From Firmicutes bacterium HGW-Firmicutes-15 (GTDB lineage Bacteria; Bacillota; Syntrophomonadia; Syntrophomonadales; Syntrophomonadaceae): a DNA stretch of 64,000 nucleotides. Location of the stretch: positions 1 to 64,000 of the forward strand of contig PHAA01000018.1 in assembly GCA_002840245.1 (NCBI GenBank), read 5' to 3'. The number at the start of each line of letters is the position of its first letter. Positions within the stretch are counted from its first letter, which is position 1. This document shows positions 1 to 64,000 of the stretch, one piece after another. A program made the position numbers and the translations under genes. A model generated the notes under the pieces. That model saw only the letters and a list, made by a program, of their open reading frames with translations. It ran no database searches and was not told where the DNA came from.

Positions 1-242
1 GATGTGAAAGCGGTATTTATCATATTGTTATGAGAGGAATTAATCGACAGGACATCTTTTATGACAAAGATGATTATCAACGTTTCATTGAGACTTTAAC
101 AAGAATAAAACCTAATAATTTTGAATTGTATGGATACTGCCTGATGAGCAACTATGTCCATCTGCTTCTACATGAGAAAAATGAGGATATTCCTCAAATT
201 AGGGCAATCAGGGGGACGGTTCTGTTGATCGAGTTGAAATAG
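1..242 (+). pseudogene. REP-type Y1 transposase, truncated remnant (runs off left edge)
   Basis: The reading frame is open from base 3, so the gene began before the window. Visible residues (YHIVMRGINRQDIF, then a YCLMSNYVHLLLH segment) match the N-terminal half of the IS200-like/REP-associated Y1 transposase family (TnpA_REP, RAYT). In this family the HUH pair is normally HVH; here the first His is Tyr (NYVH), so the metal site looks broken. Family similarity stops after about residue 55. The remaining frame reads through a GGGGGACGGTTCTGTTGA stretch and ends at 242. Full members are about 200-300 aa and carry a catalytic Tyr further on, which is absent here. Inference: a dead fragment joined to REP-like sequence. 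Confidence 0.75.
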
Positions 243-274
243 CGTGGTATTTTTAAAGGAAAAAGGCAGAAGGA

Positions 275-499
275 ATGAAATGTGCTATGCCAAACAGCCC
301 GAGTAAAATGCAGAACCGGAATTTACATATAATAGTTAGAGGAATCAACCGACAGGATATATTTCACGATGACGAAGATCGGAAAAGATACCTTGGTCCG
401 ATTTCTAAGAAACCAATTACCCTTCGGATTGGCTGCTCCACAGTCCAAATAGATTGTGAAGCAGCCTTCTCTTACAATTTGTTTTTTCTATTAAGCTAA
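275..499 (+). pseudogene. Second REP-type Y1 transposase N-terminal remnant
   Basis: About 30 residues (RNLHIIVRGINRQDIF followed by HDDEDRKRYL) match the start of the same Y1 transposase family as the fragment just upstream. After that the frame continues with unrelated sequence to a stop at 499. Neither the HUH motif nor the catalytic Tyr region is present. The two fragments are only about 60 bp apart and in the same direction, so this looks like a decayed tandem pair or a nested insertion. No function is expected. Confidence 0.65.
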
Positions 500-522
500 T
501 TCATTATATGCCCCGCATCATC

Positions 523-2841
523 TCAAATGTTCGGTACCAGAGCAAAGGCTCTAACATCAGAAGTATTCTCGCCCACTCTACTCCAACCATTAAAAGCCAT
601 ATTCCATATATTAAGATTAAGGCTAAAGGCGGCAGCATCATGGCACTCTTTGAGTAGGAAAAGGTCAGATAGGTGAGCTGGATCTTGATGTAGCTTGGCT
701 GGGATAGTGAAACTGCCTGACACGCTCATATCTCCTGTCCGTCCAGTGATATATTTCAATGATGAATTGTTTCGTATAACCTGAAACGAGTACATACCAA
801 AGGTACCCGGGTGTCGAGCTTGGTATAAAAGATTGACTCCTGTATCCAGAACCTCATACTGGACGATACCGCAGTCAGTGATAGTATTGCCGCTGGCAAA
901 AGCCACAGGTGGATCAATAAAAGCAGTCGGTTTGCGATTGTCAAACCGGAGCTTAAAGACAAATACATCGCAGTTTGGGTTTTCGGGGTCTGAACGTACT
1001 AAATCGGGATTTACCGTAACTGCATCAACTGTAGTGATTGTATTTAATATATCCGTATTGGATGGCAGCTTGAAAGGAATGTCTGTTCCACCCAAAGAGG
1101 CTCGTTTTACCTGTTGTCCTGACTGATCGAAAAGCTCAACTTTGATCTCCAGATAGCCGCTGGTCAAAGAGCGTGTGTCGATGTAGGCATTGATAAGATC
1201 CACAGTTGCATCCAAGACATACCAATCGGCATCAGGCTCAGCATCATTATTAGGTGGATTTTTGGGACGGATTTCGAAGCAGTTACTTTGAGCGCCAATG
1301 GATTGGGGCCCAAGATGGTAGGGAAGAAATTCCAGCACTTCGGTGGTTTCATTATAATGAGAATAGTGGCGGGTTACCAGATGGGAAGTGGCCAGCCAAT
1401 CACCTGATCCATTAACCCTATATTTTACACGGTAGTATTTTATGCCTGCATCTAACAAACCATTCGAGAAAAGGATCCTCAGACCAAGCAATCCCCCAAA
1501 AGGTCCATCCTGGAAGACGGCCAGGTTTCCGCCCAACCCACTGTTCAATGACGAATAAAGCCCGATCTTGGGATCCGCAGAGCCACTTACTTCGGCGCCG
1601 GTTCCGTAGATTTTCTTTAGTGAATAATTGCCAATCGCCACCGGACAAACCCACAGATCATCATCATCTGATATATCATGTTCCTGATGAAAGGCTACCG
1701 CCTGTGGGTCAGTTACGACCAGATGGACTGAATCGCCGCTGGGGTGGTTCCAAAGGGTATGGCAGGGTACTGGGTAACGTGCATAAATAATGCGTTCCAC
1801 ACCGTTGACTTGTTGGCGTACTCTAAACCAAAGATCAGGTATGTCTTTGCGATTCCTGCGCAGCCAGACAATACGGGAAAAGGTTCCATCCGGGTTTATA
1901 ACGGCTGTGCCCAATTTTTCCAGGCTATACCAAGCATGGGGCCACCACAGCCAATATATCCAAGGATACCAACAGATCCAGAATCGGAAGGACTGAAATT
2001 TGTCAATTAGCAACCTTCGAAACTGAGCCGTATTCGAATATAGAAGGCTGGACGATTTAATCCCTTCCAAAACTTCTCGATCAAGTAAGGCCGAACGATT
2101 TTCCGGAGTCATGCTTTCCAACTTCGCCGCCAGTTGCTGCCGGACTTGCGGCAGTCTAGCATAACGTTCCCGTGAAAATGCCCATTCTTGCGGAACATCT
2201 TCCAGTATTTTAATGACATCAATTGAACCCGAGATTGGCGGTCTGGGTCCGGGCGGAGTTCCACAATAGTCGTCTTTCCACCAGGATGGTTTGGAGACCG
2301 GATGCTGAATCGGGCGCAAAACAATAGGGGGGGGATCAAAGACAACGTCTATCAGCGTATCACGAATTTTCTCAATGACTGAGTCATGTAGTCTGATGAT
2401 AAAGTTGATGTCTACATCATATATATCTACTTCTCCAAAAGGAATAGGCAGTTCCTCATCATCGACCAGTTTTGTTACGGATCCGCTAATATAGTAGGGC
2501 TTGAATAGCCAGGGGAGCCAGAACGGCTTTTCAATCTTAAATTCAATCAATTTATTGACCGCAGGTTTTAGGAAAACTTTTTTTTGCTGCGGCGAATGAT
2601 TCGCTAGGTCGGAAGGTTTCTCCACATTTGGACCGAGCTTAATAACCACATTTTCCCGCTTCTCATCCAGAACGAATTCGGCTTTTCCGATCCCCAGTTT
2701 GGAGTCATCGATGACAAGGGGTTGTTTATCCAAAAGTCGTCCAGATTTGCTGAAAACATAAGCAAATATCTCTATCTTGCTGCTGCTTTCAGAATACTCC
2801 TCCAGGTTTACTTGAACTTCCAGCAATCTCTTTTCGGGCAT
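523..2841 (-). CDS. Large protein of unknown function with beta-sandwich-like segment and Trp-rich stretch
   Basis: I do not recognise this 772-aa protein. The ATG at 2841 is chosen because AGGAGAG sits 6 nt upstream of it; a TTG 18 nt earlier in the same frame overlaps that site. There is no signal peptide and no long hydrophobic segment. Residues about 108-140 (beginning YYISGSV, later GEVDIYDVD) resemble a transthyretin or carboxypeptidase-regulatory type beta-sandwich, only weakly. Residues about 285-306 are remarkably rich in Trp and Tyr (FWICWYPWIYWLWWPHAWYS). The C-terminal half is polar with many short beta-prone segments. It stands alone, with transposase remnants on one side and the agr cluster on the other. 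It could be a structural, toxin-like or secreted protein exported by a non-Sec route; this is open. Confidence 0.8.
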   Translation of the reverse strand: MPEKRLLEVQVNLEEYSESSSKIEIFAYVFSKSGRLLDKQPLVIDDSKLGIGKAEFVLDEKRENVVIKLGPNVEKPSDLANHSPQQKKVFLKPAVNKLIEFKIEKPFWLPWLFKPYYISGSVTKLVDDEELPIPFGEVDIYDVDINFIIRLHDSVIEKIRDTLIDVVFDPPPIVLRPIQHPVSKPSWWKDDYCGTPPGPRPPISGSIDVIKILEDVPQEWAFSRERYARLPQVRQQLAAKLESMTPENRSALLDREVLEGIKSSSLLYSNTAQFRRLLIDKFQSFRFWICWYPWIYWLWWPHAWYSLEKLGTAVINPDGTFSRIVWLRRNRKDIPDLWFRVRQQVNGVERIIYARYPVPCHTLWNHPSGDSVHLVVTDPQAVAFHQEHDISDDDDLWVCPVAIGNYSLKKIYGTGAEVSGSADPKIGLYSSLNSGLGGNLAVFQDGPFGGLLGLRILFSNGLLDAGIKYYRVKYRVNGSGDWLATSHLVTRHYSHYNETTEVLEFLPYHLGPQSIGAQSNCFEIRPKNPPNNDAEPDADWYVLDATVDLINAYIDTRSLTSGYLEIKVELFDQSGQQVKRASLGGTDIPFKLPSNTDILNTITTVDAVTVNPDLVRSDPENPNCDVFVFKLRFDNRKPTAFIDPPVAFASGNTITDCGIVQYEVLDTGVNLLYQARHPGTFGMYSFQVIRNNSSLKYITGRTGDMSVSGSFTIPAKLHQDPAHLSDLFLLKECHDAAAFSLNLNIWNMAFNGWSRVGENTSDVRAFALVPNI

Positions 2842-3541
2842 TCCGCACTCTCCTCTCAATGGATTATTGTATAGATCTATAAATTAAATGCTTTGAAATA
2901 TTCAACTGATAAAGGTTTAGAAATAAAAATGTAACTTTATTTATCAGCTTTAAATCAAAGCACATTATTGGTGGAGTATTCTCAGTGAATTAAAATCCAA
3001 TCGTGCTTTAACTAAAATCGAAAAGAAGAAATATAACTCTAATAGAGCTTTGTATTACCTGAGAGAGAAATTACAGTATCTTAACATAAATTCCATCTAC
3101 TTCCATTTAATTGATGATGTCTCTAGTATAATAATCCCGACAGTAAATACAAGCATTTTTGGCCGAATGGGTAAAAATCGATCCCCAATGGTTATATTTT
3201 GTAGAAATGGTGTGGTTTCAATAAAAACAACCGACACGAATCGGACAGGTTTTCAGTGCGCTGTTTGCTTAGTTCAACAAAAAAACCGATAGAGCATTAG
3301 ATTCCCTATCGGCTTTACCTGATTTTTATAGTTTTTATACAGTGGTTTATCAGTAGTTAAGTGTACCTTTGTTATGCATTTGGGTACCCTTGATTACTCA
3401 AATTCGAGTGGAACAAATTGGCTGCTGTTCAGGAGTTTATATTGGGATTATCAGGACAAAAAATTAGTCTAATAAGAAGGTATATTGAAAATAATGAAGA
3501 ATAATACAATAATAACATGGTATGGAAAAGAGGCAATACAT
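2842..3541. other. 700-bp A+T-rich intergenic region
   Basis: No convincing gene. An 80-codon frame starting with TTG at 3050 has no SD and no recognisable product. A hairpin CCGATAG(3286-3292)/CTATCGG(3306-3312) is followed by a loose T-rich tract and could be a weak terminator. The promoter of the agr-like cluster should lie between 3400 and 3530, but I could not identify it with confidence. Confidence 0.5.
3286..3327 (+). terminator. Possible weak hairpin terminator
   Basis: Seven-bp stem CCGATAG/CTATCGG with a 13-nt loop, preceded by A6 and followed by CTTTACCTGATTTTT. The T tract is interrupted, so termination is doubtful. Confidence 0.3.
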
Positions 3542-4036
3542 ATGGAAAACTTTCCAATATTTATGATCAATTCGGTATTTGAAACCATTCTTCTTGTTCA
3601 CATAGGCTTCTTATTAATTGGAGTCAAACCGAAATTGAGAGATACTTTTGTAATAGCATTAATTGCTGGAGTGCTTTCTTATATGATTAGATCGTGGTCA
3701 TTGCCAATTGGAGTAACCGTGTTAATCCAATTTCCAGTTTTGATTGTTTTAACAGCCTATTTTAATCGCTTGCGTATTTTGTACGCTGTTTTGGGATCTT
3801 TGCTGGGATTAGTGATTATAGGGCTAACAGAGATCGCTTTTAATTGGATAATTGTTAAAATGAGTGGAATTAGTATAGAACAGGCTTGGGCCCAGCCTTT
3901 ATGGAGTTTCATATTTACTGTCCCTGAGTTTCTCTTCCTAGCCTGCGTGGTTATAGTTTTGTGTCGCTATAATCTTGCCTTATTTAAAATCGAAGAAAGC
4001 AATATTGAACTGGGGGAGCACTATGAACAATACTAA
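3542..4036 (+). CDS. Membrane protein, probable sensor half of an agr-type kinase
   Basis: 164-aa, very hydrophobic protein with about five predicted membrane helices and a short polar tail. The ATG at 3542 is preferred because AGAGG lies 8 nt upstream; earlier in-frame starts lack an SD. It overlaps the start of the histidine kinase gene by 14 nt in another frame, so the two are translationally coupled. Together they add up to about 446 residues and roughly seven helices, close to a single AgrC-like receptor kinase. Inference: this is the pheromone-sensing membrane domain encoded as a separate subunit. I do not recognise the family by name. Alternatively it is an accessory membrane protein of the two-component system. 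Confidence 0.8.
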   Translation: MENFPIFMINSVFETILLVHIGFLLIGVKPKLRDTFVIALIAGVLSYMIRSWSLPIGVTVLIQFPVLIVLTAYFNRLRILYAVLGSLLGLVIIGLTEIAFNWIIVKMSGISIEQAWAQPLWSFIFTVPEFLFLACVVIVLCRYNLALFKIEESNIELGEHYEQY

Positions 4037-4871
4037 TATAAAGAATGTTATAGCTCTCTTGACAGGCGCTGTGGTTTTATTAATCATTGGATTTTGTTTT
4101 CAAAACAATCAGAAAAGCACTGAAGTTATATTTTCTTCAGAAATGCTGTTCACAAGTATGTCGGCATTAATGTTTGTGACCGTATTAATTTTATTTTTAT
4201 TTAGTATTAAACTGTTTACTATGATTAGGCAGGAGAAAACAATCGAATTTCAAAAGTTTTATATTGGACATTTGTATGAAATGATTGGAGTAGTCAAATC
4301 CCAACGGCATGATTTTATCAATCATATGCAGATTGTATATACCCTTTTGCAGCTTGGCGAACAGGGGAGAGCCTATGAATATGTGGCTGAGCTTTGTCGT
4401 GAGGTACAGATAACCGGGGAAATGCTGAAGATTAGGATACCTGAACTTACTGCTATTCTATTAGCAAAAAAAAATTTGGCAGATGCGCTCGGTATTAAGC
4501 TGAATATTGAAGCTGAATCTGACTTAGCCAAAATACAGATTAAACCCATTGAATTATCTTCTATCATTAGCAATCTAGTTGATAACGCGATGGAGGCCGT
4601 ATCATCTTTGACAGATAACTGCAAAACCGTGCAAATTGGAATATTTGAAACAGCACATAATTTTGCGTTTGAGGTTTCAAATTCTGGCTATATCCCACCG
4701 GACGTTCTAAATAAGGTTTTTGTCGAAGGTTTCTCCACTAAACCTGATAAAAAAGATCATGGAATAGGTTTGGCATCAGTAAGGTACCTGGTGAAAAAAA
4801 ACCGGGGTACTGTTGAAGTTAGCAGTAATTTGAACGAGATGGTAAAATTCAATGTTATCTTTCCCAAATAA
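4023..4871 (+). CDS. GHKL sensor histidine kinase, AgrC-like
   Basis: 282 aa. Two hydrophobic segments (about residues 8-25 and 41-66) are followed by a cytoplasmic kinase. The dimerisation/H-box is SpoOB-type, with phospho-acceptor His96 in RHDFINHM. The ATPase shows the N box (NLVDNAMEA, about 184-192) and the G box (HGIGLASVRYLV, from about 246), with a KFNVIFP-like end typical of the GHKL family. The ATG at 4023 has GGGGGAG 4 nt upstream; a longer in-frame start at 3975 lacks an SD. It lies between the membrane protein and the LytTR regulator, so the three should form one signalling path: autophosphorylation on His and transfer to Asp55 of the regulator. Confidence 0.9.
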   Translation: MNNTNIKNVIALLTGAVVLLIIGFCFQNNQKSTEVIFSSEMLFTSMSALMFVTVLILFLFSIKLFTMIRQEKTIEFQKFYIGHLYEMIGVVKSQRHDFINHMQIVYTLLQLGEQGRAYEYVAELCREVQITGEMLKIRIPELTAILLAKKNLADALGIKLNIEAESDLAKIQIKPIELSSIISNLVDNAMEAVSSLTDNCKTVQIGIFETAHNFAFEVSNSGYIPPDVLNKVFVEGFSTKPDKKDHGIGLASVRYLVKKNRGTVEVSSNLNEMVKFNVIFPK

Positions 4872-4921
4872 CATTGCCATTTTATCCTGGAAGCTTAGAA
4901 CTGTGCAGGTGGTGAGAAAAA

Positions 4922-5638
4922 ATAAGCTTAAGAGTATTAATTGCTGACGATAACCCGGATTTTTGTAGATACTTGAAAGGTATTATAGAAGCGGTGCCGG
5001 ATTTCACAGTAGTTGCCATGGCCAGTAATGGTAAAGAGGCTATAATCTTGAGTCAAGCCTATCAACCCCAGGTGGTGTTTTTGGATATCGAAATGCCAGA
5101 AATAAATGGAGTTGAGGCAGCCCGGGAATTGGCTAAAACGCAGCCAGATATATGCTTCGTCTTTTGCACGGCTTACCCCGATTATGCTCTGCAAGCATTC
5201 GAGCTTTATTCCTTTGATTATATCTTGAAACCAATAAATGAAATGAGAGTTAAAAAGACACTTGAACGATTAATGGCAAAAATTAATGGCGAGCAGTTAT
5301 CCGGGAATCATTCAGCGTTAGGCATATTATTCGATACGGATAACAGGCAGGTATATATCAATTCCAATGAAATAATGTACATTGAAAATAGCAAGCCGAA
5401 AGTAATTATTAAAACTGAAAAGCAAATATATCTAGCCCGTGGAACCCTGCACAGTCTGGAGATTAGACTAAATCCCTACGGTTTTTTTCGCTGTCATCGC
5501 GGTTATCTGGTGAACCTGACCAAGGTAGAGGCGCTGGTTCCCTTCGGACATACCTTTCAGATATGTCTCCAATCAGGGGATACGGTATTGTTAAGCCGAA
5601 AACGAGAAAAGATCCTGCGAGATAAACTCAAAATATGA
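4922..5638 (+). CDS. LytTR-family response regulator (AgrA/LytR-like), apparent ATA start
   Basis: About 238 aa. Receiver domain: acidic pair Asp9-Asp10 (RVLIADDN), phospho-acceptor Asp55 (VVFLDIEMPE), conserved Lys in ILKP. It is followed by a LytTR DNA-binding domain from about residue 130 to the end (IMYIENSKPKVIIKT and FFRCHRGYLVNL are typical). The first standard start in frame is TTG 4973, which would remove the acidic pocket and has no SD. The frame is closed by TGA at 4913-4915, and between there and 4973 there is no ATG, GTG or TTG. ATA at 4922 sits 6 nt after AGGTGGTGA and gives a normal N-terminus. Either a non-standard start is used or one base in the A6 run at 4917-4922 is wrong; one A fewer would join GTG 4912 to this frame. 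Likely targets include the repeats at 5651-5679. Confidence 0.85.
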   Translation: MSLRVLIADDNPDFCRYLKGIIEAVPDFTVVAMASNGKEAIILSQAYQPQVVFLDIEMPEINGVEAARELAKTQPDICFVFCTAYPDYALQAFELYSFDYILKPINEMRVKKTLERLMAKINGEQLSGNHSALGILFDTDNRQVYINSNEIMYIENSKPKVIIKTEKQIYLARGTLHSLEIRLNPYGFFRCHRGYLVNLTKVEALVPFGHTFQICLQSGDTVLLSRKREKILRDKLKI

Positions 5639-5650
5639 TGGGATGAAATA

Positions 5651-5679
5651 CTATTCGGCATCATATATGACCATTCGGC
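5651..5679 (+). promoter_or_regulatory. Tandem 9-bp direct repeats, probable LytTR regulator binding site
   Basis: CTATTCGGC (5651-5659) and CCATTCGGC (5671-5679) are direct repeats 20 bp apart, with an 11-bp gap. Pairs of 9-bp direct repeats about two helical turns apart are the usual target of LytTR/AgrA proteins. They end 9 bp before the -35 box of the next promoter, the normal position for an activator of this family. Confidence 0.6.
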
Positions 5680-5688
5680 CAAAATTAA

Positions 5689-5716
5689 TTGCAATAAATA
5701 TCTAAAATGGTATAAA
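5689..5716 (+). promoter_or_regulatory. Promoter of the agrD-agrB unit
   Basis: -35 TTGCAA (5689-5694), 16-bp spacer, -10 TATAAA (5711-5716) with an extended TGG just before it. Located 35 bp before the agrD start and immediately downstream of the direct repeats. Confidence 0.6.
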
Positions 5717-5750
5717 TAAACCAGAATAATAATGGAGAGGAGTGAAATCT

Positions 5751-5867
5751 ATGTTTAGGACTAGACTTCTGCAGGTAGCCTGCGCATTTCTATTAGTCAT
5801 TGCCAATTCTGGAGTTAATACAGCTTGCTGGTATTTATGGTACCAGCCCAAAATGCCTATTGAATAA
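5751..5867 (+). CDS. agrD: AgrD-type cyclic (thio)lactone autoinducer precursor peptide
   Basis: A 38-codon gene with a strong SD (GGAGAGGAG, 8 nt before ATG). The peptide starts with a hydrophobic, amphipathic leader (MFRTRLLQVACAFLLVIA), then NSGVNTA, Cys26-Trp-Tyr-Leu-Trp30, and the charged tail YQPKMPIE. This matches the AgrD layout: membrane leader, core with Cys at the fifth position from the cut, and a tail of the type xxPKxPxE recognised by AgrB. Inference: AgrB cuts after Trp30 and a thiolactone forms between Cys26 and Trp30, giving a five-residue ring CWYLW with an N-terminal tail trimmed by another protease. The gene lies between its presumed receptor genes and agrB. Confidence 0.85.
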   Translation: MFRTRLLQVACAFLLVIANSGVNTACWYLWYQPKMPIE

Positions 5868-5888
5868 GTCTGTTGGTGTAAGGAGGGG

Positions 5889-5909
5889 GCGCCAAGAATT
5901 GCTTGGCGC
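5889..5909 (+). promoter_or_regulatory. Perfect 8-bp hairpin between agrD and agrB
   Basis: GCGCCAAG (5889-5896), loop AATTG, CTTGGCGC (5902-5909). No T tract follows, so it is more likely an mRNA stabiliser or processing/translation element than a full terminator. An AAGGAGG lies just before it and an ATG (5913, 24 codons) just after. Confidence 0.55.
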
Positions 5910-6069
5910 TTCCATGTCTTTAACAACGTTATCCAATTTAGACATTGGCATTCATTCGTTTTCCTATTTAGTGGAAATGACAATCTAATGCTATTTATTT
6001 AGATAAGAATTGATAGGGAATGACAAATAACTCCTTGCTATATAGATTAAATTGATTAAGGTGATAAGA

Positions 6070-6720
6070 TTGAGCATTCATGAATTATCGACCAGAATAG
6101 CTGGTTATATCGCACAAGAAACACATAAAGACTATAGAATCGAAAACCGGATGTCCTTCGGACTGGAATTATTTCTGGGGACCTTAATTAAAATCTTCAT
6201 TATTACAATTTTGGCCTATTGCCTGGGAATACTCAAGGAGACTTTGGTAATTACCATAACGGCAGGTACTTTACGGTTGGCTTCAGGTGGAGAGCATTGC
6301 AGCGAATACTATCGTTGTCTTGTTGGTGGAACGATATGTTTTCTGTTGCTTGGCTGGGGGGCAAGAAGTCTAAATCATCTATTGTTTTATAGCAGCATTG
6401 ATAGCATTGTCTTGCCTTTGACGATAATCTTCCTGATTACTATATCCGCCCTATGGAAATATGCGCCTGCAGACACTGCAAACAAGCCAATTACTAAGGA
6501 AGACGAAATAGCAAAATACAAGAAGTGGTCATTAATAATGGCAACTCTTTTTTTCGGAATGGCAGTTTTATTTTCGAGAATAGGAATGCTGAGGGAATAT
6601 AGTTTGATAATAACTATTGGTGTGCTTGAGCAGACATTCACGGTAACCCCTTGGGGGTATAGTTTTATCCGGTTTATCGATAATATGTTAGGTAAAGCAA
6701 CTATTGAGAGCCAAGCGTAA
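6070..6720 (+). CDS. agrB: AgrB-family peptide-processing membrane protease
   Basis: 216 aa with several membrane helices. The catalytic pair of the AgrB family is visible: His76 and Cys83 in RLASGGEHCSEYYRC (the S. aureus residues are His77 and Cys84). It removes the C-terminal tail of AgrD and helps close the ring at the membrane. The TTG at 6070 is preferred because AAGGTG stands 6 nt before it; TTG 6052 and GTG 6061 are in frame but less well placed. It follows agrD after a 200-nt spacer that holds a hairpin, and is followed 11 bp later by a small membrane protein. Probably expressed from the agrD promoter. Confidence 0.9.
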   Translation: MSIHELSTRIAGYIAQETHKDYRIENRMSFGLELFLGTLIKIFIITILAYCLGILKETLVITITAGTLRLASGGEHCSEYYRCLVGGTICFLLLGWGARSLNHLLFYSSIDSIVLPLTIIFLITISALWKYAPADTANKPITKEDEIAKYKKWSLIMATLFFGMAVLFSRIGMLREYSLIITIGVLEQTFTVTPWGYSFIRFIDNMLGKATIESQA

Positions 6721-6731
6721 GGGGATGTTGT

Positions 6732-6992
6732 GTGTTATCTTATGATGTAATTCTAATAATTGCAGCGGCTATAAGTATAATTTACTATTATCATATAGCT
6801 TCTTCATCAAAAAAATATTTTCAAATGACAATTCAATTATTCTTAATGGGTATTATTCTTTGGATTAGCCCAAATCTTAGCAATTATTTTAATTATGATC
6901 CTTTAAAAATTGCTGGTTTCATCTTGTTCGTCTGTGGTATAGGCATTTTGACAATAGAGAGTTTCTTTCATGGGCTACGTGGCAAGAAGTAG
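6732..6992 (+). CDS. Small membrane protein of the agr cluster
   Basis: 86 aa, three hydrophobic stretches (about residues 5-20, 31-47, 60-78) and a basic end (HGLRGKK). The start is GTG 6732 with GGGGA 6 nt upstream. It begins 11 bp after agrB and probably belongs to the same transcript. I do not recognise the family. Small membrane proteins next to agrB are common in Clostridia, but their role is not established; it may assist export or regulate AgrB. Confidence 0.65.
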   Translation: MLSYDVILIIAAAISIIYYYHIASSSKKYFQMTIQLFLMGIILWISPNLSNYFNYDPLKIAGFILFVCGIGILTIESFFHGLRGKK

Positions 6993-7147
6993 GTTGAAAT
7001 AATAAATGCAGGATTGGAAACCGGTTTAAGCCGGCTTTCGGCACAGGAACCGTATTTGTTCGAAAAAGAAAACATGTTATGTAATTAGATTTCTCTGGGT
7101 GGCAGGACAACATCCGAAGTCCCCCATTTGGAAATCAGGAGGCAAGC

Positions 7148-7181
7148 GGGGACGCTCCTATTGCGTAAAAGGAGTGTCCCC
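7148..7181. repeat. REP-like palindrome
   Basis: GGGGACGCTCCT (7148-7159) and AGGAGTGTCCCC (7170-7181) form an imperfect 12-bp inverted repeat (one mismatch) with a 10-nt loop, followed by TTAGCTGTGGG. The same layout (GGGGACA, CCTCC/GGAGG, TGTCCCC, then TTAGCTG-TGGG) recurs at 40903-40956. It lies between two convergent genes. REP palindromes of this kind are spread by Y1 transposases such as the remnants at the left edge. Confidence 0.6.
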
Positions 7182-7231
7182 CTTGGTCTCTTAGCTGTGG
7201 GTCTAAGTGTCTAGGTCTATCCTCGCAGCTT

Positions 7232-9340
7232 TTATTCAGCCTTTTGCTCGGCAAAATGCTCCTTCACAAAATCAGGCGCATCATCTTCAGAAAAGCCTCC
7301 CCATAAAATATTACCGTTCTTGAGTACAAAAAACATATTATAGGTCGGCTGCTCAACAGACGTATAATTGCGCAAACATAATTCTAGTTGGTCTTGATCA
7401 GTGATTTTAAGAATGCCAGGCTCTTTTTCCAAATCCTGAATAAGTAACTGCAGGGTTGGTATTACCTTAACCCTACTTTTTGCCATGTCTTTACCAGTAT
7501 TAGCAGCGTTTCTTTCTACAATGGCGTATACAATATCTTCACCGGGAATTATGCGAGCCTGATTATATAGACCGTTCTTTTTAAGCCACTGTTCGAAATT
7601 AGCATATGATTTATTCCAGCTCAGGTTATAAGCCTGCATGTTATCACCATGATTCTCATAACTATGCTTATCATTTACAAGCATTTCGATGTTAGCCCAC
7701 CCAGGTCGATTGCTGGTCATCTCTTCATAGGTCTGATTAAGCGTATCTTTCTGCAAGGCATCTATTGCCTGTTTAATCTGTTCTGGAGTAACCAGTTTCA
7801 CATTCTTAGTGGTATCGGGCACATTAATACTTATAAGGTTAATCTTAGCTGGGTCTATTCTAAGAATTTCATTATGCAGAGCTTTGTACTCAGTTGCTTC
7901 ATAAATGGGTTTTAATGTTTTTGCATACATAGGGGTAGTAATAGAATATTCTCGGTATACACGTTGGCCATTTTTTAGATTATAAGCCAAACAAACTTTC
8001 TCATACTGCAGCTTCCGATTATCCGAGAAAAGGCTTCCTTTTTCGGCTGCCTTATTTGCAATTATCTTCTGGTGCAGTGAATAGATGTTAGCCAGGTTAT
8101 CTGCTTCTGTATAAACTGGCATGGGCCTATCTAGCCGATTCTCAAAGTAAGGATCATTGTTTTCTGGATAGGTAACCCGGGGCCTATTTTTTTCGTATAA
8201 AGAATAAAAAGAATTATCCATGTAGACGCTTTCTACATCAGCCAGTGCAGGCTGCCTTTTTTCATAACCGACGAAATCAATATGCAGCCCAGCTAATAAC
8301 ATGATAATAATGAGGGAATATGCTCCGTAACCCTTAAGAATTTTGAAACTGAAAACATGTAGTGACTTATTAAGTAATATTTCGCATAGGAAATAAGCCA
8401 GGAGCGAACCCAGGAAATAGGCGATATACGTCCAACCCATGCTTTCGTTTTGAGTACCATAAAAATAACTGCCTAGCATTAGCATGCTACAAAAAGTTAC
8501 CCCATATTTAAAGATCGGACTTAGCAGGTCAAAGGTTATAGCATTGCCGGCTGCTTCCAGCTGGCGACGCTGATAAAAAAATCTGCCTGCCACGTATAAA
8601 GCGATGCAGACCAATAGATAAGCAGTTATTTCTGCAGCCTGGAGGGCATAACTGGAAATATCGGTAAGTCTCAGCAGAGGAGAGAGGTTTATGTTATGTG
8701 AATAGTAGCTATAAGCGAAACCATGAGTGTACATTTTCATATTGTGCAGCAGCAGCTCTAATAGTCCGGTGGGCAGCAAGAGCAGGATATAGCTCAACAC
8801 TCCCTGTACGACAGACATGCCGGTAAACATGCCGGTAGCCACACTGGTCATAAAAAAGAGCAGGTTAAAAAGCAGGCTAATTCCTAGCCAGGTAAGAATA
8901 TGCAGACCGGTGACGGTTTCTATCCCTAATCCGGCAATTACTGCCCACGATACCAAAGCTGTAATAATGAGAGGTACAAACAGAAAGATGATACCGGCAG
9001 TTATATGAGTATTATATAGGGTTTCTCGTTTGATGGGCAGAGAGTGTGCCATATCCGCGGCTGGGCTGGTTTGCATATATCTAAATAGCAGCAAGCCGGT
9101 TAGTACCGGAACTAGTATTAACAGCATTAACTGTAAAGGCGAATTCTGATCAAACAGAAATATGCGTAAATACATATATAGATCATTTATATTAGCATTC
9201 TCCGTTTGGCTAGACATCATAAGTATTTTTAAGGGGATACTTAAAAGCAATGCCAGAAGATAAGCTGCACCGATCCAACCGAAGCTTTTAAAATCATTGC
9301 GCAGTATGCCGGTATTAATAAAGGACGTTTTTGATTTCAT
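7232..9340 (-). CDS. ABC-2 type transporter permease, ytr-like operon
   Basis: 702 aa from the ATG at 9340 (GGGGG lies 9 nt upstream). The N-terminal 400 residues hold about ten membrane helices; the C-terminal part (about 410-702) is a polar extracytoplasmic or soluble domain. It overlaps the end of the ATPase gene by 26 bp and is the last gene of the GntR-ATPase-permease operon. In this family (B. subtilis ytr is the closest type I know) the regulator responds to cell-envelope stress or antibiotics and the transporter acts in export or cell-wall protection; the substrate here is unknown. It ends convergently with the agr cluster. Confidence 0.85.
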   Translation of the reverse strand: MKSKTSFINTGILRNDFKSFGWIGAAYLLALLLSIPLKILMMSSQTENANINDLYMYLRIFLFDQNSPLQLMLLILVPVLTGLLLFRYMQTSPAADMAHSLPIKRETLYNTHITAGIIFLFVPLIITALVSWAVIAGLGIETVTGLHILTWLGISLLFNLLFFMTSVATGMFTGMSVVQGVLSYILLLLPTGLLELLLHNMKMYTHGFAYSYYSHNINLSPLLRLTDISSYALQAAEITAYLLVCIALYVAGRFFYQRRQLEAAGNAITFDLLSPIFKYGVTFCSMLMLGSYFYGTQNESMGWTYIAYFLGSLLAYFLCEILLNKSLHVFSFKILKGYGAYSLIIIMLLAGLHIDFVGYEKRQPALADVESVYMDNSFYSLYEKNRPRVTYPENNDPYFENRLDRPMPVYTEADNLANIYSLHQKIIANKAAEKGSLFSDNRKLQYEKVCLAYNLKNGQRVYREYSITTPMYAKTLKPIYEATEYKALHNEILRIDPAKINLISINVPDTTKNVKLVTPEQIKQAIDALQKDTLNQTYEEMTSNRPGWANIEMLVNDKHSYENHGDNMQAYNLSWNKSYANFEQWLKKNGLYNQARIIPGEDIVYAIVERNAANTGKDMAKSRVKVIPTLQLLIQDLEKEPGILKITDQDQLELCLRNYTSVEQPTYNMFFVLKNGNILWGGFSEDDAPDFVKEHFAEQKAE

Positions 9341-10214
9341 AACCATTATCCCCCATTTCATGAATGAATATTTCCTCCAGGGTGAGGGGCAGTATATCCA
9401 GAATAGCTGGGTGATAGCTTTGCATGCGCCTAATTATTTCGTTATGGGCTCCACGTACAATTAGAATCAATACGCTGCCCCTTTGTTCCTGATGGAGCGC
9501 CTGTATATCTTGCAGCAAAGTGGGGGGGATTTCTCCGGCAAAGGCGACTTGAATCTTATGCACATCAGCTTTCAAATCGTCCAGGTCCTTCTGGATAAGC
9601 ATTTTCCCCTGATGCAGAATACCAATATAATCACAGATATCCTCTAAATCGCGTAAATTGTGGGAGGATATTATAGCCGTCATATCCCTGTCCGCTACAT
9701 CCTGAATAATGAGATTCTTTACTTTATGACGCATTACCGGGTCCAATCCGTCTATAGGTTCATCCAATATCATAACATCAGGCATCATTGCCAAGCCCAT
9801 CCACAGAGCATACTGGCGCTGCATACCCTTGGACAGAGTTTTTACGCGACGTTTTACATCGATATTGAAAACGTCCTGCAGTTTAAGGTAGCGTTCCTTG
9901 TTCCATTTAGGGTAAATAAGACCATAGAAATTGGCCATGTCCTGAATGGTGTAATTGGGGAAGAAATATAGGTTGTCAGGAATAAAGGCGGTGCGGGCTT
10001 TTATTGCGTTATTTTCAAAAACAGATTCTGAATCAATCATCAGCTGTCCAGAATCCGGTTGATAAATGCCGGCTAAAAGCTTAAGCAGGGTGGTTTTTCC
10101 AGCTCCGTTAGAACCAACCAGACCGTAAATTGAGCCTTTGTGAACAGACAGGCTTACATCATGCAAAGCTTCTATTTCATGAAATTGCTTACTGACCCTT
10201 GCTGCTTCAATCAT
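9315..10214 (-). CDS. ABC transporter ATP-binding protein, ytrB-like
   Basis: 299 aa. Walker A GSNGAGKTT near residue 38, signature LSKGMQRQ, Walker B VMILDEPIDGLDP, and an H-loop His in SSHNLRDLED. The ATG at 10214 has a perfect AAAGGAGGT 8 nt upstream, so the longer in-frame start is not used. The start overlaps the end of the GntR regulator by 8 bp and the end overlaps the permease by 26 bp. It powers the permease encoded downstream. One ATPase and one large permease suggest a homodimeric or partially assembled exporter. Confidence 0.93.
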   Translation of the reverse strand: MIEAARVSKQFHEIEALHDVSLSVHKGSIYGLVGSNGAGKTTLLKLLAGIYQPDSGQLMIDSESVFENNAIKARTAFIPDNLYFFPNYTIQDMANFYGLIYPKWNKERYLKLQDVFNIDVKRRVKTLSKGMQRQYALWMGLAMMPDVMILDEPIDGLDPVMRHKVKNLIIQDVADRDMTAIISSHNLRDLEDICDYIGILHQGKMLIQKDLDDLKADVHKIQVAFAGEIPPTLLQDIQALHQEQRGSVLILIVRGAHNEIIRRMQSYHPAILDILPLTLEEIFIHEMGDNGYEIKNVLY

Positions 10215-10596
10215 GTACTTTACCTCCTTTGTCTTCGGATAATGATCTTTGAATGAGAGTAGTAATGTCATGGGGACTCATACCTAGATAGAGCATTTCT
10301 GATACATTTTTCAAAACTTCCCTTTCCAGGGTTTGCAGACGAGCAGCATTATTATCTGGTACGGTAGCTCTGACGAAATTACCCTTACCCGGTACCGAAT
10401 AGACGTATCCACGATATTCCAGTTCTCGGTAAGCCTTCTGGATGGTGTTGGGATTGATGGTTAATTCACTCGCCAAAACCCTTACGGTCGGTAATTGTTC
10501 ATCAGGTTTTAGTACATTATTTATGATGAGCTCCTTGATTTTATCAACCAGTTGCTCGTAAATAGGTGCACGACTGCGTAAGTCCAGTTCAAACAT
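10207..10596 (-). CDS. GntR-family transcriptional regulator, YtrA subfamily
   Basis: 129 aa. N-terminal winged helix-turn-helix (YEQLVDKIKELIINNVLKP, then LPTVRVLASELTINPNTIQKAYRELEYRGY) and a short C-terminal tail of about 50 residues, which is the YtrA type without a large effector domain. The ATG at 10596 follows GGAAGGAGGG by 5 nt. It heads the operon with the ABC genes. The palindrome at 10620-10642, just downstream of the promoter, is its likely operator, so it should repress its own operon. Confidence 0.93.
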   Translation of the reverse strand: MFELDLRSRAPIYEQLVDKIKELIINNVLKPDEQLPTVRVLASELTINPNTIQKAYRELEYRGYVYSVPGKGNFVRATVPDNNAARLQTLEREVLKNVSEMLYLGMSPHDITTLIQRSLSEDKGGKVHD

Positions 10597-10619
10597 ATAA
10601 ACCCTCCTTCCCGTTTGTT

Positions 10620-10642
10620 CTGTACTAGCATGCATAGTACAG
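10620..10642 (-). promoter_or_regulatory. Palindromic operator of the YtrA-type regulator
   Basis: Arms CTGTACTA (10620-10627) and TAGTACAG (10635-10642) are perfect inverted repeats around GCATGCA. The site lies 15 bp downstream of the -10 box and 23 bp before the regulator start, a position fit for repression. Confidence 0.75.
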
Positions 10643-10656
10643 TTAGTATGCTCTAG

Positions 10657-10685
10657 ATTATATAGCTATTATTTATAAATGTAAA
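10657..10685 (-). promoter_or_regulatory. Sigma-A type promoter of the GntR-ABC operon
   Basis: Read on the minus strand: -35 TTTACA (10685-10680), 17-bp spacer, -10 TATAAT (10662-10657). Transcription would start near 10650, immediately before the operator. Confidence 0.75.
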
Positions 10686-10896
10686 TAGGTGGGATAATAT
10701 TTTTTCAAATGACAGCGCAGATTGTTGGAAAATACTTGCTGGAAACTGCTCAAGCAGATCAAAATCAAGATAGACAATACCATCAGATATCATAAGGTGC
10801 ATTATCATCCGAAAAGTCATATAATAAAAGTCAATCTTTCTAAAATAGAGTGCACATAACTCTGAGAAGAAATCAATTTTGCTATGGGGTGTAATC

Positions 10897-12291
10897 ATGA
10901 AATTATGGAGCGGCAGGTTTACCAAGGAAACAGACAAACTTACCGAGGACTTTAATGCCTCTATTGCCATCGATAGCCGGATGTTTAAGCAGGATATTCA
11001 GGGAAGTATCGCTCATGCTTCCATGTTAGCCCGACAGGGCATCATCACTTCCGCCGAACGTGATCTAATTATATCTGGGTTGGAAGAAATTAAGGCAGAA
11101 CTGGAATCAGGCCAGCTGGAATTTACCGTCGAAGCGGAAGATGTGCATATGAACATCGAGACCTTGCTGACATCGAAAATAGGCGGATTGGGCAAGAAGC
11201 TGCATACCGCCCGCAGCCGTAACGACCAGGTAGCATTGGATGTGCGCCTCTACCTGCGGGACGAAATTGCCGAGCTGCGCGAGCTCCTGCTGACTTTGGA
11301 AGGGGCTCTTTTGAAGCTGGCCCGAGAACACATGGAAACCATTATGCCCGGCTATACTCACATGCAGAAGGCACAGCCCATTACCTTGGCCCACCACTTG
11401 ATGGCCTATTTTGAAATGTTACGTCGGGATGTGGGGCGCTTGGATGATTGCCAGAAAAGGCTTCTGGCTATGCCTCTAGGTTCGGGTGCCTTGGCCGCTA
11501 CCGGCTTTCCCCTCGACCGGGAATATGTCCGGGAACTGCTTGATTTTCGTGAGATTACCCGCAACAGCTTGGATGGGGTGAGCGACCGCGATTTTGCTAT
11601 CGAGTTTTGCAGCTTTGCCAGCATAATGATGATGCACTTATCACGTTTTTCCGAGGAATTAATACTGTGGTCAACCGCGGAATTTTCTTTTATTGATTTT
11701 GATGATGCATATTCAACCGGTTCCAGTATTATGCCGCAGAAGAAAAACCCTGATATTGCGGAACTGGTACGGGGCAAAACCGGAAGAGTATATGGGGATT
11801 TACTCGCCCTCTTAACCCTGATGAAATCGCTTCCTCTTGCTTATAACAAAGATATGCAGGAAGATAAGGAAGCTCTCTTTGATGCGGTGGATACGGTGAA
11901 AAAATGTTTGCTGGTGTTTACCCCTATGCTTCTGACCAGCAAGTTTAATAAAAACCAGATGGCTGAGTCAGCCCGGGGCAGCTTCACCAATGCCACTGAT
12001 TTGGCCGATTATTTAGTGGTGAAGGGCCTTCCATTCCGCGATGCGCATGAGGTGGTAGGCAAGGCGGTACTTTATTGCATAGACAATAAGCAGGCCTTGG
12101 AGGATATGAGTTTAGAACAGTTTCAAAATTTCTCGAAGCTAATTGAAGACGATGTTTACCAGTGCTTAGATATACGCGAATGTGTAGCCAGGCGCAAAAT
12201 ACCAGGCGGTCCAGCTCCAGAAGCAGTTTCAAAGGCTCTGGAAGAAGCTAACGAGTGGATGGAGGGGATGAAAAATGGAATATACAAGTAA
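10897..12291 (+). CDS. argH: Argininosuccinate lyase
   Basis: 464 aa, the usual length. It splits argininosuccinate to arginine and fumarate, the last step of arginine synthesis. The fumarase/lyase signature GSSIMPQKKNPD is at about residue 275, with the catalytic Ser inside it, and the N-terminus MKLWSGRF is typical of the family. The ATG at 10897 has GGGGTG 6 nt upstream. argG is not next to it in this window. The next gene overlaps its end by 17 bp. No ARG-box palindrome was found in the 200 bp upstream. Confidence 0.97.
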   Translation: MKLWSGRFTKETDKLTEDFNASIAIDSRMFKQDIQGSIAHASMLARQGIITSAERDLIISGLEEIKAELESGQLEFTVEAEDVHMNIETLLTSKIGGLGKKLHTARSRNDQVALDVRLYLRDEIAELRELLLTLEGALLKLAREHMETIMPGYTHMQKAQPITLAHHLMAYFEMLRRDVGRLDDCQKRLLAMPLGSGALAATGFPLDREYVRELLDFREITRNSLDGVSDRDFAIEFCSFASIMMMHLSRFSEELILWSTAEFSFIDFDDAYSTGSSIMPQKKNPDIAELVRGKTGRVYGDLLALLTLMKSLPLAYNKDMQEDKEALFDAVDTVKKCLLVFTPMLLTSKFNKNQMAESARGSFTNATDLADYLVVKGLPFRDAHEVVGKAVLYCIDNKQALEDMSLEQFQNFSKLIEDDVYQCLDIRECVARRKIPGGPAPEAVSKALEEANEWMEGMKNGIYK

Positions 12292-12559
12292 ATTCAATTT
12301 AATTGATGGTGTGCCAGATCTAGAGCAAATAGAAGAATGGGCTGAGGAATATTATAATGGCTTGGTTAGTATGATGAAACCACTTTGGGGCTTGGCTGAT
12401 ATAAATGACGTGCTTAAAAGCATGGCAGGGATTCCTTTTGATAAATTGGTGACTGACGAGTTGGCAGGGGAAAGCGCAACGCTTATTAATCTGGCAATTG
12501 ATCAGGTTAAGCAAATAGGAACCAGAGAAATAGAATATATAAAAGCCTATATGGTTTAA
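12275..12559 (+). CDS. Small acidic protein of unknown function
   Basis: 94 aa, acidic, no signal peptide or membrane helix, mostly helical by composition. I do not recognise it. It overlaps the end of argH by 17 bp; GGAGGGGATGAAAA just before the ATG gives a good SD, so it is probably co-translated with argH. A 4-Cys protein gene follows 51 bp later in the same direction. Confidence 0.7.
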   Translation: MEYTSKFNLIDGVPDLEQIEEWAEEYYNGLVSMMKPLWGLADINDVLKSMAGIPFDKLVTDELAGESATLINLAIDQVKQIGTREIEYIKAYMV

Positions 12560-12610
12560 TTAAATAAGCTTTATATGCCAGGTAAGGCTAATAAATAGGG
12601 GGTGACGTTA

Positions 12611-12778
12611 GTGGAAAAGTGTAATATATGCAGTCATGAGTATCCCGAGGCCACTCTCAAAAAGATGGTGCAGATTATGGATAGAAAAGCTTATCTGAGT
12701 TTTATATGCCCATCCTGCCAATCCATCGTAATGCACAATCCCAATTACTATTACCTGATTGAACCTAAGAAGAGCTAA
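12611..12778 (+). CDS. Small 4-Cys zinc-ribbon-like protein
   Basis: 55 codons from GTG 12611, with AGGGGGTGACG just upstream. The peptide starts MEKCNICSHEYPEATL and later has FICPSCQS, so two CxxC knuckles about 29 residues apart can bind one metal ion. It ends YYYLIEPKKS. Unknown function; the layout fits a zinc-ribbon adaptor. It is the last gene before the tRNA. Confidence 0.65.
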   Translation: MEKCNICSHEYPEATLKKMVQIMDRKAYLSFICPSCQSIVMHNPNYYYLIEPKKS

Positions 12779-12875
12779 TACCGAAACTTGTGTATATCAG
12801 GGCTGTGCGACTATATTGACTGTACCTAATTATACTGCTATCATCTAAAGGGTATTTTGCCCCAAAAAAACATAT

Positions 12876-12950
12876 GCCGATGTGGCTCAGGGGTAGAGCA
12901 GCTGATTCGTAATCAGCAGGTCGGCGGTTCGAATCCGCCCATCGGCTCCA
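12876..12950 (+). tRNA. tRNA-Thr, anticodon CGT
   Basis: Complete cloverleaf: acceptor GCCGATG/CATCGGC, D-arm GCTC/GAGC, anticodon arm GCTGA/TCAGC with loop TTCGTAA (anticodon CGT, reads ACG), T-arm GGCGG TTCGAAT CCGCC, discriminator T, encoded CCA. Seventy-five nt including CCA. Confidence 0.97.
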
Positions 12951-12962
12951 TAAGTTTCTAAT

Positions 12963-12997
12963 ATCCTCCCATTCAGTCTGAATAGGAGGATTTTTTG
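12963..12997 (+). terminator. Rho-independent terminator after tRNA-Thr
   Basis: ATCCTCC-C-ATTCAG-T-CTGAAT-A-GGAGGAT hairpin followed by T6. Confidence 0.9.
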
Positions 12998-13115
12998 GAT
13001 TTTTAGGGCGATATTTGCATTTATATTAAACGTATCATGAATGTCGTCGGGGAGGATATTGTGGTAAGATTTCAGGTAATATAAAAATGGAATATTTTGA
13101 AGGCGGGAATGATAA

Positions 13116-14387
13116 ATGGACTGGCAGTTATTGTTGGTAGGTATCCTTTTTGTAGTGGTTTACGGAGTGATTATATCTGAAAAAATTCACCGTACTATCA
13201 TATCCCTATTTGGAGCCGTTTTACTGCTAGTATTTGGAGTACTAGTTCAAAATGAAGCCATCAGTTATATAGATTTTAATACCATCGGATTATTGACCGG
13301 TATGATGATTATAGTTGGTATTACCCGTAAAAGTGGCATATTTGAATATATGGCCATCAAAGCAGCTCATCATTCCGGGGGAGAGCCGGTAAAAATTCTT
13401 ATAGCTCTAAGTATTGTCACTGCGGTAGCATCCGCTTTTCTTGATAATGTGACTACGGTACTGTTGATAGTCCCAGTCACCATCTCCATCTGTAAGGTAT
13501 TAGAAATAAACCCGGTACCTATTTTTATTTCTGAGATTATGGCCTCAAATATAGGGGGGACTGCAACCCTCATAGGCGATCCGCCTAACATTATGATAGG
13601 CAGTGCCGCTCATTATGGTTTTATGGACTTTGTATATAATCTGAGCCCGATTATTATCGTAATATTTATCATAACTGTTTTAATTCTCAAATTGATATAT
13701 AAAGATCAGCTTCAGGCCAGCGAAGAGAATAAGGCTAAAATAAGAGCCATGAACCCCGCTGATGCTATAAAAGACACGATTATATTAAAGAAGTCAGTAA
13801 TCGTTATTGCCATGGTTATTATTGGCTTTGTTCTCCACCAGACCTTGGGTTTAGAATCAGCCACCATCGCCCTGGCCGGGGCCGCTTTATTGCTGCTCGT
13901 AAACAGGGAAGACCCGGAAGAAATTTTACAAACGGTAGAATGGTCAACGCTATTTTTTTTTATCGGCCTGTTTATCCTGGTGGGGGGATTGGAAAAAGTA
14001 GGCATTATTGAAAGTATGGCGCGGGAGGCGGTGGCTCTCACTAACGGCAACCTGACCGCAACAACTATACTTGTCCTGTGGTTCTCGGCCATAGCATCTG
14101 CTTTTATAGATAATATTCCGTTTGTAGCTACCTTTATACCATTGATTAAGGAAATTGGAGCAATTACTAATATGTCGATTGCACCTTTATGGTGGGCTTT
14201 ATCATTGGGAGCCTGTCTGGGCGGAAACGGTACCATTATAGGCGCCTCAGCTAATGTAATAGTTTCGGGCATGTCCGAACGTCAAGGCCACCCCATAAGC
14301 TTCTGGAGCTACATGAAGGTAGCTTTTCCGCTAATGTTGCTCTCTATCGCTATTTCTACTATATATCTGTTAGTATTTTATTTGTAG
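13116..14387 (+). CDS. ArsB/NhaD-type anion/Na+ permease
   Basis: 423 aa, about eleven membrane helices, no signal peptide. The two inverted-repeat signature regions of the ArsB/NhaD (ion transporter superfamily) fold are seen: SAFLDNVTTVLLIVPVT with GGTATLIGDPPN in the first half, and SAFIDNIPFVATFIPL with GNGTIIGASANVI in the second. Such proteins move arsenite, anions or exchange Na+ and H+; without arsR or arsA nearby the substrate is open. It is a single gene between a terminator and a convergent Nudix gene. Confidence 0.88.
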   Translation: MDWQLLLVGILFVVVYGVIISEKIHRTIISLFGAVLLLVFGVLVQNEAISYIDFNTIGLLTGMMIIVGITRKSGIFEYMAIKAAHHSGGEPVKILIALSIVTAVASAFLDNVTTVLLIVPVTISICKVLEINPVPIFISEIMASNIGGTATLIGDPPNIMIGSAAHYGFMDFVYNLSPIIIVIFIITVLILKLIYKDQLQASEENKAKIRAMNPADAIKDTIILKKSVIVIAMVIIGFVLHQTLGLESATIALAGAALLLLVNREDPEEILQTVEWSTLFFFIGLFILVGGLEKVGIIESMAREAVALTNGNLTATTILVLWFSAIASAFIDNIPFVATFIPLIKEIGAITNMSIAPLWWALSLGACLGGNGTIIGASANVIVSGMSERQGHPISFWSYMKVAFPLMLLSIAISTIYLLVFYL

Positions 14388-14448
14388 AGTAGAAACTATG
14401 CATGAACGATGCGGATGGATAGCTGCATAACTGATGGAGATATACTGC

Positions 14449-14892
14449 TCATTTCAGGGAAGCATCGTTAGGGAGTTGGCTAGCGCGTTCATTTCTTAGC
14501 TTAATGACTTTCGGTCTAAAAGCCGGATGCACTGAATCCACTTCCGGGTCGTCTAGAGTAATCCACTGAAAACGGTCATGCTCATTTGATAAGGTAATCT
14601 CAGTTATACTTGTTTGACCTAAATAGACCACCCCAGATAGTTGGGTCATTTCATCCTTTTGATGCACCCAAGTGTCATATAATCGTAGATCGGAAATTAT
14701 TAAACCGGTCTCTTCAGTAATTTCCCGGATGATGGTTTCCTCTGGCGCCTCACCAAATGCCATCGTACCACCGGGCAAATCCCATAGAAAAACAGGCATC
14801 CGGTTATTGGATTTCTTATGTAGGACTAAAAACTTATCTCTGTGCAGAAGCAGTGCCTTTGTTGAAAAGATAATTTTTTGGGATTCGTCCAT
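14449..14892 (-). CDS. Nudix hydrolase
   Basis: 147 aa. A complete Nudix box begins at GTMAFGEAPEE and ends REITEETGL (pattern GX5EX7REUXEEXGU), about residues 41-63. It hydrolyses a nucleoside diphosphate linked to another group; the substrate cannot be read from sequence. The ATG at 14892 follows AAAGGGG. Single gene, divergent from the small membrane protein at 14992. Confidence 0.9.
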   Translation of the reverse strand: MDESQKIIFSTKALLLHRDKFLVLHKKSNNRMPVFLWDLPGGTMAFGEAPEETIIREITEETGLIISDLRLYDTWVHQKDEMTQLSGVVYLGQTSITEITLSNEHDRFQWITLDDPEVDSVHPAFRPKVIKLRNERASQLPNDASLK

Positions 14893-14991
14893 AAATAATA
14901 CCCCTTTCTAAGGAAACGTCAGCAATGACCTTATGAACTTAGAATACACGATTTATACTTTCAGGGGAAGACCTAGAGGAGGTGGTTAATT

Positions 14992-15150
14992 ATGAACGAT
15001 CCTGAAAATACGGGAAAAGTTTGTGATAATGAACAAGATCTATCGAAAACAGGGTTGCTTTCAAAATGGATGCTGCTGGCAACATTAATTCTTGTACAAT
15101 CCCTCGGATTAAGGTGTATATTGTACATATTAGAAATTTCCTATGAATGA
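14992..15150 (+). CDS. Small single-span membrane protein
   Basis: 52 codons with a very strong SD (AGAGGAGGTGG, 6 nt before ATG). A polar N-terminus (MNDPENTGKVCDNEQDLSK) is followed by a hydrophobic stretch from about residue 25 to 48 (MLLATLILVQSL and on). No family recognised. The strong SD and the clean coding frame support a real gene. Confidence 0.6.
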   Translation: MNDPENTGKVCDNEQDLSKTGLLSKWMLLATLILVQSLGLRCILYILEISYE

Positions 15151-15183
15151 CTGTGACCGCATTTCTACTTAGGAGGTTAATGT

Positions 15184-15714
15184 ATGTCTCTATATGAATT
15201 TGAGGGCCAGTGCCCGTTGATTCCAAAATCATCATTTATACACCCCCAGGCAACGATTATTGGCAATGTTAAACTGGGAGAAGAATGTTATATTGGAGCA
15301 GGTGCGGTTATTAGGGGCGACTATGGAAGGATCGTTATAGGTAATGGATCCAATATCCAAGATAATTGTACCATCCATGTTGATCTTGATACTGAAGCAA
15401 TAATTGGGGATAATGTTCTGGTTGGACACGGCGCGATTATTCATGGTCCTTGTTTGGTTAAAGAATATGCTGTAGTAGGCATGGGATCAATCGTGTCCAA
15501 TGGATGTGAAATAGGAAATGAAAGCTTACTCGCAGCAGGAAGTGTACTTCCTCCCAGGAGTACTATCCCACCACGTAAATTGGCCATGGGGAACCCCGCA
15601 TTAGTTGTAAAAGATTTGAGTGAGAAAATGATAAGCAAGAATAAAAATGGGCTTAAACTTTATCAAGACATGGCTAAAAGGTGTATTAATGAACTCAAGA
15701 TAATAGTTGATTAA
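15184..15714 (+). CDS. Gamma-carbonic anhydrase family hexapeptide protein
   Basis: 176 aa left-handed beta-helix protein of the YrdA/PaaY/gamma-carbonic anhydrase-like group. Repeated hexapeptides (IIGNVKLGEECYIGAGAVIRGD, split here only by family spacing) run through about residues 24-130. Possible metal His residues appear in CTIHVD, VGHGAIIHG. AGGAGG stands 7 nt before the ATG. Members are often metal-dependent enzymes of unproven activity. It starts 34 bp after the small membrane protein and may share its transcript. Confidence 0.88.
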   Translation: MSLYEFEGQCPLIPKSSFIHPQATIIGNVKLGEECYIGAGAVIRGDYGRIVIGNGSNIQDNCTIHVDLDTEAIIGDNVLVGHGAIIHGPCLVKEYAVVGMGSIVSNGCEIGNESLLAAGSVLPPRSTIPPRKLAMGNPALVVKDLSEKMISKNKNGLKLYQDMAKRCINELKIIVD

Positions 15715-15734
15715 GTTTTAATAACATCTGTGAA

Positions 15735-16128
15735 GCAAAGGTTAAATCTCATGAAAATAGGGACCTTGTTGAAATATTAATAACGTATAATATAAGAACA
15801 TCTGCAGCGGAAAAGGGTGTTTCAATACTTGCTGGAGGAAATCCCTGCGCTCTCAATAGATACAGGGTATAATACCTTGAAACTTTTTATGGAAAGAGGG
15901 ATCGTCACGATGAATATGGTTGAAGATAACGAAAATAGATATGATGCCGATATTTCCCTGTATGGTCATTTAAAATGTAATCACTGCGGGCAAATATACG
16001 ATATTAGGTTGCCTATAACCGCTCTAGAATTGGCTGGATTGGAAAAATTCGAAGTGACTGAAAGCCATATGTATTTCAAGGGCACCTGTCCAATATGTTT
16101 GAATAATAGAGATCAGCAAAAAAATTAG
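15735..16128 (+). pseudogene. Fur-family metalloregulator, frameshifted and internally deleted
   Basis: The C-terminal part is a good Fur/PerR match: LLEEIPALSIDTGYNTLKLFMERGIV (end of the wing helix), then the dimerisation domain with two CxxC zinc knuckles (LKCNHCGQ and GTCPICLN). Upstream, another reading frame contains ENRDLVEILITYNIRTSAAEK, which looks like the normal Fur N-terminus. Between the two, the first helix-turn-helix helices (about 20 residues) are missing and the frame changes near 15815. No ATG/SD serves the N-terminal part. The open piece from GTG 15817 (103 aa) lacks DNA-binding capacity. I therefore read it as a decayed gene; a short protein from 15817 could still be made. 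Confidence 0.7.
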
Positions 16129-16178
16129 CAGACACACACCTTCTGAAAACTTTCTGAATTATAAACAGATCTAATCTG

Positions 16179-16227
16179 CCCTGAGCCCTCTGGACAATTT
16201 TCCGGGAGCTTGGGGTCTGTTTTTTTC
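16179..16227 (+). terminator. Probable terminator after the Fur remnant
   Basis: CCCTGAGC (16179-16186) pairs with GCTTGGGG (16208-16215) with two G-T wobbles and an inner CTGG/CCGG pairing; TCTG and then T8 follow. Confidence 0.55.
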
Positions 16228-16246
16228 TAAATGTTTGGTTCGGCAG

Positions 16247-16270
16247 GTATACGGGTATACGAGTATACAT
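16247..16270. repeat. Three tandem 8-bp repeats upstream of the Rh transporter gene
   Basis: GTATACGG, GTATACGA, GTATACAT in direct succession, each containing the palindrome GTATAC. They lie 118 bp before the transporter start and could be a regulator binding array. Confidence 0.5.
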
Positions 16271-16387
16271 GTCCCAAAACGCTTGTTTCATAAGGGCTTA
16301 GTGTTAAAATTTAATAGTCGAAATATTGGCAGGATGGGAAATAAATATCCCAACCATAACCTATAAAAGAATGGATGGAGAATAATA

Positions 16388-17629
16388 ATGTCGAAAAAAA
16401 CCTCTGCAACGAAGCAGAGTGGTCCTGGCAAGGGATTGCTCATATTTTTCCTGCTGCTGGTAATTGTCGCAGCTCTTGGTTTTGTCCCTGCGATAAACCA
16501 CAATGTAGCATCAGGTATGAACCTGGTAGCATATAATGGTGGGCATACCACTGAGTTAAGCGGGGAAATCGGTACTATCTTTGACACCTTGAAATACCAG
16601 CGCTCTATTCACATATTGGCCATGTTGCTGGTGGGTTTTGGATTCCTGATGGTTTTTATAAGGAAACATGGCTACAGTGCCATTACGGCAACATTTTTGG
16701 TTGTGAGTGTTGCTATCCCGATGTATATGCTGGTGAAAAGTTACGGAGGTCAGCATTTTTCATTGTCGACTATTGATATTAACACCTTCATCTTTGCTGA
16801 ATTTGCAGCAGCCAGTCTTCTAATAGCAATTGGAGCGCCTATGGGCAGGCTCAAAATGGAACAGTACTTCATAATGGCACTTCTTTTCATTCCCGCCTAT
16901 ATATTTAATGAATGGCTTATTTTGGATAGCGGTTATTTTACTGGTTTTCTAGATACAGGTGGATCGGTAGTCATCCATGCCTTTGGGGCTTATTTTGGAC
17001 TGGGGGTAGTAGCTAATACCCTCGCACGTTTCAAGGACGCACCTTCTTGTGAGAGCGATGCCATGAGTAATCAGTTTGCTCTGCTGGGCAGTATGATACT
17101 TTGGCTGTTTTGGCCTTCATTTACCAGTGCCCTGGTTGCTCCTGATAGGGTGGTTCTCACCGCTATTAATACCGTTTTTGCCCTTTGTGGAGCTACTATC
17201 GCTACCTATATTTTCTCTCGCATAATTAGAGGCAAAATTGAAATCGCTGACATCGCCAACGCAGCATTGGCCGGCGGAGTAGCGATAGGTTCCATCTGCA
17301 ATCTGACTAATCCAGGTTATGCTTTGCTAATCGGTATCGCAGCAGGTGCAATCAGTACCATTGGGTACACAATAATAGCCCCTAGAGTGGAAAGGTTTAT
17401 TAAAGGTACTGATACCTGCGGGGTTCACAACCTGCATGGAATGCCCGGCATTTTTGGAGGTATGACTGGAATAATAATTACTGGTGCGGCAGGCGTACAG
17501 GTATTTGGAATAGTTGCCACGGTATTAATTGCTTTCGTTGCTGGTAAAATCACCGGTTTAGTTATTGATCTTTTGGGTACTAAAGAAATTCCTTACAGCG
17601 ATGAAGAAGAATTTCTGTTAGACTACTAA
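16388..17629 (+). CDS. Rh-type ammonium/ammonia channel
   Basis: 413 aa with about eleven to twelve membrane helices. The Rh-family signature is clear: GGSVVIHAFGAYFGL carries the first pore His, and GVHNLHGMPGIFGG the second. It is closer to Rh glycoprotein-like channels than to the AmtB family (no AmtB DFAGG motif), which is unusual in Firmicutes. It passes NH3/NH4+ across the membrane. No glnB/glnK gene is adjacent, unlike most amtB loci. GGATGGAGAATAAT gives the SD before ATG 16388. It ends convergently with the metallo-hydrolase gene. Confidence 0.85.
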   Translation: MSKKTSATKQSGPGKGLLIFFLLLVIVAALGFVPAINHNVASGMNLVAYNGGHTTELSGEIGTIFDTLKYQRSIHILAMLLVGFGFLMVFIRKHGYSAITATFLVVSVAIPMYMLVKSYGGQHFSLSTIDINTFIFAEFAAASLLIAIGAPMGRLKMEQYFIMALLFIPAYIFNEWLILDSGYFTGFLDTGGSVVIHAFGAYFGLGVVANTLARFKDAPSCESDAMSNQFALLGSMILWLFWPSFTSALVAPDRVVLTAINTVFALCGATIATYIFSRIIRGKIEIADIANAALAGGVAIGSICNLTNPGYALLIGIAAGAISTIGYTIIAPRVERFIKGTDTCGVHNLHGMPGIFGGMTGIIITGAAGVQVFGIVATVLIAFVAGKITGLVIDLLGTKEIPYSDEEEFLLDY

Positions 17630-17720
17630 ATTAAATGGATCTTCAAACGAAGCGGCTAACTCAAAAGCTCTAATTACGTAACTGAACCCAAAGAATCCCG
17701 TATCATTTCAAAGTTGATAT

Positions 17721-17790
17721 GCTCCCCTTAAAGTAGACAGTTAAAAAATAACAAAATTTTGTTTTTCTTACTGTCTACTTGACGGGGTGC
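17721..17790. repeat. Long interrupted palindrome between convergent genes
   Basis: AAGTAGACAG (17731-17740) and CTGTCTACTT (17771-17780) are perfect arms. They flank an A-rich/T-rich stem ending in AACAAAA/TTTTGTT, and are flanked by CTCCCC and CGGGG that can extend pairing. It can act as a two-way terminator for the flanking convergent genes, or be a miniature inverted-repeat element. Confidence 0.65.
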
Positions 17791-17817
17791 AGTTCAATTC
17801 AGTTTGGAACAGCCTCT

Positions 17818-18576
17818 TTATTTTTGAAAAACCATCCACTCTCCATCATAAGGGATGTACACTTGGTCAATTAGTGCTTCCTCGGCAACGTATTCTTTCA
17901 ATTCCTGCCTCGATAACGAACAATGGTTCCATGCTTCTAAATGGATAACGACGATTTTTGCTGATGGAGCTTGTTTAGATACCTTATTAATATCTTCCTT
18001 TGTCATAGTAATTGGATCGCCGCTGCTAAACTTAGCCGCTCCAGCAAAGCAAACAATTATCTGGGGTTGGTATTTTTCTATTGCCGATTGGACCTCGGGA
18101 CACCAGATAGTATCTCCCGTGATATAGAGAGATGGTTCACCTTTCGACTGAAGCACAAATCCGGATACAGGCCCCATTTTTTGACCGATTTTGCCGGTGC
18201 CGTGTTGCCCTTCAGTTCTGCTGATGGTAATTTCATTCCACTCATAGGATTGATCAATAATTTGAACTTCATAAAAACCTGCTTCTTCAATTTTTTCTTT
18301 ATCCGTAGGCTGGCAAAACACCTGGGTGCTTTTTGGCAACAATTGCATAGCAGTATCATCAAAGTGATCGCGGTGGGTATGTGTGAGTATTAGTGAATCG
18401 ACGTGGATTAATTCTGATTTATCCATTGGTAAATCAACCAGTGGATTATTAAAGGTGTTGGCAACATCGGGAACAGCCGGCATGGTTCCCGCTGCACTTA
18501 ACATCGGATCAAGTAAAATACGTTTTTCGTTAATATCTATTAATAATGTGGCATGACGAATTAATTGAATTTTCAT
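17818..18576 (-). CDS. MBL-fold metallo-hydrolase (UlaG/UPF0173-like)
   Basis: 252 aa. The metal-binding motif THTHRDHFD supplies His66, His68, Asp70 and His71; later ligands are likely in LYITGDT and IVVIHLEAWNH. Members hydrolyse lactones or phosphoesters; the substrate is unknown. The ATG at 18576 has GGAGG 8 nt upstream. It is transcribed divergently from an Lrp-type regulator 108 bp away, which may control it. Confidence 0.88.
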   Translation of the reverse strand: MKIQLIRHATLLIDINEKRILLDPMLSAAGTMPAVPDVANTFNNPLVDLPMDKSELIHVDSLILTHTHRDHFDDTAMQLLPKSTQVFCQPTDKEKIEEAGFYEVQIIDQSYEWNEITISRTEGQHGTGKIGQKMGPVSGFVLQSKGEPSLYITGDTIWCPEVQSAIEKYQPQIIVCFAGAAKFSSGDPITMTKEDINKVSKQAPSAKIVVIHLEAWNHCSLSRQELKEYVAEEALIDQVYIPYDGEWMVFQK

Positions 18577-18684
18577 GACTTACACCTCCCAATATTATTA
18601 TATACTTATTATTACATAAGCCTTTATTAGTTAGCGTGCGTATAGAAGCGGTTTCACTTTTGTTATGAAAGGATATTAATTATT

Positions 18685-19101
18685 ATGCTTGATGAAACAG
18701 ATTTTAAAATCATCGACTTATTAATTAACAATGCAAGAATGCAATGGCGAGAAATTGGTGACCAAGTTCACCTGACTGGTCAAGCAGTAGCCAATCGCAT
18801 TCGTAAAATGGAAGATTTAGAGATCATTGAAGGTTTTACGATTAGAATTAATGAAAGGCAATTAGGAAAATCAGTGCTTGCCTTTGTAACAGTTTTTATG
18901 AAAACAACCGATCATTTAGCATTTCGTCAGTTTATTGATCAAAAAGAATCTATCAAAGAAGCCAATCAGATAAGTGGGGAAGGATGCTATTTATTAAAGG
19001 TAAATGTCTCAACCCAGGAGGAGTTATTGCAGATTCTAAACGACATATTGAAATATGGCAATTATCGGGTTAATTTATCAATTGGAAAATTAAAAGGATA
19101 A
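18685..19101 (+). CDS. Lrp/AsnC-family transcriptional regulator
   Basis: 138 aa. N-terminal helix-turn-helix (LDETDFKIIDLLINNARMQW, then VANRIRKMEDLEIIEGF) and a C-terminal RAM/AsnC ligand domain (about 65-135), somewhat short but complete. It senses a small molecule, often an amino acid. It is divergent from the MBL-fold hydrolase, the usual arrangement for a local regulator. The start has AAAGGAT upstream. Confidence 0.9.
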   Translation: MLDETDFKIIDLLINNARMQWREIGDQVHLTGQAVANRIRKMEDLEIIEGFTIRINERQLGKSVLAFVTVFMKTTDHLAFRQFIDQKESIKEANQISGEGCYLLKVNVSTQEELLQILNDILKYGNYRVNLSIGKLKG

Positions 19102-19219
19102 ATAATATGTAGAACAGAGAAGGTTGAAATAAATGTATGGTAAATTATGAGATGATGAAAGCCATAGGCTCTTTTTTGCGTATTTAGGTATGATAACCAA
19201 GAAAGAGGTGGCTTTATTT

Positions 19220-20185
19220 ATGCAGAAAAGAATAGTATTACTTTTGATTTTTCTGATTGTATTGGCTTTTCCTGGGACATCTGCGGCTAATCTGGCACCG
19301 GGTGATTTTATTGATATTAAAGGGTCTTGGGCAGAGCCGGAAATCCAAACGGTTTGCAGGCTTGGCCTCATGAATGGTACTGGCACCGATGCCCAGGGAT
19401 TTAAGGTTTTTGCTCCTGAAAGCTTGGTTAGTCGTTCTCAGTTGGCTTGCGTCCTGGCGCACACTTTTCAGCTGGATTATGGTCAGATCAGATTTATCAA
19501 AGAGCCAGCAGCCAGTGATTATTATCGGGACGTGGATAATACGGCCTGGTATGCCGGCGATGTGGTAATGTGTGCTATTAACAAAATATTTGATACTATG
19601 GAAAACTTCTATCCTGATAGTGCTGTTAGTCGTATTGAAATAGCCCGAGCGATTCAACAATCTTTTACGGCTAAAGGAATAATGATACCAATGATTATGA
19701 GTATGCCCATATATGAGGATACGAATGGTTTATCCCAGCAGGAAATGAACGCTATGATTTTTGTGAATAATACTGGAATTATGAAGGGAGAAGGCACGAA
19801 GTTCCGGCCCGAGGATAATGTTACCCGAGCTGAACTGGCTAAGAATCTTATGCGTTGTATCGAGTTAAGTGGAGTTAATGAAAATAATAATGGACAGGAA
19901 TATACGGCTGTGGTTGGCCAGACCTTTGTAGTTTCCCTGGCTGGCAACCCTAGTACGGGCTATGTCTGGCATGTTTCCAAGCCGGAGGATGAAGAAGTGC
20001 TCACGCAGACGGATGCTGGCTATATTAGCGATTCCAAACAGATAATCCCCGGTCAGGGAGGCCGGAATTACTGGAAATTTACAGCCCTGCAGGCGGGGAC
20101 GACTGAAATATCAATGGTCTATGCGCGCCCCTGGGAGAGTGTCCAACCAGCGCAGACCTTCACTCTAAAAGTCATTGTGAAATAA
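19220..20185 (+). CDS. Secreted SLH-domain protein with C-terminal chagasin-like (I42) inhibitor domain
   Basis: 321 aa from ATG 19220 (AGAGGTGG 8 nt upstream). A signal peptide covers about residues 1-22 (hydrophobic IVLLLIFLIVLAF, then GTSAA). Three S-layer homology repeats follow: about 29-85 (FIDIKGSWAEPEIQ), 90-145 (YRDVDNTAWYAGDV) and 150-210 (VTRAELAKNLMRC). The last 95 residues match chagasin-type cysteine protease inhibitors: NPSTGYVW, GQGGRNYWKF and ARPWE are the three contact loops. It is likely anchored to the cell wall through the SLH repeats and displays a protease inhibitor outside the cell. Single gene with its own terminator. Confidence 0.9.
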   Translation: MQKRIVLLLIFLIVLAFPGTSAANLAPGDFIDIKGSWAEPEIQTVCRLGLMNGTGTDAQGFKVFAPESLVSRSQLACVLAHTFQLDYGQIRFIKEPAASDYYRDVDNTAWYAGDVVMCAINKIFDTMENFYPDSAVSRIEIARAIQQSFTAKGIMIPMIMSMPIYEDTNGLSQQEMNAMIFVNNTGIMKGEGTKFRPEDNVTRAELAKNLMRCIELSGVNENNNGQEYTAVVGQTFVVSLAGNPSTGYVWHVSKPEDEEVLTQTDAGYISDSKQIIPGQGGRNYWKFTALQAGTTEISMVYARPWESVQPAQTFTLKVIVK

Positions 20186-20223
20186 ATAGTCGTACTGAAA
20201 ACATACAAATAAATCGATATTAG

Positions 20224-20260
20224 AAAACATAGTCATATTTTCAAATGACTATGTTTTTTA
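20224..20260 (+). terminator. Rho-independent terminator
   Basis: AACATAGTCAT (20226-20236) pairs with ATGACTATGTT (20245-20255), then T-rich sequence. Confidence 0.9.
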
Positions 20261-20367
20261 TATGAGCATATTTAGGTGGAATACTGTTTCATTATGAGGT
20301 AGTCGACTATTAACCGTATACTTGCTAAAATGAGAAATGAAGGTAACAGAAGCGGGGTGAAGTGGAC

Positions 20368-21453
20368 ATGGTCAAAGCTAATTATTATCATGGCAATATT
20401 ATTATGCTAAGGATTTTTTGGATTTTCCTTTTTATAAATATCGTGGCTGTAATTGTATTCGGCGGTCCATACTTCTGGAATCTATTACTTATGATGCTTA
20501 TTGAAATGGCTATACTTTTACTGGTTAATTATTTTATGGGCAATCCTAAGCATGCGTCCTCAAACGAAGAGGCCACCTTAGAAACAGTTTTAGGCGAACT
20601 GGATATTGTTACCTGGTCTTCTGAACCGGGAAAAAACAAATTCTTTATCTCGGCTGGCATAGAGCAGATAGCTGGGTATAGTGCTAAAGATTTTATCAAG
20701 CGGCCTGAATTATTTAGGAAAATAGTTCATCCGTATGATCTTTTCCGGGTTAGGGAATCCGAAAACGAATTGCTGGCTGGGAAAAAGAGCATAATCGAAT
20801 ATCGTATCCTGATGCCGAATAGCGAGACCAAGTGGATAAATAATATGGCTGTTCCTCTGAAAGACAGGTCAGGTCGGGTTTTTAGGCTAGATGGTATTAT
20901 CATAGACGTTACCCGGGAGAAGGAGTCTGAAGAGAAAATGACCCGAATGGCCTTATATGATACGTTGACTGGACTACCGAACCGCAGCATGTTTGAAAAA
21001 TACTTCACTTATTTTGTAGCTCGAAATAAACATATGCCTCAGAAAATGGCGGTTGTTTTTATAGACTTGGATTCCTTTAAGGTGGTTAATGACACCTTCG
21101 GTCACGACAAGGGGGACCTGTTACTTAAGGAGGTGACAGGTCGATTGAAAAATATTTTTCGTGGAACTGACCTCTTATCCCGACTCGGAGGCGATGAGTT
21201 CGTTGCTTTACTTACTCGAATAACTAAAGAGTCACTTATAATAGTAAGCGAAAGAATACTTGCTGCCTTATCGGAACCATTTGTGATAGACGGTCATGAG
21301 CTAGTCATTGGCGCCAGTATTGGGATCAGTGTTAGTCCCGATGATGGTGAAGATTTGGAGACCCTGGTACGAAATGCCGACCAAGCAATGTATGGTGCTA
21401 AGGCTAAGGGTAAGAATACCTATCAATTCTACAAGGGATCTCTTTGGGGTTGA
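20368..21453 (+). CDS. Membrane diguanylate cyclase (PAS-GGDEF)
   Basis: 361 aa. Two N-terminal membrane helices (about 12-28 and 34-56), a PAS domain (about 75-185), then a GGDEF domain with the intact active site GGDEF at about 274-278. RGTD five residues before it is a complete inhibitory I-site, so product feedback is expected. It makes the second messenger c-di-GMP from two GTP. ATG 20368 is preferred over GTG 20362 because GGGGTG stands 8 nt before it. The last 25 bp overlap the convergent amidase gene. Confidence 0.93.
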   Translation: MVKANYYHGNIIMLRIFWIFLFINIVAVIVFGGPYFWNLLLMMLIEMAILLLVNYFMGNPKHASSNEEATLETVLGELDIVTWSSEPGKNKFFISAGIEQIAGYSAKDFIKRPELFRKIVHPYDLFRVRESENELLAGKKSIIEYRILMPNSETKWINNMAVPLKDRSGRVFRLDGIIIDVTREKESEEKMTRMALYDTLTGLPNRSMFEKYFTYFVARNKHMPQKMAVVFIDLDSFKVVNDTFGHDKGDLLLKEVTGRLKNIFRGTDLLSRLGGDEFVALLTRITKESLIIVSERILAALSEPFVIDGHELVIGASIGISVSPDDGEDLETLVRNADQAMYGAKAKGKNTYQFYKGSLWG

Positions 21454-22256
21454 GTAGGAGCGGCAGCTTCTGAAGCCACCATCTCATCTAAAATTTTTAT
21501 GATACCATCATATAAACCTTGTGCTGCTTTCATTCTGAATTTTTCGGTACTAAGGTTTTGTCTATCCCAATCATTGCTAATATATGCTACTTCAGCCAAA
21601 ACAATGGGCATCTTCGTGTTAGAGTACTTCATTTTAGGGGTTAACTCCTTAACTCCAACATCTATAGTTCCCAGTTCTTTTACCAATTCCTTTTGTAACA
21701 GTTGGGCGGCTCTTTTTCCTGTAATTCCATAGGAAGCAGCATTAATTGAAGGATTGAAATATGTAGAGGTCCCATTGTTTGAACTTACTTTATATGAATT
21801 GTTATGAATACTGACAAATAACGAAGCATTCAGACCGTTGGCAAATTCCCCCCTATCCTCCTGTTTCAATGTTCTATCATCCTGTCGGGTCATTTCTACC
21901 CTTATCCCAGAATTTTTGAGCATATCATAGAGCTTAAGGGATATGTTCAGATCAAAATCTTTCTCCTTCACCTCAATAAGCTTCGGATCAGTAGTATGAG
22001 GATAGATTGCTCCCGGATCATCTCCACCGTGACCAGGGTCAATTACTACTAATTTCTCTTTGTATTTGTGTTTTTGGGTAATACTATTAATAGTATCTAT
22101 TGGCGAATTCAGCCAGGTAATGCTCTTGGCCAAAGAAGTATTGTTCTCTTCAGGCATACTTACACCGTTAGTAAGTATTGCAGTTAATATTACTAGAAAG
22201 CCTATAACTGCAATTCCCGCTAAGGTATAAGAGCTATTTTTGAATGATTTTTTCAC
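21429..22256 (-). CDS. N-acetylmuramoyl-L-alanine amidase (Amidase_3)
   Basis: 275 aa starting with GTG 22256 (GGAGG 6 nt upstream). One N-terminal membrane anchor (about 10-30) is followed by the Amidase_3 catalytic domain. Zinc ligands are visible in VVIDPGHGGDDPG (His), VKEKDFNL-type region (Glu) and FVSIHNNS (His); the catalytic Glu is in VLAEVAYISN. It cuts the amide bond between MurNAc and the stem peptide in the wall. Single gene, convergent with the diguanylate cyclase. The close match to CwlD-type enzymes suggests a role in cell or spore wall; this is not certain. Confidence 0.9.
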   Translation of the reverse strand: MKKSFKNSSYTLAGIAVIGFLVILTAILTNGVSMPEENNTSLAKSITWLNSPIDTINSITQKHKYKEKLVVIDPGHGGDDPGAIYPHTTDPKLIEVKEKDFDLNISLKLYDMLKNSGIRVEMTRQDDRTLKQEDRGEFANGLNASLFVSIHNNSYKVSSNNGTSTYFNPSINAASYGITGKRAAQLLQKELVKELGTIDVGVKELTPKMKYSNTKMPIVLAEVAYISNDWDRQNLSTEKFRMKAAQGLYDGIIKILDEMVASEAAAPTQPQRDPL

Positions 22257-22421
22257 ATTTATCCTCCTTGGGTTGTAAACAATGCTTTGAAACTCGCTTC
22301 AATTACTATACTATATCACCCATAATTAGATTTTGGTTCGTCCTGTTTATCTTAATATCTATATAATCAACGATAATTATTAAGTGAGCAACCCCATAAT
22401 ATATTGGAATGGAGGGATTCT

Positions 22422-22976
22422 GTGGATATTAGTACCGGGGCAATTACCGAACTGGCAAGCTTTGCAGGAGGTTGTTTTTGGTGTATGGTGGCCCCCTTTG
22501 AACAATTATATGGCGTGATTCAAGTGGTAGCTGGTTATACAGGCGGAAAGACTGATAATCCTACTTATGAGCAAGTGTGTTCCGGAAACACCGGGCACTT
22601 TGAGGCGGTACAGATTAGTTTTGACTCTGGAGTGTTAGCCTATGATAGTCTTCTGGAAACGTTTTGGAGGCAAATAGACCCTACTGATGAGGGTGGTCAG
22701 TTTCATGATCGGGGAATATCCTACCAAAGCGCTATTTTTTATCACAATGAGTCCCAAAAGCAAAAAGCCGAAGCGTCTAAAAAAGCCCTGGATAAAAGTG
22801 GCCGTTTTAGCAGACCGATTGTAACTCCTATCCTTCCCGCAGTTACCTTTTATCCTGCCGAAGACTATCATCAGGATTACCATGCAACTTGTTCGATTCC
22901 CTATTCGATGTATCGAAAGGCCTCAGGTCGTGATGAGTTTATTAAAAGGCACTGGGAGCAAGAAAAATGGGACTAA
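22422..22976 (+). CDS. msrA: Peptide methionine-S-sulfoxide reductase A
   Basis: 184 aa from GTG 22422; GGAGGG stands 5 nt before it, so the TTG 18 nt earlier is less likely. Active site GGCFWC with catalytic Cys18. It reduces the S-form of methionine sulfoxide in proteins. Its end overlaps msrB by 10 bp. Confidence 0.96.
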
Positions 22977-23401
22977 AGAAGGATTTAAAGGATAAATTAA
23001 GCACTTTACAGTATGAAGTAACCCAGAAAAATGCTACCGAACCTCCTTTCCAGAATATCTATTGGGATCATAAGGGTGAAGGGATATATGTCGATATTGT
23101 ATCGGGCGAACCGCTTTTTAGTTCACTGGACAAATTTGATTCCAGCTGTGGATGGCCCAGCTTTACCAGACCGCTTGATCCGGAGTCTATTAAGGAGCGA
23201 GTGGATAGAGGCCTTTTCATGAAACGCATTGAGGTTCGCAGCAAACAAGCTGACTCCCATCTGGGCCATGTCTTTAACGATGGTCCAAAACCTAACGGCC
23301 TGCGCTACTGCATAAACTCCGCATCCTTACGCTTCGTTCCTAAAGAAAGACTGGAAGAGGAAGGTTATGGAGAATATAGTGCGCTGTTTGCTAGTCAGTA
23401 G
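22967..23401 (+). CDS. msrB: Peptide methionine-R-sulfoxide reductase B
   Basis: 144 aa. Catalytic Cys115 in [12 protein letters not shown] and a second Cys61 in SSCGWPSF. The two CxxC zinc knuckles of many MsrB proteins are absent, so it is the zinc-free type. It repairs the R-form, complementing MsrA; the overlap with msrA implies co-translation. The SD is GGGAGC, inside the msrA end. Confidence 0.96.
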
Positions 23402-23406
23402 GGTGA

Positions 23407-25086
23407 TCACCCCTCTAGCTTCCGGTATTGTTCAATTCCCCTGGTCATCAGTAAATAGTAAAAAACCACTGCTGCCACAGTGAAACAGCTTAACATAAAT
23501 GTTGCTGCTAGGATCGGGGAATGAATGAAGCGGATTACGATGTATAGGACAGCCCCTCCTAGCAAAATAGAAAAGAGTATCGAAAATACTACATTTAAAT
23601 TCTGCTTCACTGCCTTTTGCTCGTTGTCCCAATCTAGTTTTGGCCGGAAAATATCGATCAGCAAACCTGCTTCTATAATAGGCACTATCGCCACCAGGCT
23701 TACAGCTAGTATCATTCCTATTAGAGCTATTTTTAAAGGCATTAAAATAATCGCCCCAATTAGCAGCAGGACAGCCCCTATGATGCCCAATAGGTAGCCG
23801 GAGAGCAGTTTGGCCTGCACCTGTTGCTTATAAGATAGGGGGATATATTTGGATATAAAAAATTCTTTGCCTTCTCGCGACAATGATGTGGCTGTAATAG
23901 CGTTAGAACCTGCCAGAAAGATAACTGCGCCGACAATAACGACCATCAAAATCGTCTGACCTACCGGTTGGGAGATTAGATCTTCCCAGGGCAGGGCTTC
24001 TTGTTTATTATGTGATTGGAGGAGGAATGGGATTATCAATATTACGGGTACAAGTAAGTTGGTCAGTACACAGTTCATAAAATATGGGGGGACTCTAAAT
24101 AAGAGGCGTATTTCTTTCATACAGTAGGATAGCAGGGCAGGTGAACCCTTGCCGAATCTCTCATAATCTGAGCTAGTAAGCATTTTCCGGCGGGCGGTCG
24201 TTTCACTGGAACCTACCAGACCTTTGAAATATAGTTTGTCGCCGACCAGCCAAGCAAGGGCAACTGCCAGCAGAGATAGGGCTGCAAATATCAACAGGTT
24301 AATCAGCCCCGCAACTTTATTAGCACTGATTAGAGCCAAGCCTAGATATTTGGTAGATGGAAAAACCCGGCTTATTAGGTTTACCAGGCCATACTGGTCT
24401 GTAAGCAGATTCTGTAAGAATGCCGGATCCATAGCATTAATGCCTGACTTCTGAAAAAGGAATTGGTATCCAATGGCTAGAGCTATAACCATCAGTCCAC
24501 CCAGGATCTTAAATAAGTCCTTGCGGCGGCCCAGGTTAGCAAATCTCATGACGATCACGGTAGGTATCGTTGCTAGGCTCAAGGGAAGCAAGGGGATTAA
24601 TAAAAAGCCAATCAGCGCATATAGCCAGTAAGTCAGTGATGCCCCGCTTTTTATCCCGAAAACTAATAGCGGTGGCAGTATAAACGGTAATTCAGTCAAA
24701 TATTCATAAGCTATGACCACGGAAAACCTTGCTCCCAGCACTTGCCAGCCGCTAAGGGGCAAAGCCAGAAGATTTTGGGCATCCCCGGCAAAATAGAAAA
24801 AGTTAATTACATAGAAAATACCGAAGAAAAATATCATAGAGCTGACCATTACTATACCTAGGATTAATATGGCGCCTTGCTGTCCAAGTGGTGCCAGAAG
24901 GTCATATCCCTGTATAAGTATCTTTGAGTACAACCACAATGAAGGGGCAACACCGGCAGCAATAGCGACTCCTAAGCCTAGTACTTTTAGATATTCAAGC
25001 TTATTTTTTCTAGCTTTAGCCTGGATAGCCGATATGCCCAAATTATTTATTAATAGGGTTTTAAGCAAAGTTATAAATCTATTCAT
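23407..25086 (-). CDS. ABC exporter permease (ABC-2 type)
   Basis: 559 aa from ATG 25086, whose start overlaps the end of the ATPase gene by 8 bp; a longer in-frame start would overlap it by 65 bp. About twelve membrane helices in two halves, with a cytoplasmic segment near residue 300. No substrate-binding protein or sensor is encoded, so it is probably an exporter. It ends 5 bp from the convergent msrB. Confidence 0.85.
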   Translation of the reverse strand: MNRFITLLKTLLINNLGISAIQAKARKNKLEYLKVLGLGVAIAAGVAPSLWLYSKILIQGYDLLAPLGQQGAILILGIVMVSSMIFFFGIFYVINFFYFAGDAQNLLALPLSGWQVLGARFSVVIAYEYLTELPFILPPLLVFGIKSGASLTYWLYALIGFLLIPLLPLSLATIPTVIVMRFANLGRRKDLFKILGGLMVIALAIGYQFLFQKSGINAMDPAFLQNLLTDQYGLVNLISRVFPSTKYLGLALISANKVAGLINLLIFAALSLLAVALAWLVGDKLYFKGLVGSSETTARRKMLTSSDYERFGKGSPALLSYCMKEIRLLFRVPPYFMNCVLTNLLVPVILIIPFLLQSHNKQEALPWEDLISQPVGQTILMVVIVGAVIFLAGSNAITATSLSREGKEFFISKYIPLSYKQQVQAKLLSGYLLGIIGAVLLLIGAIILMPLKIALIGMILAVSLVAIVPIIEAGLLIDIFRPKLDWDNEQKAVKQNLNVVFSILFSILLGGAVLYIVIRFIHSPILAATFMLSCFTVAAVVFYYLLMTRGIEQYRKLEG

Positions 25087-25807
25087 TTTCCGTAAGCTCC
25101 AGAAATAGATTTTCCAGTGATTGGTTCTCTCTGAGATGTTCATGGATTTCCTGCATACTCCCGCCTAAAATCACCTTGCCTTTATTGATGATGGCTACGC
25201 GATCACACACTTTTTCAGCTACATCTAATACATGGGTGGAGAAGAAAACCGTCTTTCCAGTATCTGCATGCTCGCGCATCATTTCTTTCAAATCGAAAGA
25301 GGAGCGGGGATCGAGGCCAGTCATAGGCTCATCTAATATCCAAACCGGGGGGTTATGGAGTAAAGCTCCTATCACCACGATCTTCTGTTTCATGCCGTGG
25401 GAATAGCTCTGGATGAGATCCCCTGCGGCTGCCGCCATTTCGAAACGCTTTAGTAGGGTTTGCATGAGGTCCAGCCGGGTTTCTGGAGGCACCATATATA
25501 CATCGGCCATAAAGTTCAGGTATTCTAAGCCGGTTAGTCGGGCAAAAATATTGGGGTCATCTGGAACAAACCCGAACTGCATTTTGGCCTCAATCGGGTT
25601 TTTCCGAATATCTTTGCCATTTATCTTTATCGTGCCCTCATCGGCATTTAAGATCCCCGTAATCATTTTAATCAATGTGGTCTTACCAGCCCCGTTCGGA
25701 CCTAGGAAGCCAAATATTTCACCGTTTCTAATGGTAAGGTTTACATTGTCAACAGCCTTCACCGTTCCACTGTTGTAACTCTTGGAAACCCCTATAATTT
25801 CTATCAT
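25079..25807 (-). CDS. ABC transporter ATP-binding protein
   Basis: 242 aa. Walker A GPNGAGKTT near residue 38, Walker B VWILDEPMTGLDP, H-loop STHVLDVAEK. The signature is SYSHGMKQK rather than LSGGQ, as in several drug and bacteriocin exporter ATPases. It is first in the two-gene operon with the permease, and AGGGGATAGG precedes the ATG. Substrate unknown. Confidence 0.92.
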   Translation of the reverse strand: MIEIIGVSKSYNSGTVKAVDNVNLTIRNGEIFGFLGPNGAGKTTLIKMITGILNADEGTIKINGKDIRKNPIEAKMQFGFVPDDPNIFARLTGLEYLNFMADVYMVPPETRLDLMQTLLKRFEMAAAAGDLIQSYSHGMKQKIVVIGALLHNPPVWILDEPMTGLDPRSSFDLKEMMREHADTGKTVFFSTHVLDVAEKVCDRVAIINKGKVILGGSMQEIHEHLRENQSLENLFLELTENE

Positions 25808-26227
25808 GTACCTATCCCCTAACTTTAGCTTCTATACAGGTGCCACTAGAGAACATCCTTATAACCATGATTAACTGTATTTAGTATGTCTATATACTGA
25901 AATTGTATCACAAATGAAATGGAAATTATCAGAGTCCTCTGGCATCCCGGTGAACAGGAGAACCATCGGACTGGGAGATAATACCAGGCATTGGAACCCT
26001 TGAAAATGTTGAACTTATTAATAATTCTTTTTATTCTCACTATTTCGAAGGTTTTCACACAGCGTGACATTCCTTTTAAAACTCATATAAATGAACTCCG
26101 AGGGAGCGTGTCAAAAGGATAGTCAACTTAACACCCTATATTATTACAGGTATTTTCGATTTATAGTGTAGTATATCTTAATAATTGAGTATAATAGTAT
26201 TATCGTAGCAAGGAAAGGAGTGGTCGT

Positions 26228-26773
26228 ATGAGATTAGATGTCAGAGGAAGAAATATCGAAATTACTGATGCGCTCAAAGATTATACCACCAAAAGGCTTT
26301 CCAAATTAGAAAAGTATATCGATGATGGCAGAATTGCCCAAGTAGCCCTCTCTCTTGAAGGTGAGAATCATAAGGTGGAAGTTACCATCCCCTTAAATGG
26401 TTTTATTCTTCGTGGAGAAGTAACCGCGGAAGATATGTATAGCGCTATCGACATGGTAGTTGAAAAATTGGAGAAACAAATTGAAAAGCATAAGACCAAA
26501 CTTTACAAGAGTCATCGTGGTGCAGGACTCAAGCAGGCGGTAGCCGATGAGATTAAACGGCAGTTGGATTTCAAGGATACCACTGAAAAGTTTAAAGTCG
26601 TTCGAACCAAGCGCTTTGCATTAAAGCCCATGGACGAGGAAGAAGCCATTATGCAGATGAGTTTACTGGGCCATACTTTTTTCGTGTTTTTCAATTCGGA
26701 ATCTGATGAGGTAAATGTAGTATACAAAAGGAAAGATGGCAACTTTGGCTTGATTGAGCCCGATTTTGATTAG
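26228..26773 (+). CDS. hpf: Ribosome hibernation promoting factor, long form
   Basis: 181 aa. The N-terminal HPF/RaiA domain (about 1-100, starting MRLDVRGRNIEIT) sits on the 30S decoding centre. The C-terminal domain (about 125-180, FKVVRTKRFALKPMDEEEAI) dimerises to make 100S ribosomes. The long form is normal in Firmicutes. GGAAAGGAG precedes the ATG. It is followed after 119 bp by secA, a common order in this phylum. Confidence 0.96.
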   Translation: MRLDVRGRNIEITDALKDYTTKRLSKLEKYIDDGRIAQVALSLEGENHKVEVTIPLNGFILRGEVTAEDMYSAIDMVVEKLEKQIEKHKTKLYKSHRGAGLKQAVADEIKRQLDFKDTTEKFKVVRTKRFALKPMDEEEAIMQMSLLGHTFFVFFNSESDEVNVVYKRKDGNFGLIEPDFD

Positions 26774-26851
26774 GGTTATTTCTTGATAGTTCCTCAGTTG
26801 CTGTATACCTACAAAACATGATAATATATAGATGTTTTAATTTTGATTATT

Positions 26852-26877
26852 AGGAACCTTATGGTTCCTCTTTTTTT
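26852..26877 (+). terminator. Hairpin terminator immediately before secA
   Basis: AGGAACC (26852-26858), loop TTAT, GGTTCCT (26863-26869), then C and T7 (26871-26877). It ends 15 bp before the secA ATG, so secA must be expressed by read-through or from a promoter in front of it. Confidence 0.85.
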
Positions 26878-26892
26878 GGAAAGAGGTAAGAA

Positions 26893-29388
26893 ATGGCACT
26901 TAAAGATTTTGTTAAAAAGTTAATGGATGACAATCAAAAGGATGTCAAAAAATTAAGGCGGGTAGCTGAGCAAATTAATGCCTTGGAAGATGATTGCCGG
27001 AAATTGGCAGACGAAGATTTTCCTAAAAAAACTGACGAATTTAGGGAAAGGTTAAAGAATGATGAAGGATTAGACGATATATTAGCTGAAGCATTTGCTC
27101 TGGTTAGGGAGGCTTCACGTCGAACGCTGGGGATGAGGCCATTTGATGTGCAATTAATTGGTGGTATGGTTCTGCATAAGGGTGAAATTGCAGAGATGAA
27201 AACCGGGGAAGGAAAAACTCTGGTGGCTACCCTACCTGCCTATTTGAATGCTTTGGAAGGCAAAGGAGTTCATATTGTTACTGTGAATGATTACTTGGCC
27301 AGCCGCGACGCTAACTGGATGAGACCGGTTTATGAGTTCCTGGGCTTGTCAGTAGGGCTTATTGTTCACGATTTAAGCTACGCGGAACGGAGAGAGGCAT
27401 ATGCATGCGATGTGGCCTACGCGACCAATAATGAATTAGGATTTGATTACCTGCGTGATAATATGGTGGTTGCAGCCGATAACATGGTACAGCGTCCTCT
27501 ACATTATGCCATTATTGATGAGGTGGATTCCATCCTTATCGATGAAGCACGGACCCCTTTGATTATTTCTGGTGAAGGTGATAAACCCACCGATTTATAT
27601 TATAGAATTGCTAAATTTATTCCTCGATTAATTAACGAAGAAGATTACAAGGTAGATGAGAAAGCTAATCTGGTTACCCTGACGGAAGAGGGCGTTAAAA
27701 AGGTAGAGCAGCATTTTTCTATTGATAATCTATCTGAGAATATGGAGATTGCTCATCACGTAAACCAGGGACTCAGAGCTAACACATTGATGAGGAAAGA
27801 TAAGGATTATGTCATTAAGGATGATCAGATAATTATTGTTGATGAGTTTACTGGTCGTTTAATGTTTGGTAGGCGCTATAGTGATGGACTACACCAGGCC
27901 ATTGAAGCCAAAGAAGGGGTTAAGATAGAGAAGGAGTCTCAGACTCTGGCTACCATAACCTTTCAGAATTATTTTCGCATGTACAAGAAGTTGGCTGGTA
28001 TGACTGGAACAGCGAAGACCGAAGAAGATGAATTTAGAAACATCTATGGTATGGACGTAGTAGCCATTCCCACCCACCTACCCATGGTACGCGAGGATAA
28101 CTCTGACTGGGTGTATCGCAGTGAACAAGGCAAGTTTTTGGCTGCGGTGGAAGATATTATTGACAAATCCCAAAAAAAGCAACCGGTTCTAGTGGGAACG
28201 ATTAGTATTGAGAAATCCGAACTATTAAGTGCTATGCTATCCAAACGGGGTATCAAGCACCAGGTATTGAATGCTAAACACCATGAAAAAGAAGCTCAGA
28301 TCATTTCACAGGCTGGTCAGCCTGGAACTGTTACTATAGCCACCAACATGGCTGGTAGAGGAACTGACATAGTACTGGGGGAAGGGGTACAAGCTCTAGG
28401 CGGTCTTTATGTACTGGGGACAGAAAGGCATGAATCCCGTCGTATTGATAACCAGCTCCGAGGACGTTCAGGGCGTCAGGGTGATCCTGGAGAATCCCGT
28501 TTTTATGTGTCCCTGGAAGATGATTTAATGCGACTATTTGGCTCGTCTAATATAGAGGGAATTATGGATCGTCTGGGAATGGATGACAGCATTCCCATTG
28601 AAAATAAACTGATTAGTAAGGCGATTGAAAATGCACAGAAGAAAGTAGAGTCTCGTAATTTCGGCATCCGCAAAAATGTTCTGGAATATGATGATGTAAT
28701 TAATAAGCAGCGGGTCGTTATTTATGGGGAACGCAAGAAGGTTCTTTACGGGGAAGATTTAAAAGAGACAATTGCTGCTATGATCGATGATGTAATAGAG
28801 CAGGTGGTTGACAGCTTTGCAGGTGAATTCAAATATACTGATGAATGGGATCTGGATGGCCTAATAAACTACCTGGAGCAGAATGTTCTGCCTGACCTTG
28901 GTTTCGAGCGGGAGAATATTTTGGGGATGACCAAAGCGGAAGTAAAGGAAATGGTGGGGGAAAAGACCCATGCCCTGTACGAGAACCGCGAAGAGGAACT
29001 CGGCCACGAGACTATGCGGGAAATTGAGAAGGCCATCATGCTCCGGATTATCGATAATAAATGGATGGATCATATTGATGCCATGGATCAGCTGCGGAAT
29101 GGAATTAACCTGCGGGCATACGCTCAGCGCGATCCACTGATTGAATACAAATTCGAAGCCTTTGAAGCTTTTCAGGCTATGATATTTAGCATCAAAGAAG
29201 ATGTAGTGAGATATGTACTTAGGGTAAAGGTTATAGAGAGGCCAGAGGAGAGAAAAATGGTCATGAACCAGGGTGAAGATGTGGAAAAGAAGCCTGTTCG
29301 TGTAGGGGAGAAAGTAGGCAGAAATGACATCTGCCCCTGTGGGAGCGGTAAGAAATATAAAAAATGTTGTGGGAGAGGGGTAGGATAA
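26893..29388 (+). CDS. secA: Preprotein translocase ATPase SecA
   Basis: 831 aa. It drives export of preproteins through SecYEG. Walker A in [11 protein letters not shown] (about residue 98), DEAD-like [20 protein letters not shown] (about 205), the second motor half (GRGTDIVLG and [11 protein letters not shown]), and the C-terminal zinc SEC-C motif [16 protein letters not shown]. The SD is AAAGAGG. The stop codon overlaps the motA start (TAATG). Confidence 0.98.
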
Positions 29389-30179
29389 TGGATATAACTA
29401 CTCTGATTGGAATATTAATAGGATTTGGTTCGCTAGCATTAGGGTTTTGGGAAGAAGGCGGCTCTTTTGGCATGCTGGTGGTGATATCAGCATTTATTAT
29501 TGTTTTTGGTGGTACTTTGGGCGCGACAATTCTTTCCTTTAACCTAGAGGACCTTAAAAAAGTGCCCTATTTCTTAAAGCTTATTTTTAAGGATAAAAAG
29601 GTGAATTATATTGAAGTCCTGGAATCGCTGGTTGACACAGCAGATAAGGCTCGTCGGGAAGGCTTGCTAAGTCTCGAGAGCCAGTTGGCTACTATTGACA
29701 ATAAATTCCTGGCCCGAGGCCTGCAAATGGTCATTGACGGTACTGATCCGGAATTGACCAGGAGTATGCTGGAAATGGAAATGGAAGCCTTCGAAAGTGG
29801 AGAGAGAGTCGGTACGGAGATATTTATGACGGCCGGCGGCTTTGGACCTACCATGGGTATTATTGGTACGGTTATGGGTATGGTTATGGTTTTGAGTAAT
29901 CTGTCTAATCCGGATGAATTAGGGGCATCTATTGCAGTAGCCTTTCTGGCCACTCTCTATGGTATATCCTCGGCTAACCTATTGTGGATTCCCTTTGGCA
30001 CTAAAATTAAAGTGAAAACTGCCAAGGAAGTCCTGCTCATGGAAATGGTAACCGAGGGTATTCTTTCTATTCAAGCTGGAGAGAATCCCCGGGTTATAAA
30101 AGAAAAACTGATGACCTTCCTGCCTCTAGAAACTAGGGAAAAGGTAGTCGCACAAGAGAGAGCACAAATGGGGATGTGA
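29388..30179 (+). CDS. motA: Flagellar motor stator protein MotA
   Basis: 263 aa with four membrane helices and a large cytoplasmic loop (about 55-145) containing the charged segment DTADKARREGLLSLES that touches the rotor. Family residues GPTMGIIGTVMGM (pore Pro) and AVAFLATLYGISSAN are present. The start ATG 29388 shares one base with the secA stop, so it is coupled to secA; AGAGGGG precedes it. No other flagellar genes lie nearby. Confidence 0.95.
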   Translation: MDITTLIGILIGFGSLALGFWEEGGSFGMLVVISAFIIVFGGTLGATILSFNLEDLKKVPYFLKLIFKDKKVNYIEVLESLVDTADKARREGLLSLESQLATIDNKFLARGLQMVIDGTDPELTRSMLEMEMEAFESGERVGTEIFMTAGGFGPTMGIIGTVMGMVMVLSNLSNPDELGASIAVAFLATLYGISSANLLWIPFGTKIKVKTAKEVLLMEMVTEGILSIQAGENPRVIKEKLMTFLPLETREKVVAQERAQMGM

Positions 30180-30183
30180 TAAG

Positions 30184-30987
30184 ATGGCAGGTCGCAAAAA
30201 GAAAGGCCATGAAGAAGGCGAAGGCGCCGGTATGGAACGCTGGTTGCTGAGTTATGCAGATTTTATTACGCTATTAATGGTGTTTTTTATAATTATGTAC
30301 GCTATGAGCAAGGTGGATACTGTTAAGTACGCGGCTATGGCTAATTCTTTAAGCGTGGTTCTTAGCGGACAGGCCATGTCTATGCTGGATGCTCAAGGAC
30401 CTTCTCTGGCTCAAGGTATTTCCGGCCAGCAGGTTCCCGAAGGGCCAGGCCAGACCCCGGCCAATCAAGGACAGCTGGATGAAGTTAAAAAACAGATTCA
30501 AGAGTTTATTAATGAGCAGCAATTGGAGAGTCCCGTCAAGGATACAGGACAGACCTCTACGAAGCTGGGAGATTACATAGTGATAATGGAACAGGAACGA
30601 GGACTGGTGATCAGCTTCAAAGACGCCCTCCTTTTTTCTAGTGGCTCCGATGTACTTAATCCTCAGGCTAGAGGTATAATAAAACAGGTGGGTTCGGCCT
30701 TGAATAAAGTACCTAATTTCATACGAGTTGAAGGACACACTGACAATTTACCAATTAATACCGCAAAATTTCCCTCCAACTGGGAACTTTCAGTAATGCG
30801 GGCCTCAAATGTAGTGCATGTATTAGCGGAAGACGCGGGGATTTCTCCGGATCGGCTTTCCGTTATTGGCTATGGTGAATACCGGCCTCTGGTTGCTAAT
30901 CTGGATGCGGCTACTAACTCTATGAACCGGAGAGTGGATGTGGTTATTCTGAAAAAGAAATATGATTATTTCGAGCCTGGCCAATAA
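30184..30987 (+). CDS. motB: Flagellar motor stator protein MotB
   Basis: 267 aa. One N-terminal helix with the proton-carrying Asp in SYADFITLLMVFF, a linker of about 100 residues, then an OmpA-like peptidoglycan-binding domain (VEGHTDNLPINTAKFPSNWELSVMRA, split by normal family spacing). With MotA it forms the ion-driven stator fixed to the wall. The Asp and surrounding residues suit H+ coupling, but Na+ cannot be excluded. Confidence 0.95.
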   Translation: MAGRKKKGHEEGEGAGMERWLLSYADFITLLMVFFIIMYAMSKVDTVKYAAMANSLSVVLSGQAMSMLDAQGPSLAQGISGQQVPEGPGQTPANQGQLDEVKKQIQEFINEQQLESPVKDTGQTSTKLGDYIVIMEQERGLVISFKDALLFSSGSDVLNPQARGIIKQVGSALNKVPNFIRVEGHTDNLPINTAKFPSNWELSVMRASNVVHVLAEDAGISPDRLSVIGYGEYRPLVANLDAATNSMNRRVDVVILKKKYDYFEPGQ

Positions 30988-31037
30988 CAACCGTATTGTG
31001 AAATAGGGCCTTAACGGGCCTGGATGAGGTGATTTTT

Positions 31038-32139
31038 TTGATTGAAGATCCTAGGGGAACTATCACCGGGATAATAAGCAGATTAAATGAGATGAGGGTC
31101 TCCCTTTGACATTGCTACTAAACAGCAAGAAATAGAAAAACTAGAACATGCTAGCCTGGCAGAGAATTTTTGGGAAGACAATCAGGAAGCCCAAAAGGTA
31201 TCGAAGAGGGTTAGCGAATTGCAGGATAGCGTAGAACAATTCGAACGATTTGAGCAGGAAGCCCAGTATTTAGGTGAAATGCTGCAAATGGCCGAGGCGG
31301 AAAATGAAGCTGAACTATATAATGAGACGGTTCGCGAGCTGTCTCATTATGTTAGAAAGTTCAGGGAATTTGAACTGCTTATTTTATTTTCTGGGGAAAA
31401 TGATCATGGCAACGCTATTGTATCGTTGCATGCCGGAGCTGGAGGCACCGAGGCTCAGGACTGGGTACAAATGCTCCTGCGTATGTATACGCGTTGGGCG
31501 GAGTCATCTGGGTATGTGGTGGAAATTCTCGATTTCCTGGCCGGTGATGAGGCCGGCGTGAAAAGTGTAACCTTTATGGTCAAGGGACTCTATGCTTATG
31601 GCAAGTTAAAATGTGAAGAGGGCGTACATCGCCTGATTCGCATATCTCCCTTTGATGCTTCGGGACGGCGCCATACTTCTTTTGCATCGGTGGCGGCATT
31701 GCCGGAAGTAAGCGAGGAAATAGCGGTGAAAACCAACCCCGAGGATTTGCGTATTGATACCTATCGCTCGGGCGGAGCGGGAGGTCAGCATGTCAACAAG
31801 ACTGACTCGGCGGTGCGAATTACTCATCTGCCTACCGGGATAGTAGCCCAATGTCAGAACGAACGCTCCCAGTATTCCAACCGCTTGGCGGCTATGAAAA
31901 TTTTGGGTGCCCGTCTCTATGAGTTAAAGCAGAAGGAACGAGAGGATAGCATGCAAAAAATAAAGGGAGAATATAAGGAGATAGCATGGGGTAGCCAGAT
32001 TCGAACTTACACCATGAATCCCTTCTCTCTGATAAAAGACCACCGTAGTAATCTAGAAGCCGGTAATGTGCAGGCTGTACTGGATGGTGACCTTGACGAA
32101 TTTATTAATGCCTGCCTGCATTTAAGGACTATCAAATAA
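31038..32139 (+). CDS. prfB: Peptide chain release factor 2, with programmed +1 frameshift
   Basis: Two frames: TTG 31038 to CTT 31106 (23 codons, then TGA at 31107-31109), continuing in the +1 frame from GAC 31108 to 32139. Joined length is 366 aa, normal for RF2. The shift site CTTTGAC is preceded by an internal AGGG, as in other prfB genes; low RF2 favours the shift, giving autoregulation. The second part shows the stop-codon anticodon SPF (IRISPFDASG), which reads UGA/UAA, and the catalytic GGQ (GAGGQHVNKTDSAVR). The start TTG has AGGTG upstream and gives MIEDPRGTITGIISRLNEMR. Confidence 0.96.
31101..31109 (+). promoter_or_regulatory. Programmed frameshift site of prfB
   Basis: TCC CTT TGA: the ribosome slips from CTT to TTT and continues with GAC. 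An AGGG stretch (31095-31098) a few nt upstream can pair with 16S rRNA to stimulate slippage. Confidence 0.9.
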
Positions 32140-32201
32140 ACTACTCAGTTACTCAATTCAGCCTTATTTATTCTTTGCAACAATATTAGTCAGCGCTAAC
32201 A

Positions 32202-32271
32202 ACCTTATTAGTGACTGAAAGGAACATTAGTAGTACCCGCAACCTTAATAGGTGACCATCGGGAGTACCCG
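32202..32271 (+). repeat. Imperfect tandem repeat in the transketolase leader
   Basis: Unit 1: ACCTTATTAGTGAC (32202-32215) ending GTACCCG near 32239. Unit 2: ACCTTAATAGGTGAC (32242-32256) ending GTACCCG at 32271. Followed by GGGTGAAGGGTGAAAGCCCC before the gene. Could be a structured leader; no known riboswitch recognised. Confidence 0.45.
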
Positions 32272-32322
32272 TAGGGTGAAGGGTGAAAGCCCCTTAGGAA
32301 GAGAATGAAAATGGAGGTTAAA

Positions 32323-33156
32323 GTGAGAGAGATTACTGAAAGTTCAATACAAGAAGTGGCCGAAAAGGCCTTAATAATCCGACAAGATATTATCAAGATG
32401 TTGGGAGAGTCTGGATCAGGTCACACTGGTGGATCGCTTTCGGCAGCCGATATCGTGTCTTGTCTATACTTTTGGGAAATGAATGTTGATCCGCAAAGAC
32501 CCCAGCAGGAAGAACGGGACCGTTTCGTTTTAAGCAAAGGACATGCTGCCCCGGTTCTTTATGCGGCTCTGGCTGAGAAGGGCTATTTTCAGAGGGAGGA
32601 GCTTGCTAAACTTCGCAAGCTGGGTAGTCCCCTGCAGGGACATCCTGACATGCGTAAAGTACCAGGTGTGGATGCCTCTACTGGTTCTTTGGGTCAGGGT
32701 ATTTCCTGGGCGGTAGGTATGGCCTTGGCAGGCAAAATGGATCGCCGTAGTAACCGGGTCTATGCCCTGCTGGGTGACGGGGAAATCGAAGAAGGTATCG
32801 TTTGGGAAGCCCTTATGGCAGCCAGTCATTATCATTTGGATAACCTGGTGGCATTTTTAGATCATAACGGTTTGCAGATAGACGGTCCGATACGTGAGGT
32901 AATGTCACCTGAACCAGTGGCAGATAAGTTTAGGGCCTTTGGCTGGGAGACCCTGATAGTAGATGGTCATAATCACCGACAAATCATGGAGGCTCTTGCC
33001 ACTGCTCGTTCTACCTCAGGCAGGCCCACCGTAATAATAGCAGATACCGTAAAAGGTAAGGGCTGCTCCTTCATGGAAAACCGGGCTGAGTGGCATGGCA
33101 CCGCACCTAACAAAGAACAAGTCACACAAGCTCTAGCAGAGCTAGGGCAAGTTTAA
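32323..33156 (+). CDS. Transketolase, N-terminal (ThDP-binding) subunit
   Basis: 277 aa from GTG 32323, chosen because GGAGG stands 5 nt before it; ATG 32305 is an in-frame alternative. The ThDP-binding motif GDGEIEEG followed by ~25 residues and NLVAFLDHNGLQ is clear, with SGHTGGSLSAADIVS near the N-terminus. With the next gene it forms a split transketolase, as usual in anaerobes and archaea. It moves two-carbon units in the non-oxidative pentose phosphate pathway, making pentoses without oxidative steps. Confidence 0.94.
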   Translation: MREITESSIQEVAEKALIIRQDIIKMLGESGSGHTGGSLSAADIVSCLYFWEMNVDPQRPQQEERDRFVLSKGHAAPVLYAALAEKGYFQREELAKLRKLGSPLQGHPDMRKVPGVDASTGSLGQGISWAVGMALAGKMDRRSNRVYALLGDGEIEEGIVWEALMAASHYHLDNLVAFLDHNGLQIDGPIREVMSPEPVADKFRAFGWETLIVDGHNHRQIMEALATARSTSGRPTVIIADTVKGKGCSFMENRAEWHGTAPNKEQVTQALAELGQV

Positions 33157-33180
33157 ATAACCCTAAAGGGAGGATGTCAG

Positions 33181-34116
33181 TTGGAAAAGCAAGCTACCCG
33201 GGATGCTTACGGGCAGGCTCTAGTTGAGTTGGGACGTAAGTATGATAATGTGGTCGTTTTGGATGCAGACCTTTCGAAATCAACTAAAACAGCTGATTTT
33301 GCCAAAGTATTTCCGGAAAGATTTATTAATGCCGGTATTGCGGAGCAGAACATGATAGGGATGGCAGCCGGGCTGGCCGCATCTGGCAAGGTTGCATTTG
33401 CCAGTTCTTTTGCCATTTTTGCAACCGGCCGGGCATTTGAGATGGTACGTAATTCACTGGCCTATGCCAACTTGAATGTAAAAGTATGTGCTACCCATGC
33501 CGGGCTCACCGTGGGTGAAGATGGCGGATCCCATCAATCGGTAGAAGATATTGCCATTATGCGCAGTGTGCCTAATATCTGTGTAGTAGTACCTGCGGAT
33601 GGAACCTCCACGCGCAAAGCTGTAACCTCAATCTATCAGCGAACCGGCCCAGTTTACCTGAGGCTAGGGCGGCCATCGGTTCCCATACTCTATGATGAGG
33701 GAGTAGATTTTACCATTGGCCGGGGGATTGAATTACGGGAAGGCCGAGATGCGACCTTGATTGCCTGCGGGATAATGGTAGCTAAATGCCTGGAAGCTGC
33801 GGATAGCCTGCATGCAGATGGAATCGAGGTTTCGGTGGTTGATATGCACACCATAAAACCCATTGACCAGGAACTGATTGTACGCAAAGCCCGAGAAACA
33901 GGCGCAATTTTAACCGTGGAGGAGCACAGCGTTCTTGGAGGCCTGGGAGGCGCTGTATGTGAAGTAGTATGCGAAAACTATCCTGTGCCTGTGCACCGAA
34001 TGGGAATAAACGACGTTTTTGGACAATCAGGCAGCCCGGATGAGTTAATGCAATATTATGGTCTAACGGTGAAAAAAATTATAGATAATGTCCATATTTT
34101 AATGAAAAAGAAATGA
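33181..34116 (+). CDS. Transketolase, C-terminal subunit
   Basis: 311 aa starting with TTG 33181 (GGGAGG 8 nt upstream). Pyrimidine-binding domain (FINAGIAEQNMIGMAAGLA, with catalytic Glu; AGLTVGEDGGSHQSVEDIA) and the C-terminal transketolase domain (about 190-305, VVDMHTIKPID). It is the partner of the preceding gene, 24 bp away. A terminator follows at 34147. Confidence 0.95.
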   Translation: MEKQATRDAYGQALVELGRKYDNVVVLDADLSKSTKTADFAKVFPERFINAGIAEQNMIGMAAGLAASGKVAFASSFAIFATGRAFEMVRNSLAYANLNVKVCATHAGLTVGEDGGSHQSVEDIAIMRSVPNICVVVPADGTSTRKAVTSIYQRTGPVYLRLGRPSVPILYDEGVDFTIGRGIELREGRDATLIACGIMVAKCLEAADSLHADGIEVSVVDMHTIKPIDQELIVRKARETGAILTVEEHSVLGGLGGAVCEVVCENYPVPVHRMGINDVFGQSGSPDELMQYYGLTVKKIIDNVHILMKKK

Positions 34117-34146
34117 TTTCCTAAAGGAATTAGAAGTGTTTTGTAG

Positions 34147-34172
34147 AACCACCTTATAATGGTGGTTTTTTT
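34147..34172 (+). terminator. Rho-independent terminator after the transketolase genes
   Basis: AACCACC (34147-34153), loop TTATAAT, GGTGGTT (34161-34167), T7. Confidence 0.9.
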
Positions 34173-34221
34173 ATTGTATTATAAAGTATAAGTATAAACG
34201 CACATAATCGGAGGAAGTTAG

Positions 34222-34902
34222 ATGCTGGTTCAGTTTTACAATGTTTCCAAGGTGTATCCGAATGGAGTAAAAGCCTTAAATGATATTTCCTTGAAAGTAG
34301 ATCGTGGGGAATTTATTTTTCTAATGGGGTCGAGTGGGGCTGGAAAGTCTACCTTGGTGAAGATGTTGTTTAGGGAAGAAGTACCTACTCGGGGACAGAT
34401 ATTTGTTGCGTCCCGTAGCATTGTCCGTATGAAGAGGAGCGAAGTACCTCAATTACGTCGTAATATGGGAATTGTGTTTCAGGATTTTAAACTCTTGGAG
34501 AACAAAACCATAGCTGAAAATATCGCCTTTGCTATGAAGGTGGTTGGAAGCAAAAGCAAGGATATTAGACCTCGGGTTACAGAAGTTATTCAAATGGTGG
34601 GTTTAAAAGGCAAAGAAAATTCCTTTCCAGGACAGCTTTCCGGCGGTGAGCAACAGAGGGTAGGTATTGCCCGGGCCATTGTTAATCGGCCCCTACTCTT
34701 GATAGCTGATGAACCCTCGGGCAACCTGGACATGGATACTGCACGGGATATAATGGACTTGCTCTATGATATTAACCGTAAGGGAACTACTGTGGTAATG
34801 GCTACGCATGCCTGGGAATTGGTCAAGAATGCTCGCAAGAGAGTAGTTACGCTAGAGGCAGGTCGCATTTTATCAGATATATATTCCCCGGAGTCTTTAT
34901 GA
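34222..34902 (+). CDS. ftsE: Cell-division ABC ATPase FtsE
   Basis: 226 aa. Walker [10 protein letters not shown] at about 37, signature LSGGEQQR, Walker [14 protein letters not shown]-loop ATHAWELV. With FtsX it transmits ATP hydrolysis across the membrane to activate a cell-wall hydrolase at the division site; it does not transport. The ftsX start overlaps its stop (ATGA). GGAGG precedes the ATG. Confidence 0.97.
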
Positions 34903-35789
34903 TGAATATTAAGAATTTAACTTATTTTTTCAGAGAAGCCTATACATCGTTGTCTCGTAATCGTCTCCTAAGTATCGCTACGGTGACAACCATGGCCATT
35001 TGTATACTGATTCTGGGCGCGGCAGTATTAATGACCATAAATGCTGATAAATTTATGAATCGGTTAGAATCTGACCTTGAGATTGTAGCCTTTTTGGATA
35101 GTTCCTTGAGCAAATCACAGGTTACGGATATTAAAGGTGATATTGAAAAGTTAAGTGGGGTTAAATCGGTAATCTTTGTTTCCCGGGAGCAGGCTCTTGT
35201 AAACCTTCAGACGAAGTTTGCAGATAAGAACTATGATCTGGTAAAAACCATAGGAAAAAATCCTTTGCCGGATTCCTACGAAGTGAAGGCTCAAAATCCT
35301 CAGGATGTAGTGAACCTAGCTCAGCAGATTAACAAAATGCCTGGCATATACAAGGTGAACTATGGTCAAGGGGTTGTGGAGAGACTTTTCCAGGTAACCA
35401 AATGGGTCAGGATCATAAGCATCGGGTTTATCGTACTCCTGACTATGGGAGCAGTATTCCTCATTGCTACCACGATCCGTCTGGCGATTTTTGCGCGTCG
35501 TAAAGAGATTTATTTAATGAAGCTCATCGGGGCGACCGACTGGTTTATACGTTGGCCCTTTTTCATTGAAGGTATTATGCTCGGTTCCATGGGGTCTTTA
35601 ATATCAATTCTGTTGTTATCTTGGGGATATGGTTCGCTGGTTAGCAGCCTGCAAACCGCACTATTTTTCATACCGCTGGTGTACCAACAGAGTCTGCTTA
35701 TTAACATATATCTGTCCTTATTTGCAACTGGAGCGATTCTGGGAGTTCTGGGAACCTATATTTCATTAAATCGCTTTTTAGATGTATAA
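34899..35789 (+). CDS. ftsX: Cell-division protein FtsX
   Basis: 296 aa with four membrane helices and a large extracellular loop (about 45-165, ESDLEIVAFLDSS and following) that contacts the hydrolase. N-terminus NLTYFFREAYTSLSRNRLLS is typical. The next gene encodes the EnvC-like hydrolase, which is the expected partner. Confidence 0.96.
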   Translation: MMNIKNLTYFFREAYTSLSRNRLLSIATVTTMAICILILGAAVLMTINADKFMNRLESDLEIVAFLDSSLSKSQVTDIKGDIEKLSGVKSVIFVSREQALVNLQTKFADKNYDLVKTIGKNPLPDSYEVKAQNPQDVVNLAQQINKMPGIYKVNYGQGVVERLFQVTKWVRIISIGFIVLLTMGAVFLIATTIRLAIFARRKEIYLMKLIGATDWFIRWPFFIEGIMLGSMGSLISILLLSWGYGSLVSSLQTALFFIPLVYQQSLLINIYLSLFATGAILGVLGTYISLNRFLDV

Positions 35790-35823
35790 AAAGTAATTTG
35801 GCTGTGAGGGAGTTGGAAGAATA

Positions 35824-36957
35824 ATGTTCAAACAAAAAATGCTAGCTGGGTTTATAACCTTGGTCATGCTTGTGGCTATGATTCTGCCGGTATATGCTGA
35901 TGAGATCAGCGATCAGCAAAATTTGTTGGAGGAACTCAACCAGCAGATGAACCAGCAGCAGAATAACCTGAATAATGCTAGTAAAGCAGAAAAGACTATA
36001 ATGGGCCAGGTCCAGGGTATAGAAAAGGATGTAAGCAAGACCCAAAAAGAAATTCGTTCCCTGTCGGATCAAGTTAACTACCTGCAAAATAATATCGCTG
36101 TAACCGAAAAACAGATAATCGTGCAGCAGAAGGAAATGGAGAAGCAGGCAAAGTTACTAAGTGACAGGCTGGTTTTTATATATGAACAAGGGGAGAGTTC
36201 TTACCTGGAAGTTCTGCTGTCGGCCAATGATATAAAGGATTTTCTTAGCCGTTTTGATATGCTAAACAGTATTGTGGAGCAGGATAAAGATTTGATCAGC
36301 TCCCTTAATAGTAAAAAAACCGATTTGGATATGAAGAAAAGCGACCTGGAAGTACAGAAGAGAGAACTACAGGTAGCGAAGGAAAGCCAGGAAGGTAAGA
36401 AACAGATTCTGGCATCACAATTAAGCGACAAAAAGCTAGTACTGACAGATGTTCAGCAAGAAAAGGAAAAATTTGCCCAGGCTATGGAAGAGTTGGAGCA
36501 AGCCTCTCGTCAGGCAGAAGCAATGATTCGTAAGCTACAGGGTAACGGCAAAGGGGCACGTATTGGAACTGGATCCTACATCTGGCCGACCCCTGGTTAT
36601 AGCAATATTACTTCACCTTTTGGCATGAGATTTCATCCGATTCTTAAGACTCGCAAATTGCATACCGGCGTTGATATTGGAGCTCCATATGGAGTTGACA
36701 TCTTAGCAGCGGACGGCGGCACTGTGATATTCTCCGGCTGGTTGGGTGCATATGGTCAGGCAATAATCATTGATCACGGAGCCGGGATGTCGACACTCTA
36801 TGGACACCAATCAGAGCTTCTGGTTAGCGAAGGCGAAGGGGTTTTCAAGGGACAGACCATTGGCCGGGTAGGCAGCACCGGTTGGAGTACGGGAGCTCAC
36901 CTTCACTTTGAGGTGCGGATCAACGGAAGCCCTGTCGATCCAATGGGATATGTCTAA
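35824..36957 (+). CDS. EnvC/PcsB-like murein hydrolase (coiled coil + M23 peptidase)
   Basis: 377 aa. Signal peptide (about 1-25, MLAGFITLVMLVAMILPVYA), a Gln-rich coiled coil (about 28-240) of the type that binds FtsX, then an M23 (LytM) domain (about 255-377). Zinc ligands look complete: HTGVDIG supplies His and Asp, and HLHFEV supplies His; therefore it may be an active endopeptidase rather than only an activator like E. coli EnvC. It lies 34 bp after ftsX. Confidence 0.93.
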   Translation: MFKQKMLAGFITLVMLVAMILPVYADEISDQQNLLEELNQQMNQQQNNLNNASKAEKTIMGQVQGIEKDVSKTQKEIRSLSDQVNYLQNNIAVTEKQIIVQQKEMEKQAKLLSDRLVFIYEQGESSYLEVLLSANDIKDFLSRFDMLNSIVEQDKDLISSLNSKKTDLDMKKSDLEVQKRELQVAKESQEGKKQILASQLSDKKLVLTDVQQEKEKFAQAMEELEQASRQAEAMIRKLQGNGKGARIGTGSYIWPTPGYSNITSPFGMRFHPILKTRKLHTGVDIGAPYGVDILAADGGTVIFSGWLGAYGQAIIIDHGAGMSTLYGHQSELLVSEGEGVFKGQTIGRVGSTGWSTGAHLHFEVRINGSPVDPMGYV

Positions 36958-37175
36958 GGTGTGATAAGGGGAAGATTTAGCGCGATGTTTCTTGCCCATG
37001 GTAGTTTGACACATAATGAGAATAAATATGGGTTAGGGTTTTGATTGACAAGATTCTAACCCTCTTATTATTGGGAAATAATTACAGATTATCTGCTGTC
37101 AATTGTTTTCCCTTCCTTATTGAGGTAACATATTAGGGATAGAATTTTAATAATATAGAATATGGTGGTGTGGTA

Positions 37176-38321
37176 TTGAAAGATAATAAAATATTTAGAG
37201 GTTTTACAATTTTCTTCTCCATTCTCGGTCTGCTGGTGTTTTTGAGTGTAGGCTTTGTTTTTGCCACTAACTCTAGCGGATTGAGCAGTATGTTGAGTGT
37301 AATGGGTCTGATAAAAGCAGAGTCTCTCTATACGCCGCACAGTGACAAAATGATTGAAGGGGCTACCGCTGGTATCGTAGCTTCGCTTAATGATCCTTAT
37401 TCAAAATATCTAAACAAGAACCAATGGCAGGAGCTTAAACTGCAACTTAATGCCGAGTTTGGAGGAATAGGAGTTTATGTGGTGGAAATGGAGGGTGGTA
37501 AACTAACCATCGTTTCCCCCATAAAAGGGACGCCTGCAGCTAGGGCAGGCTTAAAGAACGGGGATATTATTACAAAAATAAACGGTGAGAGCGCCGTAGG
37601 CATGAACCAGGATGACGCTGTACAGCTTATGCGAGGTGATCCCGGAACCCAGTTGGAATTGAGTGTTTTCCGGACTGATGATAGCAAAGAATATGATTTT
37701 AAAATTGTTAGAGAAATAATAAATGTTCCATCGGTGGAAGATAAAATAGTAAGTGATATACCTCTCCTCGGCTATATTAAACTTAACCAGTTCCATGCAC
37801 GTTCTGCCCAGGAGATAGCAACTAGCGTGAATAAGATGGAAGACCAGAAAATAAAGGGCTTAATCCTGGATTTAAGGGATAATGGGGGAGGCGACTTTGA
37901 TGCCGCTTTGGCGATTGCTGATATTTTCCTGGATAAACAGGAAGTAGTAAGCGTCAAAGATGCGAAGGGCGTGGAAACAGTCCATAATGCAGGGGTGGGG
38001 AGTTACAATGCTCCTTTGATAGTACTTGTAAATAAAAATAGTGCGAGCGCCTCTGAGATTCTGGCCGGAGCTTTGCAAGACAACGGGCGAGCCGTCCTGG
38101 TAGGGGAAAAGACTTACGGAAAAGGCTTGGTGCAGACTGTTTATCCCTTGCGCGATGGGGGTGCACTCAAGCTTACAACCCAGAAATACTTTACTCCTAA
38201 AGGAACTGATATTAACCAAATTGGAATAAACCCTGATCATGTGGTTACAAATCCTGATAAGGGTAATAAAGATCTGCAATTAGAGAGAGCGATAGAACTG
38301 CTAAAGCAAAAAACGCAATAA
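37176..38321 (+). CDS. Carboxy-terminal processing protease (S41, CtpA/CtpB-like)
   Basis: 381 aa from TTG 37176 (GGTGG 7 nt before it). Membrane anchor (about 8-30), PDZ domain (about 90-165, GGIGVYVVEMEGGKLTI), then the S41 domain with catalytic Ser in NKNSASASEILAGAL and Lys in GEKTYGKG. It degrades or processes extracytoplasmic proteins. In B. subtilis the same order ftsE-ftsX-ctpB-minJ is found, where CtpB acts in sporulation signalling; a similar role here is inference. Confidence 0.93.
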   Translation: MKDNKIFRGFTIFFSILGLLVFLSVGFVFATNSSGLSSMLSVMGLIKAESLYTPHSDKMIEGATAGIVASLNDPYSKYLNKNQWQELKLQLNAEFGGIGVYVVEMEGGKLTIVSPIKGTPAARAGLKNGDIITKINGESAVGMNQDDAVQLMRGDPGTQLELSVFRTDDSKEYDFKIVREIINVPSVEDKIVSDIPLLGYIKLNQFHARSAQEIATSVNKMEDQKIKGLILDLRDNGGGDFDAALAIADIFLDKQEVVSVKDAKGVETVHNAGVGSYNAPLIVLVNKNSASASEILAGALQDNGRAVLVGEKTYGKGLVQTVYPLRDGGALKLTTQKYFTPKGTDINQIGINPDHVVTNPDKGNKDLQLERAIELLKQKTQ

Positions 38322-38345
38322 CCCTCGATTGACGGAGGTGTTGGG

Positions 38346-39599
38346 ATGGAATTGGTATTATTCATCCTTGAGGAGATGGGGCGAGTGTTGGGAGATAATC
38401 TGACATCGCCCTCTTTTCTATTGATATACTTACTCCTGTTTGGCCTTGTAACTTGGCAATACCAGCGTTTACAAAAAATGTCCGAATTCCTGCTGCAGGG
38501 CCGAAAAAATCTTTATCTGCGATCAGCTTTGGTTTCCACAACCTTTGGAATAATAGGTGGTATACTAGGGAGCATCTTATTGGTTTTTCTCGGAATTGAC
38601 TTGGCTGGAATAGGTATAAGCCAGTTGTGGTTAGTGGCCATTGTTTTAATGCTCATTCAACCTCGTTTCCTGTGCTTTGCTTATGGCGCAGGATTACTTT
38701 CTATCAGCAACTTGCTGTTTGCTTATCCGGATATAAGCATACCCCAGCTCATGGGGTTAGTGGCTGTATTACACTTGGTGGAAAGCCTTTTAATACTGGC
38801 GAATGGATCCTATAGGCCCTTTCCAGTTTATATAAAAAAGAATGGACAATTGCGGGGCGGGTTTAATCTTCAGTCGTTTTGGCCGATTCCCCTGGTGGCC
38901 TTACTGGGGGTAGGTGTTATTGATCCTCTGGGTGGGATATCTATGCCAGATTGGTGGCCGTTACTCAGGGATTCTGCACGATTTACGGAGGGTCAGACCT
39001 ATGCCCTCTTGCCGGTAATGGCCGTACTGGGGTATGGGGAGATCAGCACCACCCAAACTCCTTACCAAACCACCCGAAAATCCTCCCTGCATCTATTTAT
39101 ATTTAGTCTGGTTCTTCTGGCTCTGTCCGTATTAGCTTCGCGTTGGGTATTATTTCTGCCGATAGCGGCTATATTTAGCCCTCTAGGCCATGAGCTGGTA
39201 ATTTGGCTGGGTATGCGGGCTGAGAATCGGACACCTATCTATGTGCCGTCAGAGAGAGGTATTCGGGTCTTGGACGTTCTGCCGGGTTCTCCTGTAAACC
39301 GGGCGGGTTTGCGATCGCGGGATGTCATTTTAACGCTAAACGGGGAAATTACAAATCACTTTTCTGTTCTACAGGAATTATTGAACTGCGGATGCCAAGA
39401 GATGGTTTTAGAGATTAAGCGAGGGAAAAATATCTTCAAGCTACCGTTGCATAGAAGTCCGGATCAAGACCTGGGTATAATCCCGGTGCCGGAAAATAAT
39501 GCCCCTCGGTACCTCACCATAAGCGAAGATGGCATTTTCAGCACCGCCCTGAGAATATGGAGAAGAATTAAAAGTGTTCACCTTTTACCACCAAAATGA
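38346..39599 (+). CDS. MinJ-like PDZ membrane protein
   Basis: 417 aa. About seven membrane helices in the first 270 residues and a C-terminal PDZ domain (about 300-380, containing GIRVLDVLPGSPVNRAGLRSR with normal spacing). B. subtilis MinJ has this same layout, size and position after ctpB; there it links DivIVA to MinD and places the division site. Sequence identity could not be measured here, so the name rests on architecture and gene order. It follows ctpA by 24 bp and precedes a twin P-loop ATPase. Confidence 0.75.
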   Translation: MELVLFILEEMGRVLGDNLTSPSFLLIYLLLFGLVTWQYQRLQKMSEFLLQGRKNLYLRSALVSTTFGIIGGILGSILLVFLGIDLAGIGISQLWLVAIVLMLIQPRFLCFAYGAGLLSISNLLFAYPDISIPQLMGLVAVLHLVESLLILANGSYRPFPVYIKKNGQLRGGFNLQSFWPIPLVALLGVGVIDPLGGISMPDWWPLLRDSARFTEGQTYALLPVMAVLGYGEISTTQTPYQTTRKSSLHLFIFSLVLLALSVLASRWVLFLPIAAIFSPLGHELVIWLGMRAENRTPIYVPSERGIRVLDVLPGSPVNRAGLRSRDVILTLNGEITNHFSVLQELLNCGCQEMVLEIKRGKNIFKLPLHRSPDQDLGIIPVPENNAPRYLTISEDGIFSTALRIWRRIKSVHLLPPK

Positions 39600-39635
39600 A
39601 TATGCTAAGAGAAACAACTGGGAAGAGGTGTAAGG

Positions 39636-40706
39636 GTGAACAACCGGGGAACAACTCGTTATGTATTTGCCAGTAGCCATACCAGCCAGGGTTTCTATAC
39701 ATTTATTCCGGAACTGGTGAACGGTCTGGGAAAAGTATATATTTTAAAAGGTGCTCCAGGGTCAGGGAAATCTACCTTCATTAGGTTACTGGGGGAAGTG
39801 ATGTCACAACAGGGCTATGATGTGGAATTCTGGGTGTCCGCCCTGGATCCCGTAACTCCTGATGGGGTATATATTGCTCATTTTAATGCAGCGGTTATTA
39901 ATGGAAGCCTGCCCCAGCCCATTGACCCTAAGTATCCAGGGGTTCGGGAAATTATTATAAACCTGGGCGAATACTGGGATCAAGCTGTCATTGAGCAACG
40001 CCAAAGACAGATCATAGAACAGATAGACCAGGCAGATAAGTTTGATAGCCAGTTATGCATCATTCTTAAAGAGGCAAGCCGGGTCAAGGAAGAAATCAGA
40101 ATTGCCAACGCTTCACATTTGAACATGGAAAAGATAGAGCAGCTTATTAAGAAAATCTCATTGGATATCATGGAAAACCGTCCTGGTGAAAAGCATTATT
40201 TTGCGGGGGTTATTACTGCGGATGGTTTGGTAGATTATATAAACGAGCTAAGCGCGGACTGCAAGAAAAGATACATCTTCAAAGGTCCTTCAGGCAGCGG
40301 CAAGTCCACAGTTATTTGTGAATTAGCCCGTGAGGCCAAGAAGAAAGGCTATTTTTTGGAATATTATCACTGCGGCTTGGAAGTGGAGTATCTAGTCATG
40401 GTTGTAATCCGTAATTTACAACTGGCACTGATTGAAGCTGGCCATGTAGAAGTGGCCTTAATACCAGGAGATATAGTGGTTGATATGACCTTGTATTTGG
40501 ACAGCTACGATTCTGACCAGGTGGCGGTCCAGAGCAGCGAGGCTTATCGCCGGTTCGAAGCCTTGCTCCTGCAAGCTCAACAGGAACTGGAAAATAGCCA
40601 TCTGGCCAATCGAGAAATTAAGAAAATATATGCTTCAGCTATGGATTTTGAACGCTTGGATAGCAAACGTCAAGAAATAGCCGAGGAGATATTGAACCGA
40701 GTTTAA
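39636..40706 (+). CDS. Twin P-loop ATPase of unknown role (PRK06851-like)
   Basis: 356 aa starting with GTG 39636 (AAGAGGTG upstream). Two Walker A motifs, GAPGSGKST (about residue 40) and GPSGSGKST (about 223), show an internal duplication; the halves are separated by a charged helical segment (about 120-185). I know it only as an uncharacterised Firmicutes family. It is soluble, with no membrane helix. It ends 25 bp before the SOS promoter of uvrB, so it closes the ftsE-minJ group. Confidence 0.8.
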   Translation: MNNRGTTRYVFASSHTSQGFYTFIPELVNGLGKVYILKGAPGSGKSTFIRLLGEVMSQQGYDVEFWVSALDPVTPDGVYIAHFNAAVINGSLPQPIDPKYPGVREIIINLGEYWDQAVIEQRQRQIIEQIDQADKFDSQLCIILKEASRVKEEIRIANASHLNMEKIEQLIKKISLDIMENRPGEKHYFAGVITADGLVDYINELSADCKKRYIFKGPSGSGKSTVICELAREAKKKGYFLEYYHCGLEVEYLVMVVIRNLQLALIEAGHVEVALIPGDIVVDMTLYLDSYDSDQVAVQSSEAYRRFEALLLQAQQELENSHLANREIKKIYASAMDFERLDSKRQEIAEEILNRV

Positions 40707-40730
40707 ATAAGTGATTAATCTAGGAACATC

Positions 40731-40759
40731 TTGCAACCTGAGAACACATGTTCTATAAT
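40731..40759 (+). promoter_or_regulatory. SOS promoter with LexA (DinR) box for uvrBA
   Basis: -35 TTGCAA (40731-40736), 17-bp spacer, -10 TATAAT (40754-40759). The spacer holds AGAACACATGTTCT (40741-40754), a palindrome that fits the Firmicutes LexA box (GAAC-N4-GTTC). Repressor binding would block the promoter directly. Confidence 0.85.
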
Positions 40760-40763
40760 ATAG

Positions 40764-41079
40764 TCAGTTTCGCAGTAGACTGATTATATGCAGCAGCAAA
40801 TAAACTGATGACATTCCCCTATAACACTAACCGGGAGAACGGGTTTTTGCTGTTGAGCGAAGTTGGGTTGACAAATTCAGCAATTCTGCCAGCTCCAGGC
40901 TGCTAAGGTGTGGGGACACACCTCCAAGGAGGAATGTCCCCACACCTTAGCTGATGGGAGCATGCAGAATTACTGAATCTGTTATCCCCAGATTACAGTC
41001 AACATCTAACACCCGGTCCCCTTATATCTCAGTGCTTCGGAAGTTTGTTGCGCATAATCCATTAACTGCGAAAGCTGAG
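40764..41079. mobile_element. Foldback element A (MITE-like, about 316 bp)
   Basis: Two diverged inverted arms of about 125 bp (40764-40896 and 40955-41079), with ends TCAGTTTCGCAGT and ACTGCGAAAGCTGAG, around a REP-like hairpin (40903-40950). The same arms occur at 48483-48598 and 49085-49223 in the opposite order. No protein is encoded. It starts 5 bp after the -10 box of the SOS promoter. Flanking duplications of target sequence are not clear. Confidence 0.8.
40903..40950. repeat. REP-like hairpin in the centre of element A
   Basis: CTAAGGTGTGGGGACA (40903-40918) and TGTCCCCACACCTTAG (40935-40950) are perfect 16-bp inverted repeats; inside, CCTCC and GGAGG form a second stem. Similar in layout to the palindrome at 7148-7181. 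Confidence 0.85.
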
Positions 41080-41158
41080 CAATATAAATATGATATACAA
41101 CGGTATAGTATAATAATACCAAGCAATAATAAATTTAGACTTATCCAAAGGAGTAATC

Positions 41159-43150
41159 ATGAATGAGTTTCGAATAAATTCTGATTATATACCCACCGGC
41201 GACCAGCCTCAGGCTATCCAAAGACTGGTGCAGGGCTTAAAGCAAGGGTATCGGGATCAAACCCTTTTGGGCGTAACCGGTTCTGGTAAAACATTTACCA
41301 TGGCTCAGGTCATCCAGAAAGTGCAAAGACCTACCCTGATTATGGCTCCCAATAAAACCCTGGCTGGGCAGCTGTACTCAGAATTTAAACAGTTTTTCCC
41401 GGATAATGCGGTGGAGTATTTTATCAGTTATTATGACTACTATCAGCCCGAGGCTTATTTACCGCAATCGGATACCTATATCGAAAAGGACTCTTCTATA
41501 AATGATGAGATAGACAAGTTCCGCCATTCGGCAACCGCTTCGCTTTTAGAAAGGCGTGATGTCATCATAGTAGCCAGCGTTTCCTGCATCTATGGATTAG
41601 GTGCACCGCAGGACTATTATGAGATGGCTATTTCCTTGCGACCTCAGATGCAGATACCTCGGGACGTGATGCTCCGGAGACTGGTGGAAAACCATTATGA
41701 AAGAAATGAAACCACTTTCTTCCGAGGTAATTTTCGGGTACGGGGAGATGTAGTGGAGATATTTCCTGCATCGTCTGGGGAGAACGCCCTAAGAGTTGAG
41801 TTCTTCGGTGACGAGATCGAACGTATAATTGAGTTTAAACCATTGACAGGAGAAATACTGGGGAAACAGATACATGCTTTGATATTTCCGGCCTCCCACT
41901 TTGTAACTACCCGGGACAAGATGTTGTCTGCCACCAGTGAAATAGAAAACGAACTGGCCCTACAGTTAGAAAAATTTAAACTGGAGGGTAAATTACTAGA
42001 AGCCCAACGTATAGAACAGAGAACCCGCTACGACCTGGAAATGATAAGGGAAATTGGTTATTGTAAAGGCATTGAGAACTACTCCCGCTACGTTACTGGG
42101 CGGCTTCCGGGTGAACCACCTTATACCTTGATAGATTTCTTCCCGGAGGATATGCTGCTTTTTATGGATGAATCGCACATCTCCGTATCCCAGGTAAGGG
42201 GGATGTATGCAGGGGACCGTTCACGCAAGGAGAACCTGGTGGGATATGGCTTCCGCCTTCCTTCGGCTCTGGACAACCGTCCCCTGCAATTTGGTGAGTT
42301 TGACGAGAAGATTAAGCAGGTCATCTATGTTAGCGCTACACCTGGTGATTATGAAATAGAGAAGAGCGTCCAAGTGGTTGAGCAGGTAATAAGGCCTACT
42401 GGTCTACTGGACCCGGAGATAGAGGTGCGGCCCACCCTGAATCAGATTGATGATTTAATGGCCGAGATTCGGGAAAGGGTAGAGAAGGGCTACAGGGTGC
42501 TGGTTACCACCCTGACCAAGAGGATGTCTGAGGATTTATGTGATTATTTTGCCGATGTGGGAATTAAGGTGCGTTATATGCACTCGGATATACAGGCACT
42601 GGAGCGCATGCAGATACTACGGGAACTGCGCAGCGGCTTATTTGACGTGCTCATTGGCATCAACCTTTTGCGGGAAGGGCTGGATTTGCCAGAGGTTGCT
42701 CTGGTAGCAATCCTGGATGCGGACAAGGAAGGGTTCTTACGTTCGAGTAGGTCTCTGATCCAGACCACCGGGCGAGCAGCTCGCAATGTTGATGGCAAGG
42801 TAATCATGTATGCCGATAAAATTACTCCCTCGATGCGCCAGGCCATAGATGAAACCAGCCGCCGCCGGGCCAAACAATTGGCTCACAATCAAGAGCACAA
42901 CATAACTCCGGAAACGATTAAGAAGGCGGTGCATGCGGCTATTGAGGCTACGGTAGCCGAAGAACCGGCAGATTATAATGTCTCTACCTTTACCGGACTG
43001 AGCAAGGAAGAGAGAACCCGTTTAGCGGTAGACATTGAGATGGAGATGCGTAAAGCGGCGGAGGCCTTAGAGTTCGAAAGAGCCGCCCAGCTGCGGGATA
43101 TGATCCGCGAACTTAACCTGCCGCCTAAGAAGAAAAGGAAGAAACGATAG
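41159..43150 (+). CDS. uvrB: Excinuclease ABC subunit B
   Basis: 663 aa. Helicase-like damage verifier in nucleotide excision repair. Walker [13 protein letters not shown] near residue 40, the beta-hairpin region [13 protein letters not shown], helicase motifs to [12 protein letters not shown], and the C-terminal UVR motif ([17 protein letters not shown]) that binds UvrC. AAAGGAG precedes the ATG. uvrA follows after 38 bp. Expected to be induced by DNA damage through the LexA box, but the leader contains element A. Confidence 0.98.
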
Positions 43151-43188
43151 ATGCGAACGAACGCAGCAATTAAAAAGGACGGTTAAAC

Positions 43189-46011
43189 ATGAAGGATTAC
43201 ATTTTTGTAAAAGGTGCGCGGGAGCACAACTTAAAAAACATAGATATTACCATACCCAGGGACAAGCTGGTGGTATTCACAGGGGTCTCGGGGTCGGGCA
43301 AATCCAGCCTAGCCTTTGATACCATATACAGCGAAGGGCAGAGACGCTATGTAGAATCTCTGTCCACCTATGCGCGGCAATTCCTAGGGCAAATGGACAA
43401 GCCGGATGTTGATTATATAGAAGGGCTTTCCCCTTCCATTTCTATTGATCAGAAAACGACATCTCATAATCCTCGCTCCACGGTAGGAACTGTAACTGAA
43501 ATCTACGATTATCTGCGACTTTTATTCGCTCGGGTGGGTAGACCGCATTGTCCCCACTGCCAGCTTCCCATAAGTCGGCAGACCGTTGACCAAGTAGTCG
43601 ATACGGTTGAAGCCTTAACACAGGGTAGTCGCATAAAGATTTTGGCTCCGATTATCAAAGGGCAGAAGGGTGAACATCGGAAAATCCTGCAGAATCTGTT
43701 CAAAGACGGATTTGTAAGAGTTATGGTGGACGGTTACGAATACACCTCGGATGAGGAAATCGAGCTGGCTAAAAATAAAAAACACGATATTAGCGCTGTA
43801 GTTGACCGATTGGTGATAAAGGAAGGCATCCGCAGCAGGCTGGCGGAATCGTTGGAACTAGCCTTTGAACTGAGCGAAGGGATTGTAGTGGTGCAGCTTT
43901 TGCAAGAGGATGGGGTTGATAAGGACATGCTTTTCAGCCGAGATTTCGCCTGCCCGGATTGCGGGTTCAGTTTACCGGAATTAAGCCCTCGCATGTTCTC
44001 TTTTAATAGTCCCTTCGGAGCCTGTCCAGAATGTGATGGGCTGGGGGAGAAGCGGGAGATAGACCCGGCTTTGGTTCTGGAAATGGATATGAGCCTGGAA
44101 GAAGGGGCGGTTATCCCCTGGTCTATTAGTTCCCATAATTATTTCAAGCAAATACTTTTAGGGATGAGCGAAAAATACGGTATCCCCATGGACCAGCCCC
44201 TGGATACGCTGAGTCCGAAACAAATAAATATATTGCTATATGGTAACCATGGGGAACATTTTAAAATCAACTATACCAATTCCTACGGAGAGACAGGATC
44301 TTTTCGAACTAGTTTTGAAGGGGTTATCAACACCCTAAAACGCCGTTATCATGAAACCAAGTCAGAACAATCACGGGAAGAGATGGAAAAGTACATGACT
44401 ATCAGCCTGTGTCCTGGCTGTCAGGGTAAACGCTTGCGTCCAGAAATATTAGCAGTTTCACTGGGAGGAAGGTCAATCGCTGAGATAACGTCAATGGCGG
44501 TACGGAACATGATGGATTTTTTTGCTGATTTACAGATGGATGAACGCGAGACTTATATCGGTCTTCAAGTCATTAAGGCAATCCGGGAGCGACTGCGCTT
44601 CCTCATCGACGTGGGTCTGGATTACTTGACTCTGGATCGTTCGGCCGGCAGTCTTTCTGGGGGTGAAGCCCAGAGAATCAGGCTGGCTACCCAGGTGGGC
44701 TCCAGCTTGGTAGGGGTCTTATATGTCCTAGACGAACCTAGTATTGGACTACATCCGCGTGACAACGAACGTTTGTTGACTACATTAAAACGGCTGCGGG
44801 ATTTGGGCAATACTGTGATTGTAGTGGAGCACGATGAAGAGACCATTCGCAGCGCCGATTATATTGTGGATATAGGCCCATTGGCAGGGATTCACGGTGG
44901 AGAAGTGGTGGCGGTCGGGACTGTAGACGAGGTCATGCAAGCCCCGCGTTCCCTCACCGGTCAGTACCTTTCGGGGGCCTTGGATATAGAAGTTCCATCC
45001 CGCAGGCGGGAAGGCAACGGTAAAAATCTGTTTATTCGAGGTGCACGGGAACATAATCTGAAAAACATAGATATTAGCATTCCTTTAGGAGAAATGGTAG
45101 TTATAACCGGGGTATCAGGTTCGGGGAAGAGCACCCTGGTGGAAGACATTATCTACCCTGCGCTAATGAAAAAGTTTCATGGCAGCAGATATCGCACCGG
45201 TTTACACGACGCTATAGAAGGATTTAACCATCTGGACAAGGTGATAAATATTGATCAGTCGCCCATTGGCAGGACTCCTCGATCGAATCCTGCTACTTAT
45301 ACGGGAGCCTTTGATAGCGTTCGGGATCTCTTTGCAGATACGGCTGAATCACGTGTCAGAGGATATAAACCGGGACGATTCAGCTTCAATGTGCGGGGCG
45401 GGCGTTGTGAGGCCTGTTCTGGGGATGGGATTATTAAGATTGAAATGCACTTCTTGCCGGATGTTTATATTCCTTGTGAGGTATGCAAGGGCAAACGTTA
45501 TAATCGCGAAACTCTGGAGGTTAAGTACAAAGGAAAAACTATTTCTGATGTTCTGAATATGACAGTAGATGAAGGAGTAGAATTTTTCGCTAGTATCCCT
45601 CGGATAGAACGTAAGCTAAAAGTATTGAAGGACGTGGGCCTGGGCTATATTAAGCTGGGTCAGCCTGCGCCAACTCTCTCCGGGGGAGAGGCTCAAAGGG
45701 TAAAGCTGTCCACTGAACTCTCTAAGCGTTCTCTGGGCAGGAACCTATATATACTGGATGAGCCCACTACCGGTTTGCATAAGGAGGATATAAAGCATTT
45801 GCTGGGGGTCTTAAACCGTCTGGTAGATGCCGGTAATTCAATCGTTATCATAGAACACAATTTGGATGTCATTAAATCAGCTGATCATATTATTGATCTG
45901 GGGCCGGAAGGCGGGGAAAAAGGCGGAGAGATCATAGCCCTGGGTACCCCAGAAGAAATCGCCAGTCACCCGCTTTCATATACCGGAAGATACCTGCAAA
46001 AAGTATTATAA
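43189..46011 (+). CDS. uvrA: Excinuclease ABC subunit A
   Basis: 940 aa. Two ABC ATPase halves ([15 protein letters not shown] near residue 33 and [15 protein letters not shown] near 640) and two zinc modules (CPDCGFS...CPEC and CEACSGDG...CEVC). It finds damage and loads UvrB. It lies between uvrB and uvrC in the same direction. Confidence 0.98.
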
Positions 46012-46050
46012 CTACCCCAGATATACCCTTTGTCGGAAGGAAATGATCTT

Positions 46051-47838
46051 ATGAAGGATCGTTTGAAAAATGTGCCGCTTCAACCGGGCGTGTATCTATA
46101 CAAAGACAAAGAGGGTCAGGTTATTTACGTGGGTAAGGCCAAGGCGCTCCGTAACCGCATGCGTTCCTATTTTCAATCTCCTGATGGCTTGCTGCCAAAA
46201 GTTAGAGCCATGATGAATCGGGTTGCGGATTTTGATTACATTGTCACTAATTCCGAAGTGGAAGCTCTGATTTTAGAGAGCAATCTGATTAAAGCCTACC
46301 AACCCCGTTACAATATTGATCTCCGGGATGATAAAAGCTACCCTTATCTGAAGCTTACCGCCGACAAATTTCCGCGTTTATGTATAGTAAGGGAAAAAAA
46401 GGATAAAGTCTCCCGGTATTACGGGCCTTATACGGAAGTAGGTTCATTGCGAGAAACCGTAAAGCTATTGCTGGAGATTTTCCCCCTGCGTACTTGTAAG
46501 AATTTGAAAAGCAATAGCCGTCCCTGTTTGAATTTTGACATGGGGAAGTGCTTGGCTCCCTGCAACGGTAAAGTGGATGCGGGGGAGTACCAGAGAATTG
46601 TAGATAGTCTGCTGGAGTTTCTGGAAGGTAAGGCCAGCAAGTTACTGGAAGGCAAAGAAAAGGAGATGAGAGAGGCGTCTCTTGATCTGGAGTTTGAAAA
46701 AGCAGCGCACCTGAGGGATCAGATTCAAGCCATAAAGGTGCTGGGTGAAAAACAGAAGGTCAGCCTCGATCATCCTTACGAAATGGATATTGTAGGGATG
46801 TTGGGAGGGGAAAAAGACAAACTGATCCTGGTGTTTAAGTTGCGGGCCGGCAAAATTGTGGGCAAGGATACCTTTTGGCTGAAACGAGCTATAGATGAAG
46901 AAGAAGCGGAAGTAATGGAGTTCTTCCTGAAGCAGTATTATGCAGATAACAGTGATATTCCAGCAGAAATACTGGTAAGCCACCTTCCCGGGGATAATGA
47001 ACTCCTTCAAACCTGGCTTAAGGGCAAGGCTGGTTCGCGGATAAAAATCTGGATGCCAGGCCGGGGAGAGAAGAAGAAGCTGCTGGATATGGTTATGGGG
47101 AATGCAGGGCTGCTGTGGGAAGAAAAAATGCGGGAAGATACCAAGAACAACCAGGTTCTCTTGGCCTTAGCCCGGACCTTGAATCTGGAAGTGGTACCGG
47201 TGCGGATCGAATGCTATGACATATCGCATTTGGCTGGGGAAGAAACGGTTGCGTCCATGGTGGTATTTACAAATGGGAAAGCTGACAAGAAAGCGTATCG
47301 CCGTTTTAAGATGAAAAACGAACAGAACAACGACTATGCTTCCTTGAGCGAAACCCTGGAGCGGCGTTTCACCGAAGCGAGGCGGGGCAATCGTGCATTT
47401 CTGCCCGAACCTGACCTTTTGCTCATCGATGGAGGTCTGGGCCAGGTAAATGCGGTTCAAATGTCTCTTGCTCATATGGGTATAGACATTCCGGTCTTTG
47501 GTCTGGCTAAGAAAAATGAGGAACTGTTCCGACCGGGAATAAGTGAAGCTGTAGTGCTATCCAGAAGAGATGAGGGCTTGATGCTTTTGCAGCGACTGAG
47601 AGACGAAGCCCATCGTTTTGCGGTGGAGTATAACCGTCAGCGGCGTGGCAAAAAGCTGACTCGGTCACTTTTGGATGAAATTGAAGGAATAGGATCAAAC
47701 CGCAAGAATGCTCTTCTGGCCCACTTCGGTTCGGTGTCGAAAATTAAGGAGGCCTCCTTGGATCAACTTTTGCAAGTTCCGCGCATGAATAGCCGGGCCG
47801 CCGCCAGTGTCTATGCCTATTTCCATAGTAACAACTAG
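46051..47838 (+). CDS. uvrC: Excinuclease ABC subunit C
   Basis: 595 aa. N-terminal GIY-YIG nuclease (PGVYLYKDKEGQVIYVGKA), UVR domain (about 200-235), RNase H-like nuclease (ECYDISHLAGEETVASMVVF region), and C-terminal helix-hairpin-helix (IEGIGSNRKNALLAHFGS). It makes both cuts beside the lesion. ATG 46051 has GGAAGG 10 nt upstream; TTG 46030 is an alternative. Confidence 0.97.
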   Translation: MKDRLKNVPLQPGVYLYKDKEGQVIYVGKAKALRNRMRSYFQSPDGLLPKVRAMMNRVADFDYIVTNSEVEALILESNLIKAYQPRYNIDLRDDKSYPYLKLTADKFPRLCIVREKKDKVSRYYGPYTEVGSLRETVKLLLEIFPLRTCKNLKSNSRPCLNFDMGKCLAPCNGKVDAGEYQRIVDSLLEFLEGKASKLLEGKEKEMREASLDLEFEKAAHLRDQIQAIKVLGEKQKVSLDHPYEMDIVGMLGGEKDKLILVFKLRAGKIVGKDTFWLKRAIDEEEAEVMEFFLKQYYADNSDIPAEILVSHLPGDNELLQTWLKGKAGSRIKIWMPGRGEKKKLLDMVMGNAGLLWEEKMREDTKNNQVLLALARTLNLEVVPVRIECYDISHLAGEETVASMVVFTNGKADKKAYRRFKMKNEQNNDYASLSETLERRFTEARRGNRAFLPEPDLLLIDGGLGQVNAVQMSLAHMGIDIPVFGLAKKNEELFRPGISEAVVLSRRDEGLMLLQRLRDEAHRFAVEYNRQRRGKKLTRSLLDEIEGIGSNRKNALLAHFGSVSKIKEASLDQLLQVPRMNSRAAASVYAYFHSNN

Positions 47839-48056
47839 GAGAGAACGATAGACTTGTTCACTATTAATGTTGCTGTGTTTATCTGCGACTATTCGGTCTC
47901 AATCTACAAACTGCAAAAATACAAGAGATTTCCCGGGAAATAAATCGAATTTGAAATGAAAATAATTGGAATTTGATGGGGAAATTGCTTATCATAATAG
48001 TAAGTGTATATTCGAGGGTTGTTTATGCAAATTTATAGTAAGAAGGAGGGGCAATG

Positions 48057-48413
48057 ATGCCTGGTTGGATTTTGCGATGGATATTGAACATACTAGCTAT
48101 CGTGGTTACGGCAAAACTTTTGTCTGGGTTTGAGGTGAACATTTGGGGGGCTATTGTCGGATCCGTGTTCCTTGGGGTTATTAACGCCGTTATACGGCCT
48201 CTGATAATTCTTTTAACCTTACCGTTGAACATTCTTTCTTTAGGTCTTTTTACCTTTGTTATTAATGGATTCATGCTTTACCTTACCGCGGCCACTGTCA
48301 AAGGCTTTGATGTTCAAGGATTCTGGTGGGCCGTCTTAACCTCCATAGTACTCAGCTTAATAAGCCTCGTAATCAGTTTATTCGTGAAGGATACGTATTT
48401 TAAAATGCGATGA
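48057..48413 (+). CDS. Small membrane protein of the phage-holin superfamily IV type (DUF360)
   Basis: 118 aa, four membrane helices. It matches the widespread bacterial family once named for phage holin (RWILNILAIVVTAKLLSGFEV, then VINAVIRPLIILLTLPLNIL). No phage genes surround it and its cellular role is unknown. GGAGG is 7 nt before ATG 48057. A terminator follows. Confidence 0.85.
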   Translation: MPGWILRWILNILAIVVTAKLLSGFEVNIWGAIVGSVFLGVINAVIRPLIILLTLPLNILSLGLFTFVINGFMLYLTAATVKGFDVQGFWWAVLTSIVLSLISLVISLFVKDTYFKMR

Positions 48414-48442
48414 TGGCAGGTAGTAATTAAGATCCACATAGA

Positions 48443-48472
48443 AAGCCGGGCATTATAAGCTCGGCTTCTTAT
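48443..48472 (+). terminator. Terminator of the holin-like gene
   Basis: AGCCGGGC (48444-48451), loop ATTATAA shared in part, GCTCGGCT (48459-48466), then TCTTATT. Confidence 0.75.
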
Positions 48473-48569
48473 TAATTCAAGTTACACAGTTAAGTGATAC
48501 TGCGAAGCAAACTTCCTAAGTACTGAGATATAAGGGGGCCGGGATTTGCTGTTGAGCGGAAGCTGGGTG

Positions 48570-48780
48570 GACAAATTCAGCAATTCTGCAAGCTCCGGCT
48601 CCGGAGGCTCGGGCTGTCAACTGCTTGCCAGATGATTTCCAGAGGGTACCCGGCCAACCGCCCATCCGTGGGCGGTGCCCGGCTCGGAACGTCCTGTTCC
48701 TCGCCCTCTTCCAATCATCTGTCTTCGCAGGACAGCACGGCCTCCTGCGCAACGTCGCTTGCACAATTACTAAATTTGTC
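48570..48780 (-). ncRNA. Structured core B1 (candidate RNA or ssDNA fold)
   Basis: Stems seen: a 24-bp A+T-rich base (48570-48593 with 48757-48780); GGAGGC/GCCTCC (48603-48608/48740-48745); GGGCTGTC/GACAGCAC (48611-48618/48731-48738, one mismatch); AGATGATT/AATCATCT (48630-48637/48713-48720); AGAGGG/CCCTCT (48641-48646/48704-48709); CCGCCCA/TGGGCGG (48658-48664/48669-48675); GGAAC/GTTCC (48686-48690/48696-48700). Strand is set by likeness to B2, where mismatches become G-U pairs on the plus strand. Expression is not shown. Confidence 0.5.
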
Positions 48781-48901
48781 AAGACATCTCAACTCTGTAT
48801 AGAAATCGGTTTAAACTAAGCGACTAGAAAACAACGGGGAAAGAGGGACCCCTACAATTCCGTCCCTTTCCAGCCAATATATTTGTAGATTTTATAGCGC
48901 G

Positions 48902-49110
48902 ACAGATTTAGTAATTATGCTGGCGACCTAGCGGAGGAGGCCGTTCTACCCTGCGCAGACTTGTGAGCGGAAGGGGACGAGCGACAGGACGTCGCGAGCC
49001 TGTCATCGACTAGGGATGGGAGATTGGCAGGGTGCCCCTGGAGCTCGCAAGGCAAGCAGTTGGTAGAACGAGCCTCCGGAGATGGGAGCAAGCAGAATTA
49101 CTAAATCTGT
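48902..49110 (+). ncRNA. Structured core B2 (candidate RNA or ssDNA fold)
   Basis: Same fold as B1 with other bases: base arm 48902-48920/49092-49110; GGAGGC/GCCTCC (48936-48941/49072-49077); GTTCTACC/GGTAGAAC (48943-48950/49062-49069); TTGTGAGC/GCTCGCAA (48961-48968/49043-49050, one G-U); AGGGG/CCCCT (48972-48976/49035-49039); GCGAC/GTCGC (48981-48985/48991-48995); CCTGTCA/TGGCAGG (48999-49005/49025-49031, one G-U). Loop AGGAC and linker GGCAAGCAGTTG are identical in B1. No known RNA family recognised. Confidence 0.5.
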
Positions 49111-49241
49111 TAGCCCCAGATCACAATCAACAGCAAAATCCCGTTCCCCCGTCTATCGTTATTGTAGAATGGCATCAGGTATATTTGCTGCTGCGCATAA
49201 TCAGTCAACTGCGAATGTTGAGTTAATAACAAGGAGGAAAA

Positions 49242-50048
49242 ATGTCTATAAAATTAGTTGCACTAGACTTGGATGATACATTGCTCGACACGGGTTTGAA
49301 GATCTCTGAAGATTGTGTGCGGACCATACAGGAAGTCCGTAAACGAGGAGTTAGAGTTACCATTTCTACCGGACGCATGTATAGGTCAGCACTGCCATAT
49401 GCACAACAGTTAGAAATTGACGTGCCTCTGATTACCTACCAGGGCGCCTGGGTGAAAAATTCTTTATCCGGGGAAGTGTTATATTGCAAGCCGGTTCCAA
49501 GAAAGCTGGCGATTGAGGTTATAAAGTATTTTAAGGTCGCAGGGGTTCACTGTCATAGCTATTATAATGACCAACTGGTTATGGAGTCATTGTCAGAGGA
49601 AGGGCGGTTTTATTCTCAATTAGCGGGAGTGGAAGCTGTTTTGGTAGATGATTTGATAGCACAATTGGATACAGGTGAAGCTATGAAAATAATGGCTATT
49701 AGCTATGATGAGAAACAGCTCCTGGATATAGAGAGGAATTTAAAACTAAACTATGGGGATAATTTGCATATTACTCGCTCTAAGCCCTATTTCCTGGAAG
49801 TGATGCATCGGGAAGCCAATAAGGCAAAGGCTTTGGAGGTTATAGCCAGACATTTCGGGATTGGCCGGCAGGAGGTAATGGCCGTAGGGGACAGTTACAA
49901 TGATATAGAGATGATAGAATGGGCCGGTCTGGGAGTTGCTATGGGCAATGCTTTCCAATCGGTAAAAGAGATAGCGGATTTTGTTACTGCCTCCAACGAA
50001 GAGGAAGGTGTGGCTGAAGCTTTGCGAAGGTTTATTATAAATAAATAA
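49242..50048 (+). CDS. Cof-type HAD phosphatase
   Basis: 268 aa. Motif I DLDDTLLD (Asp9 nucleophile in the family pattern), motif II Ser/Thr in ISTGRMY, Lys in NKAKALEVI, motif IV GDSYNDIEMI. The C2-type cap is in the middle (about 85-190). It dephosphorylates sugar phosphates or similar compounds; the substrate is unknown. AAGGAGG is 4 nt before the ATG. Element B ends just upstream, so the leader or promoter of this gene may be shaped by it. Confidence 0.92.
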   Translation: MSIKLVALDLDDTLLDTGLKISEDCVRTIQEVRKRGVRVTISTGRMYRSALPYAQQLEIDVPLITYQGAWVKNSLSGEVLYCKPVPRKLAIEVIKYFKVAGVHCHSYYNDQLVMESLSEEGRFYSQLAGVEAVLVDDLIAQLDTGEAMKIMAISYDEKQLLDIERNLKLNYGDNLHITRSKPYFLEVMHREANKAKALEVIARHFGIGRQEVMAVGDSYNDIEMIEWAGLGVAMGNAFQSVKEIADFVTASNEEEGVAEALRRFIINK

Positions 50049-50117
50049 GCGAGCTAACAGGGAGGCTGGTTCGGGAACCGTCAACCTGTTCACTAAATAT
50101 TTTTAGGGGGGATTAGA

Positions 50118-51239
50118 TTGGCTTCCAAGGTTTGGTACAGTAATTTGCGGTCTCGGCAGACAAGTTTGCTCGACAAAGTGGAAAAACTTTTGAACAAGGC
50201 AGGATTGGAAAAAATGATTGCGCCCAAGGATCTAGTAGCTATCAAGATACATTTTGGCGAAACCGGCAATATGGCATATATCAGGCCTCCATATGTTCGT
50301 CGAGTAGTGGATATGGTGAAAAAATTTGGGGGCCGTCCCTTCCTGACCGACGCTAATACACTCTATGTAGGTACCCGGGCCAACTCGGTGGATCATCTAG
50401 AAACAGCCATTACCAATGGATTTGACTATGCGGTGGTGGGTGCGCCCTTGATTATTGCTGACGGACTAACCGGCAAGGATTATGTGAAAGTGCCTGTGGA
50501 GGGCAAACATTTCAAAGAGGTAAACATAGGAAGCGCCGCTCACCATGCGGATGCCATGGTGGTTATGACTCATTTTAAATGCCATGAACTTTCTGGTTTT
50601 GGCGGGGCGATTAAGAACTTGGGAATGGGACTGGGTTCTCGCAGTGGCAAGCAGCAGATGCATTCGGATGTTTTGCCGAAAATTAAGGATGATAAATGTA
50701 CGGGATGTAACAAATGTAGTAAATGGTGTCCGGCTGATGCTATAGAAATGGTTGCTTGGGAGGGAAATAAAAAAGGTGAGAAAGCAGCTATTCTGGATAA
50801 GAAATGTTGGGGTTGTGGTGAATGTGTGGTGACATGTCTCTTTGATGCGATTACTATCAATTGGCGGACGACACCCGAGGCAGTGCAGGAAAAGATGGCT
50901 GAGTATGCACTGGGAGCCGTTCAGGGCAAAGCTGGTAAAGTAGTATATCTATCGTTCGTAATGGATATTAGCCCGGAATGCGACTGTTACGGGCATAATG
51001 ATTTGCCGGTTGTACAAGACTTGGGAATTCTAGCATCTTTTGACCCGGTGGCTCTGGATAAGGCCTGCGCAGATATGGTAAATGCTATGCCTGCCCTGCC
51101 AGGTTCAGTAATAGAAGACTTAAAAGCGGGGGAAGATAAGTTTGAGGGGGTTCATCCCGGTATTCACTGGCGGGCACAGCTAGAGCATGCTGAAAGAATA
51201 GGGCTGGGCAGCATGGAATACGAATTGATTGAACTATAA
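50118..51239 (+). CDS. DUF362 protein with two 4Fe-4S clusters
   Basis: 373 aa from TTG 50118 (GGGGGG 6 nt upstream). A DUF362 domain (about 1-190 and again at the C-terminus) is split by a ferredoxin insert with CTGCNKCSKWCP and CWGCGECVVTC, each enough for one 4Fe-4S cluster. The family is common in anaerobes and probably handles electrons, but its reaction is unknown. Soluble and cytoplasmic. It lies between the HAD phosphatase and the ROK kinase. Confidence 0.9.
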   Translation: MASKVWYSNLRSRQTSLLDKVEKLLNKAGLEKMIAPKDLVAIKIHFGETGNMAYIRPPYVRRVVDMVKKFGGRPFLTDANTLYVGTRANSVDHLETAITNGFDYAVVGAPLIIADGLTGKDYVKVPVEGKHFKEVNIGSAAHHADAMVVMTHFKCHELSGFGGAIKNLGMGLGSRSGKQQMHSDVLPKIKDDKCTGCNKCSKWCPADAIEMVAWEGNKKGEKAAILDKKCWGCGECVVTCLFDAITINWRTTPEAVQEKMAEYALGAVQGKAGKVVYLSFVMDISPECDCYGHNDLPVVQDLGILASFDPVALDKACADMVNAMPALPGSVIEDLKAGEDKFEGVHPGIHWRAQLEHAERIGLGSMEYELIEL

Positions 51240-51253
51240 TCAGGGGGGATCTT

Positions 51254-52258
51254 ATGCAGGAGCTGATTATAGGAATAGACATAGGAGGCAGCAAAATCCT
51301 TAGCGGAATCCTCAATCGGGAAGGTCGGATTCTAGCTCGGAAAAAAGAAACAACTCTGGCCAATTGTGAAGCCGGGGAGGTGCTGGACGGCATCAACGTG
51401 ACGGTCAAGGAATTGATGCAAGAGCTGGGGGCACAGAGGAATAATATTCTGGGGGTAGCAGTGGGAGCACCTGGGCCCTTGGACTATTTCAACGGGATAA
51501 TTAAAGACCCGCCTAATTTAGGATGGAGAGAACTCCCGCTTCGAGAAGAACTAAGCAAAAGATTAGGCATGCAACTTTTGCTGGACAATGATGCTAATAT
51601 GGCCGCTCTTGGGGAGTTGCGTTTCGGCCGTTCTAAGGCTTGCACCCATTTAATATATATGACCGTAAGCACTGGTATTGGTGGCGGGATTATTATTGAT
51701 GGCAAAATCTATCGGGGAAAAGATGGCGGAGCCGGTGAGTTAGGGCGAATGAGGCTGTTAGCGGAAGACGGTCAGGGAGCCTCTAAACACGGTCAAAATC
51801 TGGAGTCTCTAGCTTCCGGCACTGCCCTGGCTCATGAAGCCCAAGAACTAATAAAGCAGGGGCGTGGTCAGGGAATCTTGGCATTGTGCCCAGAAGCTTC
51901 GAAAATTACGGCTCGTGAAATTGGAGAAGCGGCTCGAGGTGGAGACCCGGAAGCACGGCAAATGCTTCGGCGAGCGGGATACTTCTTAGGTATGGCTATT
52001 GCCAATTTGGTAAATATCTTTAATCCCGAATGGATTGTTCTAGGGGGGGGTGCAGGATTAGGACTGCAGGATTTTCTGGGGGAACCGATCCGGGATGTAG
52101 TGAACGACTGGGTTGCTCCTTCCCTAAAGCATAATTTGAAAATCGAGTTTACCAGTCTAGGTGAGGAGATCGGCCTGCTGGGTTGTGCCGCGGCGGTATT
52201 GCAAGAGTTTGAGAACAGTGCAAGAAGATCTAACAAAGAAGGGATGGAGGCTCAATAA
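51254..52258 (+). CDS. ROK-family sugar kinase without the zinc motif
   Basis: 334 aa. The N-terminal ATP motif IGIDIGGSKILSGIL and the catalytic region LLDNDANMAALGE are present. The usual ROK zinc site (His, then CxCGxxGCxE) is replaced by GELGRMRLLAEDGQGASKH, with no Cys or the His, although NLESLASGTAL, which normally follows it, is kept. It probably phosphorylates glucose or a related sugar, as the next gene makes fructose 6-phosphate. GGGGGGAT precedes the ATG. Stop and next start overlap (TAATG). Confidence 0.9.
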   Translation: MQELIIGIDIGGSKILSGILNREGRILARKKETTLANCEAGEVLDGINVTVKELMQELGAQRNNILGVAVGAPGPLDYFNGIIKDPPNLGWRELPLREELSKRLGMQLLLDNDANMAALGELRFGRSKACTHLIYMTVSTGIGGGIIIDGKIYRGKDGGAGELGRMRLLAEDGQGASKHGQNLESLASGTALAHEAQELIKQGRGQGILALCPEASKITAREIGEAARGGDPEARQMLRRAGYFLGMAIANLVNIFNPEWIVLGGGAGLGLQDFLGEPIRDVVNDWVAPSLKHNLKIEFTSLGEEIGLLGCAAAVLQEFENSARRSNKEGMEAQ

Positions 52259-53283
52259 TGACAGTAGAAAAAATGGCTGAATATCTCTGGGGTTTGCCGG
52301 AGCAGTTTGCCAGTATTCTTGAACAGGGTATTAGTCTACCGGTAAAGTACCAGCATAATTACAGCAACATAGTCGTCACAGGCCTGGGCGGGTCAGCAAT
52401 TGGGGGAGACATAATTCGGACCTATGCCCTGCAAAAAGCGCAGGTGCCAGTCATAGTAAACCGGGATTATGATATGCCGAATTTTGTAAACAGTGATAGC
52501 TTGGTTTTGACTGTTAGTTATTCGGGCAACACAGAAGAAACACTGAGCGCATACCATCACGCTCGTACCCAGGGCGCAGCCATTATTGCCGTTACTAGTG
52601 GGGGCAAGCTGGCTGATATAGCTCGCCAGGATGGCTATGGAGTGGTGAAAATACCAGGAGGGCTGGCGCCCCGGGCGGCGACCGGTTACTTGTTTGCACC
52701 CCTGGCTCTGATTTTTGAAGAGCTGGGAATTGTAAAAGGCGCTAAGACTGATCTTAAAGAAACAGTACAGGTTTTAAAAGCAATTCGCGAAGGAATCCAT
52801 CCCGGCGTAGATTTTCCTGAAAATCAGGCCAGAGTAATAGCCAGAGAGATGAAGGACAGCCTTCCCATCATCTGGGGTAGCTCAGCCCGGTCGGAAACTG
52901 CAGCCATGCGCTGGAAAACGCAAATAAATGAGAACGCTAAATCCCCAACTTATTACAATATTTTCCCGGAACTCAATCACAATGAGATTGTAGGATTTGG
53001 GATGCCGAAAGATTTGCTGGCTCGTCTGGTAATAATAATCCTAAGAGACCCAGCTGATCATCCTCAAGTGAAAAAGCGCATTGAGATCAGCAAGGAGATT
53101 GTTCGCAGCCATGTGAAAAAGATTGTTGAGATTCAAGCACAGGGCGAATCTTTCCTGGCAAAATTTTATTCCCTTGCCTATATGGGTGATTATGCTAGCT
53201 TCTATCTGGCCCTGGAATATGGGATAAATCCCAGTCCGGTGGAAACCATAGACTATCTAAAAGCGGAGTTGGCGAAAGCTTAG
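52258..53283 (+). CDS. Bifunctional phosphoglucose/phosphomannose isomerase
   Basis: 341 aa. Two SIS folds: TGLGGSAIGGDII (about residues 41-53) and the YSGNTEETL phosphate loop, with the C-terminal catalytic part containing ELNHNEIVGFG (Glu/His). The family interconverts glucose 6-P and mannose 6-P with fructose 6-P. It is coupled to the ROK kinase, which suggests glucose/mannose entry into glycolysis. No separate pgi gene is seen in this window. Confidence 0.93.
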   Translation: MTVEKMAEYLWGLPEQFASILEQGISLPVKYQHNYSNIVVTGLGGSAIGGDIIRTYALQKAQVPVIVNRDYDMPNFVNSDSLVLTVSYSGNTEETLSAYHHARTQGAAIIAVTSGGKLADIARQDGYGVVKIPGGLAPRAATGYLFAPLALIFEELGIVKGAKTDLKETVQVLKAIREGIHPGVDFPENQARVIAREMKDSLPIIWGSSARSETAAMRWKTQINENAKSPTYYNIFPELNHNEIVGFGMPKDLLARLVIIILRDPADHPQVKKRIEISKEIVRSHVKKIVEIQAQGESFLAKFYSLAYMGDYASFYLALEYGINPSPVETIDYLKAELAKA

Positions 53284-53372
53284 TAAAATAAATTTGCCTC
53301 ATGATAACCCCGGCATATCTGATATAATGAAAAGAGATGTCGGGTATTTTTTAAATGCGGGAGGGAAGCATA

Positions 53373-54260
53373 TTGATTGAAGATAGTACAGGTCTACATG
53401 TTCTAATCATTACGGGATTATCGGGAGCAGGGAAGACCCAGACTATAAATTGTCTGGAAGACCTGGGCTATTACTGCGTGGATAATATGCCACCAGCCTT
53501 GCTAAGAAAATTTATTGAATTAAGCCTGCAATCCGAAGGTAAGATCGATAAGGTTGCTCTGGTTATTGATATTCGAGGCGGGGACTTTTTCCATAACCTT
53601 TCGCAATCATTAAACGAATTGCAGGAAAATCATCTTGCCTATGAAATACTTTTCCTGGAAGCGTCTGATGAAGTCTTGGTGCGCAGGTTCAAAGAATCTA
53701 GACGCCGGCATCCCTTGGCTCCCGGTGGTCGTTTGCTCGATGCAATCAAGATGGAACGTGGCATTTTGCAGGAACTGCGGGGTCAGGCTAATGTCATTTT
53801 GGATACTTCCGATACCAGTCCCCGTCAATTAAAAGAAAAAGTTACCGATCTCTATAGTGAGAGTTTAACTGGGAGTTTTTCCATCAATATAGTTTCGTTT
53901 GGTTATAAGATGGGAATACCTTTGGACTGTGATATTATGATGGATGTACGTTTTTTACCCAATCCTTTCTACGACCCCGGCATGCAGAAAATGACCGGAG
54001 AAGATGAAGAAGTGATTCGCTATGTCCTAGGATCTGAAATAACTAAATCTTTTTCCAGGCGTTTCTTAAACCTGCTTAAATTCTTGATACCGCATTATAT
54101 TCAAGAGGGTAAAACCAATTTAGCTATATCCATAGGCTGCACTGGGGGGCAGCATCGTTCGGTGGTCTTGGCTAATTACGTTGGTCAGCAGCTTAAGAGG
54201 TGGGAATATAATGTAATCATCAGGCACCGGGATATTGCTAAATATCAGGCGGATGCATAA
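53373..54260 (+). CDS. rapZ: RNase adapter / nucleotide-binding protein RapZ (YvcJ)
   Basis: 295 aa from TTG 53373, with GGGAGGG 7 nt upstream; ATG 53355 overlaps that SD. P-loop GLSGAGKT near residue 15 and the C-terminal SIGCTGGQHRSV motif are typical. In E. coli RapZ senses GlcN6P; in Firmicutes YvcJ binds nucleotides and its role is less clear. First gene of the conserved rapZ-yvcK-whiA set, with 0 bp to yvcK. Confidence 0.96.
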   Translation: MIEDSTGLHVLIITGLSGAGKTQTINCLEDLGYYCVDNMPPALLRKFIELSLQSEGKIDKVALVIDIRGGDFFHNLSQSLNELQENHLAYEILFLEASDEVLVRRFKESRRRHPLAPGGRLLDAIKMERGILQELRGQANVILDTSDTSPRQLKEKVTDLYSESLTGSFSINIVSFGYKMGIPLDCDIMMDVRFLPNPFYDPGMQKMTGEDEEVIRYVLGSEITKSFSRRFLNLLKFLIPHYIQEGKTNLAISIGCTGGQHRSVVLANYVGQQLKRWEYNVIIRHRDIAKYQADA

Positions 54261-55217
54261 ATGAGTGCAAAACTGGATAAACCCCGAATAGTACTAATAG
54301 GTGGTGGAACTGGCCTTTCCGTGCTACTCAAGGGCTTGAAGAAATATACGACGGGTTTAACCGCCGTAGTTACAGTTAGTGACGATGGAGGCAGTTCCGG
54401 GCGCTTGCGAACTGAGTTGGGGGTTTTGCCGCCAGGTGACATTCGTAATTGTCTGGTGGCCTTAGCTGAAACCGAAACCCTTATGGATGAAATTTTCCAA
54501 CATCGATTTCAACAAGGAGACGGCATAAAGGGTCACAATTTGGGCAATCTGCTCCTGGTGGCTATGACCGAAATTACTGGCGATTTTGTTTCTGCTATTA
54601 AAGAGGTTAGTAAGGTTTTGGCAGTTAGGGGAGAGGTGATTCCTGCCACCCTGGATCAGGTTGTATTAGGAGCCAGGATGAAGGATGGACAGACGATTAT
54701 CGGGGAAACTGCCATTAGAAGACACCCTGCTGCAATTGATCAGATATATTTAATACCCGAAGAATGCATGCCGGTTCCGGCCACCATTACTGCCATCCTG
54801 GAAGCGGACGCCATAATCCTGGGGCCGGGTAGCCTTTATACCAGCATTATTCCTAACCTGCTGGTCAAAGGGGTGAGGGAGGCTCTGATTGCCTCACCAG
54901 CAGTCAAAATATATGTTAGCAATATTATGACTGAACAGGGAGAAACCGACGATTTTACTGCTAGTGATCACTTGCGGGTTATAATGGATTGTATTGGTCA
55001 ACCTTGGCTGGATTACGTAATTATTAATACCGGGCCTATTGATGAGTTTAGATTACAAAGATACCGCCAGGAGCAGGCGGTCCCCGTAGCCAGTTCTTAT
55101 CAAGAAATGTTGGACTGGGGAATTAGAGTAATTGAGCAAGATCTGGTAGCAGATAATCAGGTGGCGTGGCATGATGCTGAAAAAATGGCTCAGATCATTA
55201 TGGAGTTAATAGCATGA
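54261..55217 (+). CDS. yvcK: Gluconeogenesis factor YvcK (CofD-like)
   Basis: 318 aa. Starts with the UDP-sugar/nucleotide binding GGGTGLSVLLKGLKKYT, followed by TVSDDGGSSGRL. Binds UDP-GlcNAc in B. subtilis and is needed for growth on gluconeogenic carbon and for cell shape. ATG follows the rapZ stop at once; its end overlaps whiA by 4 bp. Confidence 0.96.
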   Translation: MSAKLDKPRIVLIGGGTGLSVLLKGLKKYTTGLTAVVTVSDDGGSSGRLRTELGVLPPGDIRNCLVALAETETLMDEIFQHRFQQGDGIKGHNLGNLLLVAMTEITGDFVSAIKEVSKVLAVRGEVIPATLDQVVLGARMKDGQTIIGETAIRRHPAAIDQIYLIPEECMPVPATITAILEADAIILGPGSLYTSIIPNLLVKGVREALIASPAVKIYVSNIMTEQGETDDFTASDHLRVIMDCIGQPWLDYVIINTGPIDEFRLQRYRQEQAVPVASSYQEMLDWGIRVIEQDLVADNQVAWHDAEKMAQIIMELIA

Positions 55218-56149
55218 GTTTTTCTAATGATGTAAGAAATGAGTTAGCCCGCATTATTCCTGAGAAGAGTTGTTGTCAGAAAGCCGAATTGTCAGCCTTG
55301 CTAACTATGCGTGCTGATATAATTCAACGGGAAGATGGGGAGAGGTACCTGATCACATTATCAGAGAATGCCACCCCGGCACGTAAGATTTATACACTGC
55401 TTAAAGAAAGCTATGGTCTGTCATCAGCAGTCAGAATACAGGAAAAGAAACGGTTTAAAAAAACGCGAGTATACGTGGTAGAGACCCATATGCCAACCAA
55501 TGATGCTTTATTAAGCGAGTTGGGACTGTCCAGTAAAGGGCTAAAAATCAACAGGCAAGTGAACTGGTCATTACTTAGCAAAAACTGCTGTAAGAAAGCT
55601 TATTTGCGAGGGGTATTTATAAGCCGAGGATTTATCAACCGGCCAGAAGGAAACTATCACTTGGAAATGGTTATAAATGATTCCCGCATGGCCAGTGATC
55701 TCCAAAAGGTGCTTCTGAAAATGGGAGTAGAGGCCCGCGTGAGCGAACGCAAACACAACCTTATGTTGTATGTCAAGGAAAGTGAAAAAATAGTGGATTT
55801 TCTACGCATTGTAGAAGCCAGCAAAGCACTACTGGATTTTGAAAATGTCCGGATTGTAAAATCGATGCGCAACCAGGTTAACAGGCAGGTGAATTGTGAA
55901 ACTGCCAATCTGGCTAAGACGGTAGACGCCTCTGTTCGACAAGTAGAGATGATCGAGAGATTAATTGATAAGGTGGGAATAAAAGGCCTTCCCATTACCT
56001 TAAGGGATTTGGCCATTTTGAGAATAGATTATCCTGACAGTACCTTAAAAGAACTGGGTAGTATGCTTGATCCTGCACTCACCAAATCGGGGGTAGCATA
56101 CCGGATGAAGAAACTGGAAAGTTTTGCCGAAAAAATTCTGGATGATTAA
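55214..56149 (+). CDS. whiA: DNA-binding protein WhiA
   Basis: 311 aa. N-terminal LAGLIDADG-like domain (about 1-190) without the catalytic acidic residues, and a C-terminal HTH (LKELGSMLDPALTKSGVAYRMKKL). In Firmicutes it affects division and chromosome segregation. It overlaps yvcK (ATGA) and is 18 bp before rpoN. Confidence 0.96.
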   Translation: MSFSNDVRNELARIIPEKSCCQKAELSALLTMRADIIQREDGERYLITLSENATPARKIYTLLKESYGLSSAVRIQEKKRFKKTRVYVVETHMPTNDALLSELGLSSKGLKINRQVNWSLLSKNCCKKAYLRGVFISRGFINRPEGNYHLEMVINDSRMASDLQKVLLKMGVEARVSERKHNLMLYVKESEKIVDFLRIVEASKALLDFENVRIVKSMRNQVNRQVNCETANLAKTVDASVRQVEMIERLIDKVGIKGLPITLRDLAILRIDYPDSTLKELGSMLDPALTKSGVAYRMKKLESFAEKILDD

Positions 56150-56167
56150 AAAAAGCGAGGAACAGTT

Positions 56168-57562
56168 ATGAGACTGAGCAATGATATGCTACTGGAACAA
56201 CAACAAAAGCTGATAATGACGCCGGAATTAAGATTGGCTATTGCGATTCTGCAAATGTCAACCCTGGAACTAGGGGAGTATACGCAAAACGAATTGGAAG
56301 AAAACCCGTTACTGGAAGAAAAAGAAGTCGAGGATGCTGTGGAAGAAAATTCTGATCATGAAAATGAAAAAAATGCAGAGACCATTGATAAAACAGCAGA
56401 ATGGCTGGAATATTTTAATGATCGGGATATTGGGTTTCCTATCAACGATTTAGTTGAAAAATCTTTCGATAATTTCCTGACCCAGAGGCCTAGTCTTTAT
56501 GAACACCTTCAGTTTCAATTGCACTTAGCCTGCAAGAACGTTGAAGATATGGCTGTGGGGCAGTATATCATTGGCAACCTGGATCCCCATGGTTATCTCT
56601 GCGTGGAACCAGAAGAAGTCGCTGCAAAAACTGGAGCGGATCTAGACCAGATTCATAAAGTGATAAGTTTGGTTCAATCATTTCATCCGCACGGTGTGGG
56701 CGCTTACAACCTAGGCGAATGCCTGTTAATCCAGTTGCGTCACTATGGTAAGGAAAACGACATGGTGAGGGAGATCATTGCAAAACATCTCGATGACCTG
56801 GCGAAGGGCAAACTGGGTAAGATAGCACAGGCCTTGGGAATCACGATATGCGAGGTTCAGGAAATATGCGACTTGATTCGCACCCTGGATCCCAAACCGG
56901 GCTTGCAATACAGTCCTATGGATGAAGTCAAATATATTATTCCTGATGTCATAGTGGAAAAAGTAGAAGGGGAATATGTGGTCGTGCTAAATGACAGCGC
57001 ATCTCCCCGTTTGATGGTTAATCAGCTCTATGAAAATATGTTGCGGCAACCGGGTGCCTTTTCTCCTGAGGCCTGCAAATACCTGGAAGAAAAGATGGGA
57101 GCGGCTGTCTGGCTTATTCGCAGTATAGAGCAGCGCCGTAGAACCTTATATAAAGTGGCGCGTTGTATCGTAGACTTCCAGACGGAGTTTCTGAACCATG
57201 GAATCAAGTGTCTGAAGCCACTAAACCTTAAACAGGTCGCAGATATAATTGAGGTTCATGAATCAACTGTTAGCCGTGCAACTTCCAAAAAGTATATTCA
57301 AACCTCCCAGGGCTTGTTTGAGTTAAAATACTTTTTTGGTAGTGGCGTGGAGAACCAGACCGATCATGGACAAATTTCTTCCAAAAGCATTAAGAGAATA
57401 GTTGAAGAGATAATCGATAATGAGAACACCGCCCATCCCGTAAGTGACCAGACTATAGTGGAAATTCTAAAGATAAAGGGGATAAATATATCCCGTAGGA
57501 CAGTAGCTAAATATCGGCAAGAAATGGGAATATTACCAACCACATCTCGTAAGAGATATTAA
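56168..57562 (+). CDS. rpoN: RNA polymerase sigma-54 factor
   Basis: 464 aa. Region I (QQQKLIMTPELRLAIAILQMS), acidic region II, core-binding part and the C-terminal RpoN box SRRTVAKYRQEMGI that binds the -24 element. It needs an enhancer-binding ATPase, none of which is in this window. It follows whiA by 18 bp. AGCGAGGA precedes the ATG. Confidence 0.97.
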   Translation: MRLSNDMLLEQQQKLIMTPELRLAIAILQMSTLELGEYTQNELEENPLLEEKEVEDAVEENSDHENEKNAETIDKTAEWLEYFNDRDIGFPINDLVEKSFDNFLTQRPSLYEHLQFQLHLACKNVEDMAVGQYIIGNLDPHGYLCVEPEEVAAKTGADLDQIHKVISLVQSFHPHGVGAYNLGECLLIQLRHYGKENDMVREIIAKHLDDLAKGKLGKIAQALGITICEVQEICDLIRTLDPKPGLQYSPMDEVKYIIPDVIVEKVEGEYVVVLNDSASPRLMVNQLYENMLRQPGAFSPEACKYLEEKMGAAVWLIRSIEQRRRTLYKVARCIVDFQTEFLNHGIKCLKPLNLKQVADIIEVHESTVSRATSKKYIQTSQGLFELKYFFGSGVENQTDHGQISSKSIKRIVEEIIDNENTAHPVSDQTIVEILKIKGINISRRTVAKYRQEMGILPTTSRKRY

Positions 57563-57611
57563 CATATAGTATTAACATCACATATATCTAAGTACATCAT
57601 ATATGTCTAAA

Positions 57612-57622
57612 TGTGGTATAAT
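57612..57622 (+). promoter_or_regulatory. Extended -10 promoter of the glycolytic operon
   Basis: TATAAT (57617-57622) with TG one base before it (57614-57615), giving an extended -10. No good -35 box is seen at the usual distance. Confidence 0.5.
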
Positions 57623-57664
57623 AATAAGTGACTATTAATGAAATGGACACATGTTATAGGGTTG

Positions 57665-57709
57665 CAGGGACAAATTTGTCCCTGGTATAGCAGTATGTCC
57701 CGAGGACAT
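57665..57709 (+). promoter_or_regulatory. Operator pair of CggR
   Basis: CAGGGACAAATTTGTCCCTG (57665-57684) is a perfect 20-bp palindrome; ATGTCC-CGA-GGACAT (57695-57709) is a second one. Both contain the GGGAC/TGTCC half-sites of CggR operators. The second ends 3 bp before the cggR ATG and overlaps its SD, so bound protein may also hinder translation initiation. Confidence 0.8.
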
Positions 57710-57712
57710 TGA

Positions 57713-58747
57713 ATGCATAAATTTTTTACGGTCATGGAGCGGTTCGCTCCTGAAGCGATGCAGATTATGAATGCCAGATACCTTGTTTTGAGGCAGGTTC
57801 TCCACAACCAGCCTATCGGTAGGCGTCAATTGGGTAAAAACGTGGGTAGCAGCGAGCGGTTGGTACGAGCTGAAGTTGATACCCTCAGAGCTCGGGGGGC
57901 TTTGCAAACGACTGCGGCTGGAATATACCTGACCCCTTATGGGGAAGAAATGCTGAGGGATATTGATGAGATTGTTCCTTGGCTTTTCAATATTCAAATT
58001 CTGGGTGATAAGCTCAAAGAACGTTTTAATTTGGATGAAGTTATAATCGTTCCCGGTGATTCATTTATGAACACCTTTGCCCAAGAAGACCTGGGCCGGG
58101 CAGGTGCTGAATATTTGCGGAAAAAATTATATCCATCATGTATTCTAGCCGTAACTGGCGGAACTACTTTGGCTCAGGTGGCCAACGCAATGAGGGAGGG
58201 AATAAATGCCACTCATGTATGTGTGGTACCCGCGAGAGGTGGGCTAGGTGAGAATGTGGAACTTCAGGCAGGCAACATAGCTGCTAAAATTGCTCGGGCT
58301 ATTGGTGGTCAGTACCGTCTTTTACATATTCCTGACAATATTGAAGAAAGTACCGCAGTAGCACTCAAAAGAGATATTCATATCAGTGAGGTTATTAATA
58401 CTATTAAGTCTGCGCATATTCTGGTACATGGAATTGGTCCGGCTATGGAGATGGCAGGTCGGCGAGGCCTTTCTGAGCTAGACATAGAATTTTTGCGAAA
58501 GAATGAGGCAATGGGTGAAGCGCTTCGATATTATTTCGATCGATGGGGCAAAATAATATTTGAGATTCCTGGTATTGGCTTGGATCGAAATGATCTTCAA
58601 AATATTAAGCTTATTGTGGCGGTGGCAGGAGGCAGCAATAAGGCTGAAGCTATAGAGGCAGTTTTGAAAAACGGGCAGGAAAATGTGCTAATAACTGATG
58701 AGGGTGCAGCCAAACAAATAATATTTGGAAAGGATGATGGTCAATGA
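57713..58747 (+). CDS. cggR: Central glycolytic genes repressor CggR
   Basis: 344 aa of the SorC/DeoR sugar-binding family. N-terminal winged helix (RRQLGKNVGSSERLVRAEVDTL) and C-terminal effector domain (ILAVTGGTTLAQVANAM; fructose 1,6-bisphosphate is the known inducer in B. subtilis). It represses the operon it heads. The stop overlaps the gap start by 4 bp. Confidence 0.95.
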   Translation: MHKFFTVMERFAPEAMQIMNARYLVLRQVLHNQPIGRRQLGKNVGSSERLVRAEVDTLRARGALQTTAAGIYLTPYGEEMLRDIDEIVPWLFNIQILGDKLKERFNLDEVIIVPGDSFMNTFAQEDLGRAGAEYLRKKLYPSCILAVTGGTTLAQVANAMREGINATHVCVVPARGGLGENVELQAGNIAAKIARAIGGQYRLLHIPDNIEESTAVALKRDIHISEVINTIKSAHILVHGIGPAMEMAGRRGLSELDIEFLRKNEAMGEALRYYFDRWGKIIFEIPGIGLDRNDLQNIKLIVAVAGGSNKAEAIEAVLKNGQENVLITDEGAAKQIIFGKDDGQ

Positions 58748-59757
58748 CAGTTAAAATTGCAATCAATGGTTTTGGAAGAATAGGGCGTCTAGTAGCTAGA
58801 GCGGCATTGCAAAGAGATGATATGCAGCTGGTAGCTGTAAATGACCTGGGAGACCCCGGGGGAGGCGCGCATCTATTAAAATACGATTCCATTCATGGCC
58901 AATTTCCGGGGGATGTTGCCGTTGCTGGCGATAGCATCACAGCTGCTGGCAAAAGCTTTAAATATTTATCTGAAAAGGATCCGGAAAAATTGCCGTGGAA
59001 AGAGCTGGGGATCGATGTGGTCGTAGAAGGAACGGGGAGGTTTAGAAGCCGTGAGAAAGCGGCCAAGCATTTACAGGCTGGTGCTGCGAAGGTTATTATA
59101 ACCGCACCGGGTAAAAAATCTGATTTGACAATAGTAATGGGAGTAAATAATGACCAGTATAACCCCTCTATCCATCATGTTCTTTCCAATGCTTCCTGTA
59201 CCACCAATTGTTTAGCTCCGGTTGCTAAAGTGCTGCTACAAGAGTTTGGGATCGTAAAAGGGATGATGACCACCATACATTCCTATACTAACGACCAGCG
59301 GGTTTTGGATTTGGAGCATGAGGATCTCAGAAGAGCCCGAGCCGCTGCTCTCTCCATGATTCCTACTACAACCGGTGCTGCCAGTGCGGTAGGCCTGGTA
59401 ATACCCGAACTGGAAGGAAAACTGGATGGCCTGGCGATAAGGGTTCCAACCCCTAATGTATCCCTGCTTGATTTGACCGTCGAGCTGGAAAAGGCAGCAT
59501 CAGTGGAAGCAATTAATGCGGCCTTCCAAAAGGCCAGTGAGACATACTTGAAGGGTATTCTGAAGTATACTGAAGTGCCACTGGTATCCCACGATTATAA
59601 CGGTGAGGTACATTCGGCGGTGGTGGATGGACTGTTGACCATGACTATGGGAGATAAGTTGGTTAAGGTAATCGCCTGGTATGATAACGAATGGGGATAT
59701 TCCCTGAGAGTCGTAGACCTAGTGGCCTTTATAGTTGCTAAGGGATTTGAAAAATAA
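58744..59757 (+). CDS. gap: Glyceraldehyde-3-phosphate dehydrogenase
   Basis: 337 aa. NAD-binding N-terminus INGFGRIGRLVARAAL with VNDLGDPGGGAHLLKYDS (Asp typical for NAD). Catalytic Cys152 in SNASCTTNCLAP and the His of HSYTNDQRVLD. Oxidises glyceraldehyde 3-P to 1,3-bisphosphoglycerate, reversibly. GGATGATGGTCA precedes it inside cggR. Confidence 0.98.
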   Translation: MTVKIAINGFGRIGRLVARAALQRDDMQLVAVNDLGDPGGGAHLLKYDSIHGQFPGDVAVAGDSITAAGKSFKYLSEKDPEKLPWKELGIDVVVEGTGRFRSREKAAKHLQAGAAKVIITAPGKKSDLTIVMGVNNDQYNPSIHHVLSNASCTTNCLAPVAKVLLQEFGIVKGMMTTIHSYTNDQRVLDLEHEDLRRARAAALSMIPTTTGAASAVGLVIPELEGKLDGLAIRVPTPNVSLLDLTVELEKAASVEAINAAFQKASETYLKGILKYTEVPLVSHDYNGEVHSAVVDGLLTMTMGDKLVKVIAWYDNEWGYSLRVVDLVAFIVAKGFEK

Positions 59758-59789
59758 AAGATTCACATAATACCGGAGGAGGACTGGAA

Positions 59790-60965
59790 TTGAGGAGTAT
59801 TAGGGATGTAGAGCTGAAAAATAAGCGGGTTTTGATGCGGGTGGATTTTAATGTGCCTATGGATGAGAATAGCATTATTATCGATGATACCCGTATTAGT
59901 GCCGCTATTCCCACCATAGAGTATATATTAGGACAAGGAGCCAGCCTTATACTTATGAGTCATCTGGGGCGGCCCAATGGGAAAGCGGATGCTAAATACA
60001 GCCTAAAAGAGGTTGCACTCCACCTGGGTGGCCTGCTTAATAAAAAAGTTTTAATGGCCGGAGATTGCATTGGCCCGGAAGTACAGGAGATGTCCCGCCA
60101 GCTTTTGTCAGGGGAAGTCTTGATGTTGGAAAACGTCAGATTTTACCCAGGTGAGGAAAAAAACGATCCCGAATTCTCCCAGCAGCTTGCTCTTCTGGGT
60201 GATATATTTGTTAATGATGCCTTCGGAACCGCTCATCGAGCCCATTCTTCCACTGCTGGAATAGCAGTCTATTTGCCAGCTTATGCTGGGTTTCTCCTCG
60301 AAAACGAGGTGAATATGCTAAGGAAGGTTCTCGAGTATCCGGAGTGTCCGCGAATGGCGATTCTGGGAGGGGCCAAGGTCAAGGATAAATTGGGGCTAAT
60401 AAGAAACCTGCTTGATAAACTGGATGTTTTACTGGTGGCAGGTGGAATCGGAAGCACATTCCTAGCGGCTCGGGGCATGAAAGTGGGAAAATCAATCTGT
60501 GAAATGGATCTCCTGCAGGAGTGTCGCAACCTGTTAGAATTGGCAGATAAGAAACATAAACATATACTCATGCCCGTTGATGTGGTGATCGCCAATGAAC
60601 TGTCGGCCGACGCCACATCTATGATAGTTGATATAGATGCAATACCCGATGACATGATGATTGTTGATATTGGACCCAAGACTATCAAAGGTTTTTCCAT
60701 GGCTATTTCCCGGGCTCATACAATAATTTGGAATGGGCCTGTAGGGGTTTATGAATACCAGCAGTTTGCAGTAGGGACGGAAGCAATTGCTAGGGCACTC
60801 GCCGCATCATCTGCGGTTACTGTGGTCGGTGGAGGAGATTCCGCAGCCACTGTTTACAAACTAGGTCTGGAAAAAGAAATTACCCACATATCAACTGGTG
60901 GAGGAGCCACCCTGGAGTTCCTGGAGGGAATAGAATTGCCCGGAGTAAAATCCTGCGAGATATAG
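59790..60965 (+). CDS. pgk: Phosphoglycerate kinase
   Basis: 391 aa starting with TTG 59790 (GGAGGAGG 8 nt upstream). Signature RVLMRVDFNVPMD, ENVRFYPGEEKNDPEF and the nucleotide site NGPVGVYEYQQFAVGT. Makes ATP from 1,3-bisphosphoglycerate. A separate pgk-tpi pair, not fused, with 3 bp to tpiA. Confidence 0.98.
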   Translation: MRSIRDVELKNKRVLMRVDFNVPMDENSIIIDDTRISAAIPTIEYILGQGASLILMSHLGRPNGKADAKYSLKEVALHLGGLLNKKVLMAGDCIGPEVQEMSRQLLSGEVLMLENVRFYPGEEKNDPEFSQQLALLGDIFVNDAFGTAHRAHSSTAGIAVYLPAYAGFLLENEVNMLRKVLEYPECPRMAILGGAKVKDKLGLIRNLLDKLDVLLVAGGIGSTFLAARGMKVGKSICEMDLLQECRNLLELADKKHKHILMPVDVVIANELSADATSMIVDIDAIPDDMMIVDIGPKTIKGFSMAISRAHTIIWNGPVGVYEYQQFAVGTEAIARALAASSAVTVVGGGDSAATVYKLGLEKEITHISTGGGATLEFLEGIELPGVKSCEI

Positions 60966-60968
60966 GGG

Positions 60969-61716
60969 GTGTTTGAGTTTAGAAAGCCACTAATAGCCGC
61001 TAACTGGAAAATGTATAAAACCGTTGGCGAAGCCCTTGATTTTGTTAAAGAATTCTTACCTCTGGTAGCTGGGGTAAACGAAGTTGACATAGCTGTTTGC
61101 CCGCCATTTACCTCTTTGGCCGCTCTCAGCATAGGGTTCAAGGGCAGCACACTTAAACTTGGCGCCCAGGATGTTTTCTGGGAAAGTCAGGGAGCTTATA
61201 CCGGGGAAATATCACCGACCATGCTCTTGGATCTGGATTGCCGCTACGTTATCATTGGCCATTCAGAGCGTCGCCATGTAATGGGAGAAAGCGACCTGAT
61301 AATAAACCGGAAGATTAAAGCTGTCGGTTTGGCAGGGATGATCCCAATTTTCTGTGTAGGGGAAACTCTAGAGGAGCGGGAGCAGGGCCTGGCCAGGGAA
61401 GTTGTTCGACAACAATTAGAGAAAGGGCTGCAAGATATTTCTGCCCAAGAACTGGTTATAGCCTATGAACCGGTATGGGCTATAGGCACCGGTGTAAATG
61501 CTAGTCCTGCAGATGCCCGGGAGATGACTGGATTTATTAGAGAAAACCTGGCCATACTATATGACAAGACTTGGGCGGAGGATGTTCTCATCCTGTATGG
61601 CGGTAGTGTCAAGCCGGATAATATTGCTCAGTTTATGGCTGAGAAAGATGTGGACGGAGCCTTGGTGGGAGGCGCGAGTCTGAGTGGCGTTGATTTTGCC
61701 CAGATTGTGAGGTTAA

Positions 61717-61730
<14 letters not shown>
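60969..61730 (+). CDS. tpiA: Triose-phosphate isomerase
   Basis: 253 aa. Lys in AANWKMYKT, His in IIGHSERRH, Glu in VIAYEPVWAIGTG, phosphate loop GGSVKPDN. The only start in frame is GTG 60969, 3 bp after the pgk stop, with its G-rich SD directly adjacent; translation is probably coupled to pgk. Its end overlaps gpmI by 14 bp. Confidence 0.97.

Positions 61731-64000
<2,270 letters not shown>

Follow-up and report, generated by a model that had tools for sequence, protein, structure and literature searches.

Element B, which lies in the 64,000 nucleotides of DNA from Firmicutes bacterium HGW-Firmicutes-15 analysed here (the window), is a new form of a known orphan RNA family, with a double core and borne by a transposon. 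The element is short and non-coding and harbours two copies of a structured RNA back to back. It probably represents a MITE-type transposon of the Syntrophomonadaceae, non-autonomous and with two inverted cores of the TwoAYGGAY type (RF01731). Its relatives show that this RNA was spread through clostridial genomes by transposases that are prone to insertion at hairpins. In the literature searched, which covered part of the papers naming the family, no link between TwoAYGGAY and transposons was found.

Layout of element B

The following features were assigned in the window (R1 is the covariance model described below).

About 48474-49224, no strand: element B, the whole double-core MITE-like foldback element, with ends AATTCAAG...GTTGAGTT (by-eye alignment with 7-9 other copies of the same genome)
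48444-48466, plus: stem-loop AGCCGGGCATTATAAGCTCGGCT immediately upstream of element B (read from the sequence)
48474-48570, plus: left end region bearing the outer inverted repeat (same ends in further copies of the genome)
48571-48780, minus: core t2, TwoAYGGAY-type RNA (R1, RF01731 alignment, fold z -11.7)
48663-48670, minus: hairpin loop 2 of t2, CACGGATG, with the AYGGAY loop ACGGAT (sequence, consensus structure)
48690-48696, minus: hairpin loop 1 of t2, CAGGACG (sequence; CA.GGA.G is nearly invariant in alignment A1)
48781-48901, no strand: spacer of about 120 nt between the cores (C72 and C31 have related spacers flanked by these core types)
48902-49110, plus: core t1, TwoAYGGAY-type RNA (R1, fold z -11.2)
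48985-48991, plus: hairpin loop 1 of t1, CAGGACG (sequence, consensus structure)
49012-49017, plus: hairpin loop 2 of t1, AGGGAT (sequence, consensus structure)
49111-49224, minus: right end region bearing the outer inverted repeat (same ends in further copies of the genome)
40763-41080, no strand: element A, with ends like those of element B and a small hairpin in place of the cores (perfect 6-bp flanking duplication, AATATA on plus)

The two inverted 209-nt cores, which share 76% identity, were found where an earlier, sequence-only reading had proposed them. All five stem exchanges listed there are present, the differences between the cores keep the base pairs, and the unpaired parts said to be identical, GGCAAGCAGTTG and the AGGAC loop, are indeed the same in both cores. 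The same reading had recognised a foldback element, but its limits were drawn too narrowly for the repeated unit of about 48474-49224. Each core alone forms a branched hairpin that is far more stable than shuffled sequence (t1 -114 kcal/mol, shuffled mean -68; t2 -121 kcal/mol, shuffled mean -72), and none of 200 shuffles was as good in either case.

A comparison of the ends by eye gave no clear target duplication at element B. The stem-loop upstream of it is probably the terminator of the preceding gene (48054-48413). The following gene (49242-50048), whose product looks like a HAD-type hydrolase when read from its sequence, has its start codon 17 bp past the element.

Affiliation with the TwoAYGGAY family

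At its own thresholds, Rfam recognised only tRNA in the whole window. At relaxed thresholds, RF01731 aligned to t2 over positions 1-168 of its 168 (21.2 bits, threshold 43), and t1 had no listed RF01731 match even then; a direct match of the window cores above 43 bits was not obtained. Homologous cores aligned over the full 168 positions as well (G031 32.2 bits, G023 29.5 bits, threshold 43). The genome search with RF01731 revealed above-threshold members in G009 (54.5 bits) and in G017, the latter with at least 22 dispersed matches.

The covariance model R1 was made from 18 cores, including t1 and t2, none of which was matched by the RF01731 genome search; two homologous cores with sub-threshold RF01731 matches are among them. 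R1 matches the G009 member L144 with 90.2 bits (E 1.8e-19) and the G017 members L145, L149 and L151 with about 55 bits (L145 E 4e-11). On the window cores, both of them members of the training set, it yields 115.2 bits (E 1.7e-25) for t2 at 48741-48607 and 130 bits (E 4.8e-29) for t1 at 48940-49073. Because R1 finds above-threshold RF01731 members, the window cores represent a divergent branch of TwoAYGGAY, and they belong to a large RNA family that includes the Rfam entry. The full-length alignments and the cross-match of R1 rule out a novel RNA class, and the earlier view of the element as outside the known classes has to be withdrawn. No Rfam match to a guide RNA, group II intron or riboswitch was obtained in the element up to E 10 or in 12 related loci up to E 1, and a known guide or intron RNA was rejected for this lack of matches.

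The likeness to TwoAYGGAY RNAs comprises the full-length alignment, the two terminal hairpins with A(N)GGAY loops and, in most cores, GA mismatches next to the central stem (GA on both sides in 19 of 23 cores, scored with a loose pattern). The window cores differ in their scores, which in whole numbers are at most 21 bits against the RF01731 threshold of 43, in loop 1, which is usually AGGAY and one base short, and in the arrangement of two cores head to head in a transposon. Loop 2 reads ACGGAT in t2 and AGGGAT in t1, and in both cores loop 1 reads AGGAC and lacks one base; the full AYGGAY form is found in both loops of several relatives.

Conservation of the structure

Covariation maintains the structure in many families of Clostridia. 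Among 23 diverse cores, compensatory changes occur at 23 of 29 pairs, 92.9% of the cells pair, and the covariation score is 0.558 (0.198 shuffled; at most 0.13 with slid partners). In 25 further genomes, mostly of other families, double changes were detected at 30 of 31 pairs with a score of 0.929 (0.209 shuffled), in an alignment of loci outside the training alignment that was fitted to the model, which favours pairing. R1 matches were present in 58 of 398 genomes of the phylum, and copy numbers are lower bounds, since no more than eight candidates were scored per genome. G-U cells outnumber A-C cells in the two alignments (28 vs 9 and 13 vs 6; cells not independent), and the excess in the first is not significant when counted by pair position (15 vs 8). 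This excess mildly favours an RNA of the strand as given here.

The element had been described as a foldback whose structure is maintained by compensatory changes. It passed the covariation check very strongly, and the many dispersed core copies expected in related genomes were found. From the overall interpretation, structure, covariation and dispersal can be retained and the position outside known RNA classes cannot. Regarding the two functions considered then, an RNA or a fold used for transposition, the results point to a conserved RNA on a MITE that is moved by IS1182-type transposases.

Mobility of the RNA

Relatives of the cores reside within elements that have inverted-repeat ends and target duplications and for which empty sites exist. 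Syntrophomonas wolfei and its subspecies contain the core within MITEs of about 271 bp, whose inverted-repeat ends are like GATTCTACTGCAAAAA; a perfect 6-bp target duplication is present in 22 of the 37 copies with recognisable ends (1.0 expected), and orthologous sites are occupied in one S. wolfei strain and empty in the other (example CCTGATAATTACAGAT). Inspection by eye showed that each of the six G289 copies examined lies between direct repeats of a stem-loop of the host. These repeats have a length of 23-30 bp and are terminator-like in most copies, and the stem-loop is duplicated as a whole. Three copies in G171 have flanks resembling this pattern, and the copies in G047 sit in a GGACGGTCC palindrome (both by eye). 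Eight near-identical MITE copies of G047 (L263-L270), located in a REP-like GGGGACGGTCC palindrome, indicate recent spread. In the window, a stem-loop stands directly before element B, and element A possesses a perfect 6-bp duplication.

Like REP sequences and other MITEs, the element is a dispersed intergenic palindrome; unlike these bacterial foldback repeats, its palindrome is a multi-branched structure with strong covariation common to bacterial families.

IS1182-type transposases

G289 and S. wolfei contain insertion sequences of the IS1182 family, or similar to it, whose ends are identical or almost identical to those of the MITEs. G289 harbours about 20 near-identical IS1182 transposase genes and three complete IS1182 elements of 1.94 kb with the ends of the MITE and its target habit; MITE positions 1-133 correspond to one end and positions 129-277 to the other. 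The transposase unit between them (ends CAGACTGTGTG) sits in hairpin loop 1 of the RNA with a duplication of GACGT in all four copies examined.

In S. wolfei, the ends of an IS1182 element are those of the G047 MITE. IS1182 transposases of these genomes match NF033551 with 386.6 and 386.9 bits (cut-off 270). A second S. wolfei IS of about 1.92 kb has the ends GATGTCACTGCAAAAA, 6-bp duplications (AATATT, AAGATT, AACAAC) and an IS1182-like transposase, which scores 167 bits and does not reach the cut-off of 270. Its 16-nt end occurs on many elements with a MITE interior and at one end of several core-bearing copies. An autonomous element with the MITE ends of S. wolfei (GRYTCNNCTGC) was sought among 69 such ends, none of which is paired around a transposase gene; the partner of these MITEs is likely an IS with the near-identical end GATGTCACTGC. 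A piecewise search of the window genome, a draft of 84 contigs, gave no partner IS with matching ends. The sole IS1182 transposase relative found there (L324, C20:210809-212221) contains an internal TAG stop.

These elements resemble the known IS1182 family and its MITEs, for example IS1272, in the matching ends found in the relatives and in stem-loop insertion; IS1272, a member of the family, targets stem-loops (PMC5678879). They differ in the fate of the stem-loop, which IS1272 replaces (PMC5678879) and the G289 copies duplicate, in the 6-bp duplications of the S. wolfei MITEs, in the conserved RNA carried by these MITEs, and in the window genome, in which no partner IS was found. An IS1182-type transposase probably moved element B in trans, into or beside hairpins.

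The target choice could also mean that the structure matters as DNA, the palindromes forming hairpins or cruciforms which are recognised or targeted by the transposase and for which the branched fold is kept. Stem-loop targeting by IS1182-type elements (PMC5678879; the G289 flanks) and the IS1182 unit that interrupts the RNA core precisely at loop 1 (four of four copies) agree with such a role. However, MITEs and ISs with the same ends and no core have also been moved (element A, the S. wolfei IS), the conserved loops and internal loops are strand-specific, and G-U prevails over A-C (41 vs 15 in both alignments together; cells not independent), so a role as DNA is considered unlikely.

Position relative to genes

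Another explanation assigns the cores a local function at the 3' ends of mRNAs, as terminators or RNA stabilisers for the upstream gene. It fits the G289 and G171 insertions, which lie within terminators or next to them, the location of element B after a stem-loop, and the intergenic position of the copies, none of 33 being situated in an ORF of at least 200 aa. The orientation to the upstream gene, however, is random (17 of 33), which makes this explanation quite improbable. According to the discovery paper, the TwoAYGGAY motif is probably an RNA and probably not cis-regulatory (PMC2864571). Dispersed copies that show no orientation bias relative to genes agree with this marking; the Rfam label of RF01731, Cis-reg, is contrary to it.

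Further copies in the window genome and a sister species

A second double-core element of the window genome is located on C72, and a double-core element on C31 has two additional inserts in each core, at matching positions. All double copies are ordered t2 (minus), spacer, t1 (plus), if reversal of the whole unit is allowed, and this arrangement is also present in the sister species G006. The recurrence on C72, on C31 and in G006 indicates that the element is an inherited unit. The copy on C26 is a hybrid, in which the left half of t2 continues into the right half of t1. Elements that are shorter and have these ends but no core, element A among them, occur as well.

Hybrids and mirrored inserts (C26, C31) imply that the arms do exchange sequence, and the elements are quasi-palindromes; nevertheless, it is very improbable that template switching or conversion between the arms only mimicked compensatory change and that no selection on structure took place, because many families share one branched structure in which unpaired bases are conserved, and copying between arms would not keep the CA(N)GGANG loops while the stems vary. 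The strong conservation of loops and internal loops speaks against such an origin.

Some further copies are composite. L031, L033 and L035 (C68, C31 and C30 of the window genome, G000) consist of a solo outer palindrome TTCGCAGTTGACTGATTATGCGCAGCA with an unrelated hairpin (GTCATTCTGAACGAAGTGAAGAATCT...) in its loop, that is, of hairpins nested inside hairpins, and L037 (C79, about 102516) is a bare, cargo-free copy of about 50 bp, the outer palindrome alone. A stem-loop insert of about 50 nt (CCTTAATAGCGACCGAAGGGAGCATCAG... or CAACCTTAATAGTGACATCC...) was detected at several different sites within cores, namely in L017 (the C31 element) and in the S. wolfei-type L043, L044, L058, L063 and L108. 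L168 of G017 is a recombinant core with left and right halves of different subtypes, comparable to the C26 copy.

Putative link to CsrA

In both hairpin loops the cores show CA(N)GGANG, a motif shaped like a CsrA site, and in most cores loop 1 lacks one base of the ideal site. Of the 85 unique cores in the family set, 82 have two such motifs, in paired GGA hairpin loops; elsewhere two motifs are present in 18 of 25 cores (shuffled 1.5 and 0.14). Gardner and Eldai proposed that TwoAYGGAY RNAs bind CsrA (PMC4333381). With carrier status counted by hand, the gene csrA occurs in 54 of 58 carriers, including G063 with a marginal match, vs 231 of 340 non-carriers (Fisher 2.8e-5) and by genus in 40 of 43 vs 156 of 224 (p 0.001), an association confounded by ancestry and lifestyle. 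The gene is absent from the carriers G162, G195, G196 and G239, and from G023 (99% completeness).

As in the CsrA-sequestering RNAs of the CsrB/RsmZ type, GGA is placed within paired hairpin loops; in contrast to these, each RNA has two sites, its mobile copies are numerous and dispersed, and its binding is a prediction. A function of the cores as CsrA decoys has slightly less than an even chance. A transcribed core might then present its two GGA hairpin loops to a single CsrA dimer, every insertion would provide one more decoy, and the double-core layout would make the loop pair available on either strand. The transposase mRNA itself was rejected as a CsrA target: the G026 and L325 transposases have no CA(N)GGANG close to their starts, and the one near the G289 transposase start is part of the split RNA core itself.

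Significance for the family and its hosts

With these results TwoAYGGAY, an orphan family since 2010, gains a biological context as transposon cargo in several lineages. Spread by transposons helps to explain its scattered, gene-independent occurrence, the mobile copies provide ample material for covariation work, and the structured RNA is a landing site for the same transposase family that spreads it. More tentatively, the class as a whole could consist of transposon-borne CsrA decoys on IS1182-type elements across Clostridia, either selfish or domesticated. If this is true, a genome would contain dozens of decoy copies, and CsrA regulation of the host would shift as copies come and go. The published idea of a CsrA decoy becomes directly testable in the cultivated S. 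wolfei.
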